A DNA stretch of 42,095 nt, taken from positions 1-42,095 of the forward strand of contig DASYZB010000017.1 in assembly GCA_035946615.1 (NCBI GenBank), written 5' to 3'. The position numbers and the translations under genes are program-made. The stretch comes from Verrucomicrobiia bacterium (GTDB taxonomy: Bacteria > Verrucomicrobiota > Verrucomicrobiia > Limisphaerales > UBA8199). The notes beneath the pieces were generated by a model. It made no database searches. It had not been told where the DNA came from and saw nothing but the letters and a program-made list of their open reading frames with translations. This document shows, in pieces, positions 1 through 42,095 of this stretch. Position 1 is the stretch's first letter; each line of letters begins with the position of its first letter.

Positions 1-155
1 TTTCGAAGGGGGACTTATGTTGAGTGGGTATGCGCGCAGACATGCGTGTGATACAGACATACTATCTATATCATGTCAACAGAAAAAATGCGCCTAGAAG
101 CAGTTTTTTCGTCTTTTCAGAAAATTACGTGCGGATCAGGGGCTTCGCAGGGGCC

Positions 156-184
156 TTGACAGTTTGGTTAACCAAGACCACAAT
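156..184 (+). promoter_or_regulatory. Candidate sigma70-type promoter with internal palindrome
   Basis: A perfect -35 hexamer TTGACA lies at 156-161. After 17 bases comes CACAAT at 179-184, which matches four of six bases of the -10 consensus. Between the two boxes lies the perfect 12-bp palindrome TTGGTTAACCAA (164-175), a possible operator. A purine-rich ribosome binding site (AAAGG, 195-199) sits 9 bases before the ATG at 209. The rest of 1-208 holds no gene I can support. Confidence 0.4.
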
Positions 185-208
185 TCCGGCCGCGAAAGGT
201 AGTTTCTT

Positions 209-1465
209 ATGCAACGACCTGGCTTTGGCGCGCGGTTCCTCGTGTTGTGGGTACTTTGCCTGGCGCCTTTGGCGGCGCGCGCCTACGTGCTGGTCCATGT
301 GACCATGTTTTCGCTGCAGCCAGACCCGGTCACCATCGTCACGGGGGGTTCGGTGTTCTGGACGGACAGCGATGGTGGCGGGCCCTATGGCATCTACGGC
401 ACGGATGGCTGGAGCACGCAAACAGACAGCTCCGGCATTCAGTTCCTCCAGCCCGGCACCTACGATTATTACGACGACAACGGGAATTACGGAACCATCT
501 ACGTGGTCAACAGCCTTCCTAACGTCCCGCCTTCGGTCCTTATTACTGCTCCAGCCGATAAAGCGGTTTTCTCGCCTCCGGCCAGTTTCGCCTTCACGGC
601 GATGGCTATCGATACGGATTCGGATGGGATTCAGGACGTCGAGTTCTACGTCGGAGACAACCTTGTGGATGACGTTTACAGTTCCCCTTACGGAACTTCG
701 GTGACGAATTTGCCGGCCGGGACCTACACGCTCAGCGCGGTGGCGTATGACAACGGGGGCGCCGCGGCGAGCAATTCCATCACGATCACCGTCGGCGCGG
801 TAGCCGCCACCAATTCGATCCTGCCGGTGGCGTGCGCTAATATTTATTCCTCGGGCACTGTTGATTCCGGCGGGTACTTGAGCACGGGGGGCAACATCCG
901 CGGCGGGCTGGAATTCGCGGCGCTGGACCCGGTCTATTCCTCGGTGCTGCTGGCGCTCAATCCATACGGGCTGCCGATGGGGGATCTCAACGTCGATATC
1001 TACGGATTTGATGGCGGCACGGGGACGCTTTACGGGTCCAACTGGTATTCAGGGACATTAATAGGCGCCGTGGTATTCCCCCCGAATGTGAACTACGGGC
1101 AAGTCGAAACGCTCGACGTGACCCGGTTCGTGCTCTCGGCCCATGGCCCGTATTTCGGCTTTATTATCCAGGCGCCCGGTGGAGATGTTTTCAGCTCGTT
1201 GAACGACAATTACGGGACTCCCCCGGAGCTGATTGTCACTCTTTCGACCTTGCCGCCCACGCTGTCGGCCACCCAAGCGGGCGGCCAATTGGTGATCTCC
1301 TGGAGCACCAACCAGGCAGCGGGCCTGACGCTACAGTCCACAATGTCCCTGTCGAGCGGGAACTGGACGCCGGTGACGAGCGCGCTGGCGCAGGTCGGCA
1401 GCCGTTGGGTCGTGACAAACTCCATTAGCGGCCCGGCACTGTTCTTCCGCCTGAGCAATCATTAA
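209..1465 (+). CDS. Exported protein with Ig-like domain and Verrucomicrobia-type C-terminal module
   Basis: This is a 418-residue secreted protein of unknown role. The N-terminus is a signal peptide (hydrophobic stretch to about residue 25, ending AARA). Residues 27-100 look like a small cupredoxin-like beta domain built around VTIVTGGSVFWTD, but I see no complete copper-ligand set. Residues about 108-195 form a bacterial Ig-like domain of the type found in exported carbohydrate-binding proteins (motifs PPSVLITAPAD and YTLSAVAYDNGG). The last 70 residues (LVISWS...FFRLSNH) match the C-terminal module seen on other exported proteins here. ATG at 209 has a good ribosome binding site. It is probably surface-bound or secreted; no enzyme motif is visible. 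Confidence 0.75.
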   Translation: MQRPGFGARFLVLWVLCLAPLAARAYVLVHVTMFSLQPDPVTIVTGGSVFWTDSDGGGPYGIYGTDGWSTQTDSSGIQFLQPGTYDYYDDNGNYGTIYVVNSLPNVPPSVLITAPADKAVFSPPASFAFTAMAIDTDSDGIQDVEFYVGDNLVDDVYSSPYGTSVTNLPAGTYTLSAVAYDNGGAAASNSITITVGAVAATNSILPVACANIYSSGTVDSGGYLSTGGNIRGGLEFAALDPVYSSVLLALNPYGLPMGDLNVDIYGFDGGTGTLYGSNWYSGTLIGAVVFPPNVNYGQVETLDVTRFVLSAHGPYFGFIIQAPGGDVFSSLNDNYGTPPELIVTLSTLPPTLSATQAGGQLVISWSTNQAAGLTLQSTMSLSSGNWTPVTSALAQVGSRWVVTNSISGPALFFRLSNH

Positions 1466-1477
1466 TATCTGCCGCCA

Positions 1478-2119
1478 TTGCTCCGGCTGCTACGCAAAGG
1501 CCGTTTCGGGCAGACCAGCATGCGCGAGAAGGACGCGGCGCTGGTAAAACAGACCGACAGGATTGTTAAGTTGGAGGCAGAAAACGAGCGATTATCAAAC
1601 CTGATCGTCAGTGCCCAAAGCGGTGCTCGACAGCCGAGCGAGCCGCCCCGGGAACTGCTGCGACTGCGCGGCGAGGTCGGCGTGCTGAGGCAGCAGACCA
1701 ATGAGTTGGGCGGACTGCGCAGGGAGAATGTCCGGCTCTCGCGAGCCATAGCCGATTCTGAAACGAATGAGTTGCCTGCCGAGGACCAGGCCATTGTCCG
1801 GCAGACTCACGCAGTGGACGCCATGACCACGTTGCTCCAGGCGATAAAGAACTACGCGGCGGCTCACAATGGACAACTTTCCGGCAATCTCGATCAACTC
1901 GCTGCGTCCGGCGACCCTGGAGCCACGAACCTTGCTGGCAATCTCCGGCTCGACGATTTCGGGTTCGGCCAAGGCGTTGGGACGGACCCGGGAGGTCACC
2001 CGGCCATGCTCAAGCTCCGGGCGCCAATTGCGAAGCCTGGCGGAGGAGCCGTGATGATCGTGGGCGGAATAGACAATGCCGGCGTGCCACACACCTCCTC
2101 CTGGAACGTCAGCCCCTGA
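1478..2119 (+). CDS. Coiled-coil protein, possibly N-terminally truncated
   Basis: The 213-residue product begins with a long predicted coiled coil (residues about 15-100, rich in Glu, Leu, Arg and Gln, including LLRLRGEVGVLRQQTNEL). A small globular tail follows with NYAAAHNGQLSGNLDQL and a Gly-rich end. I recall this coiled-coil phrase as frequent in Verrucomicrobia proteins that start with a membrane anchor; here no anchor is present. The TTG start at 1478 has no clear ribosome binding site, and an ATG at 1526 is an alternative. The frame is the same as that of the preceding gene and begins directly after its stop codon, so the 5' end may have been lost in a rearrangement. Function unknown. 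Confidence 0.5.
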   Translation: MLRLLRKGRFGQTSMREKDAALVKQTDRIVKLEAENERLSNLIVSAQSGARQPSEPPRELLRLRGEVGVLRQQTNELGGLRRENVRLSRAIADSETNELPAEDQAIVRQTHAVDAMTTLLQAIKNYAAAHNGQLSGNLDQLAASGDPGATNLAGNLRLDDFGFGQGVGTDPGGHPAMLKLRAPIAKPGGGAVMIVGGIDNAGVPHTSSWNVSP

Positions 2120-2141
2120 ATGAGCCCCTCGAACCCTTGAC

Positions 2142-2303
2142 CAAGATTTTTCGGCGCGCGTGTGGGGAGGGTTCGTGGGTAGCGTCTGGCAGATGGCAAA
2201 GGGCAAGGGCGGGCTGGGCAAGACACCGCCCTAAAGCGCCAGAGGGCTGGCGCAGTCCACGACGCTAGCGCGCGGAATGGGCGGAGCGGGCGGGTGGGTG
2301 AAC
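2142..2303. repeat. Intergenic repeat family A, copy 1 (long form)
   Basis: This copy matches 3917-4074 along its whole length with a few differences, and 3733-3805 along its right half. It contains the perfect hairpin GCGCCAG-AGGG-CTGGCGC and the common block CTAGCGCGCGGAATGGGCGG. It fills the gap between the converging ends of the coiled-coil gene and the PagL-like gene, so it may also act as a structured 3' end. All three copies have the same orientation. No coding potential is evident. Confidence 0.85.
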
Positions 2304-2315
2304 GCCGAGGATTGG

Positions 2316-3026
2316 TCAAAAGAAGAAAGTTATGCCGAGCATCTCAGTAACGCCGTTAAGACCGAGGTTGGGCTTGCTGATGCCGGCGCAAGACCAATGG
2401 ACATAGCGCGTTTCCAGGGTGAGGGCTGCGTTGTCTTTGAAGAACCATTGGATGCCTGTGCCCGCCTGGAGATTGAATTCGAAGGTTCCGCTCAAATCGG
2501 GAGGCCCGATGCTCGTGGCCGTCACACCGGCACCGGCATCGACAAATGGAATCCAACGGGTTCCGGAGGCGAAATTGTAGCGTAAATGGGGAGTCAAACC
2601 CACGAGCCAATCGCTGCTGGGTGAGAATTGCGCCCCTGTGAACAATTCCAGTCGGAATTCGAGATTACCGCGATACCAATGGTCTTGACCCCAGGTGGGG
2701 CCGAGCATGTGGCCGTAGGAGAGGCCAACGAGGGCCAGATCGTGAGCCTCGCGGCTGCCGAAGCTCGCAATGCCAAAGGCGCCTCCGACACTCAGACCGA
2801 TCGACTGGGTGCCGGGTCGAAACCCCTCCCCTACGCCATGCGCCCAAATGCTTTCAGAAGGAGGTTCCAGGCTTAGCACAAGGTCTGAGAGGGCATTTGT
2901 GAATGGTTGTATCGTTTGAGCCTGGGCCTGCCACAATGGTATAGCGCATAGCGCAATAAAGCAGGCGAGCCGGATAGCGGCTCCTGGCGTTGACAGGATC
3001 GGCCGGTCGGGAAAATGGCCTTTCAT
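2316..3026 (-). CDS. PagL-like (lipid A 3-O-deacylase family) outer-membrane beta-barrel
   Basis: The 236-residue protein has a signal peptide (hydrophobic stretch around residues 16-36, ending AQAQ) and alternating beta strands. It ends in aromatic residues (GITFFF), as outer-membrane barrels do. The C-terminal segment LTLETRYVHWSCAGI...PNLGLN matches the acyloxyacyl hydrolase/PagL family, in which His-X-Ser starts the catalytic His/Ser/Glu triad. His and Ser are present (HWS). The residue 14 positions after the His, where the Pseudomonas PagL Glu is expected, is Asn. PagL removes the 3-O-acyl chain of lipid A in the outer membrane. Activity here is uncertain because of that substitution. 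Start ATG at 3026; it stands alone. Confidence 0.7.
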   Translation of the reverse strand: MKGHFPDRPILSTPGAAIRLACFIALCAIPLWQAQAQTIQPFTNALSDLVLSLEPPSESIWAHGVGEGFRPGTQSIGLSVGGAFGIASFGSREAHDLALVGLSYGHMLGPTWGQDHWYRGNLEFRLELFTGAQFSPSSDWLVGLTPHLRYNFASGTRWIPFVDAGAGVTATSIGPPDLSGTFEFNLQAGTGIQWFFKDNAALTLETRYVHWSCAGISKPNLGLNGVTEMLGITFFF

Positions 3027-3128
3027 AACTCAATCGTTGATTCCCCGCGCGCACGGTGAATCTCTCCAACCTGCGCGCGAACGCTGGCTTGCCGGTTAAT
3101 TCGGTTTGTTAGAAAGCCATTGTACCGG

Positions 3129-3440
3129 CTATGCCGGAGCTGAGATCGAGTGGTTTCGCTGGAGGGACATTTGACGCTGCATCCAATCAGCAACACCTCT
3201 AACTTTCTCCGTCGCGAGGGCCGGAAAGAGGAGGTGTGGATATCCAGTTTGCCAAGCCATTGCCTCGGCTTCGTTCAACGCGAGTCGCAGCATTCGGTCC
3301 GGGGCGTCGAGTAATTCGCGCGACTCGGCGAGAATGGCCTCCTTTGCATTGCGGATTTGAGCGACGAGCTTTTGGCACGAAGTGAGGCAGAGAGTTCCTA
3401 ACCTGGAGCCGATGCCTTTGTTGCTTTCATTGGACTTCAT
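3129..3440 (-). CDS. Small conserved hypothetical protein
   Basis: About 103 residues, mostly helical. The core is KLVAQIRNAKEAILAE followed by LRLALNEAEAMAWQTGYPHL and LFPALATEKV. I recall similar short proteins as common and uncharacterised in Verrucomicrobia; no function is claimed. I chose the ATG at 3440 (MKSNESN) rather than the longer frame to 3488 because a strong purine-rich site (AAAGGAAGA) precedes it by about 9 bases. No signal peptide or membrane segment is present. It lies alone between the PagL-like gene and a repeat-rich gap. Confidence 0.6.
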   Translation of the reverse strand: MKSNESNKGIGSRLGTLCLTSCQKLVAQIRNAKEAILAESRELLDAPDRMLRLALNEAEAMAWQTGYPHLLFPALATEKVRGVADWMQRQMSLQRNHSISAPA

Positions 3441-3732
3441 AAAAGATTGTCTTCCTTTCAGGAGCGACAAAAGCCGTAAACGTGCCAAATACCTCGTTAA
3501 CTCGATGGGATTCCTGCAAGCATCTTGTAGTCAAAGGGATTGGGATGCTTGTGGAAGCATGGTTGCTATATGGCTTGAACAACGGTTTTTCGTGGATAAC
3601 TAAAACGCGATGTCCGGACAACGTTGTAGCGTTGTGGAGGCCGAAGGATGGGAGAGGGGTCTTGGACTTTGGGCAGTGCTCTGGCCAATCGCCATGCCAC
3701 TAGAGGTGGGAGTCGAGACTCTCACGCAAGAT

Positions 3733-3805
3733 ACCGCGCTAAAGCGCCAGGGCTGGCGCAGTCCACGACGCTAGCGCGCGGAATGGGCGGAGCGGGTGGG
3801 TGAAC
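3733..3805. repeat. Intergenic repeat family A, copy 2 (short form)
   Basis: This copy keeps only the right half of the unit: the GCGCCAG...CTGGCGC hairpin with a shortened loop, the CTAGCGCGCGGAATGGGCGG block and the GGGTGGGTGAAC end. The words following copies 2 and 3 are also alike (AGGGTCTTGG versus AGCGTCTTGG), so the repeat unit may extend about 15 bases further to the right. Confidence 0.8.
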
Positions 3806-3916
3806 ACGGCAGGGTCTTGGAAAATGGAAGGGGGGCAAATGGGACGGATAGTTTTTCCCAGTGCGCGTGGGGATGGTCTGGACGAACACGGACGAAGAAG
3901 GACGAAGACGGCCAAA

Positions 3917-4074
3917 CAAGGGTTTTTCGGGGCGCGTGTGGGGAGGGTTCGTGGGCAGCGTCTGGCAGATGGCAAGGAGCAAGGGTGGGCTGGGCAAGAC
4001 ACCGCCCTAAAGCGCCAGAGGGCTGGCGCAGTCCATGACGCTAGCGCACGGAATGGGCGGTCCGGGTGGGTGAA
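3917..4074. repeat. Intergenic repeat family A, copy 3 (long form)
   Basis: This full-length copy is nearly collinear with 2142-2303, including GCGCGTGTGGGGAGGGTTCG, GCGTCTGGCAGATGGCAA and the 7-bp hairpin at 4012-4029. It lies about 170 bases beyond the 3' end of the trans-sulfuration gene. Confidence 0.85.
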
Positions 4075-4242
4075 AGTGACAGCGTCTTGGACACTGCCAA
4101 CGCCACCAAAAAATTGCAGCAAACAGCATAATGCCCAGCGTCTGTTGCTAATTCTTCGCCGCCGCCTCGAGAATCACCGTTTACTCTTGTTCCTGTCGTG
4201 TTGGCGCCTCCATCTTTCAAGGGCTCTCCCGCTCCAGCCCAC

Positions 4243-5391
4243 TCACCCGTCGAACGCGTGGTTGAAATCGTCCACGAGGTCTTCGATGTCTTCAATGCCG
4301 ACGGAGACCCGTATGAGGCCGTCGCTGATGCCGGCATGGCGGCGTTCCTCGGGGGACATCGTGCGATGCGAGGTTCGGCTGGGAACGCAAACCAGCGTCT
4401 CGACACCGCCCAGGCTCAGAGCGGGCTTGGCCAGTTCAAGCCGGGCCAGGACTGTGTCAACGCGGCTGACATCGCGCAGTTCGAACGAGACCATGCCGCC
4501 GAAGCCGCGCATCTGGCGCGCGGCAATCGAGTGGTCGGGGTGCTCCGGTAATCCGGGGTACAGCACACGCGCAACGGCTGGGTGCTTTTGCAGAAACCAG
4601 GCGAGGCGCCCGGCGTTCTCGTTGTGACAAGCGATGCGCAAAGCGAGGGTCTTGAGTCCGCGCTCTAACTGGTAGCAGGCATGGGCATCGAGCATGCCGC
4701 CGTGGTTGACGGCGTATTCGGTTAAGTTGCGGATGACGTCGCGGTTGGAGATGACGATGCCGGCGTTGATGTCGCTGTGGCCGTTCAGATATTTAGTCGC
4801 GCTGTGGATAACGACGTCGATGCCCAACTCGATAGGTTTCTGGTTGATGGGGGTGGCGAAGGTGTTGTCGATAGCGCTCAGGATGGAGCGCTCACGGGCC
4901 ATCTTGGCGATGGCCGCGATATCGACGCAGCGCAGGAGCGGGTTGGAAGGCGATTCAATATAGACCAGGCGCGTGTTAGGGCGAAGTGCCGAGGCGAACT
5001 CGGGCAACTCGCGGACCAAATCGATTTGGATGCCGAAAGCGCGCAACTCGGTGGCAGCCAGGTGGTAGGTCCCGCCGTAAAGGTCCGCCTGAAAAACGGC
5101 GTGATCGCCCGGCTTGAGCGTGGCAAAAAAAAGGGTTGAGACAGCCGCCATGCCCGAGCCGAACACCAGCCCGTCCTGGCCGTTTTCGAGAGCGGCGAGT
5201 TTTTTGGCGATGACCTTCTGGTTGGGCACGTTGAAGTAGCGGGGATAGACGTTTTCATTCGCCGGGTTGGGATAGGCAAAGGCGGTGGAAGTGAAAACCG
5301 GGGTATTGACGCCGCCGGTTGATTCATCGTGATAGGCGCCCGCATGGACGCAGAGACTCGCGGGACGCAAGTTGCGGTCGGGGTGTTTCAT
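4243..5391 (-). CDS. PLP-dependent trans-sulfuration enzyme (cystathionine gamma-synthase/beta-lyase family)
   Basis: The 382-residue cytoplasmic enzyme matches the Cys/Met metabolism PLP family along its full usual length. Visible features: phosphate-binding Tyr-x-Arg (YPR, residues 49-51); the GSGMAAVST loop near 78-86; YIESPSNP near 144-151; the cofactor-binding lysine K200 in HSATKYLNGHSD; and the late SLGGVETLV and SRTSH motifs. Family members catalyse gamma-synthase, beta-lyase, gamma-lyase or O-acetylhomoserine sulfhydrylase reactions. Sequence motifs alone do not separate these, so no symbol is given. The gene starts 11 bases after the histidine kinase stop on the same strand and is probably cotranscribed with the two-component genes. 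No clear ribosome binding site is seen, which fits translational coupling. Confidence 0.88.
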   Translation of the reverse strand: MKHPDRNLRPASLCVHAGAYHDESTGGVNTPVFTSTAFAYPNPANENVYPRYFNVPNQKVIAKKLAALENGQDGLVFGSGMAAVSTLFFATLKPGDHAVFQADLYGGTYHLAATELRAFGIQIDLVRELPEFASALRPNTRLVYIESPSNPLLRCVDIAAIAKMARERSILSAIDNTFATPINQKPIELGIDVVIHSATKYLNGHSDINAGIVISNRDVIRNLTEYAVNHGGMLDAHACYQLERGLKTLALRIACHNENAGRLAWFLQKHPAVARVLYPGLPEHPDHSIAARQMRGFGGMVSFELRDVSRVDTVLARLELAKPALSLGGVETLVCVPSRTSHRTMSPEERRHAGISDGLIRVSVGIEDIEDLVDDFNHAFDG

Positions 5392-5402
5392 TTGCGCGCA
5401 AC

Positions 5403-6779
5403 TTACACTTTTACAGGCAAGCGCACAGTGAATTCCGAGCCGTGGTCGAGTTGGCTGCTGACGCTCACCTTGCCGCCATGGGCCTGGACAACGGCCTTCA
5501 CGAGGCTCAAGCCCAAACCGAGTCCGCGCTGGGAGCGGCTTTTATCGCCCCGAAAGAGTCGCGCCCAGATTTTGTCCTGCTCGTCCGGAGGGATGCCGAT
5601 GCCTGTATCGCGGAAGACCGCCACGGCCTCATTGGGCTCGCAATGAACGGCGAGCTGCACGCCGCCGTTTTCGGGGGTGTATTTGATGGCGTTATCCAGG
5701 AGATTGGCAAAGACCTGTCGCATCCGGGTGGGATCGACCAGGGCCTGGCAAGGGGCGGGCAGATCGCAGGTGACATGGATTTTCTTCTCTTCCGCGACGT
5801 ACTCGTACAGCTCGATTACCTCGCGGGCGATTTGGCACAGGTCCACTGGGCGCCGTTCGAGTTTCATCATGCCAGCCTCGGCTTCGGTAATGTCCATCAA
5901 GGTATTGAGCATGTTGAGAACGCGCTCGGATTCCTCGACGCAATCGGCGAGGGCCTCGTGCGCGGCGGCGGGGTCGGCGCCGGGCTGGAGGGCCAATTCA
6001 GCCGTGCCGCGCAAGCGGGCCAGGGGGGTCCTGAGGTCGTGGGCGACGTTGTCGAGGGATTCGCGCATGGCGCGGATGAGGGTCTCATTCTGTTCGAGCA
6101 GGGTGTTGAACAGGCGGACCAGGTCATCCAATTCGTCATCGGATTTGCGCACCGGGACGCGGGCATCGAGCTGGCCGGTGCGGATAATCGAGCGCGCGGT
6201 GGCCACGATTTGCTGGATCGGTTCCATGGCCTGATGGGCCAGGAACACACCCGCAGCAAAGCCCAGGGCGAGCGAGACGCTGCCGATAAGGATGAAGGTG
6301 CGCCGGAGAGGGTTTAAGATGGCTTCGCGGCTGTTGGTGGTCCAGCCGATGACCAGGAGCGAGCCGTCCGAGAGGCGGGCGCGGCCACCGATGAGATCGC
6401 GCTCGGCGTTGAGGGGGACGCGGATGAAGGGCAGGCGCAAGTAGCCTTGAAAGCCCGGGATGTCCCGATAGGTGACCCAATCCGGCGGCGCATTGAGCAG
6501 GAGGTTGCCCCATTGGACAAACATGGTGTTTTTGACTGCGGTCGGCTGGGCCTGTATCCAGTTGCGCAAGCCGTCGAGGCTGCCGGCATCATAGACCGCG
6601 GCGGCTTCCTTGAGCCGGGCTTCGAGCACTTCGCGGTCTTTGCTGCCGATGGCGGCGGCCAGGAGGTAATAAGCGATCATGAACACCCCGGCGGTGCTCA
6701 CGATGAAGATGAGCGCATACCAGAGGCTCAGGCGGACCCCGATGTTCCGCCGGGCAACATCAAGCAGGCCGGAGAACAT
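5403..6779 (-). CDS. Membrane sensor histidine kinase
   Basis: 458 residues. Transmembrane helix 1 (about 17-42) and helix 2 (about 162-182) flank a periplasmic sensor region of some 120 residues. A HAMP segment (183-236) follows, then the H-box [11 protein letters not shown] with phospho-acceptor H247. The catalytic domain shows the N-box [10 protein letters not shown] (N363), the G1 box DTGIGI (391-396) and the G2 box GLGLGL (419-424). The layout matches OmpR-partner kinases of the heavy-metal/copper-sensor type, but no metal-binding motif in the sensor region identifies the signal. It overlaps the upstream response regulator by 20 bases, so the two are translationally linked. Confidence 0.93.
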
Positions 6780-7428
6780 AGCCGACCCCGCGAATTGTAT
6801 GAATCATGGCTTTATCTGTATCGACCTTGCTGCGAAGCCGGTGGACCAGGACATCCACGACATTGGTCTGTGGATCGAAACTGTAATCAAAGATGTGCTC
6901 GAGGATCATCGTCTTGGTCACTGGCCGGTTTGCATGGCGCATGAAGTACTCGAGCAAGGCGAACTCGCGGGGTTGCAATTCGATGCGCTCTGCAGCGCGC
7001 TGGACTTCGCGGCTGAGCAAATCCATGGTGAGGTCGCCCACAACGAGCCGGGTGGGCTCCGGTGTGTGAGTGGCGCGCCTGATGAGGGCCTGGATGCGGG
7101 CCAGCAGCTCGGAAAAGGCGAACGGCTTGGTTAAATAATCGTCCCCCCCAGCCTGGAGGCCGCGCACGCGGTCATCGACGGAGGCCTTGGCACTCAGGAT
7201 GAGGACCGGGAGATGTTTGCCGCCGGCGCGGAGTTGCTGGATGAGGCTCAACCCATCGAGCCTGGGCAGCATGACATCTACGACAGCGGCGTCATAGGCG
7301 ATGGTTTCGGCGCGGATGAGGGCCTCTTCGCCATCGCCGCAATGGTCCACAGCGAACCCGCTTTGTTTCAAACCATTGATAACAAAGGAGGCGATCTTCT
7401 TATCATCCTCGACCACCAGGATTCGCAT
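6760..7428 (-). CDS. OmpR/PhoB-family response regulator
   Basis: 222 residues. The receiver domain has the acidic pair in [11 protein letters not shown], phospho-acceptor D51 in [11 protein letters not shown], the switch Ser in LILSAKAS and K101 in YLTKPF. A winged-helix C-terminal domain follows ([19 protein letters not shown], then [14 protein letters not shown]...[11 protein letters not shown]). I chose the ATG at 7428 because the receiver domain begins there and TTGGAAG precedes it; the open frame upstream to 7611 crosses repeats and is not protein-like. It pairs with the kinase that follows with a 20-base overlap. Target genes are unknown; the downstream PLP enzyme gene is a candidate. 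Confidence 0.93.
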
Positions 7429-7490
7429 GGCTTCCAAAGTAGCCGATGCGCCCTGCAAGGGACAATCGATAGTTGCAGGAGATGCCAGCC

Positions 7491-7569
7491 GTCCCTCCGG
7501 GACTAAGTGCCGCAACATCCCCTCCCCGACGCTGAAGCGTTGGGCTATTGTCGGATGTCCCTCCGGGAC
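7491..7569. repeat. Pair of GTCCCTCCGGGAC hairpins
   Basis: The 13-base palindrome GTCCCTCCGGGAC occurs at 7491-7503 and 7557-7569. Between them lies GACGCTGAAGCGTTGGGC, itself a weak hairpin. The arrangement resembles dispersed intergenic repeats I recall from Verrucomicrobia genomes. It sits just upstream of the response regulator gene and downstream of the htrA terminator. Confidence 0.55.
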
Positions 7570-7609
7570 AGGCCGTTCATGTGCGTTCATCTGCGTTTTA
7601 TTGGGGAAC

Positions 7610-7651
7610 AAAAAGCCCTCCCGTCCCTGAGCGCCTGGGTCCGGGAGGGCT
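7610..7651 (-). terminator. Intrinsic terminator of htrA
   Basis: A perfect 10-bp stem (AGCCCTCCCG at 7614-7623 pairs with CGGGAGGGCT at 7642-7651), read on the minus strand, is followed by a run of five T. It lies about 20 bases after the htrA stop codon. The loop is 18 bases. Confidence 0.8.
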
Positions 7652-7670
7652 CTGCTTCGCTGAACGGAAA

Positions 7671-9170
7671 TTAACCGGCCTTAGTCTCGTCCACTACGAC
7701 GTAATGACTGGCGCCATTGCGCCAGACTCGCAGCAGTGTGGTTTTGCTGGTGGTATTTTCCGTCATTTTCACCGCCTCCTCGGCGTTCTGGACTGGTTTG
7801 CGGTTAATCTCCTGAATCACGTCGCCCGGTTTGAGGCCCGCCTCCGCAGAGGCCGAGCTGGGATCGACCTGGGTGACCACCACCCCTTTTAAATGGCCCG
7901 GTAAACTGAGCTGCTGCCGCGCGTCCTGATCAAGGTCGGCGACCGAGACGCCGTTGAGCGTGCCGCTGTCGTCGCTGGGGTTTTGGTCGTTCTTGGCGAG
8001 CGACTCGGTCCCGGGTATCTCCTTTACAACCACCTCCAGGGTTTTGGTTTGTCCATCACGGAGGATTTTGACCGGCACCGTTTCACCCGGATGCGCGCGG
8101 GCGACTTCGAGCTTGAGATGGCGGCTATCCGTCACTTTCCGCCCATTGAAATCGAGGATAACGTCGCCGTTTTTGAGTCCCGCCTCTTCGGCCGGGCTCT
8201 TTGGGGTGACATCGGCCACGAGCGCGCCTTTGTTGTCCTTGAGCTGGAATTCCTTTTCCAAGGCGGGATTCACGTCCTGGATGGCAACACCAAGATAGCC
8301 GCGAGTGACGTGGCCCTCGGTCACCAGGCTATCCATGACATCGCGCGCCAGATTGGAAGGGATGGCGAAACCAATCCCTTGATTGCCCCCGCTGCGGCTG
8401 AGGATGGCTGTATTAATCCCAATGAGCCGGCCTTGGGTGTCGATCAGGGCGCCGCCAGAATTCCCCGGATTGATAGCCGCATCGGTTTGGATGAAGTCCT
8501 CATAATCCAGTCCGAGGTCGCCGCCGCGCCCGGTGGCGCTGACAATTCCCGTGGTAACGGTCTGGCCGATGCCGAACGGATTGCCGACTGCCAGCACCAC
8601 GTCGCCCACTTCCACCTTGTCGCTGTCAGCCATGGGCACGACCGGCAGGTCCTTGGCATCAATCTTAATGACCGCGACATCGGTCTTTGCATCCCGGCCG
8701 ATGACTTTGGCCACGAACTCACGGCCATCGGACAGTTGGACTTTGACCTCATTGGCGCCATCGACCACGTGGTTATTGGTCAGGATATACCCATCCTGAG
8801 TGACCACCACGCCGGAGCCGATGCCTTCCTGGCGCGGCATCTCCGTCTGGCGGCGAGGCATTTGGAGCTGGCCTCCAAAAAAGCGGCGCAGCAGATCATT
8901 CATATCAGGGCCGGGCCCATCAAAAGCGGTATTGTGCACCTTGACCATGGTGAAAACTTTGACCACGCCCGGCGCGACCTTTTTAACAACCGGGGCGAAG
9001 CTGGCATGGCCGCCAAATTCGCGGGAGATGGGCCGTTCATCCAGGGCCGGCGCGTTGAATTCGGTTTTGGGTTTCTGGGTGAAGGCGACGGCTGAGCCGG
9101 CCAGGACTATGGCCGCGCCCAAGACAATAGCCGCTGATTGTCTGCTGAAGTGTTTAAACAGGCTGTTCAT
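7671..9170 (-). CDS. htrA: Do/DegP-family periplasmic serine protease with two PDZ domains
   Basis: 499 residues from the ATG at 9170 (MNSLFKHFSRQ), which begins a signal or anchor segment (about 12-29). The trypsin-like domain has the catalytic triad H134 (TNNHVVDG), D164 (TDVAVIK) and S238 (GNSGGAL). Two PDZ domains follow, at about 300-390 and 410-499 (GYLGVAIQDV and GVVVTQVDPSSASAEAGL). The length and order match Do-type proteases, which degrade or refold misfolded envelope proteins in the periplasm. The longer open frame to 9302 adds no signal-like sequence and was not used. A strong terminator follows, so it is probably transcribed alone. Confidence 0.94.
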   Translation of the reverse strand: MNSLFKHFSRQSAAIVLGAAIVLAGSAVAFTQKPKTEFNAPALDERPISREFGGHASFAPVVKKVAPGVVKVFTMVKVHNTAFDGPGPDMNDLLRRFFGGQLQMPRRQTEMPRQEGIGSGVVVTQDGYILTNNHVVDGANEVKVQLSDGREFVAKVIGRDAKTDVAVIKIDAKDLPVVPMADSDKVEVGDVVLAVGNPFGIGQTVTTGIVSATGRGGDLGLDYEDFIQTDAAINPGNSGGALIDTQGRLIGINTAILSRSGGNQGIGFAIPSNLARDVMDSLVTEGHVTRGYLGVAIQDVNPALEKEFQLKDNKGALVADVTPKSPAEEAGLKNGDVILDFNGRKVTDSRHLKLEVARAHPGETVPVKILRDGQTKTLEVVVKEIPGTESLAKNDQNPSDDSGTLNGVSVADLDQDARQQLSLPGHLKGVVVTQVDPSSASAEAGLKPGDVIQEINRKPVQNAEEAVKMTENTTSKTTLLRVWRNGASHYVVVDETKAG

Positions 9171-9338
9171 AGTTTCCGTTCGTTGCGTTGGTATTTTTCC
9201 GGTATCTGCGCTCAGTGTTCGCAATGAATAGACCACGGGCATGTGACAGGAAGCTTTCGGCAGGATTACAGATTTGAAAGGAAGCCGCTGGCTGATGGCC
9301 ATTGGCAGCGCCTTACAATTATTAATTGAACTTGCTTT

Positions 9339-9354
9339 TTGGCACGCGAATTGT
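9339..9354 (+). promoter_or_regulatory. Sigma54-like promoter site, copy 1
   Basis: TTGGCACG at 9339-9346, then 4 bases, then TTGT at 9351-9354. This fits the -24/-12 pattern of RpoN promoters (YTGGCACG-N4-TTGC) except for T in place of the last C. A 30-base block around it (9334-9363) recurs with two mismatches on the minus strand at 40368-40397. Both sites are preceded by AT-rich sequence. It points toward the antitoxin remnant and, further on, the toxin-antitoxin pair. Confidence 0.45.
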
Positions 9355-9369
9355 TTTGTACGCTACGCT

Positions 9370-9452
9370 CTGCAATCTCTGGTCGGGTCGTGGGTCGAAG
9401 ACCCCGAGTTCGACGCGGCGGTTCAGGCCCAAGACAACGTGGACCCTGACCT
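9370..9452 (+). pseudogene. Detached 3' fragment of an antitoxin gene
   Basis: These 83 bases match 9778-9860, the end of the intact antitoxin gene, with four mismatches. Two of those are silent and two change residues (K to E, T to N). The fragment encodes LQSLVGSWVEDPEFDAAVQ... in an open frame but lacks the DNA-binding part. It looks like a leftover of a duplicated toxin-antitoxin locus or a small segmental duplication. Confidence 0.75.
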
Positions 9453-9577
9453 GTCGTCAAAGGAAATGACAGTTTCGGGTTTGCTCTGAGCGTCTCGTCG
9501 TCTCGTTTATGGTATAGTTTAGTGGTTGCTGGCGCGGGAATAAATTGTGAAAATCATCATTCAGTATCCCCCAAAGA

Positions 9578-9606
9578 TTGACTTGCCTGCGGTTTTTGAA
9601 TAATCT
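9578..9606 (+). promoter_or_regulatory. Candidate promoter giving a leaderless antitoxin transcript
   Basis: TTGACT at 9578-9583, 17 bases, TAATCT at 9601-9606, then six bases to the ATG at 9613. Transcription would begin at or next to the start codon. An overlapping -10, AATAAT at 9599-9604, is an alternative. No ribosome binding site is visible before the ATG. Confidence 0.4.
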
Positions 9607-9612
9607 GCCTGC

Positions 9613-9870
9613 ATGAAGACCAGTGCGGTTCAATATACTTTGCGTGGGGTGCCCAAGGCCGTGGACCGGGCGTTGCGCCGCAAATCCCGGCAAGAAGGCA
9701 AGAGTCTAAACACTGTTGCAGTTGAAACCCTTGCTGAGGGGCTGCGAGTGGGCGGAGAAACCCTTCGCTATGATGATCTGCAATCTCTGGTCGGCTCCTG
9801 GGTCGAAGACCCCAAGTTCGACGCGGCGGTTCAGGCCCAAGACACCGTGGACCCTGACCTCTGGCGGTGA
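9613..9870 (+). CDS. vapB: Type II antitoxin, ribbon-helix-helix/FitA-like
   Basis: 85 residues. The N-terminal part (AVQYTLRGVPKAVDRALRRKSRQEGKSLNTVAVETL) fits a ribbon-helix-helix DNA-binding fold: a short beta strand followed by two helices. The C-terminal part (LVGSWVEDPKFDAAVQAQD) is the acidic tail that normally wraps around the toxin. The stop overlaps the toxin start by 4 bases (GTGA), the usual coupling of antitoxin and toxin. The gene is expected to neutralise the PIN toxin and repress its own promoter. A broken copy of the tail lies 325 bases upstream. Confidence 0.8.
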   Translation: MKTSAVQYTLRGVPKAVDRALRRKSRQEGKSLNTVAVETLAEGLRVGGETLRYDDLQSLVGSWVEDPKFDAAVQAQDTVDPDLWR

Positions 9871-10250
9871 AGATCGCACTGGACACCAACCGCTACGTGG
9901 ATTTTTGCCGCGGGGTACTTGAGGCCGTCGAGGCAGTCGCCCAAGCCGAGCGTGTTTTTATGCCCTTTGAGGTGCTGGCCGAATTGCGCGCCGGATTCCA
10001 GGTGGGCGTTCGATCAAAACAGAACGAGCGCGCCCTGGTGCGGTTCCTCGATTCGCCGCGCGTGCGCTTGCTTCTGCCCGACGAGCAGACGACCCACCAT
10101 TACGCCGCTCTGTTTGCGCAACTCCGCACTCAGGCGACCCCGATTCCTACCAACGACATTTGGATCGCGGCACTGGTCATTCAGCACGGTCTGACCCTCG
10201 TGGACCGCGACAGGCACTTCGACCAATTAGCCCAACTTTCGCGGCTCTAA
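9867..10250 (+). CDS. vapC: PIN-domain ribonuclease toxin (VapC-like)
   Basis: 127 residues, the usual PIN toxin length. The acidic metal-binding residues are in place: D6 (ALDTNRY), E39 (EVLAELRAG), D97 (PTNDIWIAA) and D113/D115 (LVDRDRHF). Family members cleave RNA, often tRNA, when freed from the antitoxin. GTG start at 9867 inside the antitoxin stop. FitB-type and VapC-type toxins cannot be separated by eye. Confidence 0.88.
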   Translation: MKIALDTNRYVDFCRGVLEAVEAVAQAERVFMPFEVLAELRAGFQVGVRSKQNERALVRFLDSPRVRLLLPDEQTTHHYAALFAQLRTQATPIPTNDIWIAALVIQHGLTLVDRDRHFDQLAQLSRL

Positions 10251-10312
10251 TGCGGGCAAATTCGCCTTCGTGGATTGGGCCTTTTTGCCCTACCCCCAGC
10301 AAGCAAAGCCGT

Positions 10313-12220
10313 TCAGGGGACCGTGAACACATCCGAGAATGGGGAAGTTTGGCCCGTAGCAGAGGGACCCGTGGCGCGGTAGAACGAAGTCGGGTTATTA
10401 GTATCGGTGAAGCTCGCGGAACCGTTGGCGGCCACCGCGGTGTAAGCGTAGGCACCGTTCACCGTGGATGATTTCTGGATGCCGAAATTGGGCCCGGTTG
10501 AATTGGTAACCGTCAGGCTCGTCAGGCTGCCGGTCCTGGTAATGGTTGTGATTGCGGGTTTGGTATCTTTTGAATAAGTGACAGCAATGGTTAGCTTTGT
10601 GCCATGCGCGATTGCCAGGGCGGTTGTGTCGAACGTGAAGGAGCCGACCGCCGGGTCGGCCTCATAGAGGTCCACAACGAGTCTGGTGTATGGAGCGGCG
10701 GCGGGTTTGCCGCAGGCGCCGGTCAAGGAGGTCGTGGTGGTTCCTGCGCCGATGATGGGGATGATGTCGAGAGCGCCGTTAATGCCGGTAATATCGATGA
10801 AATTGGCATAGACGTCCTGGCCATCTGAACTGGTCTGGCCATCGCCAATAGGAGGCCTGCTGGCAAATGGGGTGGCGGTGTTGGTGAGGGAATTGCCGCG
10901 CATTGACACCCAATGCGAGTTGGTTGTGGAAGTGCTATCGATGTCGAACAACACGGAGTCGGCGACGGTATTAGCCTCCAAGGCATCGCTCACGCCGTTG
11001 AAATCGCTGCCGAAACGCGCCTCACAGGTGTCATCATGATCGAAATGGTGAACGAGCTTGGTGAGTTGTCCGGCGCCAAAGGAGTTGCCGTGGATGTCCA
11101 CTCCGAAAGAGTTGCCGGCAATCACCGTTTTGCCTTGTGAGCCATAGAAATACACATCGATGCCGCTACTTGCGTAAGAGCCGAATAGATTGCCTTCGTC
11201 GGCATCATTGACGCCATCGCCATCCGTGCCGATGAGGATGCCGTCAGAACTGCCGAATTCGACGAACGCATCGCCCTGTTGCGTGCCGCCATTGAGGGTG
11301 GAGATGTCGGCGAGGTTCGAGCCATCGGGGAGGACGCCCCAGAAATTGCCGCAGATTCGGAAGGGGCCGCCCTGGGAGTCGAACCCGTAACCAGTAACGA
11401 AGACGTTGAATTCGGCACGGGGGTTTGTGGAGCCGGCTGCTACGCCAATAGTGCCGGGGCCCGGCATGTTTTCAATGTTCGGAAACCCGGGCGTGCCGTT
11501 TGTGCCGGTGCCGTAGGTGGCGATGCAGATAGCAGGCGTAGCAACGGTAACGCCATCGGGCATGTAGGCCACATGCCTGGTAACAGGGTCCACGCCAAAC
11601 CAACAACCGCTGACGTGAAAGCCCTGGCACACCAGGCTGCTGACATCCGAGGCGTCGACAGCAAAGCAGATGGTCTTGCAAACTCCACCGGCAGCCTGAC
11701 TGGTTGAAGTGGAAGGTGCAGCCAGAAACGCGATGCCTTTGACCCAGGCATTTGTGGCCCGGAAGAAGCCCAGGATAGCCTGTTCGGAATCGCCAAAACC
11801 GAGGTTGGGATAATCAATACCCGCAAAATTGGTTACGGCGCTGTACATGGATAACGCGTTCCCGTTCTCGGAGCTGAGGCAGATTGTGATTTGTGCGTTG
11901 TTGGTCTCATGGAGCGAGGCGGTATTGGGTGAGGCCGCCGAGCCGGGCTGCTGCTGGCTGTAGCCGTCGATGGTGATGTTGTTCTTGGTGATGAGCGGGT
12001 ACCCATCGGCAGGGGTGTCAATGGTATGGACGCCTGCGCCCGGGACGGCGAAGTTTATGGTGTCGCCATCGGCCAGGAGTTGGAGGGCGTACACGAGGTT
12101 CGTCTGACCTGGGCTGAAGTCAGCGTTGTTGACGGTGTTCACAACGATTGTTTTGGCATTGGCGATGCCAAAGGAAGTGATGAGGGTGATACCGATCCGG
12201 CACACGATTGATCGTTTCAT
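10313..12220 (-). CDS. Large exported beta-helix (parallel repeat) protein
   Basis: 635 residues from ATG 12220, which starts a signal peptide (MKRSIVCRIGITLITSFGIANA). The body has many turns of right-handed beta-helix type (NITIDGYSQQQ, NAWVKGIAFLAAPS, GNFWGVLPDGSN, TVIAGNSFGVDIHGNSFG, NSHWVSMRGNSL), typical of extracellular polysaccharide-binding or -cleaving proteins. No catalytic motif of a named lyase stands out. The end (NFGIQKSSTVNG...SFYRATGP) is the Verrucomicrobia-type C-terminal module. The TTG upstream at 12268 was rejected because it precedes the signal peptide. It is divergent from the GH84 operon, and a mobile palindromic element lies in the shared upstream gap. Confidence 0.75.
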   Translation of the reverse strand: MKRSIVCRIGITLITSFGIANAKTIVVNTVNNADFSPGQTNLVYALQLLADGDTINFAVPGAGVHTIDTPADGYPLITKNNITIDGYSQQQPGSAASPNTASLHETNNAQITICLSSENGNALSMYSAVTNFAGIDYPNLGFGDSEQAILGFFRATNAWVKGIAFLAAPSTSTSQAAGGVCKTICFAVDASDVSSLVCQGFHVSGCWFGVDPVTRHVAYMPDGVTVATPAICIATYGTGTNGTPGFPNIENMPGPGTIGVAAGSTNPRAEFNVFVTGYGFDSQGGPFRICGNFWGVLPDGSNLADISTLNGGTQQGDAFVEFGSSDGILIGTDGDGVNDADEGNLFGSYASSGIDVYFYGSQGKTVIAGNSFGVDIHGNSFGAGQLTKLVHHFDHDDTCEARFGSDFNGVSDALEANTVADSVLFDIDSTSTTNSHWVSMRGNSLTNTATPFASRPPIGDGQTSSDGQDVYANFIDITGINGALDIIPIIGAGTTTTSLTGACGKPAAAPYTRLVVDLYEADPAVGSFTFDTTALAIAHGTKLTIAVTYSKDTKPAITTITRTGSLTSLTVTNSTGPNFGIQKSSTVNGAYAYTAVAANGSASFTDTNNPTSFYRATGPSATGQTSPFSDVFTVP

Positions 12221-12523
12221 AGATTTGTTGTCGCGGATGTTGAAGGGGTCAGGAATTAATTTACGCAAAGGCGGGTAGAAAGCAAATTAAATTGATCAAT
12301 TAAAGTAATCGGTTAGTGACGGCGGGCGCTGCCGCCTAAAGGCGGCGTTCCGCGCGTCCGGAACGCCGGCTTCAGCCGGCAGCCCCGTAGTCACTGAGGC
12401 ATTACCAATTAAATTGATCATCGCAAGCCGCAAACCCCCGAACCGGGGAAGCCATTGATTTGCCAATAGCCTTGTCAGAGTAGCGGCCGGCTAGGTAGGC
12501 TGTGGGGGTTACCTCAGACGAGC
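12221..12523. other. Divergent upstream region of beta-helix gene and GH84 operon
   Basis: This 300-base gap has AT-rich sequence, the palindromic element at 12305-12406 with its flanking 7-bp duplications, and then about 117 bases before the GH84 start. A weak promoter candidate for the operon is TTGTCA (12472-12477), 18 bases, TAGGCT (12496-12501). I see no strong ribosome binding site before the ATG at 12524. Confidence 0.6.
12305..12406 (-). mobile_element. Palindromic mobile element P, copy 1, with 7-bp target duplication
   Basis: The 102-base element is the reverse complement of 40469-40571 with two substitutions and one missing base. It is bordered by perfect direct repeats AATTAAA (12298-12304 and 12407-12413). 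The ends are imperfect inverted repeats (GTAAT...AGTGAC, 12 of 16 bases paired). Inside it folds into three hairpins: GCCGGC-TGAA-GCCGGC, GGCGTTCC-loop-GGAACGCC and GCCGCC-TTTA-GGCGGC, closed by a GC-rich outer stem. No coding capacity; movement would need a transposase supplied from elsewhere. Confidence 0.85.
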
Positions 12524-13939
12524 ATGGCAACGCAACAGACACGCCCTTTGCTGGGGGGAGTCATCGAAGGCTTCTACGGGCAGCCCTGGACCCAGAACGA
12601 GCGTCATGAGCTGTTGGATTGGATGGCCGGTTGGGGTCTGAATACCTATCTCTACGCTCCGAAGGACGATTTGAAGCAGCGAGCGACGTGGAGGGAACTT
12701 TATTCCAAAGAAGAGGCGGAAGCGCTGGGTGTGCTGATCCAAACCTGCCAACAGCGCATGCTTCGCTTTGTCTATGCGCTGAGCCCCGGGCTGGACATCC
12801 AGTACAGTGAGGAAGCCGAATTGGCCCATCTCAAAAGGCGGTTTGAGCAGATGTTCTTATTAGGATGCGGGCACTTTGCTCTGCTCTTCGACGACATCCC
12901 TGAGCGAATGAACGGCGGGGACATCGAGCGGCACGGTTCGCTTGCGTCAGCGCAGTGCCACGTGGCAAACGCCCTGTTCAATTGGGCGCGCGAGCGGTCA
13001 CCTCACGCCGGCCTGTTATTCTGTCCCACTGCCTATTGTGGCCGTATGGCCAAACAGAACCTCGGCGGCCTTGCCTACCTCCCAACCGTTGGCCGCGAGT
13101 TATTGCCTGAAATTGACGTATTCTGGACCGGGCCAGAAATCATCTCGCGCGAGATCACGATCGCTCACATTCGTGAAGTGCAAGCGCTGTTGCGCCGCAA
13201 ACCAGTCATTTGGGACAATCTGCACGCCAATGATTATGATGGCCGCCGGTTTTTCTGTGGTCCTTACGCCGGGCGACGGGTTGAATTGCTTAAAGAGGTC
13301 AGCGGTGTGCTCAGCAATCCAAACAATGAGTTTGCTTTGAACTATGTGCCGCTTCGCACGCTGGCGGGGTTCATGCGCGGCGAAGAATCATGGAGGCCCC
13401 GGCAGGCCTATCGGGAGGCAATGCGAGAGTGGCTGCCCCGTTTTGCGAGCTTCGGTGAGCCTATGAGCCTTGAGGACCTCGTCCTTTTTGGCGACTGCTA
13501 CTACCTGCCACATGAGGAGGGGCCGGAGGCCGAGGCGCTTTATCTGGGCGCGAGAGCTTTGCTCAGCGGCAATTGTGAAAATAGCGCCGGCCAAAGCGCG
13601 ACTTTTCGCCAACGGGCCACTCGGCTGCGGGAGTTCTGCGCCAGGCTGGCCAACATTCGTCATCGCCCGCTATTCTATGCGCTGAGCCGCCGCGCCTGGG
13701 AGCTGCGCGAGGAGTTGGATTTACTCGAACATTACATTGAATTCAAATCAATGACGACGCATGGGGAAGCCTCTTTCCGGTCCGACTTTCATTTGCCGGG
13801 GACGTATCGCGGCGGGCTAGTGGCCCGCCTGCAAGGATTGCTGGCCCAGCACCCCGACGGAGCGTTCGCACCGTCAGTTTTCGGTGGAACCACGCATACC
13901 AGCAGCAAAATGGCGCCCTCGGCGTCTTCGTTACTATGA
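12524..13939 (+). CDS. GH84 beta-N-acetylglucosaminidase, animal OGA-like, with stalk domain
   Basis: 471 residues, no signal peptide, so cytoplasmic. The GH84 barrel (about 8-305) shows GVIEGFYGQPW (12-22), NTYLYAPKDD (40-49), the catalytic aspartate pair D123/D124 in FALLFDDI, LFCPTAYCG (165-173), WTGP (201-204), VIWDNLHANDYD (228-239) and NPNNEFALNY (265-274). These are the substrate-assisted catalysis and GlcNAc-binding motifs of human O-GlcNAcase; from memory they match almost word for word. Residues about 311-445 (EPMSLEDLVL, YYLPHEEGP, a long helical part, YRGGLVARLQ) resemble the stalk domain of the animal enzyme, which many bacterial GH84 enzymes lack. It should remove beta-linked GlcNAc from a glycan or protein. 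The stop overlaps the next gene by 4 bases (ATGA). Confidence 0.92.
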   Translation: MATQQTRPLLGGVIEGFYGQPWTQNERHELLDWMAGWGLNTYLYAPKDDLKQRATWRELYSKEEAEALGVLIQTCQQRMLRFVYALSPGLDIQYSEEAELAHLKRRFEQMFLLGCGHFALLFDDIPERMNGGDIERHGSLASAQCHVANALFNWARERSPHAGLLFCPTAYCGRMAKQNLGGLAYLPTVGRELLPEIDVFWTGPEIISREITIAHIREVQALLRRKPVIWDNLHANDYDGRRFFCGPYAGRRVELLKEVSGVLSNPNNEFALNYVPLRTLAGFMRGEESWRPRQAYREAMREWLPRFASFGEPMSLEDLVLFGDCYYLPHEEGPEAEALYLGARALLSGNCENSAGQSATFRQRATRLREFCARLANIRHRPLFYALSRRAWELREELDLLEHYIEFKSMTTHGEASFRSDFHLPGTYRGGLVARLQGLLAQHPDGAFAPSVFGGTTHTSSKMAPSASSLL

Positions 13940-14589
13940 ACGATTGCACCATTCGGTCCGCTCGGCCTGGCGATGAGCCGGGCGCTTACTATGTTTGCCT
14001 CAAGACAGGAGATTATGGCAAAGACGGCGAGCCCTTTTACCGCGAAGACCCCGATGCGTTGGGCCGCATCTTTGTCGGTCCTTACCTGGCCTACGAGCCG
14101 GAGTTGAGTCTTATCCTCGAAGACGGCCAAGGGATTTGCGGCTACGCCCTCGGCGCTTTGGATTCGCGCGCATTTTACGAGCGTTACGAGGCGGAATGGC
14201 GGCCAGACTTGTGTGCCCGGTTTCCCGTCCCGCAAGGCGATGCGAGCCAGTGGACGCGAGTGCAACAGGTCTATGATTGCTACCATCATCCCGACTATTT
14301 CTGCCCCGAACCTTATGCGGCATGGCCCTCGCATCTGCACATTGACTTGTTAGCGCGCGCGCAGGGGCGCGGCTATGGCCGGCGCATGATGGGCCGGGTG
14401 ATGGACCGACTGCGCAGCCGAGGTTCTCCGGGCGCGCATCTTGGGGTGAGCATGGCCAACATCTCGGCATTCGGTTTCTATCAGCGTTTGGGTTTTCGCG
14501 AGCTGTGCCGCGTCAGCTCCGGGGCGGACGGGTGCATCTATATGGGTAAGAGCTTGCCCGCTGGAAATGGCACGAGCGGCGCGGGTTGA
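13936..14589 (+). CDS. GNAT acetyltransferase resembling the C-terminal domain of animal OGA
   Basis: 217 residues. The start CTIRSARPGDE and the phrase LEDGQGICGYALGALD (61-76) closely resemble the acetyltransferase-like C-terminal domain of human OGA as I recall it. The acetyl-CoA pyrophosphate-binding motif is complete (QGRGYG, 143-148), followed by the GNAT motif FYQRLGF (181-187). The equivalent animal region has lost this motif. The natural acceptor is unknown; an amino sugar or a protein lysine are both open. Translation is coupled to the GH84 gene by ATGA overlap. This is the only ATG/GTG/TTG start in frame, although the frame stays open and codon-like for some 40 codons upstream. Confidence 0.88.
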   Translation: MNDCTIRSARPGDEPGAYYVCLKTGDYGKDGEPFYREDPDALGRIFVGPYLAYEPELSLILEDGQGICGYALGALDSRAFYERYEAEWRPDLCARFPVPQGDASQWTRVQQVYDCYHHPDYFCPEPYAAWPSHLHIDLLARAQGRGYGRRMMGRVMDRLRSRGSPGAHLGVSMANISAFGFYQRLGFRELCRVSSGADGCIYMGKSLPAGNGTSGAG

Positions 14590-14645
14590 CGCACAAAAAC
14601 TGCCACGGACAATCGAATTTTCATCCGAAATCAGAAGACCGAATC

Positions 14646-15905
14646 ATGCCCCGAAAACTCGCACTGCTAGGAGGAAGACCCATTCGCACCCGGTCGTTCA
14701 CGCCCTGGCCACAGTTTGGCAAACATGAAGAAAAGCGACTGCTGCGCGTATTGCGCAGTGGCAAATGGGGCCGCCTGGACGGACGGGAGGTGACCGAGTT
14801 CGAGAGCCGCTTCGCGGCCGCCCATGGTTGCAAGCACGGCATTGGGGTTGCAAACGGAACCGTGTCCTTGCGCGTTGGCCTGCTGGCGGCCGGGCTACGC
14901 GCCGAAGACGAGGTCATTATCCCACCGTACACATTCTTTTCGACGGCGTCAGCGGTCATCGAAGCGAACATGGTCCCTGTTTTTGCGGATATTGATCTGG
15001 ACACGTTCAACCTGGATCCCAGGTCCGTTGAGGCCGCCATCACGCCGCGTACTCGGGCCCTTATGCCTGTCCATTTTGCAGGGCAGGTGGCCGACATGGA
15101 CGCTTTGATGGCGATCGCAAGAAAACGCCGATTGATAGTGATCGAGGACGCCGCGCATGCACACGGAGGCCGCTACAAAAACCTGCCAGCCGGCTCGCTT
15201 GGTCATCTTGCGTCGTTCTCGTTTCAATCGAGCAAGAATCTCACGGCTGGCGAAGGTGGCATCATCACGACGAATGATGACGAATTGGCAGCGACCTGCC
15301 GTTCCATTCATAATTGCGGGCGGGCGCCGGGGGGAGTCTGGTACGAGCACCATGTCATCTCGGGCAATTACCGCCTGGGGGAGTTCCAAGGCGCTGTTCT
15401 CAACTGCCAGCTCGACCGTTTGGAAGCACAAACCAAACGTCGCGAAGCCAACGGCAAATACCTGGCTGCCCGGCTGGCCCGGCTGCCTGGGGTGCATCCG
15501 CAAAAACGTTCGCCCTCCTGCACGCGCCACAGCTACCATCTGTTCATGCTGCGCCTAGAGGGGGAGGCCTTTGGTGCGCCACGTGACGCGCTCGTTCAGG
15601 CGCTGCAGGCCGAAGGCATCCCATGTTCGGGCGGCTACGGCTTTTCGTTGCACCGCCAGCCCTGCTTTCGCAATAAGGCCTTTGGCCCGTTCCTGCCAAA
15701 GGCCGCCGCCCGGCTGGATTATGCTCGGACCCATTGCCCGAACAGCGACTTGATTTGCCTTGAGCAGGGCGTGTGGCTCGAGCAAAGACTCCTCCTGGGG
15801 CCGCGCTCGGATATGGACGATATTGCCGGGGCTTTCGAAAAGATTTTTGAGAATCGTGAGGCTTTGAGCCAATGGTCAATGAAACGCCTGAAGAAAGCTT
15901 CATGA
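14646..15905 (+). CDS. DegT/DnrJ/EryC1/StrS-family aminotransferase
   Basis: 419 residues from ATG 14646 (MPRKLALLGG), preceded by AGAAG. A TTG at 14586 touching the previous stop is an alternative. PLP features: GVANGTVSLR near residue 67-76, IPPYTFFSTASA, the Asp of IEDAAHAHGG that holds the pyridine nitrogen, and the Schiff-base lysine K197 in SFQSSKNLTAGEGG. Family members aminate keto sugars or related carbonyl compounds, using glutamate or glutamine; some act on cyclitols. The substrate is not set by sequence. It sits 56 bases after the GNAT stop and overlaps the permease start by 4 bases (ATGA), so its substrate is probably linked to an amino sugar handled by the operon. Confidence 0.9.
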   Translation: MPRKLALLGGRPIRTRSFTPWPQFGKHEEKRLLRVLRSGKWGRLDGREVTEFESRFAAAHGCKHGIGVANGTVSLRVGLLAAGLRAEDEVIIPPYTFFSTASAVIEANMVPVFADIDLDTFNLDPRSVEAAITPRTRALMPVHFAGQVADMDALMAIARKRRLIVIEDAAHAHGGRYKNLPAGSLGHLASFSFQSSKNLTAGEGGIITTNDDELAATCRSIHNCGRAPGGVWYEHHVISGNYRLGEFQGAVLNCQLDRLEAQTKRREANGKYLAARLARLPGVHPQKRSPSCTRHSYHLFMLRLEGEAFGAPRDALVQALQAEGIPCSGGYGFSLHRQPCFRNKAFGPFLPKAAARLDYARTHCPNSDLICLEQGVWLEQRLLLGPRSDMDDIAGAFEKIFENREALSQWSMKRLKKAS

Positions 15906-17149
15906 ACCCGGCAGAAGGAATGCTCAACCGCCGCATTGTGCCGGCCCTGACGGCACTAAGCGAAAACACCTACTTATCCGCCATCCGCGCGGGGATGGTG
16001 TCGGTCGTGCCGCTGACCATTATCGGGGGCCTGTTCATCATCGTGTCGTATCTGCCGGTAGCCGGCTGGGACAAGCTTGTCGCCCCCTATCTCCAGCTCC
16101 TGCAAATCCCGGTTACTGCCACATTCGGATTGCTTTCGGTCTTTGTGTGTTTTGCCATCGGCTTCGACCTGGGCAAGCAGCTCAAGCAGGAGGCCATGGT
16201 GAGCGCCACAATCGCCACTTTGGTTTTCCTGATGCTGCAGCTCCAGTTGAAGGATTCGGCCCTTAACATGGAGAGCCTCGGCTCCAAGGGCCTGTTCACA
16301 GCGGTCATCATCGCTTTGGTCTCAGTCCGCGTTCAAAAGTTTTTTACCGACAAAAATATGGTGATCAGGCTGCCGGAGAACGTGCCGCCGATTGTCTATG
16401 AATCCTTTTTGTCGCTCAGCCCCTTGTTTTTTCTAGTGCTGGTTTTCTGGCTTATCCGGTTTGTGCTGGGAGTGGATATCGACCACGCGGTGCAAACGGC
16501 GTTTAAGCCGCTGGTGTTCGCCCTCAACACGCTGCCCGGGATTCTGGTGTATGCCTTTCTGGTCACGCTCCTGTGGTCGGTCGGGATTAATGGCGATAAC
16601 GCGATGGACGCGGTTGTCGCCCCCATCTTTCTGCAGTACCTGGCTTTCAATGTGGAAGCGAAGACCCACGGCCAGCCTCTGCCTTTTATCACGGCCTACG
16701 GCTTCTTTACCGCGTTTGTTAATGTGGGTGGAACGGGTGCAACAATCGCCCTGGCACTCGTGATGTGGAACTCGAAGGAACCTGGCTACCGCAAAATCAG
16801 CCGCTTGTCGCTGCCGACTCAAATTTTCCAAATCAACGAGCCGATCTTCTTCGGTTTCCCTATCGTGCTGAATCCTCTCTTCATGATTCCATACATCCTC
16901 AACGCGATGATCCTGACCACGGGCAGCTACCTGCTGATGCATTGGAACGTGATCCACAAGCCCTTTGTCAACGTGCCCTGGACCACACCGCCTATCATCG
17001 GACACTACCTGGTTTCCGGCGGGGACTGGAAAGCAGCGGTCTGGGGAGCCCTCTCGATTGTGATTGCCATGCTGGTTTACCTGCCGTTTGCAAAGGCTGC
17101 CGAACGGCAGCGGTTGAAAGCTGAAGCAACAGGGGTGGCCCGCGAATAG
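15902..17149 (+). CDS. PTS EIIC-type permease, lactose/N,N'-diacetylchitobiose family
   Basis: 415 residues with about ten hydrophobic segments. It matches the ChbC/CelB/LacE family of phosphotransferase IIC membrane domains. Hallmarks are MVSVVPLTIIGGLFII near the N-terminus, the middle LLWSVGINGDNAMD (the family GxHG/GxNG substrate loop) and FQINEPIFFGFPIVLNP. No IIA or IIB partner, HPr or EI is encoded in the window, and the protein ends after the IIC domain. It may therefore work with partners encoded elsewhere, or carry sugar without phosphorylation. The start at 15902 has GAAGAAAG before it and overlaps the aminotransferase stop (ATGA); an ATG at 15872 is the longer choice. It lies next to a GlcNAc-releasing enzyme, so a GlcNAc-containing disaccharide is the natural guess. 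Confidence 0.88.
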   Translation: MNPAEGMLNRRIVPALTALSENTYLSAIRAGMVSVVPLTIIGGLFIIVSYLPVAGWDKLVAPYLQLLQIPVTATFGLLSVFVCFAIGFDLGKQLKQEAMVSATIATLVFLMLQLQLKDSALNMESLGSKGLFTAVIIALVSVRVQKFFTDKNMVIRLPENVPPIVYESFLSLSPLFFLVLVFWLIRFVLGVDIDHAVQTAFKPLVFALNTLPGILVYAFLVTLLWSVGINGDNAMDAVVAPIFLQYLAFNVEAKTHGQPLPFITAYGFFTAFVNVGGTGATIALALVMWNSKEPGYRKISRLSLPTQIFQINEPIFFGFPIVLNPLFMIPYILNAMILTTGSYLLMHWNVIHKPFVNVPWTTPPIIGHYLVSGGDWKAAVWGALSIVIAMLVYLPFAKAAERQRLKAEATGVARE

Positions 17150-17185
17150 CGCTGCGCAAATTCTGATACTTGAAGAACCCGTAAC

Positions 17186-18982
17186 ATGAGCTACACCGTT
17201 AGGTTGATGACGATTCTCCCTCGGCTCTTGCCAAGGGGCGAGGGCTGGGCTGGTGCCGGGGTGGGGTCGCTCCTTCCGTGGAGACCGTCTGGCTCCCTCT
17301 CCTCCCCGAGGGGAGAGGACTGGGGAAAGGAGGCCTCTTCGTCCCTCCACGCGCTCTATACCACAGTGCCCTCGGTAATTTGCTGGCCCACCTCGGGCAC
17401 GGCCCTGCTTGGTCTTTTGATTTTAGCCAATTCACTCATGGGGGCGGAACCGGTTCGACTTAGCGCCTATCCGCAGAAGGTGCGCACATTCTACTCATTG
17501 GAAGCGCCCGCCGTGCCGGCCGCGCTCCGGTCGAACGCGGTGGCTTTGCCCGTGGGCAACATCACAGGCGCCGTGCGCGCGAGTGATGGCGCGATTTGGC
17601 TGGGCACGACCCAAGGTCTCACGCGGCTTGATTTTTCCGCCCCGGACCGCGACCGCCGTCAGTTTCTAGCCGGCAAACGCTATTTGCCCGACGACGATGT
17701 GCAACAACTGCTGGCCGATTCAAATTCTGGAGTCTGGGCGCGCACGCGCACTGGCGTTTCTCATATCGAACTCAAGCCCATGACCCTGAGCCAAAAGGCG
17801 CAGCTATTCGAAGCGCGTATCCGGGCGCGGCACGACCGTTACGGGCTGGTGGCAGATTCGGCGCTTTTGATTCCAGGCGACACATCGAGCAATCGCCTCA
17901 TGGGCAATGATAACGACGGGCTCTGGACCGCGATGTACGCCGCTGCCGAGTGTTTTCGGTACCAGGTCACCAAGTCCCCAGAAGCGCTGGCCAACGCCCG
18001 CAAATCTGTTGAGGCAATTCTCTTTCTGGAAGAGGTGGCGGGTCGCCGCGGATTTCCAGCCCGGTCTTTCATTCGCAAAGGAGACCCGATGCCTCAGGGC
18101 GGGGAGTGGCATTGGACCGCCGACGGGCGGTTCTATTGGAAAGGGGACACCAGCTCAGACGAGATCGTCGGCCATTTCTTTATCTTCAGCATTGCTTATG
18201 ATCTGCTGCCGGATGCGGCTCTAAAACAGCGCATCGCGATAACGGCCCGGCGCATTATGGACCACATCGTTACCCACGGTTACGCCCTGGTCAATTTGGA
18301 TGGGCGGCCGACGACCTGGGGTTGGTGGTCTCCAAAAAAGCTGGTCCAACAACCTGACGAGCGCGCACTCAACAGCTTGCAGTTGCTCAGTTTCCTAAAA
18401 ACCACCGCCCATATCACCGGGGAAAAGCGCTACGAGGAGGAATATCGCAAAGCTGCCTGGGAATGGAACTATGCCGATTGGATAACGCGCCTCAAGGAAT
18501 TCCGCCAAGAATTGAACTACTCGGACGAAGAACTCGCCATGCTGCCGTTTTACTGTCTATTCAATTACGAGACGGACCCGGCGCTTCTCAAGGCCTATCG
18601 AAAGGCGGCGGATGCCTGGTGGGAAAATATCCAGCGCGAATCAAACCCGCTCTGGACCTTGATCTATCTGAAGGGCCAGCCCAAGGCCGCCATAGACCTC
18701 TCTGGAGCGGTGTGGACTCTCTATCGCACTCCACTTGATACGATCAAGTGGAGTGTCAAAAACTCGCAGCGTCAGGATATCGTTTGGGCCTCGGCGCCGG
18801 AGCGTTCCGGCCAGCGCGAAGCCCTTACCCTGCTGCCGCCCGATGAATTGCCCGTCATGCGCTGGAATTCCAACCCATTTGTGATCGATGGGGGCGAGGA
18901 TGGCCGTAGCGAGGACGATGGGGCGGCCTTTCTGTTGCCTTACTGGCTGGGGCGCTACCAGCGATTGCTGCTGGGGGAATAA
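17186..18982 (+). CDS. Exported protein with propeller remnant and helical-barrel glycosidase-like domain
   Basis: 598 residues if read from ATG 17186, which has a GAAGAA site before it. Residues about 68-86 are a signal peptide (GTALLGLLILANSLMGAEP). Residues 120-195 hold two blades of the two-component-regulator propeller type (GAIWLGTTQGLTRLDF and VWARTRTGVSHIEL). Residues 200-598 are mostly paired helices with NDNDGLWTAMYAAAECFRY, TSSDEIVGHFFIFSIAYD and RPTTWGWWSP, as in (alpha/alpha)6 barrel glycosidases or lyases. I cannot assign a CAZy family. The first 60 residues are encoded by a repeat-like stretch (17218-17340), so the true start may be GTG 17366. It follows the permease by 36 bases and likely belongs to the same operon. 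Confidence 0.65.
   Translation: MSYTVRLMTILPRLLPRGEGWAGAGVGSLLPWRPSGSLSSPRGEDWGKEASSSLHALYTTVPSVICWPTSGTALLGLLILANSLMGAEPVRLSAYPQKVRTFYSLEAPAVPAALRSNAVALPVGNITGAVRASDGAIWLGTTQGLTRLDFSAPDRDRRQFLAGKRYLPDDDVQQLLADSNSGVWARTRTGVSHIELKPMTLSQKAQLFEARIRARHDRYGLVADSALLIPGDTSSNRLMGNDNDGLWTAMYAAAECFRYQVTKSPEALANARKSVEAILFLEEVAGRRGFPARSFIRKGDPMPQGGEWHWTADGRFYWKGDTSSDEIVGHFFIFSIAYDLLPDAALKQRIAITARRIMDHIVTHGYALVNLDGRPTTWGWWSPKKLVQQPDERALNSLQLLSFLKTTAHITGEKRYEEEYRKAAWEWNYADWITRLKEFRQELNYSDEELAMLPFYCLFNYETDPALLKAYRKAADAWWENIQRESNPLWTLIYLKGQPKAAIDLSGAVWTLYRTPLDTIKWSVKNSQRQDIVWASAPERSGQREALTLLPPDELPVMRWNSNPFVIDGGEDGRSEDDGAAFLLPYWLGRYQRLLLGE
17218..17340. repeat. Intergenic-type repeat inside the 5' end of a gene
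   Basis: The stretch is built from words such as CCAAGGGGCGAGGGCTGGGC and CTCCCCGAGGGGAGAGGACT, with the hairpin CTCCCC-GA-GGGGAG at 17302-17315. This is the pattern of widely dispersed GC-rich intergenic repeats. It remains an open frame with the gene at 17186 but encodes Gly/Arg/Ser/Pro-rich sequence unlike the rest of the protein. Confidence 0.5.
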
Positions 18983-19036
18983 AGCAAAAAGCAAGGGCAT
19001 AAAATCGGACCGATCACTCCGATCAGTCTTATCCCC

Positions 19037-19966
19037 TCACTCAGGCGCGCCTTGAGTTTTTGATCCCTCGGAGGGAAAAGTCCCCGGCTCGGGATGCACC
19101 GTCACGTCCGCCGAGGGCAGGACCTCTTTAACGGCCTGCTCAACTTTCTCGGTCAGATCATGAGCGGCGCGAAGAGGGAGGTTACCGTCTAGCGTAATGT
19201 GGAGGTCCACGAAGTAAAGTGGACCCGAGTGGCGGACCCGAACGGCATGGCAATCAAAAACTCCCTCGACCGCTTCAACGCGTGCTTTGATTTTCTCAGC
19301 GGCCCCTTCAGGGGAGGCGTCCAGAAGCGCTTCGAGGGTGCGCCAGCCGAGCTTGCCGCTCACAAGGACCACGATCCCCGCCACCAGGAGGGCTGCTACG
19401 GCATCGGCCTTATTCAAAAAGCCCAGCGAAGGATGGGCCTGGGCCAGTTTCACCCCGATGAGGCCCAGGATAACTACGGCCGAGCTCCACACATCGGTGC
19501 TGAAATGCAGGGCATCGGCTTCGAGGGCCTGGCTGCGGTGGCGCGCGGCCACGCGCGACAGCATGTGCGCGCGCGAAAGGTCCACGAGCATCGAAACCGC
19601 CATCACCCCAAACGCCCAAATGGATGCCTCCACCGCGATATGCCCAGCGCGCAGCCGGCTGACCGATGCGGAGATGATCCAGCCACAGGTTGCCAACAGC
19701 AAAATCACCTCCAGAAGGGCCGAGAGATTCTCCACTTTCCCGTGTCCGTATGCATGGCCGCGATCGGCAGGCTTGCTGGCCACACGGACGGCAAACCACG
19801 TCGCGAGGGCGGCTAAAAAATCCAATCCCGAGTGAGCCGCCTCGGCCAGAATGCCCAGGCTGCCGCTTAAGATTCCAACCACCACCTTGAGGCTGGTCAG
19901 CAACACGGCGGCGGCAACCGAATTTAGCGCGGCGGCATTCTTCTCGTTGTTCTGCGGGTCAGCCAT
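19037..19966 (-). CDS. Cation diffusion facilitator (CDF) metal exporter
   Basis: 309 residues with six hydrophobic helices and a cytoplasmic C-terminal domain, the normal CDF layout. The transport-site residues are the pairs H45-xxx-D49 (AEAAHSGLDF) in helix 2 and H154-xxx-D158 (ALHFSTDVW) in helix 5, a pattern associated with zinc transport. The loop HAYGHGKVEN is also typical. The C-terminal domain (about 215-295) has the family ferredoxin-like pattern with VRHSGPLYFVDLHITLDG. It works as a proton-coupled Zn2+ (or Co2+/Cd2+) efflux pump at the inner membrane. It converges on the propeller gene and stands alone. Confidence 0.9.
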   Translation of the reverse strand: MADPQNNEKNAAALNSVAAAVLLTSLKVVVGILSGSLGILAEAAHSGLDFLAALATWFAVRVASKPADRGHAYGHGKVENLSALLEVILLLATCGWIISASVSRLRAGHIAVEASIWAFGVMAVSMLVDLSRAHMLSRVAARHRSQALEADALHFSTDVWSSAVVILGLIGVKLAQAHPSLGFLNKADAVAALLVAGIVVLVSGKLGWRTLEALLDASPEGAAEKIKARVEAVEGVFDCHAVRVRHSGPLYFVDLHITLDGNLPLRAAHDLTEKVEQAVKEVLPSADVTVHPEPGTFPSEGSKTQGAPE

Positions 19967-20142
19967 TCAGAAAGGGTTCTGAGCTGCGGCAGTGTGTCAG
20001 CAGGCTGTGGCGCAATCGAGAGAATTCTGCGGCGGGGGAAACCCCATGTATAGGTCCTCGTGAGGCAGCAACATTGACTCGACGGACGGAGCAAATTGCA
20101 TGAGACTTCGGCTGTATTTGCCTGCAGCGTGCAACCAGAGAA

Positions 20143-22536
20143 ATGCAAAGAAATCCTTTTGGTTTAAATTCGCGCCGGAATGGGCATTGGACATGTCTTG
20201 GCGTTTTAATCTGGAGCGCTTTTCAATGGAGCGCCTTGGCTCAGACCCAGCCGTTGGCGTTAACCTTGCGGAGCCTAAAGGAGGTCCAGCCCGGCGCCGG
20301 GCAGTGGCAGGTTAAGGAGTCCAAAGCGCAATGGGACCCGGCGCACACCGCGGCAGTGATCTGTGACATGTGGGACAAACATTGGTGCGAAGGCGCTACT
20401 CAACGCGTTGCCCAAATGGCTCCGCGAATGAACGACGTTCTCCGCGCGCTCAGGGACCGGGGTGTCTTGATCATTCATTGCCCGAGCGACACCATGGAAT
20501 ATTACAAGGACTATCCGGGTCGAAAGCTGGCGCAAGCCGCGCCGAAGGTGGAGTTGGCGCAAATCGAGCAACGCTTCGCCTATCGAATACCAAAGGACAT
20601 TCCCCTCTTGCCCATTGACGACTCCGATGGCGGTTGCACGGACGTTCCTCAAACGAAGGAAAGCAGCCCCTGGCGACACGAGATAGCGACGCTCAAGGTC
20701 GAGGATGGAGATGCGATTACCGACAGCGCGGAGGCCTACTATCTGATGCATCAAAGAGGCATCACCAACGTCATCGTCATGGGTGTTCACGAAAACATGT
20801 GTGTTTTAAACCGCCCCTTCGCCATCAAGCAAATGGTCCGCTTAGGTCAGAATGTGGCGCTCATGCGCGATTTGACCGATACGATGTACGACTCACTGCG
20901 AAAACCTTATGTCGATCACTTTAGCGCCACGGATTTGGTCTGTTGGTATATCGAGAAATACTGGTGCCCCACCATCGCCAGTGACCAGATCATTGGTGGC
21001 AGCCCATTTCGCTTTGCGGCGGACGTGAACCCGCCGCGTGTTTTCCGAAATTATGTCAAACTGCCCGCCACGGACACCCACTGGCAACGCGTGAAAAGTT
21101 ATGTCGAGGACACGCCGCAACCTGATTACACCCAAGCGCCTGCTGCTGCCCGGGAGGCCTTTCGCGACCTGAAATACGGCATACGGATTCATTGGGGCGT
21201 CTATTCCCTCTGGCACACCAATGAATCCTGGCCGTTCCTACGGCTTTCGGATGAAAAGCGCCAGCAGTATCAGGAGCTTTACCGCCAATTCAATCCGGCG
21301 GGGTTCAACGCGAAGGACTGGATGCGGCTTTTCAAGCGCGATGGCATCCGGGTCATGGCCTTTACAACGAAACATCATGACGGGTTTTCAATGTTCGACA
21401 CCCACACGCGCGTCAGAGAACGGGTCAACTGGACAGCGGCAGGGGGACCGAAGATCGAACAATGCGACGTCGCCTACAGTATTATGGAAACGCCGTTCAA
21501 ACGGGATGTGGTCAAGGAACTCTGTGACGCCGCGCATCAGTATGGCATCAAGGTGAGCCTGTACTTCTCGCACCCTGATTGGTACGACGCGGATTTCCGG
21601 CCCTACGCTTTTCATCCAGTCCAGGTCCAAGACGGCTCGAACTACGGCGAAGGGCAGTACGAGCCCAAACAGATTTTGCATCCGCTCTATGCGCCAGACC
21701 CGACGCCCGCCGAGACGGCCCGGATGATGGCCAGGCACCGCCAGCAGTTGGCGGAATTGCTGACGTGCTATGGGCAAATCGACATGATTTCGCTGGACCA
21801 GTGGCTGGGGCCGCCTGTCTGGCCGCAGTCGAGGGCGACAATGAAATACCTGCGGCGCCTTCAACCCAACGTGATGTTCCGCGCCCGTGGCATTGGCAAT
21901 TACGGGGACTATTACACGCCGGAAGGATTCGTGCCCGGTTCCAAGGAAAACACTACGATGCCCTGGATGGTCATCTATCAACTCGGCGGAATGTGGAGCT
22001 ACCAACCGGACAGCAGCAAGTACCACGACGGGGCCTGGATCATTCGGAACCTGGTGGATATCGTTGCCAAAGGCGGCAATTTTATGGTCGGCATCGGGCC
22101 GGATGAAAACGGAGAATTTCATCCAAAAGCGATTGAGGCTCTCGATGAAGCAGGAGATTGGCTAAGGGTTAACGGCGAGGCTATCTACGGGACACGGCCC
22201 AGGCCAGGACTTCGTTGGAAGGAGGGAGACACGATTCGATTCACCCGCACCAAAGATAATCGCTTTATTTATGTCCTGGCCCTTGGCTGGCCTGGGAGAC
22301 AGATGGTGCTCACATCCGTCCATGCGCGGGCACGTTCGCAAATCATTCTCCTTGGTGAAAAGCAGCCAATCAAATGGCACGAAACAGAAAGCTCGGGCCT
22401 GGTAATGGAGATTCCCGAGCGGTTGCAAGAGCCCAGCAACCGCCCCTGCCGTGATGTCTATGCGTTCAGGGTTGAATCGGCTGAGCAACCATCATCACAA
22501 GCCGGTCTGAGACAATCCAACGATGTACTGTGGTGA
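20143..22536 (+). CDS. Exported fusion of isochorismatase-like hydrolase and GH29 alpha-L-fucosidase-like domain
   Basis: 797 residues. Signal peptide about 12-34 (ending ALAQTQ). Residues 65-275 are an isochorismatase-like cysteine hydrolase with D75 (AVICDMWDKHW) and nucleophile C220 (VMGVHENMCVLNRP). Residues 343-700 are a GH29-type barrel: KYGIRIHWGVYS (344-355), TKHHDGFSMFD (409-419), SLYFSHPDW and the likely nucleophile D552 in IDMISLDQW. A beta-rich tail follows. GH29 enzymes release alpha-L-fucose; the cysteine-hydrolase part would act on an amide or ester. Such a fusion is unusual, and both active sites look intact. The start ATG has AGAGA before it. The 3' end overlaps the converging hydrolase gene by 42 bases. 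Confidence 0.85.
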   Translation: MQRNPFGLNSRRNGHWTCLGVLIWSAFQWSALAQTQPLALTLRSLKEVQPGAGQWQVKESKAQWDPAHTAAVICDMWDKHWCEGATQRVAQMAPRMNDVLRALRDRGVLIIHCPSDTMEYYKDYPGRKLAQAAPKVELAQIEQRFAYRIPKDIPLLPIDDSDGGCTDVPQTKESSPWRHEIATLKVEDGDAITDSAEAYYLMHQRGITNVIVMGVHENMCVLNRPFAIKQMVRLGQNVALMRDLTDTMYDSLRKPYVDHFSATDLVCWYIEKYWCPTIASDQIIGGSPFRFAADVNPPRVFRNYVKLPATDTHWQRVKSYVEDTPQPDYTQAPAAAREAFRDLKYGIRIHWGVYSLWHTNESWPFLRLSDEKRQQYQELYRQFNPAGFNAKDWMRLFKRDGIRVMAFTTKHHDGFSMFDTHTRVRERVNWTAAGGPKIEQCDVAYSIMETPFKRDVVKELCDAAHQYGIKVSLYFSHPDWYDADFRPYAFHPVQVQDGSNYGEGQYEPKQILHPLYAPDPTPAETARMMARHRQQLAELLTCYGQIDMISLDQWLGPPVWPQSRATMKYLRRLQPNVMFRARGIGNYGDYYTPEGFVPGSKENTTMPWMVIYQLGGMWSYQPDSSKYHDGAWIIRNLVDIVAKGGNFMVGIGPDENGEFHPKAIEALDEAGDWLRVNGEAIYGTRPRPGLRWKEGDTIRFTRTKDNRFIYVLALGWPGRQMVLTSVHARARSQIILLGEKQPIKWHETESSGLVMEIPERLQEPSNRPCRDVYAFRVESAEQPSSQAGLRQSNDVLW

Positions 22537-24714
22537 GCCGTCAACCGGCAGGTCGAGCACACCTTTTCGAACCGCGATTTTCGCGGAACGCCCCATGATA
22601 TCGACCACTTCCACCGCGCTGAAGTTGCTTGCCGGTAAGGCGGCCCTCTTTTGACGTGCACAACTCCAGATGGCCAAAATCGAGGTGCCATGCCGGTCAA
22701 AGAGGTAGGCCCAGATATTCTCACCCAGTCCATTGACGCGGCGGACGGGTGCGGCGCCTTCCAGAAGGCCGGCGCAAGTCGCCATGGCATTGACGGCGGG
22801 CTTTGGAGAAATGCGATGGGTTGACCACGGGCTTTTAGCATCCACTTCGAGATTGAAACAGAACCCCCACCAGCCGTCGCGGTCGTAATCGATGCCGTAA
22901 AAGGGCAGAAACACCCTGACACCTTCGCCTTTGAGGATAATGGCCAATCGCGTCATGAACTGGGCTTGGGTCCGATAAATGATCTTCGAGCCAAGCAGCC
23001 CCCGGATGCCTGCCTCTGTGATATAGATCGGCAGTTCCTTGCCGTGGTTATAACGCCGCATCGACTTTCTAATCGCCGCCAGCTTTCCTGGATAATCGTT
23101 TTCTTCCGGCGCGAAGCCCGTGTCGGCATAGCCATGACTCTCGATGGCATCCACATAGTCCAGCAATCCCGCAGCGAATATCGTGTCCATCCATTGCGGG
23201 TTCAGGTTTGAAGGGCAGGGGCCGATGACAACCGAGTCAGGGTCCGCCGCCTTGATGACGGCCCGGACGCGCCGGTGAAGTTCGACAACCTCGGCGGGCG
23301 TGTAGGGAGAACCGATGTTGTAAGGAGGCATGTTGAGGTTGATTTCCCAAGCCACACCGTAGATGCGCGGGTGCATGTGGGGATAGAGGTGTCTTTCCAC
23401 CTCCACCGAATCGTGCACCATCGGCAGGTAATCCTCCCAATCCATAAACGTTTTGCCCGCCCGGTCCTTGGCCCAGGCCGGGGCCGGGAAATTGCCGGCA
23501 AAGGGCAGAATATGAAAACGATAGGCCGGGCGTGGCGGCTCATTTTTGATGCGTTCAGCGGCCCAAGGCGCCATGCCGTGGGCGCGGTCCGGTTTCTGTG
23601 GTTCCAGGTAATTCCAAAGGGAATAGTCAAAACGCCACGATAATCCGACCAAGTCCGCCAACCCATGAAAATCACCGTGCAGGCCGAAGAAGGCATTGGT
23701 GCCGAGGGCTGCAAACCGGCCAATGTTCTGCGCGACTGTGCGGGGCATGAGCGCGAAGGTAGCGATGCCCGAGGGCAAAGAGCCCTCTGCGAGAATGCAC
23801 GAGCGCCCCTCCAAATCCTTGCCCGCCTCATCAAGCCAGTAAGCCCGCAGTTCATAATAACCAGAGGTCTTGGGCGTCAAATCGAGTTTGCGAGGGACCA
23901 TGCCATCCAATGGCACCTTGGCGCTGGCGGTGATATTTTCAAAGAAATCCTGCACCTCATAGCGGAAGGCCTTGGCAGTTGGAGGCAGTGTTCCACCGGG
24001 GGCGAGGGTGGCCAGCACCGATTCGCCAGGCTGAAAAATGTTGTGCTGCGGGTGTGGCGAAGTGAAGGTGAGCCAGGAGGAGTAGGCTTGTTGGCGATAG
24101 GTGGTTATACGATCGATAAAGAGCGTGGCGTTGGGGTCGCTCGTGTTGAGTTGGATTTCACGCGCCGCCAGGGCTTCCTCGCCGCTGAGCGCGCGGCTGC
24201 CCGAAGTAAACTCATTGAAAGGAATAACGTGTTCGATGAGAGTGCGGCTTGGGTATGTCGGCTCGATTACATGGGCATAGGTTTGATCTCCTACGCGCAG
24301 GACAATTTGAATCCACCACTGCGCCGCCGGTTGCGAGCCCATGACCAACCGGATGCCGCTGGCGTTGATGGTGATGCCCCCGGGTGGCAGGCTGCGCTTC
24401 ATCGAGAACCAGTTGTTCCCAGGAACGCTGTCGAGAGGGTTTTTCCTGGAAAGACTTATTTTCGCAAGCGACTCGGCTACGCCCGGAATATTCTGCCCGG
24501 TCTGGAACTGATATTGGACGTTGCTGCCCTTGGTTAATTTCCACGCCGGTTGGCGGTCGGCAGTGAAGTCGTCCAGGATTTTGAGTTGCTCGACCGGGCC
24601 GAGCAGCGGTTTGGTATCCGCGGCTGAGGCCAATGCCGGCCAGCTCAGCAAACAAAGCCAACAGGACAGCGGTAGAAAACGTGCAGACCGCGCACAAAGA
24701 AAGGCAGGCGCCAT
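22495..24714 (-). CDS. Exported clan GH-A type glycoside hydrolase-like protein
   Basis: 739 residues from ATG 24714, which begins a signal peptide (SARFLPLSCWLCLLSWPALASA). A GTG at 24795 is a longer alternative. The first 300 residues are beta-rich carbohydrate-binding-like modules (WWIQIVLRVGDQTYAHV, TLFIDRITTYRQQ). The C-terminal half is a TIM-barrel with IYGVAWEINLN (candidate acid/base Glu, about residue 457) and IYITEAGIRG (candidate nucleophile Glu, about 567), the clan GH-A pattern seen in families such as GH39. The substrate is not evident. It converges on the fucosidase-like gene with a 42-base overlap. Confidence 0.72.
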   Translation of the reverse strand: MAPAFLCARSARFLPLSCWLCLLSWPALASAADTKPLLGPVEQLKILDDFTADRQPAWKLTKGSNVQYQFQTGQNIPGVAESLAKISLSRKNPLDSVPGNNWFSMKRSLPPGGITINASGIRLVMGSQPAAQWWIQIVLRVGDQTYAHVIEPTYPSRTLIEHVIPFNEFTSGSRALSGEEALAAREIQLNTSDPNATLFIDRITTYRQQAYSSWLTFTSPHPQHNIFQPGESVLATLAPGGTLPPTAKAFRYEVQDFFENITASAKVPLDGMVPRKLDLTPKTSGYYELRAYWLDEAGKDLEGRSCILAEGSLPSGIATFALMPRTVAQNIGRFAALGTNAFFGLHGDFHGLADLVGLSWRFDYSLWNYLEPQKPDRAHGMAPWAAERIKNEPPRPAYRFHILPFAGNFPAPAWAKDRAGKTFMDWEDYLPMVHDSVEVERHLYPHMHPRIYGVAWEINLNMPPYNIGSPYTPAEVVELHRRVRAVIKAADPDSVVIGPCPSNLNPQWMDTIFAAGLLDYVDAIESHGYADTGFAPEENDYPGKLAAIRKSMRRYNHGKELPIYITEAGIRGLLGSKIIYRTQAQFMTRLAIILKGEGVRVFLPFYGIDYDRDGWWGFCFNLEVDAKSPWSTHRISPKPAVNAMATCAGLLEGAAPVRRVNGLGENIWAYLFDRHGTSILAIWSCARQKRAALPASNFSAVEVVDIMGRSAKIAVRKGVLDLPVDGSPQYIVGLSQTGL

Positions 24715-25584
24715 AATCGCGTTGACGATAACCGCACCAGCCGGGGCTGGCCAGCTTGACAGCGGCTGAGAACGTGTTTTGAAAATAGGCGGCACCCCCT
24801 CAACGAGTACGAGCGCGAGAACGATTGCGGCAATTCCTTACCGCTTTCAGCTCTCTGCTTTAGCCAATAAAGGCCTGGCGGAATTGGCAAAATCCTTTCG
24901 AAGTCCGCCATCGACCCCTCGGCCACAATCGAGTTCCACAATCCAGCAAGTGCTAAGGCGCAAATTTGCTTCACGCGAATGTCGAGCCGCTGGAAAAGTC
25001 TTCGAATCTCCCATTCATTGCGATACGGCTGTTTTGCCGGTGCTGCCTGGAGCAGCGCATTCGCAGAGTCCCGGTGGCGGAATATCCGCTGCATCTTGAG
25101 CGTGAGTAGTTTCTCTCGGAGAGTGCCGCGCACCGACATTCGAAGCAGCAATGCCATAGCCGTCAAGCGGCTGCCTCCGGCGCGGTCCGCCACCCACCGG
25201 ATCATCTGCGCCGGATTCAGCAGGTACATCTCGAGACACTCTTGGTTCGAAAGCACGCCCTCGCGGAGCAATCCAGTGCGGGCGAGAAACCGTTCGACGG
25301 CGTCGCTCAATCGATAAAACGCCACAAAGATGCTTCCCGATGGCTTCACCACCCGCCTGCCTTCGTTTAAAATCGTTCGGATGGCTTGCTCATCAGCGGT
25401 AAAATCAATAACCCCGGTCGCATAGAGGATTGTGCTATACGCCCCGCCTGCGAAGGGCATCGCAGCCGCGTCGGCATGAACCAACTCCAGCCCCCGGCGG
25501 AGCTTTGCCTGCCAGGTCGAAGTAATTGTTCTCGATCGCCGGGTGAAGCGGCGCCAGAGCATCCCAGAATGCCGTAGAGCTCAT
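24645..25584 (-). pseudogene. Class I SAM methyltransferase gene with internal deletion and frameshift
   Basis: The first part (MSSTAFWDALAPLHPAIENNYFDL, from ATG 25584) and the later part (AKLRRGLELVHADAAAMPF, YSTILYATGVIDF, EGRRVVKPSGSIFVAFYR) belong to one methyltransferase type I recall from Verrucomicrobia, but lie in different frames that meet near 25508-25515. The stretch that should carry the SAM-binding glycine motif (VGAGQG-like) between them is missing, some 40-50 codons by my estimate. The gene cannot make a working enzyme. The far end is uncertain because the open frame runs on into the start of the hydrolase gene; the original stop was probably before 24714. Confidence 0.8.
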
Positions 25585-25779
25585 GTCACGCAATTGGCTT
25601 GCCTGAAGCATGATTCGATATCCCGTGAACTGCAAGCGGCCTGAGGCGTGCCCAGTGTGGTCAATGACATGTCCTGGCCGAAGGCAGTGCCGGCGGCGTT
25701 GGTGGCGACCGGCGACCTTTATCAAGGCGAAAGCCATATGGGCTCGATACAACGGGATACAACGGAAGGGGCTAGCGTT

Positions 25780-26856
25780 TCATTTTGCTGCAGCCGGTTC
25801 GGAGAACGAACCTGCCCGAGGGACGCGCAAAGTGCGATTACCGTCATTCATCGGATCGTCCGGACGAGGATAATCGCGCCAGAGCCAGCGCAGCATTTCG
25901 GGCATCTGGGCGCCGCCCTGTTTGTTTGAATGGGTGCCAATCCCCCAGCAGTAATTTACATCGTACCCCTTTTCGGTGAGGGCAGCGGCCATCTTTAGGT
26001 TCTGCGCATGCCAGTCGCGCTGCGGGTCATAGGAACCGCCCCGCCGGCGCCCGCGGTTGTCATTGAGTCCGTCCTGCAAGAACACCCGGATGGGCTTGCG
26101 CGGGCTTTGGCGGATGAGTTCCGGATACACATGCCCGCCACGCAGATTGGTGAAACTTCCTATCGTGCTGATAACTTTGCCAAACTGGTCCGGGCGCTGC
26201 CAAGCGACGGTGAAGGCGCAAATCGCTCCCGAACTGGCGCCAGCGATCGCGCGCTGCCCCGGGTCCTTTGAAATATTGTATTCCTTTTCAAGGGCCGGCA
26301 GCAGCTCGTCAATGACCATCCTGGCGTAGCGATCATTTAGTTCATTGTACTCGGTTGCCCGATTGTTGATGTTGTCGCCCCAGTTGGTCGAGGTGGATTC
26401 CGGTTGCTCCGGTGTGTGGCCCGGATTGATGAAGACCCCCAAAGTGACGGGCATTTCGCGCCTGTAAATGAGGTTGTCGAACACATAAGGGATGCGGTAT
26501 GGACCTTCGAGGGACACAAAGGCATGGCCGTCCTGAAACAGCATCAGGCAGGCCGGTTTGTCCGGGTCGTACTGAGCTGGGACGTAAACCCAATAGTGCC
26601 TGGTTGTATTTGTGAACACGCGGCTTGCCAGTGTGAGCGGACCGATGACCTTGCCCTTGGGCACGCCCTCATGGGGCTGCGAATCCGGCCCGAGGATGTA
26701 CACGTCATCCGTGGGCGCGCCGAGGGCCGCCCCGGCGCCGCCCAGGACCCCAAGGCTCAATACAGCGCAAGCCGCCAGCAGGTGGCGCCGTTGTGCCTCA
26801 ACAACGATGCCGGACTGCCGCCGGCATCCAAAGAAACTGGATAGACTTTTTCTCAT
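25780..26856 (-). CDS. Secreted esterase of the enterochelin-esterase (Fes/D) fold
   Basis: 358 residues from ATG 26856 ([10 protein letters not shown]), chosen because a signal sequence with basic residues and a hydrophobic core ([25 protein letters not shown]) follows. The alpha/beta hydrolase domain has [24 protein letters not shown], the nucleophile elbow GASSGA with the catalytic Ser, an Asp in FLQDGLNDN and the His in GIGTHSN. Family members hydrolyse esters of siderophores, feruloyl or acetyl groups on polysaccharides. The siderophore route has no support here, so a carbohydrate esterase is more likely. It is divergent from the DUF1592 gene with only 45 bases between starts. Confidence 0.82.
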
Positions 26857-26901
26857 GGATTGCGTCAATGAACAACTTATGTTATGAATTAGCATGATCT
26901 C

Positions 26902-29001
26902 ATGTGGAAGCAAGTGCCAGCCTGTTTTCTTGCCGGCGTGATCCCGCTCACGGGGATCGGGACCACCCTTCGCCCCGCAACGGATTTCCACCGGGCAATC
27001 CGGCCGATTCTCGAAACGTACTGCTTCGATTGCCACGGCGATGGCGCGCGCAAGGGCAATGTCGCTTTCGACGAATTCAAATCCGACCAGGCGGTCCTTG
27101 CCGACCGGCAATTATGGCTCAAAGCCCTGGGCATGCTCCGGGCGGGCCTGATGCCCCCGGCCAGAAAACCGCGGCCCAGCGTGGCGCAACGGGAACAAAT
27201 TGCGCGCTGGATCAAATATGGCGTATTTGGGATCGACTCGCGCAACCCCGACCCGGGCCGGGTGACGCTGCGCCGGCTCAACCGCGTCGAATACCACAAT
27301 ACCATCCGTGATTTGCTGGGAGTCGATTACGACACCCAAGGGGAGTTCCCGCCCGATGACACGGGGTTCGGTTTTGACAATATTGGCGACGTGCTCACCT
27401 TGCCGCCGATGTTGCTGGAAAAATATCTGGGGGCAGCCGCGCAAATCATTAGCCAGGCCGTTGCCGTGGAAGCGGGCGCCGGGGCCGATTACAAGCGCTT
27501 TTTCCCCCGAGCAATCCCGGCAGATGCCGAGGGACGGCGCGAGTATGCGCGCCAGGTGCTGGGCAAGTTTGCCGGACGGGCCTTCCGCCGGCCAGTTGAC
27601 CAAACAACTCTGGAGCGCCTGGTGGGCCTGGCGGAACAGAGCTACACCGAAGGAGGCGAGGGGTTCGAATCGGGCATTTCCCACGCAATGGTCGCCGTGC
27701 TGACCTCGCCGCGTTTTCTTTTCCGCGAAGAGTTCGCCCAACCTCTGGCTGGGAAGGGGCGATTTCCATTTATTGACGAATACTCGCTCGCGTCGCGACT
27801 TTCGTACTTCCTCTGGTCGTCCATGCCTGATGACGAATTGCTCGGGTTAGCCGGGCAAGGCAAATTGCGGAAGAATTTGTCCGTGCAGGTGGGGCGCATG
27901 CTAAGGGATCGCCGCGCCGATGCCCTGGTGAACAACTTTACCGGCCAATGGCTTCGCGGGCGGGACATCGAGAGCATACCCATCGAGGAACGTTTTGTAT
28001 TAGCACGCGAAGAGAAGCGCAGCTCGGAATTCGAGAGCGCGCGAAAACGGTTTCGGCAGTTAAGGGACAAGCCTGAAGCAGAACTGACGCCCGCGGAGCG
28101 CGAAGAGTTGACGAAGTTTCGCGCCAAATTTCGTCAGCGCCTGGACCGTCCAGCGCGCGTGGAACTGAACGGTGCGCTGCGCAGGGCCATGCGCCGGGAG
28201 ACCGAGAAGGTTTTCGGCTATGTGCTGCAGGGGGACCGCAGCCTGCTGGACCTGCTCGACAGCGATTACACGTTTTTGAATGAGCGGCTAGCCAAACTTT
28301 ACGGCATCACCAACGTATTTGGGAATGAGCTTCGGCTGGTCGAGCTTGCACCAGACAGCCCGCGTGGAGGAGTCATTACCGAGGGCACAGTCCTGGTGGC
28401 CACATCCAACCCCACGCGAACCTCGCCGGTCAAGAGAGGCGCCTTCATACTGGACAGCATCCTGGGAATGCCCGTGCCGCCGCCACCGCCCAACCTTCCG
28501 CCGCTCGAAGACGCGGCCAAGAACCTGACCAACCACGCGCCATCGCTTCGGGAGACCCTGGCCATGCACCGGGAGAACCCCATGTGCAGCTCCTGCCACA
28601 ACCGCATGGACCCGCTCGGGCTGGCGTTCGAGAACTTTAACGCCCTGGGGATGTGGCGGACGACGGAGTTTAGCCAAATGATAGACCCCAAAGGCCGATT
28701 GCTCACCGGAGAAGAGTTTTCCAACCCTAAGGAACTCAAGCGGATCCTGGTCACCAATCATTCGCGAGAATTCTATCGCACGCTGACTGAAAAGCTCCTG
28801 GTTTACGCGCTGGGCCGCGGACTGGAGTATTCGGATGTCGAAACCGTGGATCAAATCGTTGCGCGAATCGAAAAATCAGGAGGCCGCTCCTTCGCGTTAC
28901 TTTACGGCATCATCGAATCGGCTCCTTTCCAAAAAACTCGAACTCCGCCCATGCTGACGGCCACCGCCGTCCGGGCCGAAACCTCCGATAAGCATCTATG
29001 A
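26902..29001 (+). CDS. Planctomycete/Verrucomicrobia-type cytochrome protein (DUF1587-DUF1592-DUF1588-DUF1585)
   Basis: 699 residues. The N-terminal part has a haem-binding CxxCH motif (CFDCH, 41-45), in the PSCyt-like domain with [11 protein letters not shown] and [18 protein letters not shown]1587 starts with [24 protein letters not shown]1592 includes [23 protein letters not shown]1588 has a second CxxCH ([12 protein letters not shown]), and DUF1585 ends with [15 protein letters not shown] short signal sequence is plausible (residues 1-22). These proteins are abundant in planctomycetes and Verrucomicrobia, are predicted extracytoplasmic, and have no proven activity. The stop overlaps the next gene by 4 bases (ATGA), a pairing seen again and again in these phyla. 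Confidence 0.93.
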
Positions 29002-30398
29002 AAACAACCTTGAGCCCCGCCGGCCAAATGGCATTTCAACGCCGGATTAATCTCTCGCGCAGGCAATTCCTGCGCGGCTTGGGCGCCTGCATCGCCCTGC
29101 CGGCCTTCGAGTCGTTAGCGTCGCGGTCGCTGTTTGCGGCAGAGTCCGCGCCACGGCTCGCCACGACCGCCAGCGGCGCTCCGCTCCGAGCTGCGTTCGT
29201 CTATTTTCCCAATGGCGCGATTCCCTCCGCATGGTGGCCGGATGGAGAGGGGAAAACCTTTGAGTTCAGCCGGACCTTGCAACCACTGGCCGCTTTGGGT
29301 CAGCAACTCCAGATTCTAGGCGGTCTCGATCATCTCAATGCCACCCCTGGTCCGGATGGGGGCGGGGATCACGCCCGGGCGAACGGAACTTTCCTGACGG
29401 GCGTGCGGGTGAAGAAGACTGCAACGGATATTCGGGCCGGGATTTCGATAGACCAGGTAATGGCGCGACAGGCCGGGCATCTCACGCGCTTCGGCTCACT
29501 GGAATTGACATGCGATGCCGGTCGCAACTCCGGCGCGTGCGACTCCGGGTACTCCTGCGCGTATCAGTATAACCTTTCATGGAGTTCGCCCACGACGCCC
29601 CTGACGCCCGAAGCCAATCCGCGCCTGGTATTCGAACGGCTCTTCGGGGCCGGCTCCCCCGGCGAGCGGGCTGCCCATCTGCAGCAAAGGTTGCAAAAGC
29701 AGCGCTCTATTCTGGACTTTGTTCTGGAGGACGCGCGCGACATGCAGCGGCGGCTGACTGCGCGCGATCGGGATAAACTCGATCAATATCTGACTGCGGT
29801 CCGTGAGATCGAAGAGCGAATCCACAAGGCTGGGGAACTGGGAACAGGTAAAGAGCCGCTGGTTGCGGCTCCATCGGGGCTCCCGTCCGATTATGGAGAG
29901 CATGTGCGTCTTATGTTCGATATGTTGACTGTGGCATTTCAAACCGATTCAACCCGGGTGGCGACTCTGCTCCTGGCGCATGACGGCAGCAACCGTTCCT
30001 TCTCCGAAATTGGTGTGCCGGAAGGACACCACGATTTGTCGCATCACTTCAACGATCCGGAAAAAATCCGGAAAGTGCAGGAGATAGACCTGTGGTATGT
30101 GAAAGAGTTCGCGAAATTCCTGCAAAAGCTCGAAAGCACAAAAGACTTAGACGGCCATTCTTTGCTGTACAATTCCATGATTGTGTATGGTGGCGGCAAC
30201 GCGGATGGCAACCGCCATACTCACGTGAATCTGCCGATCATTCTTGCTGGCGCAGGCGGCGGCTCGTTCCAAACCGGGCGCTACACGCGGTTTCAATCCA
30301 AACCGGCAACCAATTTGTTTTTGAGCATGGCGGACCGGATGGGTCTTCAGGGTGTGGAACGTTTCGGCGATTCCACCGGCATGCTGACGAACGTCTAG
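28998..30398 (+). CDS. DUF1552 protein with Tat signal
   Basis: 466 residues. The N-terminus has the twin-arginine motif LSRRQFLRGLGACIALPAF, so it is exported folded. The body matches DUF1552 (AAFVYFPNGAIPSAWWP near 70, GGDHARANGTFLTGVRVKKT, GRNSGACDSGYSCAYQYNLSW, THVNLPIILAGAGGG), a family related to the DUF1501/sulfatase-like fold. It is almost always encoded next to a DUF1592 partner, as here with a 4-base overlap, implying a shared extracytoplasmic complex. The function is undemonstrated. The start is fixed by the overlap. Confidence 0.92.
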   Translation: MKTTLSPAGQMAFQRRINLSRRQFLRGLGACIALPAFESLASRSLFAAESAPRLATTASGAPLRAAFVYFPNGAIPSAWWPDGEGKTFEFSRTLQPLAALGQQLQILGGLDHLNATPGPDGGGDHARANGTFLTGVRVKKTATDIRAGISIDQVMARQAGHLTRFGSLELTCDAGRNSGACDSGYSCAYQYNLSWSSPTTPLTPEANPRLVFERLFGAGSPGERAAHLQQRLQKQRSILDFVLEDARDMQRRLTARDRDKLDQYLTAVREIEERIHKAGELGTGKEPLVAAPSGLPSDYGEHVRLMFDMLTVAFQTDSTRVATLLLAHDGSNRSFSEIGVPEGHHDLSHHFNDPEKIRKVQEIDLWYVKEFAKFLQKLESTKDLDGHSLLYNSMIVYGGGNADGNRHTHVNLPIILAGAGGGSFQTGRYTRFQSKPATNLFLSMADRMGLQGVERFGDSTGMLTNV

Positions 30399-30752
30399 AT
30401 CGATTTGCGGTCTAGGGCCGTCATCTGGCCCAAAAGCCTCGCTTAACGGATTTTTCGAACCGCGTACCCCGCTGTTCGATCTCCTCTCTATAGAAGCGCA
30501 AAGGAATGCAATAATTGCCATATGCAAAAATCCCGAAGGACCTCTCGACCTTCCAGCGGGCACAATGCTCAAATGCAACAGCGCATTCTGTCATCCATTG
30601 CGGCCCCAATGGAATTTTTGACGTGACATAATTATGCGGCTGTGCAGAATTCTCTTATGGATGCCGGTTCTCATAGCCGTTATGAAAAGGCATTCTCCAA
30701 ATCGAGAAAACTTTGCCCCAACCAAATAAAAGCAACTGAAAGAACCCCCGTT
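30399..30752. other. Gene-free stretch
   Basis: About 350 bases after the DUF1552 gene. A weak hairpin (GGGCC-GTCATCT-GGCCC near 30415) followed by AAAAG could end the upstream transcript. Otherwise I see only AT-richer sequence that must contain the promoter of the exported protein at 30753. No repeat from elsewhere in the window occurs here. Confidence 0.5.
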
Positions 30753-32873
30753 ATGACATCTGTTGGAATGATTCTCAGGAAAGGTTTGAAATCACCTCTC
30801 GGACCACCTTGGACAACCAGGAGGGCCCACCGTTTCCCTATCGCGGCTGTTATCGTGTTGCTCGCCGCCACTGCAACACAGGCTCAAACAGGTCCTTTCA
30901 GCGTGACCGACTGGCCGCCGACCATCAACGCCAACGCCACGGTGGATTATGTCATTATCGATCCGAATGCGGCCTTCACGACGCCAGGCGGTTGGAATCC
31001 CGGTTTGACATTGGCAAATGGCGGGGACGAGGCCTATAGCGGAATTACGCTGGACACCCTGTTTGGGGACCAGGCAACCAGCAGCTTCTTCAATATCGCG
31101 GACCCAAATTACACCATGTTTGCCAATGTTCCGGTGATCGACGTGCTGCTGCAGGTGTATGGAAATTCCTCTCTTTATAACGCCGATGGCAGCGCAAAGA
31201 ATGTGTCGTTTCTCGAAGGTCAGTTGAATTATCTCACCACCCCGAGCGCCGGCACGGTGCCGTTGGGCGCCAATAACAATCAGTGGAACTGGATGTTGTT
31301 TACGGTGACCAACCCGATCGATCCGCTCACGGGCTTCCGTTACGTGGGCGATACGTCATATCCTCAGCAAACCGGCGGCCAGTTTGGCGGGGTAAATAGC
31401 GGCACGCTGCGGATTCAGGGCATCGGGACCGGGTTGACCATTCGGGCAGTAGCGCTGGGTCCCCAAGGCGCATTTGGGACCAGCAATCAGGTCAATGTAT
31501 TCGTCGCGGGCGCCACGTGCGCGCCGGAGCCTGCAGTGAATCCGACCTACATTGATTTCAATCAAAAGGCCACCAATTATCTTAGCGTTATCAATGACGC
31601 CAACTTGGGCGAGACCGTCAGCGAACAAAGCGGGGTAGGGCCGGTTGGGGACTTACGCACGGCAATCCAAAGCACCAGCGGTGTAATGAACTTCGGCATT
31701 CTCAGCAATTACCTGGGGTTGCCTTGCAATACACCTCATACCATGAAACTGGGCATTGAGGTCTATGATGATCCCGGGTACGCCGGAACCCAGATCATGC
31801 CCTCTCAATTTGCCACCGATTCCCAAGGCGATTTGGGCGCCTATGGAGGTTCTTCGTACACGCTGACCGGCAGCGGCAACTGGCTGAAACTGGGATTTTG
31901 GATTCCTGGAGTGGACTTGCAAGGGGTTGGAACGGCGCCCCTGACCGGCGGCCCGACACTTTCGTTCGTGGGTGGCTCCCCTTTTGTTGATCGGATTGAA
32001 TTGGGCATCATCCGGACGGGAACAAATGTTCTTGCAGGGCAGGACCCGTTGCCGGATTACCGCATGAACCCTCTGATTTGCGCAACCAACTATGGCTATT
32101 TCGCTGAATGGGACCCACACCGCGGTATTACCAACAACCTGACGGTGGGTTCCTCCGGTGGCGATCAGAACATGGTGGTGGCGATGGCCGGTCCTCCTGA
32201 CGACCAGCGCCTGGCGGAAGCCCCGGCGCCGGGTTCCGGCAACAACAATATCCAGTTCGCGCTCGAGAATAATGTCTTTGGGCCCAGCTTGCAGGACAAC
32301 GCCAATGTCGCAATACGGCTTACCTACTATGATGACCCGAGCCTGGTGGGCGCCCAAATCGGGCTCAACGCTTACCAAAGCTTTGTGAATGGAATCTCGA
32401 CCATTATTGGCGCTCCGCCTGCTCCATATAATGCCCGCGCTGTTTTGAAGGGGACTGGCAAGTGGGTGGATGCTTATTTTTACCTGCCGAACGTAAACTT
32501 TTACGGCGTGAATCAAGGTCCGCAATCGGTGGTTCGCCTGGAAACAAGTCCAGCAAACCCGGCCAATGCGGACACTGGCGATGTGTATGTGTCGCGCATC
32601 CGGTACGATGTGATTCGCCCATGCGGTCCTTTCGAGGGAATCAACATGCTGCAAGCGCTTGAAATTCAACCAACCAATACAACCGCTGCGGTGAGTTGGT
32701 TCGGAACGGCTGCTCTTCAAGGGTCAACCACGCTTGGAGCGCCCTTTAGTGATATTCTGAGCGTGACGAATACGCTGACCAACAGTTACACGGCGCCGGG
32801 GCTGACTTCAGCGCAGTTTTTCCGGCTGCGATATCCACCCTATCCGGCCTACTTTATCACAAATACGCCTTAG
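30753..32873 (+). CDS. Large exported protein with a duplicated beta-sandwich-like domain
   Basis: 706 residues from ATG 30753 (MTSVGMILRKGL), chosen over upstream starts because GAAAG precedes it and a signal peptide follows (RFPIAAVIVLLAATATQAQ). The middle and late parts hold two related units: KLGIEVYDDPGYAGTQI with SGNWLKLGFWIPGVDLQGV and FVDRIELGIIRTG, then IRLTYYDDPSLVGAQI with TGKWVDAYFYLPNVNFYGV and YVSRIRYDVIRPC. Such units are likely carbohydrate-binding. The end (AVSWFGTAALQGSTTL...AQFFRLRYP) is the Verrucomicrobia-type C-terminal module. No catalytic motif is seen. It is followed closely by the tailspike-like gene. Confidence 0.72.
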   Translation: MTSVGMILRKGLKSPLGPPWTTRRAHRFPIAAVIVLLAATATQAQTGPFSVTDWPPTINANATVDYVIIDPNAAFTTPGGWNPGLTLANGGDEAYSGITLDTLFGDQATSSFFNIADPNYTMFANVPVIDVLLQVYGNSSLYNADGSAKNVSFLEGQLNYLTTPSAGTVPLGANNNQWNWMLFTVTNPIDPLTGFRYVGDTSYPQQTGGQFGGVNSGTLRIQGIGTGLTIRAVALGPQGAFGTSNQVNVFVAGATCAPEPAVNPTYIDFNQKATNYLSVINDANLGETVSEQSGVGPVGDLRTAIQSTSGVMNFGILSNYLGLPCNTPHTMKLGIEVYDDPGYAGTQIMPSQFATDSQGDLGAYGGSSYTLTGSGNWLKLGFWIPGVDLQGVGTAPLTGGPTLSFVGGSPFVDRIELGIIRTGTNVLAGQDPLPDYRMNPLICATNYGYFAEWDPHRGITNNLTVGSSGGDQNMVVAMAGPPDDQRLAEAPAPGSGNNNIQFALENNVFGPSLQDNANVAIRLTYYDDPSLVGAQIGLNAYQSFVNGISTIIGAPPAPYNARAVLKGTGKWVDAYFYLPNVNFYGVNQGPQSVVRLETSPANPANADTGDVYVSRIRYDVIRPCGPFEGINMLQALEIQPTNTTAAVSWFGTAALQGSTTLGAPFSDILSVTNTLTNSYTAPGLTSAQFFRLRYPPYPAYFITNTP

Positions 32874-32900
32874 AAGGCTTTTGGTAGGAAACACTCAAAA

Positions 32901-34790
32901 GTGATTAAGCCATTGAAAGCGGCAATGTATCTATGGATCGTTGTCGGGCTGGCGATTGCATTGCCTGCGGGGTCACAAGTTCCGCAGGCAATGACTTACC
33001 AGGGATTCCTGAGCGACGGCGGGGTCCCTTACAGCGGCGATGGGCTGTTCAAGTTCGCCCTTGTTAACAGCAACGGGACGGCCAGCTTCTGGAGCAATGA
33101 CGGCTCGAGCACCGCAGGAGGGCAGCCCAGCCAGGCGATCGCCAGCATGGTTAAGCAGGGGTTGTTCACCGTGCTCCTTGGCGATACCAATATGCAGCCG
33201 GTGAGTTGGACGATTTTTACCAATTCCGACGTGCGGTTGCGGATCTGGTTTAGCGACGGCGCCAATGGGTTTGGCTTATTATCCCCGGACCAACGGCTAA
33301 CTCCCGCTGCGTATGCGATGGCGGCTGCGAGTGTGCCCAATGGGGCCGTGACCAGCAACAGCCTCGCTCTGGGGGCCGTCTCTTCTGCCAGCATGGCGGC
33401 GGGTGCTGTAACCAGCGCTCAGTTGGCTGTGAACGCTGTTACCACCCCTGCGCTGGCTAACGGCGCCGTCACCGCCGCCAAGCTAGCTCCAGGAGCCATC
33501 ACAACCCCTGCGATCGCCAGTGGCGCTATCGTTGCCGCTGATTTAGCAGCCAATGCCGTGACGGCCTCCGCCATTGCGGACGGCTCCATCAGTCAGTCCA
33601 AACTGAACTTTCAGTTGGGCTTCATCAATGCGCGCAACCCCCCCTTTGGCGCGGTGGGCAACGGGACCAACGATGATACGGCGGCACTGCAATCGGCGCT
33701 CAACACCGCCGCCAGCAATGGAGGAGGCGTCGTGTATCTGCCCCAAGGCAATTATCTCATCAAGTCCGCTCTGGTCGTGCCGGCACAAACCAGCCTGGTG
33801 GGTGTTTGGCGATCCCCGACGGCCTTCTCGCAGTACCTGGGCACGACGTTGCTGGCCGTGGCGGGGGCTGGGAGCACCAACGGCTCGTTTATCACCCTAC
33901 AAGGCAATAATTCGACCTTGGAGGGTGTAACGATTTATTATCCAAACCAGGTGACCAGCAATCCCCCGACGCCCTATCCGTGGGCTATTCAGGGCGGGGG
34001 TGGCGATAATGTGACGATTCAAAATGTTCTCCTGGTCAACCCCTATCTCGGGATTGATCTGGCGACGCACGCCTCCGGGCGCCACCTGGTGCGAGGTGTA
34101 TATGGCCAGCCGTTGCTGGTCGGTATCGCGGTGGACCAATGCTACGATATTGGCCGGATCATGGAAATCCACTTCTGGCCGTTCTGGTCGCAGAACGCCA
34201 ACGTCGAGGCATTCCAGTCGGCTAACGCCGTTTCTTTCGACTTTATGCGGACGGACTGGGAAGTGGTGCAAGACATCTTCTCCTGGGGATACTCGATTGG
34301 GGCGCGATTTCGCGCCTCGGCCAGCGGTTCGATGAACGGGCAAATGAGCAATGTGAACTTCGACAACGTCGATGTTGGCCTGCAACTGAGCGCCACCCAG
34401 CTATACGCGGTGCACATTTCCAATTTGAATATTGCCAATGCCGGGGGCGGGACCAAACACATCGGGATACAGGGCCTGGCAGGCAACGCCGGTTTGAACG
34501 TCAACGGCGCCACTTTCTGGGGCGCGCTCTACCAGCCGGTTTCCTGGGCCAACAGCGGCTTGCTGACTGTTTCCAGTGCGCGTTTCTTATCCTGGAGTGC
34601 TTCCTTGCCTTGCATCCAGATATCAAATGGCCGGGCCATTCTCCAGGGCAATTATTTCACCGACAACATTGGCACAGCCATCAGCGTTACCCCGACGACG
34701 CAGCGGGCGATGGTTTTGGGAAACATGCTTTGTGGAAACACGGTTAATCTGAACGCGGCCATAACAACCAGCGCCAACAATCAACCGTAA
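32901..34790 (+). CDS. Tailspike-like exported beta-helix protein with decapeptide stalk
   Basis: 629 residues, GTG start with GGTAGGAAAC before it and a signal peptide (MYLWIVVGLAIALPAGSQ). Residues 27-145 form an N-terminal domain (MTYQGFLSDGGVPYSGDGLFKFALV). Residues 148-237 are nine tandem ten-residue units of the form GAVTSAQLAV, probably a trimeric stalk. From about 243 (INARNPPFGAVGNGTNDDTAALQSALNTA) begins a pectate-lyase-3/tailspike type parallel beta-helix running to the end. This architecture is known from phage tail spikes and surface polysaccharide depolymerases. No phage genes surround it. It ends within the next gene's first possible start (TAATG). Confidence 0.78.
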   Translation: MIKPLKAAMYLWIVVGLAIALPAGSQVPQAMTYQGFLSDGGVPYSGDGLFKFALVNSNGTASFWSNDGSSTAGGQPSQAIASMVKQGLFTVLLGDTNMQPVSWTIFTNSDVRLRIWFSDGANGFGLLSPDQRLTPAAYAMAAASVPNGAVTSNSLALGAVSSASMAAGAVTSAQLAVNAVTTPALANGAVTAAKLAPGAITTPAIASGAIVAADLAANAVTASAIADGSISQSKLNFQLGFINARNPPFGAVGNGTNDDTAALQSALNTAASNGGGVVYLPQGNYLIKSALVVPAQTSLVGVWRSPTAFSQYLGTTLLAVAGAGSTNGSFITLQGNNSTLEGVTIYYPNQVTSNPPTPYPWAIQGGGGDNVTIQNVLLVNPYLGIDLATHASGRHLVRGVYGQPLLVGIAVDQCYDIGRIMEIHFWPFWSQNANVEAFQSANAVSFDFMRTDWEVVQDIFSWGYSIGARFRASASGSMNGQMSNVNFDNVDVGLQLSATQLYAVHISNLNIANAGGGTKHIGIQGLAGNAGLNVNGATFWGALYQPVSWANSGLLTVSSARFLSWSASLPCIQISNGRAILQGNYFTDNIGTAISVTPTTQRAMVLGNMLCGNTVNLNAAITTSANNQP

Positions 34791-34819
34791 TGCGTCGTGG
34801 CGGACGAATCTGCCGGGGA

Positions 34820-36211
34820 ATGGAACATGCGGTGAATAGAGACTATCAAAGAATTCGCTTTGTCCTGTTTGCAACGGGTGTGGCAGCGATTGGCGGGTTC
34901 TTGTTTGGCTACGACACGGCGGTCATCAACGGCGCCAACTCGTATCTGAAGGCGCACATGCACCTGAGCCCCGCGCAGGAGGGCCAGGCTGTCGCCAGCG
35001 CGATTCTGGGTTGCATTCCCGGGGCGATGTTCGCCGGGTTCCTCAGCGACCGTTTTGGGCGCAAGAAACTGCTCTTTATTTGCGCGCTGCTCTACGCGGT
35101 ATCGGGCCTGCTGTCGGCTATTCCAAATACGTTTGGCCAATTTCTCTCCGCGCGCCTCATCAGCGGGCTGGGGATTGGGGCCTCTTCGATGATCTGCCCG
35201 GTCTATATTGCCGAAATCGCCCCTGAAAAAACCCGGGGGCGTTTGGGGACACTTTTTCAACTGGGCATTGTGACGGGGATTTTTCTGACGTTGTTTGTGA
35301 ACAAGCTGATTCAGGGAGCGGGCGATACCGCGTGGAACACGGCGCAGGGCTGGCGCTGGATGCTGGGGATGGAAGTGGTGCCGGCCCTGGCTTTTATTGC
35401 TCTGTTGTTCGCGGTGCCCGAGAGCCCTCGTTGGCTGGCGCAACATGGGCGCGAGACCGAGGCGCTTGGGGTTTTGGAGAAAGCAGGCGGGGCAGAACAT
35501 GCAAAAACAGAGATGGCGGCCATTCGCCAGGCGATGCAGTTCGAGGAAGGGGGCTTTCGGGAATTAATCAGCAGCCCATTTCTCAAGCCGTTGCTCATCG
35601 CGGTGGCGCTCATGGCTTTCTCCCAATTCTGCGGCATTAACGCCATCATGTATTACTCGACTAAAATCTTTGCCGCAGCCGGCGGCGGCGATAATGCGGC
35701 GTTCACGTCCTCAGTTTGGGTGGGGTTGATCAACTTCGTATTCACGTTCGTGGCGATTGGTTTTGTGGACAAGGCTGGAAGACGTCCGTTGCTGCTGATT
35801 GGGACTGCGATGCAGGCGCTGGCCCTGGGCCCGGTCGGGTGGATGTTTCATCGGCAAATCGCCGGCGGACCGCTCCTGGCGTGCGTGATTGTTTTCATCG
35901 CTGCCTTTGCAATGGCAATGGGGCCGGTGGGCTGGTTGTTTTGCTCGGAAATTTTTCCCAATAAACTGCGGGGCCGCGCCATGTCGATTGCCGCCCTCAC
36001 CGTTTGGGTTTCGTGTTACATCGTTGCCCAGACTTTCCCGATGCTCAATGACAACCCGTCGATTGGCCCGGCCAAAACCTTCTGGGCTTATGCCCTGGTG
36101 AGCCTGGCATCGTTTGTCTTTGTGCTGGCGCTTGTGCCGGAGACCAAAGGCCGCACCCTCGAGCAGATCGAAAGGATGTGGAGTGGCGCCAAGCCCATTT
36201 CCTCCGCATGA
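34820..36211 (+). CDS. Sugar porter, major facilitator superfamily
   Basis: 463 residues from ATG 34820 (MEHAVNRDYQ); ATG 34790 overlapping the previous stop is an alternative. Twelve hydrophobic segments. Sugar-porter signatures: GGFLFGYDTAVINGA in helix 1, DRFGRKK after helix 2, PVYIAEIAPEKTRGRLG after helix 4, PESPRWL in the central loop, FCGINAIMYYS in helix 7, DKAGRRPLL after helix 8 and PETKGRTLEQIE at the end. It imports a monosaccharide with protons, at the inner membrane. It follows the tailspike-like gene directly, and the phosphomannose-isomerase-like gene comes after it, so together they may handle a sugar released outside the cell. Confidence 0.92.
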   Translation: MEHAVNRDYQRIRFVLFATGVAAIGGFLFGYDTAVINGANSYLKAHMHLSPAQEGQAVASAILGCIPGAMFAGFLSDRFGRKKLLFICALLYAVSGLLSAIPNTFGQFLSARLISGLGIGASSMICPVYIAEIAPEKTRGRLGTLFQLGIVTGIFLTLFVNKLIQGAGDTAWNTAQGWRWMLGMEVVPALAFIALLFAVPESPRWLAQHGRETEALGVLEKAGGAEHAKTEMAAIRQAMQFEEGGFRELISSPFLKPLLIAVALMAFSQFCGINAIMYYSTKIFAAAGGGDNAAFTSSVWVGLINFVFTFVAIGFVDKAGRRPLLLIGTAMQALALGPVGWMFHRQIAGGPLLACVIVFIAAFAMAMGPVGWLFCSEIFPNKLRGRAMSIAALTVWVSCYIVAQTFPMLNDNPSIGPAKTFWAYALVSLASFVFVLALVPETKGRTLEQIERMWSGAKPISSA

Positions 36212-36230
36212 TTGTTACAGGCTGCAACCT

Positions 36231-36250
36231 TGGCGGCGTGCAAGCCGCCA
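36231..36250 (+). terminator. Hairpin after the sugar porter gene
   Basis: A 7-bp perfect stem TGGCGGC-GTGCAA-GCCGCCA lies 20 bases after the porter stop. No T tract follows, so it may be a processing or stabilising hairpin and not a full terminator. Confidence 0.4.
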
Positions 36251-36258
36251 TTCCTCAG

Positions 36259-36345
36259 TGTAGGAGACGACGTAAGGAGTCTCTGATCAGCGACGCCCGA
36301 GTGAAGCACAATCTTTACCAGAGACTCCTCACGTCGTCTCCTACA
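36259..36345. repeat. Long inverted repeat (27-bp arms)
   Basis: Arms at 36259-36285 and 36319-36345 are complementary at 26 of 27 positions, with a 33-base loop. The arm contains TAGGAGACGACGT and GGAGTCTCTG. It lies between the porter and the isomerase genes, with the isomerase start shortly after. It could stop or attenuate transcription, or be a dispersed repeat. No flanking duplication is visible. Confidence 0.8.
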
Positions 36346-36407
36346 AAGGTTTGGAACCCACCTGGTCATTGGCCCTGGCTCCTGCCGCCACCCTATCTGA
36401 AGCTGAA

Positions 36408-38168
36408 GTGAGACAATCCAATTACGATAAGGCGCCCTTTGTAGCTGTTCCCGGCGGGTTCGAGGTGTTGAAAGGCTGGCCGGCGATTTGCCACGGCTTG
36501 AAGGAGCGCTTGCGCGGACGCGCGCCCGGCGTGCTGGTGGTGGATACTTATCCAGGCGTGAATGACGCCGAACTGCTTGTCCAATTGGAATCCCAACTGC
36601 GCCCGGCACTCACTGTTCGCACGCTAGACCTCAAGAAACCGGAGCCGGAGTTGCTGAACCTGATCGGCAGGAATCTAACGGATGACCGGATTTTCGGGGT
36701 GTTGTCCTGCCATACATTGGAAGAGTTTTTTGATTCTGCCCGCCTGCGCGAGGCGCGCCGGACTGTGGAACTCCAGCGGGATGGGTTGGTTCTAGTCTAT
36801 GGCGTGGGCGCAGTCCTTGTCGCCCGCGGCGATGTGCTGGTGCATGCGGACCTGGCGCGTTGGGAAATCCAATTGCGCTATCGGCGCGGCTTGGACAATT
36901 GGGGCGCCAACAACGGTGGTGAGGACTTTTTTCGCAAGTACAAGCGAGGCTTTTTCGTCGAATGGCGCGTGGCAGACCGGCACAAGTTCAGCCTGTTTGA
37001 CCGCGTCGATTTTTTCCTGGATACCCATACACCGGGCCAGCCGAAGTGTGTTGAGGGGAGGGCGGTGCGTGAAGGCTTGCATCATGCGGCGACACGCCCG
37101 TTCCGAGTCGTGCCGTTCTTCGATCCGGCGCCATGGGGCGGGCAATGGATGAAGGAGGTTTGCAATCTGGACCGCAGCGTCCACAATTACGGTTGGTGCT
37201 TTGATTGCGTGCCGGAAGAAAACAGTTTGCTATTGGGCTTTGGCTCGGAGCGCATTGAGTTGCCGAGCCTGGACGTTGTGGGGCGCGAACCGGTCGCCTT
37301 GCTGGGAGATGAGGTTCACGCGCGTTTTGGACGTGAATTTCCAATCCGTTTTGATTTCCTCGACACAATGGGTGGCGGCAATTTGTCTTTGCAGGTGCAT
37401 CCGCTGACGGAATACATCCAGCAACATTTCGGGATGCACTACACCCAGGATGAAAGCTATTACATTCTGGATGCCGGCCCAGGCGCGAGTGTCTATTTGG
37501 GGCTTCGTGAAGGAATTGATCCGAAGGCCATGATCGGAGACCTGGAAGGGGCTCAAGCGGGCGGCGGGGCTTTTGCAACCGAGAACTATATCAATCAATG
37601 GCCGGCAAAAAAGCACGACCACTTTTTGATCCCGGCGGGCACTGTTCATTGTTCCGGGAGCGGCTCGATGGTGCTGGAAATCAGCGCAACGCCTTACATT
37701 TTTACGTTCAAGATGTGGGATTGGGGGCGCGTTGGCCTGGACGGCAAGCCCCGCCCGATTCATTTGAACCATGGGGTGGCCAACATCCAATGGGACCGCA
37801 CGACCCGATGGGTGAAAGACAATTTGCTCAACCGGGTCGAACCGGTCGCCAGCGGAGATGGCTGGCGCGAGGAGCGGACCGGGTTACATGAGAGAGAGTT
37901 TATTGAGACGCGTCGGCATTGGTTCACAAAAGCAGTGCCTCACGACACGTGTGGCGGGGTTCAGGTGCTGAACCTTGTTGAGGGGGAGGAGGCGCTGGTC
38001 GAAAGTCCCGATGGGAAATTCAAACCGTTCGTGGTCCACTACGCCGAGACCTTCATTGTCCCGGCGGCGGTGGGGCGTTATACGATGCGGCCACAAGGCC
38101 TGGGGAGCAACCAGCGTTGCGCGACGATGAAGGCATTTGTTCGCAGCGGAATCCAGCAATGCGCGTGA
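36408..38168 (+). CDS. Class I mannose-6-phosphate isomerase-like protein with long N-terminal domain
   Basis: 586 residues from GTG 36408 (RQSNYDKAPFVAVPGG); a TTG at 36351 only adds sequence next to the inverted repeat. Residues about 1-230 are an extra domain with VLVVDTYPGVND, resembling the fold seen fused to such isomerases. From about 300 comes the cupin-type isomerase: MGGGNLSLQVHPLTEY (metal ligands Gln and His), QDESYYIL (Glu ligand) and DHFLIPAGTVHCSG (His ligand). The class I enzyme interconverts mannose-6-phosphate and fructose-6-phosphate with Zn2+. It is longer than the usual 400 residues because of the N-terminal domain. It is preceded by a sugar porter. Confidence 0.82.
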   Translation: MRQSNYDKAPFVAVPGGFEVLKGWPAICHGLKERLRGRAPGVLVVDTYPGVNDAELLVQLESQLRPALTVRTLDLKKPEPELLNLIGRNLTDDRIFGVLSCHTLEEFFDSARLREARRTVELQRDGLVLVYGVGAVLVARGDVLVHADLARWEIQLRYRRGLDNWGANNGGEDFFRKYKRGFFVEWRVADRHKFSLFDRVDFFLDTHTPGQPKCVEGRAVREGLHHAATRPFRVVPFFDPAPWGGQWMKEVCNLDRSVHNYGWCFDCVPEENSLLLGFGSERIELPSLDVVGREPVALLGDEVHARFGREFPIRFDFLDTMGGGNLSLQVHPLTEYIQQHFGMHYTQDESYYILDAGPGASVYLGLREGIDPKAMIGDLEGAQAGGGAFATENYINQWPAKKHDHFLIPAGTVHCSGSGSMVLEISATPYIFTFKMWDWGRVGLDGKPRPIHLNHGVANIQWDRTTRWVKDNLLNRVEPVASGDGWREERTGLHEREFIETRRHWFTKAVPHDTCGGVQVLNLVEGEEALVESPDGKFKPFVVHYAETFIVPAAVGRYTMRPQGLGSNQRCATMKAFVRSGIQQCA

Positions 38169-38181
38169 AAAAGCAAGCGCC

Positions 38182-38210
38182 TTGCATAACCGCCGCAACT
38201 GTCTTACGTT
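38182..38210 (+). promoter_or_regulatory. Candidate promoter of second toxin-antitoxin pair
   Basis: TTGCAT at 38182-38187, 17 bases, TACGTT at 38205-38210, then six bases to the antitoxin ATG. The geometry is the same as before the first antitoxin gene and would also give a leaderless transcript. The -10 match is weak. Confidence 0.3.
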
Positions 38211-38216
38211 CGCCAC

Positions 38217-38486
38217 ATGAAGACTTTGACCGTTCGATTGCCGGAGGTCCTCGCGGCCGAGATCGAGCACGAATCGCGGTCGCGCGGCGTCTCCAAATCC
38301 GACGTGGTGCGCGAACGCCTCCATCAGCCCCAGGGCGCGACCGCTTGCGGGAACACGACCGAATTGATCGGGGATATTTTGCGGGCGAGCTGGCAGGCGA
38401 AAGTTCCGGCTCGGCCACTTCGGTTTCGCTCGCTCAAAAAACAAAAATTGGCGGAGATCATTCGTGCCAAAAAACTGCATCGTTGA
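38217..38486 (+). CDS. vapB: Type II antitoxin, CopG-like ribbon-helix-helix
   Basis: 89 residues. MKTLTVRLPEVLAAEIEHESRSRGVSKSDVVRERL is a textbook ribbon-helix-helix: a beta strand that pairs with a second subunit, then two helices. The C-terminal half is the basic toxin-binding tail (LKKQKLAEIIRAKKL). It overlaps the toxin gene by 23 bases. It should repress the operon and block the toxin. Confidence 0.85.
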   Translation: MKTLTVRLPEVLAAEIEHESRSRGVSKSDVVRERLHQPQGATACGNTTELIGDILRASWQAKVPARPLRFRSLKKQKLAEIIRAKKLHR

Positions 38487-38871
38487 CAGCGGCCCGTTGG
38501 CCGCATTGCTCGATCCGCGCGAAGAACACCACCTCTGGGCGCGTCAAACCCTGTCCCTGCAGCCCTTGCCATGGCTCACCTGCGAGGCCGTCTTGTCCGA
38601 GGCCTTTTTTCTCCTCTACCCGCCTCACGCGCGGGCGCTCGATCAGCTTTTGCGCCGGGGTCATCTGCGGCTGGCCTTCAATCTCACCGATGAGTTGACG
38701 CAGGTGCTCGACTTGCGCATCAAATACGCCAACGTCCCCATGAGTCTGGCCGATGCCTGTCTGGTCCGTCTGACCGAAACCCTACCTGATCCCATCATAG
38801 TTACCAGTGACACCGATTTCACGATCTACCGCCGCCACAGCCGGCAGGTCGTGCCCTGTCTGCTGCCATGA
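38464..38871 (+). CDS. vapC: PIN-domain ribonuclease toxin (VapC-like)
   Basis: 135 residues. PIN-domain acidic residues: D8 (CIVDSGPLAALLD), E41/E46 (CEAVLSEAFFLL), D97 (SLADACLVRL) and D116/D118 (IVTSDTDFTIYRR). GTG start at 38464 inside the antitoxin frame. It is not closely similar to the toxin at 9867, so the two systems are independent and not recent copies of each other. Confidence 0.88.
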   Translation: MPKNCIVDSGPLAALLDPREEHHLWARQTLSLQPLPWLTCEAVLSEAFFLLYPPHARALDQLLRRGHLRLAFNLTDELTQVLDLRIKYANVPMSLADACLVRLTETLPDPIIVTSDTDFTIYRRHSRQVVPCLLP

Positions 38872-39185
38872 AGTTCCCATTCATGCGTGCGCGACGCGCT
38901 GCGGCAGCAGGTTTTAAGATCGGGTTCAAAGGCGGCCCCGTCGTAAACCCTTTGGAACTTTTAACTTCAAGCTTTGACCTGGGAAGGGGTGCGGCAATGC
39001 TTCGGGCGACGTTTACTTTCGACGGCCTGGTATCTTGCCTGCGCTCTTACACGGTTCAGGAATTGCTGACCCTGAGCGCCGGGTTGGATGCCCGCCATTA
39101 TCTTTGGGAGGTCGGCTCGGTCAAAAGCAACGGCTCGCTCCTTCCAATTACATACCTGGTTGGCGTGCCGGCAGGGTTCACCTAG
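38868..39185 (+). pseudogene. C-terminal remnant of a methyltransferase gene
   Basis: The open frame overlaps the toxin stop (ATGA), but its first 40 residues look like nonsense. From about 38990 the sequence (FTFDGLVSCLRSYTVQELLTLSAG, then HYLWEVGSVKSNG and LPITYLVGVPAG) matches the closing segment of class I methyltransferases, as I recall them. The SAM-binding part is absent. I read it as a fragment left behind by a rearrangement. It converges with the lipoprotein gene, overlapping by 8 bases. Confidence 0.5.
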
Positions 39186-40026
39186 AGTAGATGGTCAGTT
39201 TGATTTCGTGGTCGTCTGCCCCCAGTTTCTGGTGCATATCCTCCGGCCGGGGACTGTAAGGAGACCGCTCGATCAGGGCTTTGATAAGGAGCTCGCCGCA
39301 TTGGTCATCAAGACTGTTTTCCGGGATCCTCGGTTCCGTGATGCGCCCCTTGGCATCCAAGCGGCACTTTATGACCACCTTCCCGGCAAATCGCTGCGCA
39401 AACAAATCGCCGTTAGTTCCCCCAGCGGCCCGGCTCACCGCATTGACGATCCGGTAATTCAACTTGTCGTTATAATCTGCAAAGTAGTCGGGGAGGCTCT
39501 CGGGGTCCACCGACACCGCGAAACTGCCCTCGGCGTAATTCGATCCTGCGTTGGCAGTATCCATCTCCTTGCTGCCGGATTGAGCAGCGCGAGCCACGGT
39601 GAAATGGCAGGTGTCAAGCGCGGTGCCGCCCGTCGCGAGTTTAAGCTCATAGCTGCCGCTCAATCGGATCGCCAGTGGCTGCACGATGACCTTGCCATAA
39701 GTGGCGTAGTAATCTCGCGATAACAGGACGCGCCCCGTGCTCAACTCGATGAGCTTTAATGTAAGCAATTGGTGCTGATTATAGCCGCCGTAACCGGCCA
39801 CCGCCGCCGCCGGGCTTTCACCCGGCCCGAACGAGATTCTCTGCACATAACCCGATCCAGGCAAATCCAAGCCGGGGTTGGGGATTGCCAGGGTGGCGTA
39901 CACGCCTTGGGTTTTGACGCTGCCATGGACCCCGGCGGGGTTGCTTTCATCCGTCTGGCAACCGGTGATGCCCAAGCAGATGAACAACCAGGCGAGGCCA
40001 AAACCGCGTAAAGTAAAGAGTTTCAT
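39178..40026 (-). CDS. Lipoprotein with TonB-like C-terminal segment
   Basis: 282 residues. The lipoprotein signal ends in the lipobox LGITGC with the lipidated Cys at 23. The middle part is beta-rich (VYATLAIPNPGLDLPG, LLTLKLIELSTGRVLL). The end (FAGKVVIKCRLDAKGRITEPRIPE...GELLIKALIERSPYSPRP) resembles the TonB/TolA C-terminal fold. It is probably anchored in the outer membrane. The role is unknown. A sigma54-like site on the same strand lies about 350 bases upstream. Confidence 0.72.
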   Translation of the reverse strand: MKLFTLRGFGLAWLFICLGITGCQTDESNPAGVHGSVKTQGVYATLAIPNPGLDLPGSGYVQRISFGPGESPAAAVAGYGGYNQHQLLTLKLIELSTGRVLLSRDYYATYGKVIVQPLAIRLSGSYELKLATGGTALDTCHFTVARAAQSGSKEMDTANAGSNYAEGSFAVSVDPESLPDYFADYNDKLNYRIVNAVSRAAGGTNGDLFAQRFAGKVVIKCRLDAKGRITEPRIPENSLDDQCGELLIKALIERSPYSPRPEDMHQKLGADDHEIKLTIYSR

Positions 40027-40376
40027 TATCTGCCGATGTTCGCAACCGTGTTACGGCAAGAGTTTTGATGCGCCAGGGTCCCTATATAATTCAAACTCAT
40101 TTGGCCCACAAAGGTCTCCTCAAACCCTGGGTCCTCGTTCAGGGCGACATGCCGGATTCGTTTTAGCAACAGCTCGTAAGGCACCGCTAGTTTCCATGAG
40201 ACGATTGGCCAACTGAGGCGTCGTGGAGTTGCGCGATACCTTCGATCGCAAGGTGCGCGTTTGCCTCGACAAGCGGTACGGTTGGCTTTATAGGCCCCTC
40301 ACCCGTGCCGGGAAATGCTCGAAAATACGCCCGGGCACAGAAAAACCAATTCTTCCTCACCCGCGCCGCGTACGAA

Positions 40377-40392
40377 ACAAATCGCGTGCCAA
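40377..40392 (-). promoter_or_regulatory. Sigma54-like promoter site, copy 2
   Basis: On the minus strand: TTGGCACG, four bases, TTGT, inside a 30-base block (40368-40397) that matches 9334-9363 at 28 of 30 positions. It is directed toward the lipoprotein gene starting at 40026. The sequence just upstream on that strand is AT-rich with AATT repeats. Confidence 0.45.
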
Positions 40393-40468
40393 AAAGCTAT
40401 TTTCTTTCAATTCAATTCAATAATTTCAATTTTAAATAATATCACCAGAAGTGAAATCCCACCTCCAT

Positions 40469-40571
40469 GGTAATGCCTCAGTGACTGCGGGGCTGCCGGC
40501 TGAAGCCGGCGTTCCGGACGCGTGGAACGCCGCCTTTAGGCGGCAGCGCCCCGCCGTCACTAACCGATTAC
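40469..40571 (+). mobile_element. Palindromic mobile element P, copy 2, with 7-bp target duplication
   Basis: 103 bases, bordered by perfect direct repeats CCTCCAT (40462-40468 and 40572-40578). Internal hairpins: 40495-40510 (GCCGGC-TGAA-GCCGGC), 40508-40531 (GGCGTTCC...GGAACGCC) and 40529-40544 (GCCGCC-TTTA-GGCGGC). They are enclosed by GCGGGG...CCCCGC and AGTGAC...GTCACT stems. It is nearly identical to copy 1 in reverse, 28 kb away. The different duplicated target words show two separate insertions. Confidence 0.85.
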
Positions 40572-40787
40572 CCTCCATGACAAATTAAAGATTGAAAAAT
40601 TTCTAAGATCCGCTAAATATAGGATGGTCTCTAAAGGTGTGCATATAGTTTCGGTGAGCCATTCGAGCCTAAAGTCTGAGCGGCATGAGGCATAAAGATC
40701 TCGAGCGTTTGGAAGTGGGTAGCTTTACTACGATCGAACGCCTTGTGGTAATCGGTCGCGGCAAAATCTGAATCGGAACATCACCCC

Positions 40788-41627
40788 ATGAGCCTGTCCA
40801 TTTCACCAGAGAAAACTGCTCCCCATAGAGAATATACCGCGTTTCACATCGCGCGCGTGTGGCATAGAGGATTTACTCTGATTGAACTGCTCGTCGTGAT
40901 CGCGATTATCGCGATACTCGCAGCACTCCTCCTTCCTGCCTTGTCGCTTGCAAAGGCCAAAGCAAACTCTGCGGCTTGCAAAAACCACCTTCGGCAACTT
41001 GGTGTGCCGCTCGAGATGTATGTTGAAGACAACGAGAATCGATTTCCGTATCTCTTTCTCTATACAGGCGCGAATCGCACCGGAACGGTGTTTTCGGCGT
41101 TGTATCCGTATTGTCCTGTGAGATGGACCAATGTGGCATATCACTGCCCGGGATATCGAGGAGCCATCGTTGATATTGGATCGGGAGCTTCGTTTTTCAC
41201 GGGGAGCTATGCATATAATGCAAATGGTACTGTCATTCCGGGGTTGGGGCCACCTTCGAGTTCCGGCGAGAGTCTCGGGTTATCTCCAGTCGATGATGAC
41301 GGCCTCACACAAACACCCAAAGCTGTCAGCCAAAGCACCGTCCGTTCTCCCGCAGAAATGCTTTCCATCGGGGATTCGAGGCTCGCTTCTTACTTCGCCC
41401 TCCCGGGCAACGCCAAAACGGCAGGAAGCGGGGAGATGAAATGTGGCGCGAATGCAGGACAACCACCACTCTTTCCTTACCCGCTCAGGCACGGCTCGAC
41501 CTACAATGTGGTGTTGTGTGACTCGCATGTGGAGTCCATAGGCGTGACGCTGCTGTTTCAGCCGGCTGCCACGGGCCTAAGGTGGAACCGAGATCATGAG
41601 CCACACCCGGAAACATGGGTGCCGTGA
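40788..41627 (+). CDS. Prepilin-like exported protein (N-terminal methylation motif, H-X9-DG type)
   Basis: 279 residues. After a basic 27-residue leader comes the prepilin cleavage/methylation motif [18 protein letters not shown] (processing after G28), so it is handled by a type IV pilin/type II secretion peptidase. The C-terminal region has [18 protein letters not shown], which is the H-X9-DG signature of the Verrucomicrobia/Planctomycetes family, here with Ser in place of Gly. Family members exist in dozens of copies per genome, and their cargo or pseudopilus role is unclear. No partner secretion genes are nearby. Confidence 0.88.
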
Positions 41628-41735
41628 TGGAAAACCCATTAAAACGCATTTCGGACCCGGTGCAAGTTTTCCCTGCGCCAGTAGGTTCGAGCTAAAAACA
41701 CTGGCATCCCACAAGCGACAAAATTCGAGCGTGAA

Positions 41736-41753
41736 CCTTCGGTTTTCCGAAGG
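41736..41753 (+). terminator. Hairpin between prepilin gene and IS end
   Basis: A perfect 7-bp stem CCTTCGG-TTTT-CCGAAGG lies about 110 bases after the prepilin-like stop. There is no T tract after it. It could be a bidirectional weak terminator or part of the insertion sequence border. Confidence 0.35.
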
Positions 41754-41852
41754 ATCTGAAGAACCTACGGCGGGTCGACTTTAAGAATTTCAGCTCATTT
41801 TCCGCAACGGTAGAGATTGCCTTGGCTGGGTGCGTTTGGCTGTCCCACAGTT

Positions 41853-42095
41853 TCAGATGAAGCCGGGGAAAAACGCCTGTTCTGGCCGCCCCAGATATCT
41901 GAAGCTGCCTTCGGCTGTCCCATAGCGCGCTAAGAGCTTGAGTAAATCCCACTTACGCCACAGGCCCGTGCGCACGATGGCAAACAGGCGGCTGAAGCTA
42001 TGTGCCCACTCTGAGAGAAAGGCCAAGTATCTGAGTAAGAGATAGACCAACAAGGCCATCCAAATCTGCCACCGCACCGCATTAGCACTGGTGCC
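41853..42095 (-). CDS. IS4-family transposase, C-terminal part (cut by window edge)
   Basis: Reading from the window edge on the minus strand, the frame gives GTSANAVRWQIWMALLVYLL, then LAFLSEWAHSFSRLFAIVRT, then KLLARYGTAEGSFRYLGRPE, ending with FFPGFI and a TGA. This is the closing segment of IS4-type DDE transposases as I recall it. The catalytic part lies outside the window, so whether the element is intact is unknown. I could not identify the terminal inverted repeat in 41628-41852. Confidence 0.7.
   Translation of the reverse strand, partial: GTSANAVRWQIWMALLVYLLLRYLAFLSEWAHSFSRLFAIVRTGLWRKWDLLKLLARYGTAEGSFRYLGRPEQAFFPGFI

Follow-up and report, generated by a model that had tools for sequence, protein, structure and literature searches.

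In animals, O-GlcNAcase (OGA; human 5m7r and 9qen, Trichoplax 9qep) is a single chain in which a GH84 catalytic domain with its active-site residues kept is followed by a stalk and a GNAT-fold domain. The animal pseudo-acetyltransferase (pHAT) domains tested do not bind acetyl-CoA, according to PMC12494797. A split form of this architecture is already known from bacteria: in 2013, Rao et al. described the adjacent OgOGA and OgpAT genes of Oceanicola granulosus (PDB 2xsa and 3zj0) and their likeness to human OGA (PMC3814719). Here we analyse a 42,095-nucleotide stretch of a Verrucomicrobiia genome (contig DASYZB010000017.1; hereafter, the window), in which positions 12524–14589 encode a GH84–stalk protein and a GNAT protein in the same order as OgOGA and OgpAT. 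All features below lie on the + strand.

The overlapping gene pair and its predicted products

A sequence-only reading of the window had proposed an O-GlcNAcase split into two overlapping genes. Both open reading frames and the 4-bp overlap were found in the sequence, and every motif listed in that reading is present in the translations. The first gene (12524–13939) encodes a protein of 471 amino acids, P0001, in which no signal peptide was seen on inspection by eye, and the second (13936–14589) encodes a protein of 217 amino acids, P0002. Their start and stop overlap as ATGA (13936–13939), with the GNAT start codon ATG at 13936 falling within the GH84 stop region, and the two proteins are probably co-translated. 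Unlike the single chain of animal-type OGA, the window thus holds two genes, separated by the TGA at 13937–13939.

P0001 scores 271 bits against the Pfam NAGidase model, and its top PDB match is human OGA (9ba8, E 1.7e-110). The predicted TIM-barrel domain (residues 9–308; 12548–13447; PF07555) aligns with residues 7–308 of human OGA in phmmer (i-E 2.5e-95) and contains Asp123-Asp124 (12890–12895), the counterpart of the human catalytic pair Asp174-Asp175, which is invariant across the 38 rows of our GH84 alignment. The sequence-only reading had staked its case on a stalk in residues 311–445 (13454–13858), and this region is indeed alignable: residues 311–441 match the OGA stalk as a separate hit in 9ba8 (i-E 5e-12) and match the isolated stalk chain 5uhk_B (E 2e-14). 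An AlphaFold2 model (pLDDT 89.8) superposes on human OGA 5tke over residues 8–460 (Z 47.5, rmsd 2.3, 405 residues) and on OgOGA 2xsb (Z 45.9). By sequence and modelled fold, P0001 is a predicted member of the OGA subtype, with an Asp-Asp catalytic domain and an alignable helical stalk.

The best PDB sequence matches of P0002 are OgpAT (3zj0, E 3e-44) and SsAT (4bmh, 1e-37). Against OGA C-terminal domains it reached 2e-25 (Trichoplax OGA pHAT, 6r45) and 1e-22 (human OGA), versus only 1e-4 for the best GNAT outside the OGA-type family. Structure comparison ranked the candidates in the same way, with Z scores of 30.3 for 3zj0, 27.4 for 4bmh and 25.1 for 6r45, and 19.1 for the next GNAT. The proposed likeness to the OGA acetyltransferase-like domain is therefore borne out in sequence and fold, P0002 being no closer to unrelated GNAT families, and these matches rule out an unrelated GNAT that merely neighbours the GH84 gene. 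The model matches at full length, and P0002 aligns to 3zj0 through both family insertions of the first half (OgpAT residues 27–41 and 78–125), the first of them interrupted by a single-residue gap. The acetyl-CoA P-loop pattern [Q/R]xxGx[G/A] is present as QGRGYG at residues 143–148 (14362–14379), with numbering identical to that of OgpAT, whose P-loop is likewise intact, and Asn175 is present too. Acetyl-CoA binding is expected from this loop, and P0002 is a separate, probably active GNAT partner of the GH84 enzyme. Sequence and predicted fold thus support a split version of the animal order: a putative GH84 O-GlcNAcase with an OGA stalk, paired with a GNAT whose family is that of the OGA C-terminal domain.

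Gene neighbourhood and candidate functions

Two further genes follow the pair. The first encodes a DegT/DnrJ/EryC1/StrS sugar aminotransferase (14646–15905; Pfam 336 bits; longest frame from TTG 14586), with PDB matches to AHBA synthase and to perosamine and inosose aminotransferases. The second encodes an EIIC-like transporter of the lactose/cellobiose family (15902–17149; Pfam 150 bits; longest frame from ATG 15872) that matches PDB 3qnq (E 1.4e-65); the EIIB partner of lactose/cellobiose PTS (PF02302) had no match in the window genome. Both genes are recurring neighbours. Of 71 order- and phylum-level loci, 24 have EIIC within about 7 kb, 17 DegT, 12 SIS and 8 BadF, which is GlcNAc-kinase-like but below the NCBIfam cut-off. 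EIIC adjoined 16 of 30 named OGA-type GH84 loci with a GNAT versus none of 40 lower-ranked GH84 loci (L158–L197; Fisher 6e-8), a control set that includes L181, itself OGA-type with a GNAT. SIS and BadF also lay near control loci (5 and 3 of 40, respectively), which leaves just EIIC and DegT looking specific. The GH84–GNAT pair recurs in a cassette with the DegT aminotransferase and the EIIC-like transporter, in Planctomycetes too.

GNATs of the main family also occur without GH84 in the examined region (n = 20), with EIIC near 7 and SIS near 7; others adjoin a KDPG aldolase or a glycoside-3-dehydrogenase-like gene, and two from planctomycetes adjoin DegT and a GH20 hexosaminidase. Among eight divergent GNAT relatives (L108–L115), a PIG-L de-N-acetylase adjoins three and is missing beside the other five. 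The window genome itself has a divergent paralogue, and the neighbour cluster beside it, c9, matched no PDB entry and, at the thresholds used, neither a Pfam nor an NCBIfam model. Neighbour cluster c3, antiparallel to and over the GNAT gene in the loci compared, was taken as an antisense artefact.

We give about even chances to a model in which the pair, as an OGA-type β-N-acetylglucosaminidase and its GNAT, processes an amino-sugar glycoside taken up from outside. Import would fall to the EIIC-like protein; in the cytoplasm, the GNAT would N-acetylate a free 2-amino group using acetyl-CoA, and the GH84 enzyme, whose mechanism needs a 2-acetamido group, would then free GlcNAc. In sister cassettes, the GlcNAc-kinase-like protein and the SIS sugar isomerase would take GlcNAc onward, and the DegT enzyme may add amino groups to the sugar or remove them. 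Our data show homology, predicted fold, intact catalytic and acetyl-CoA motifs and recurring neighbours, and we infer the acceptor, the step order and the cytoplasmic site; the literature cited here yielded, in the text available, no reported acceptor for any member of the OGA-type GNAT family. In the judgement of He et al., a small polar molecule would fit the acceptor pocket of SsAT (PMC3919268). In the fungal protein RmNag, cleavage of (GlcN)2 by the fused hexosaminidase is reported to depend on a GNAT region that acetylates GlcN and chitosan oligomers (PMC4680927); this GNAT is absent among the 50 structural matches listed for P0002, which settles nothing on kinship. Other points count against the model. 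In 10 of 40 named OGA-type loci the examined stretch holds no GNAT, although four of these (L142, L146, L153 and L157) end at or soon after GH84, leaving six informative; and a purely catabolic route leaves DegT without a clear role.

DegT and GNAT are a usual pairing in the synthesis of N-acetylated amino sugars, and the cassette could instead be biosynthetic, with DegT making an amino sugar, the GNAT acetylating it and GH84 trimming or recycling the product. The best NCBIfam matches of the DegT protein, the ArnB- and PseC-type models, are consistent with such a role, albeit below their cut-offs, as are the GNAT–DegT pairs without GH84 at L241 and L242. However, the EIIC, GlcNAc-kinase-like and SIS genes suggest uptake and catabolism, and the annotated neighbour clusters besides DegT include no nucleotide-sugar or glycosyltransferase family (c10 and c14 are not settled; c9 and c17 are matchless). 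On balance we regard biosynthesis as unlikely, albeit the strongest competitor of the glycoside-processing model.

More doubtful still is a bacterial protein O-GlcNAc eraser, in which GH84 would strip protein O-GlcNAc as in animals and the GNAT would regulate GH84. The strong resemblance of P0001 to human OGA, stalk and active site included, speaks for it, but the neighbours are sugar genes, and the GT41 O-GlcNAc transferase (OGT) that we looked for as the mark of protein O-GlcNAc cycling had no match in the window genome, which is 96% complete. GT41 occurs in 11 of 146 genomes of the order; 8 of these 11 are also in the GNAT list, a co-occurrence that, for those genomes, speaks mildly for a connection with protein O-GlcNAc. 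GH84 and GT41 also occur together in Thermobaculum, but its O-GlcNAc proteins are apparently absent according to the authors (PMC4683255).

We consider it very unlikely that the GNAT acetylates proteins, as a histone-type or N-terminal acetyltransferase whose operon with GH84 is a matter of chance or of regulation. Its fold is that of a GNAT, the structural matches that come next include Nat-type enzymes (Z up to 17.6), and fungal Ngs1 is described as linking histone acetylation to a GH3 domain that binds GlcNAc (PMC5063960). Against this, a modelled peptide acceptor clashes with the tunnel-like pocket that a family insertion shapes in SsAT, although the authors do not exclude peptides (PMC3919268), and the GNAT is repeatedly coupled with GH84, and also with GH20 and sugar genes.

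Split and fused forms in bacteria and animals

The GH84–GNAT pair is common in the verrucomicrobial order of the window. Our 71 order- and phylum-level loci included 39 adjacent pairs, one pair 818 nt apart and one fusion, and a further set of 80 named loci, overlapping the first in some loci (for example, L059 and L121), held 28 adjacent pairs. This recurrence rules out a chance overlap of the two genes. With GNAT starts guessed, the commonest spacing was −4, found in 14 of the 39 adjacent pairs of the first set and in 15 of the 28 of the second. Single-chain GH84–GNAT fusions were found in one verrucomicrobial genome (L066) and six planctomycete genomes; L141, a fusion by its open-frame figure, was rejected for its two in-frame stops between the genes.

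Trees were built leaving out loci with incomplete domains and rows more than 80–82% identical. In a first GH84 tree, which kept 14 outgroup rows, all 66 bacterial OGA-type rows together form the sister group of the animal rows, and in a second the animals fall among a few bacterial split or GNAT-less rows (SH-aLRT 93). In the GNAT tree, SsAT falls outside the other 67 main-family rows, and the animal branches are very long, making their placement there unsure. Animals lie outside the clade of the window in the GH84 trees and the GNAT tree, excluding the window pair as the direct ancestor of the animal gene, and in both GH84 trees and the GNAT tree the bacterial fused rows are nested inside split rows. 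AU tests including L157, a contig-end fragment inside the planctomycete fused clade, did not reject the planctomycete fusions and L066 as one clade (p 0.18), but rejected the planctomycete fusions with animals (p 0.027) and all fusions together (p 0.015). Bacterial and animal fusions as one group are therefore rejected (AU p 0.015–0.027). We set aside the tests without L157, in which p was 0.0004 with four fused rows, 0.064 with the two bacterial ones and, on the second tree, 1e-16.

These results qualify the earlier suggestion that the pair represents the state before fusion or a later fission: the split form is the common one among the bacteria sampled, but the animal gene has closer relatives than the window pair, and bacteria made fusions of their own. 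Because the split is the common form in the sampled bacteria, fission of an animal-like protein is unlikely. That an older fused OGA broke apart to give the split pair is the least probable reading of all, for although fused forms occur in two bacterial phyla and one GH84 tree places animals as sister to every bacterial OGA-type row, the bacterial fusions sit within split rows, the second GH84 tree puts animals too among split or GNAT-less rows, and GNATs that lack an adjacent GH84 are common (30 of 71 loci).

Comparison with known systems

Human OGA keeps 21 of 37 family-conserved residues in positions 1–127 versus 9 of 26 in 128–207. We tentatively suggest, with somewhat less confidence than in the glycoside-processing model, that the pseudo-acetyltransferase tail of animal OGA derives from a bacterial amino-sugar N-acetyltransferase that re-acetylated glucosamine-type substrates for a partner hexosaminidase, that the bacterial fusions in planctomycetes and one verrucomicrobial genome arose separately from the animal one, and that the acetyl-CoA half decayed in animals, the other half being better preserved. 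On this view, the animal pHAT would descend from such an enzyme and be dead. The intact acetyl-CoA site, the recurring sugar-gene setting and the split and fused forms together offer an experimental route to the acceptor of the live enzyme and then to the ligand of the dead animal domain. The sequence-only reading had valued the pair as a model for that domain; it is usable as such with care, because the bacterial GNAT retains an acetyl-CoA loop that animals have lost. The natural fusions provide single chains with an intact loop for studying how the third domain packs.

OgOGA and OgpAT come from another organism, and DegT and EIIC neighbours are not described in the available text of PMC3814719. 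No title or abstract among the matches listed for open-licence PMC, preprints aside, described bacterial GH84–GNAT fusions or the DegT/EIIC cassette; we did not find these, or the commonness of the pair in the order, in print. SsAT of Streptomyces sviceus belongs to the same GNAT family as P0002 and is described as an acetyl-CoA binder (4bmh; PMC3919268). Thermobaculum TtOGA resembles P0001 in its GH84 domain and helical bundle but differs from the window in being reported without a GNAT domain and alongside a GT41 OGT (5diy; PMC4683255). RmNag, like the proposed model, combines an N-acetyltransferase with a β-N-acetylglucosaminidase (PMC4680927), but its hexosaminidase, fused to the glucosamine N-acetyltransferase, is of family GH3, not GH84, making this a comparison by function.

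The gene pair and its animal counterparts

Both open reading frames lie where the sequence-only reading placed them: the GH84 O-GlcNAcase gene (P0001, 12524-13939, 471 aa) and the GNAT gene (P0002, 13936-14589, 217 aa) are on the same strand and share an ATGA at the end of the first and the start of the second. P0001, the single GH84 match in the window genome (161 contigs, 96% complete), matches human OGA with an E value of 1.7e-110. Its residues 311-441 match the OGA stalk on their own, and an AlphaFold 2 model (pLDDT 89.8, 38-row alignment) aligns to human OGA across residues 8-460 (Z 47.5), bearing out the proposed stalk likeness of the C-terminal region. The claim that P0002 is nearer to OGA C-terminal domains than to other GNATs also held: it matches the acetyltransferases of Oceanicola granulosus (OgpAT, 3e-44) and Streptomyces sviceus (SsAT, 1e-37), the Trichoplax pHAT domain (2e-25) and human OGA (1e-22), versus only 1e-4 for the best GNAT outside the OGA-type family. 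Its model (pLDDT 96.2, 46-row alignment) agrees, with Z scores of 30.3 for OgpAT (3zj0), 27.4 for SsAT (4bmh), 25.1 for an animal pHAT domain (6r45) and 19.1 for the next GNAT, so that structure prediction of each protein singly is in line with the sequence matches.

P0001 retains the catalytic pair Asp123-Asp124 (human 174-175) and, by alignment, the residues at human G67, K98, Y219, W278, N280, D285 and N313, which we take to be active-site positions. In P0002, the loop Q143-G-R-G-Y-G148, I136-D137 and N175 have numbering identical to that of OgpAT. Conserved residues defined over 28 bacterial GNAT rows number 37 in positions 1-127 and 26 in positions 128-207; OgpAT keeps 30 and 22 of these, SsAT 23 and 19, human OGA 21 and 9, and Trichoplax 21 and 6, its fragment ending early so that 3 of its 20 losses in the second half are end gaps. 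These counts by half indicate that decay in animals is concentrated in the acetyl-CoA half. The OgpAT structure was solved with acetyl-CoA, and the human domain was reported not to bind it (PMC3814719); a 2025 Trichoplax and human study, with the Oceanicola protein as positive control, describes acetyl-CoA binding as lost in the animal domains tested (PMC12494797).

Distribution and genomic setting

GNAT matches occur in 17 of the 40 nearest genomes at E <1e-58 (23 at 1e-3), in 89 of 196 genomes of the order (E up to 1e-12) and in 5 of 288 genomes from a phylum-wide sample, the window's own included and the other four weak. From 104 order and phylum match rows we took 71 regions (L047-L117), those left out being mostly short contigs and fragments. 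GH84 lies directly upstream of GNAT on the same strand in 39, 818 nt away in one (L059) and fused to it in one; the remaining 30 have GNAT without GH84 in the region fetched, some regions stopping at contig ends, and 10 of these are divergent or fragmentary (L108-L117). The window genome itself carries a second, divergent GNAT of the family (L111:6966-7727, contig C40, 51 bits). For the gene 3′ of it, searches of Pfam, NCBIfam and PDB at the chosen thresholds were all negative, and the same two neighbours are present in L108-L110. A scan of named genomes used a GH84 alignment headed by Trichoplax, and the best 80 of its 587 matches were taken: 28 adjacent pairs, one fusion, three with the genes apart on one strand, one with them on opposite strands and 47 without GNAT within the stretch examined. 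Adjacent pairs occur mostly in Verrucomicrobiota, and also in Planctomycetota, one Trueperaceae MAG and one Acidobacteria MAG.

Downstream of the pair, the window encodes a DegT sugar aminotransferase (14646-15905) and an EIIC-like transporter that, if its second ATG is the start, spans 15902-17149 and overlaps DegT by 4 bp. Neighbour clustering across the 71 loci returned EIIC at 24, DegT at 17, SIS sugar isomerase at 12 and BadF at 8; the nearest NCBIfam model to the BadF protein is GlcNAc kinase (52 bits against a cut-off of 370). The order GH84-GNAT-DegT-EIIC recurs in planctomycetes (L236, L238), and the fused gene of L233 is followed by EIIC. In the named set, EIIC lies close to 16 of the 30 OGA-type GH84 genes that have a GNAT, 0 of the 10 OGA-type genes without it (L142, L146, L153 and L157 ending at or soon after GH84) and 0 of 40 lower-ranked loci (L158-L197, among them L181, which is OGA-type with GNAT), an enrichment of the 30 over the 40 with a Fisher value of 6e-8. 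SIS and kinase neighbours are not specific, since they also lie near 5 and 3 of the 40 lower-ranked loci.

Of the 20 main-family GNATs whose region showed no GH84, seven have EIIC nearby and seven SIS. A KDPG aldolase cluster lies next to the GNAT in L097, L099 and L102, and a glycoside-3-dehydrogenase-like cluster in L085 and L086 (identified from one member each, the second below its cut-off), and planctomycetes L241 and L242 have DegT on one side of GNAT and a GH20 hexosaminidase on the other. A GH20-like gene (L114:8197-9819) likewise lies near a divergent GNAT in G163. A PIG-L de-N-acetylase gene adjoins three of the eight divergent relatives L108-L115 (L112, L113 and L115; Pfam on two of the three) and none of the other five. 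Four GNAT loci have a nearby sulfatase whose C-terminal domain is of the N-sulphoglucosamine sulphohydrolase type (L079:9155-10513, L049:11495-13012, L065:248-1591, L235:3606-5066); the action of such an enzyme could generate free GlcN groups. In the window, an alpha-L-fucosidase gene (20143-22536) follows the cassette at a distance of 3 kb, and a palindromic repeat (pattern: 4 matches versus 0.01 expected) occurs twice in opposite orientation, at 12331-12380, upstream of the GH84 gene, and 40495-40544.

Bacterial fusions

G024, a genome of the window's order, encodes GH84, stalk and GNAT in a single 699-aa chain that matches human OGA over its whole length (439 bits). Its four family-mates showed no fusion, one of them (G415) being cut off inside the GH84 gene. 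Because an in-frame GTG lies at the junction, G024 may also yield a separate GNAT product. The genes are fused in L155, a Planctomycetia MAG, as well, and there the part of the junction inspected contains no start codon in frame. In its order, 15 of 246 genomes match. Apart from G636, whose match is a fragment of GH84 where the contig ends (L221), six loci are fused by ORFs (L155, L213, L231-L234), four are adjacent pairs (L235-L238), G677 carries GH84 and GNAT on separate contigs, and the regions taken for L241-L243 contain GNAT only. The loop [Q/R]xxGx[G/A] fits six of the seven bacterial fusions; the exception is L231, in which serine replaces P-loop G146, a change that may mark an early stage of the loss that animals show.

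The GH84 tree unites the six planctomycete fusions with fragment L157 (SH-aLRT 97) and places animals and G024 outside this group; the trees are quick ones with two animal sequences only, whose placement differs between two trees. AU tests gave p 0.015 for all fusions as one clade, 0.027 for planctomycete fusions with animals and 0.18 for planctomycete fusions with G024. These values therefore favour two or more independent fusion events, one in animals and at least one in bacteria, and the bacterial fusions may have had one origin or two. In six distinct split pairs (L075, L087, L092, L131, L235, L237) the genes share a reading frame and a single stop codon parts them; it seems that little is needed to pass between the split and the fused form. 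Two other open frames end in GNAT: one of 814 aa in a Spirochaetales MAG (L191:4408-6849), with about 600 residues without a Pfam match before a divergent OGA-type GNAT and about 0.7 kb upstream of a GH84 frame, and a putative planctomycete fusion of 627 aa (L243:1191-3071) without a Pfam match at 1e-5.

A possible role and relation to known systems

Protein O-GlcNAc cycling is unlikely as a general role of the pair, because GT41, the OGT family, had no match in the window genome and occurs in 11 of 146 genomes in the order. Eight of those 11 are also on the order's GNAT match list, and a link to protein O-GlcNAc may exist in some lineages. The sugar-gene setting is consistent with re-acetylation of amino sugars. 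Catalysis by human OGA uses the substrate's own 2-acetamido group (PMC10636738), and a sugar without its N-acetyl group would therefore be expected to resist cleavage; the GNAT partner would restore the acetyl group on such a sugar, the putative acceptor, and GH84 could then cut it. This principle has been demonstrated in the fungal GH3 hexosaminidase RmNag: its fused GNAT region acetylates substrates from GlcN up to (GlcN)5, cleavage of (GlcN)2 depends on that region, and the authors liken the layout to OGA (PMC4680927). The SsAT pocket was judged suited to a small polar molecule, peptides still being allowed (PMC3919268).

Literature searches did not find the cassette, the bacterial fusions or the amino-sugar hypothesis in print. 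An acetyltransferase gene directly 3′ of OgOGA was reported in Oceanicola granulosus, where the likeness of this layout to the human domain order was already pointed out (Rao et al. 2013, PMC3814719). The observation in the window is therefore sound but concerns a gene pair of an already known kind, and it is through the wider picture of cassette, bacterial fusions and amino-sugar hypothesis that ideas on how the OGA pHAT domain arose can be put to the test.
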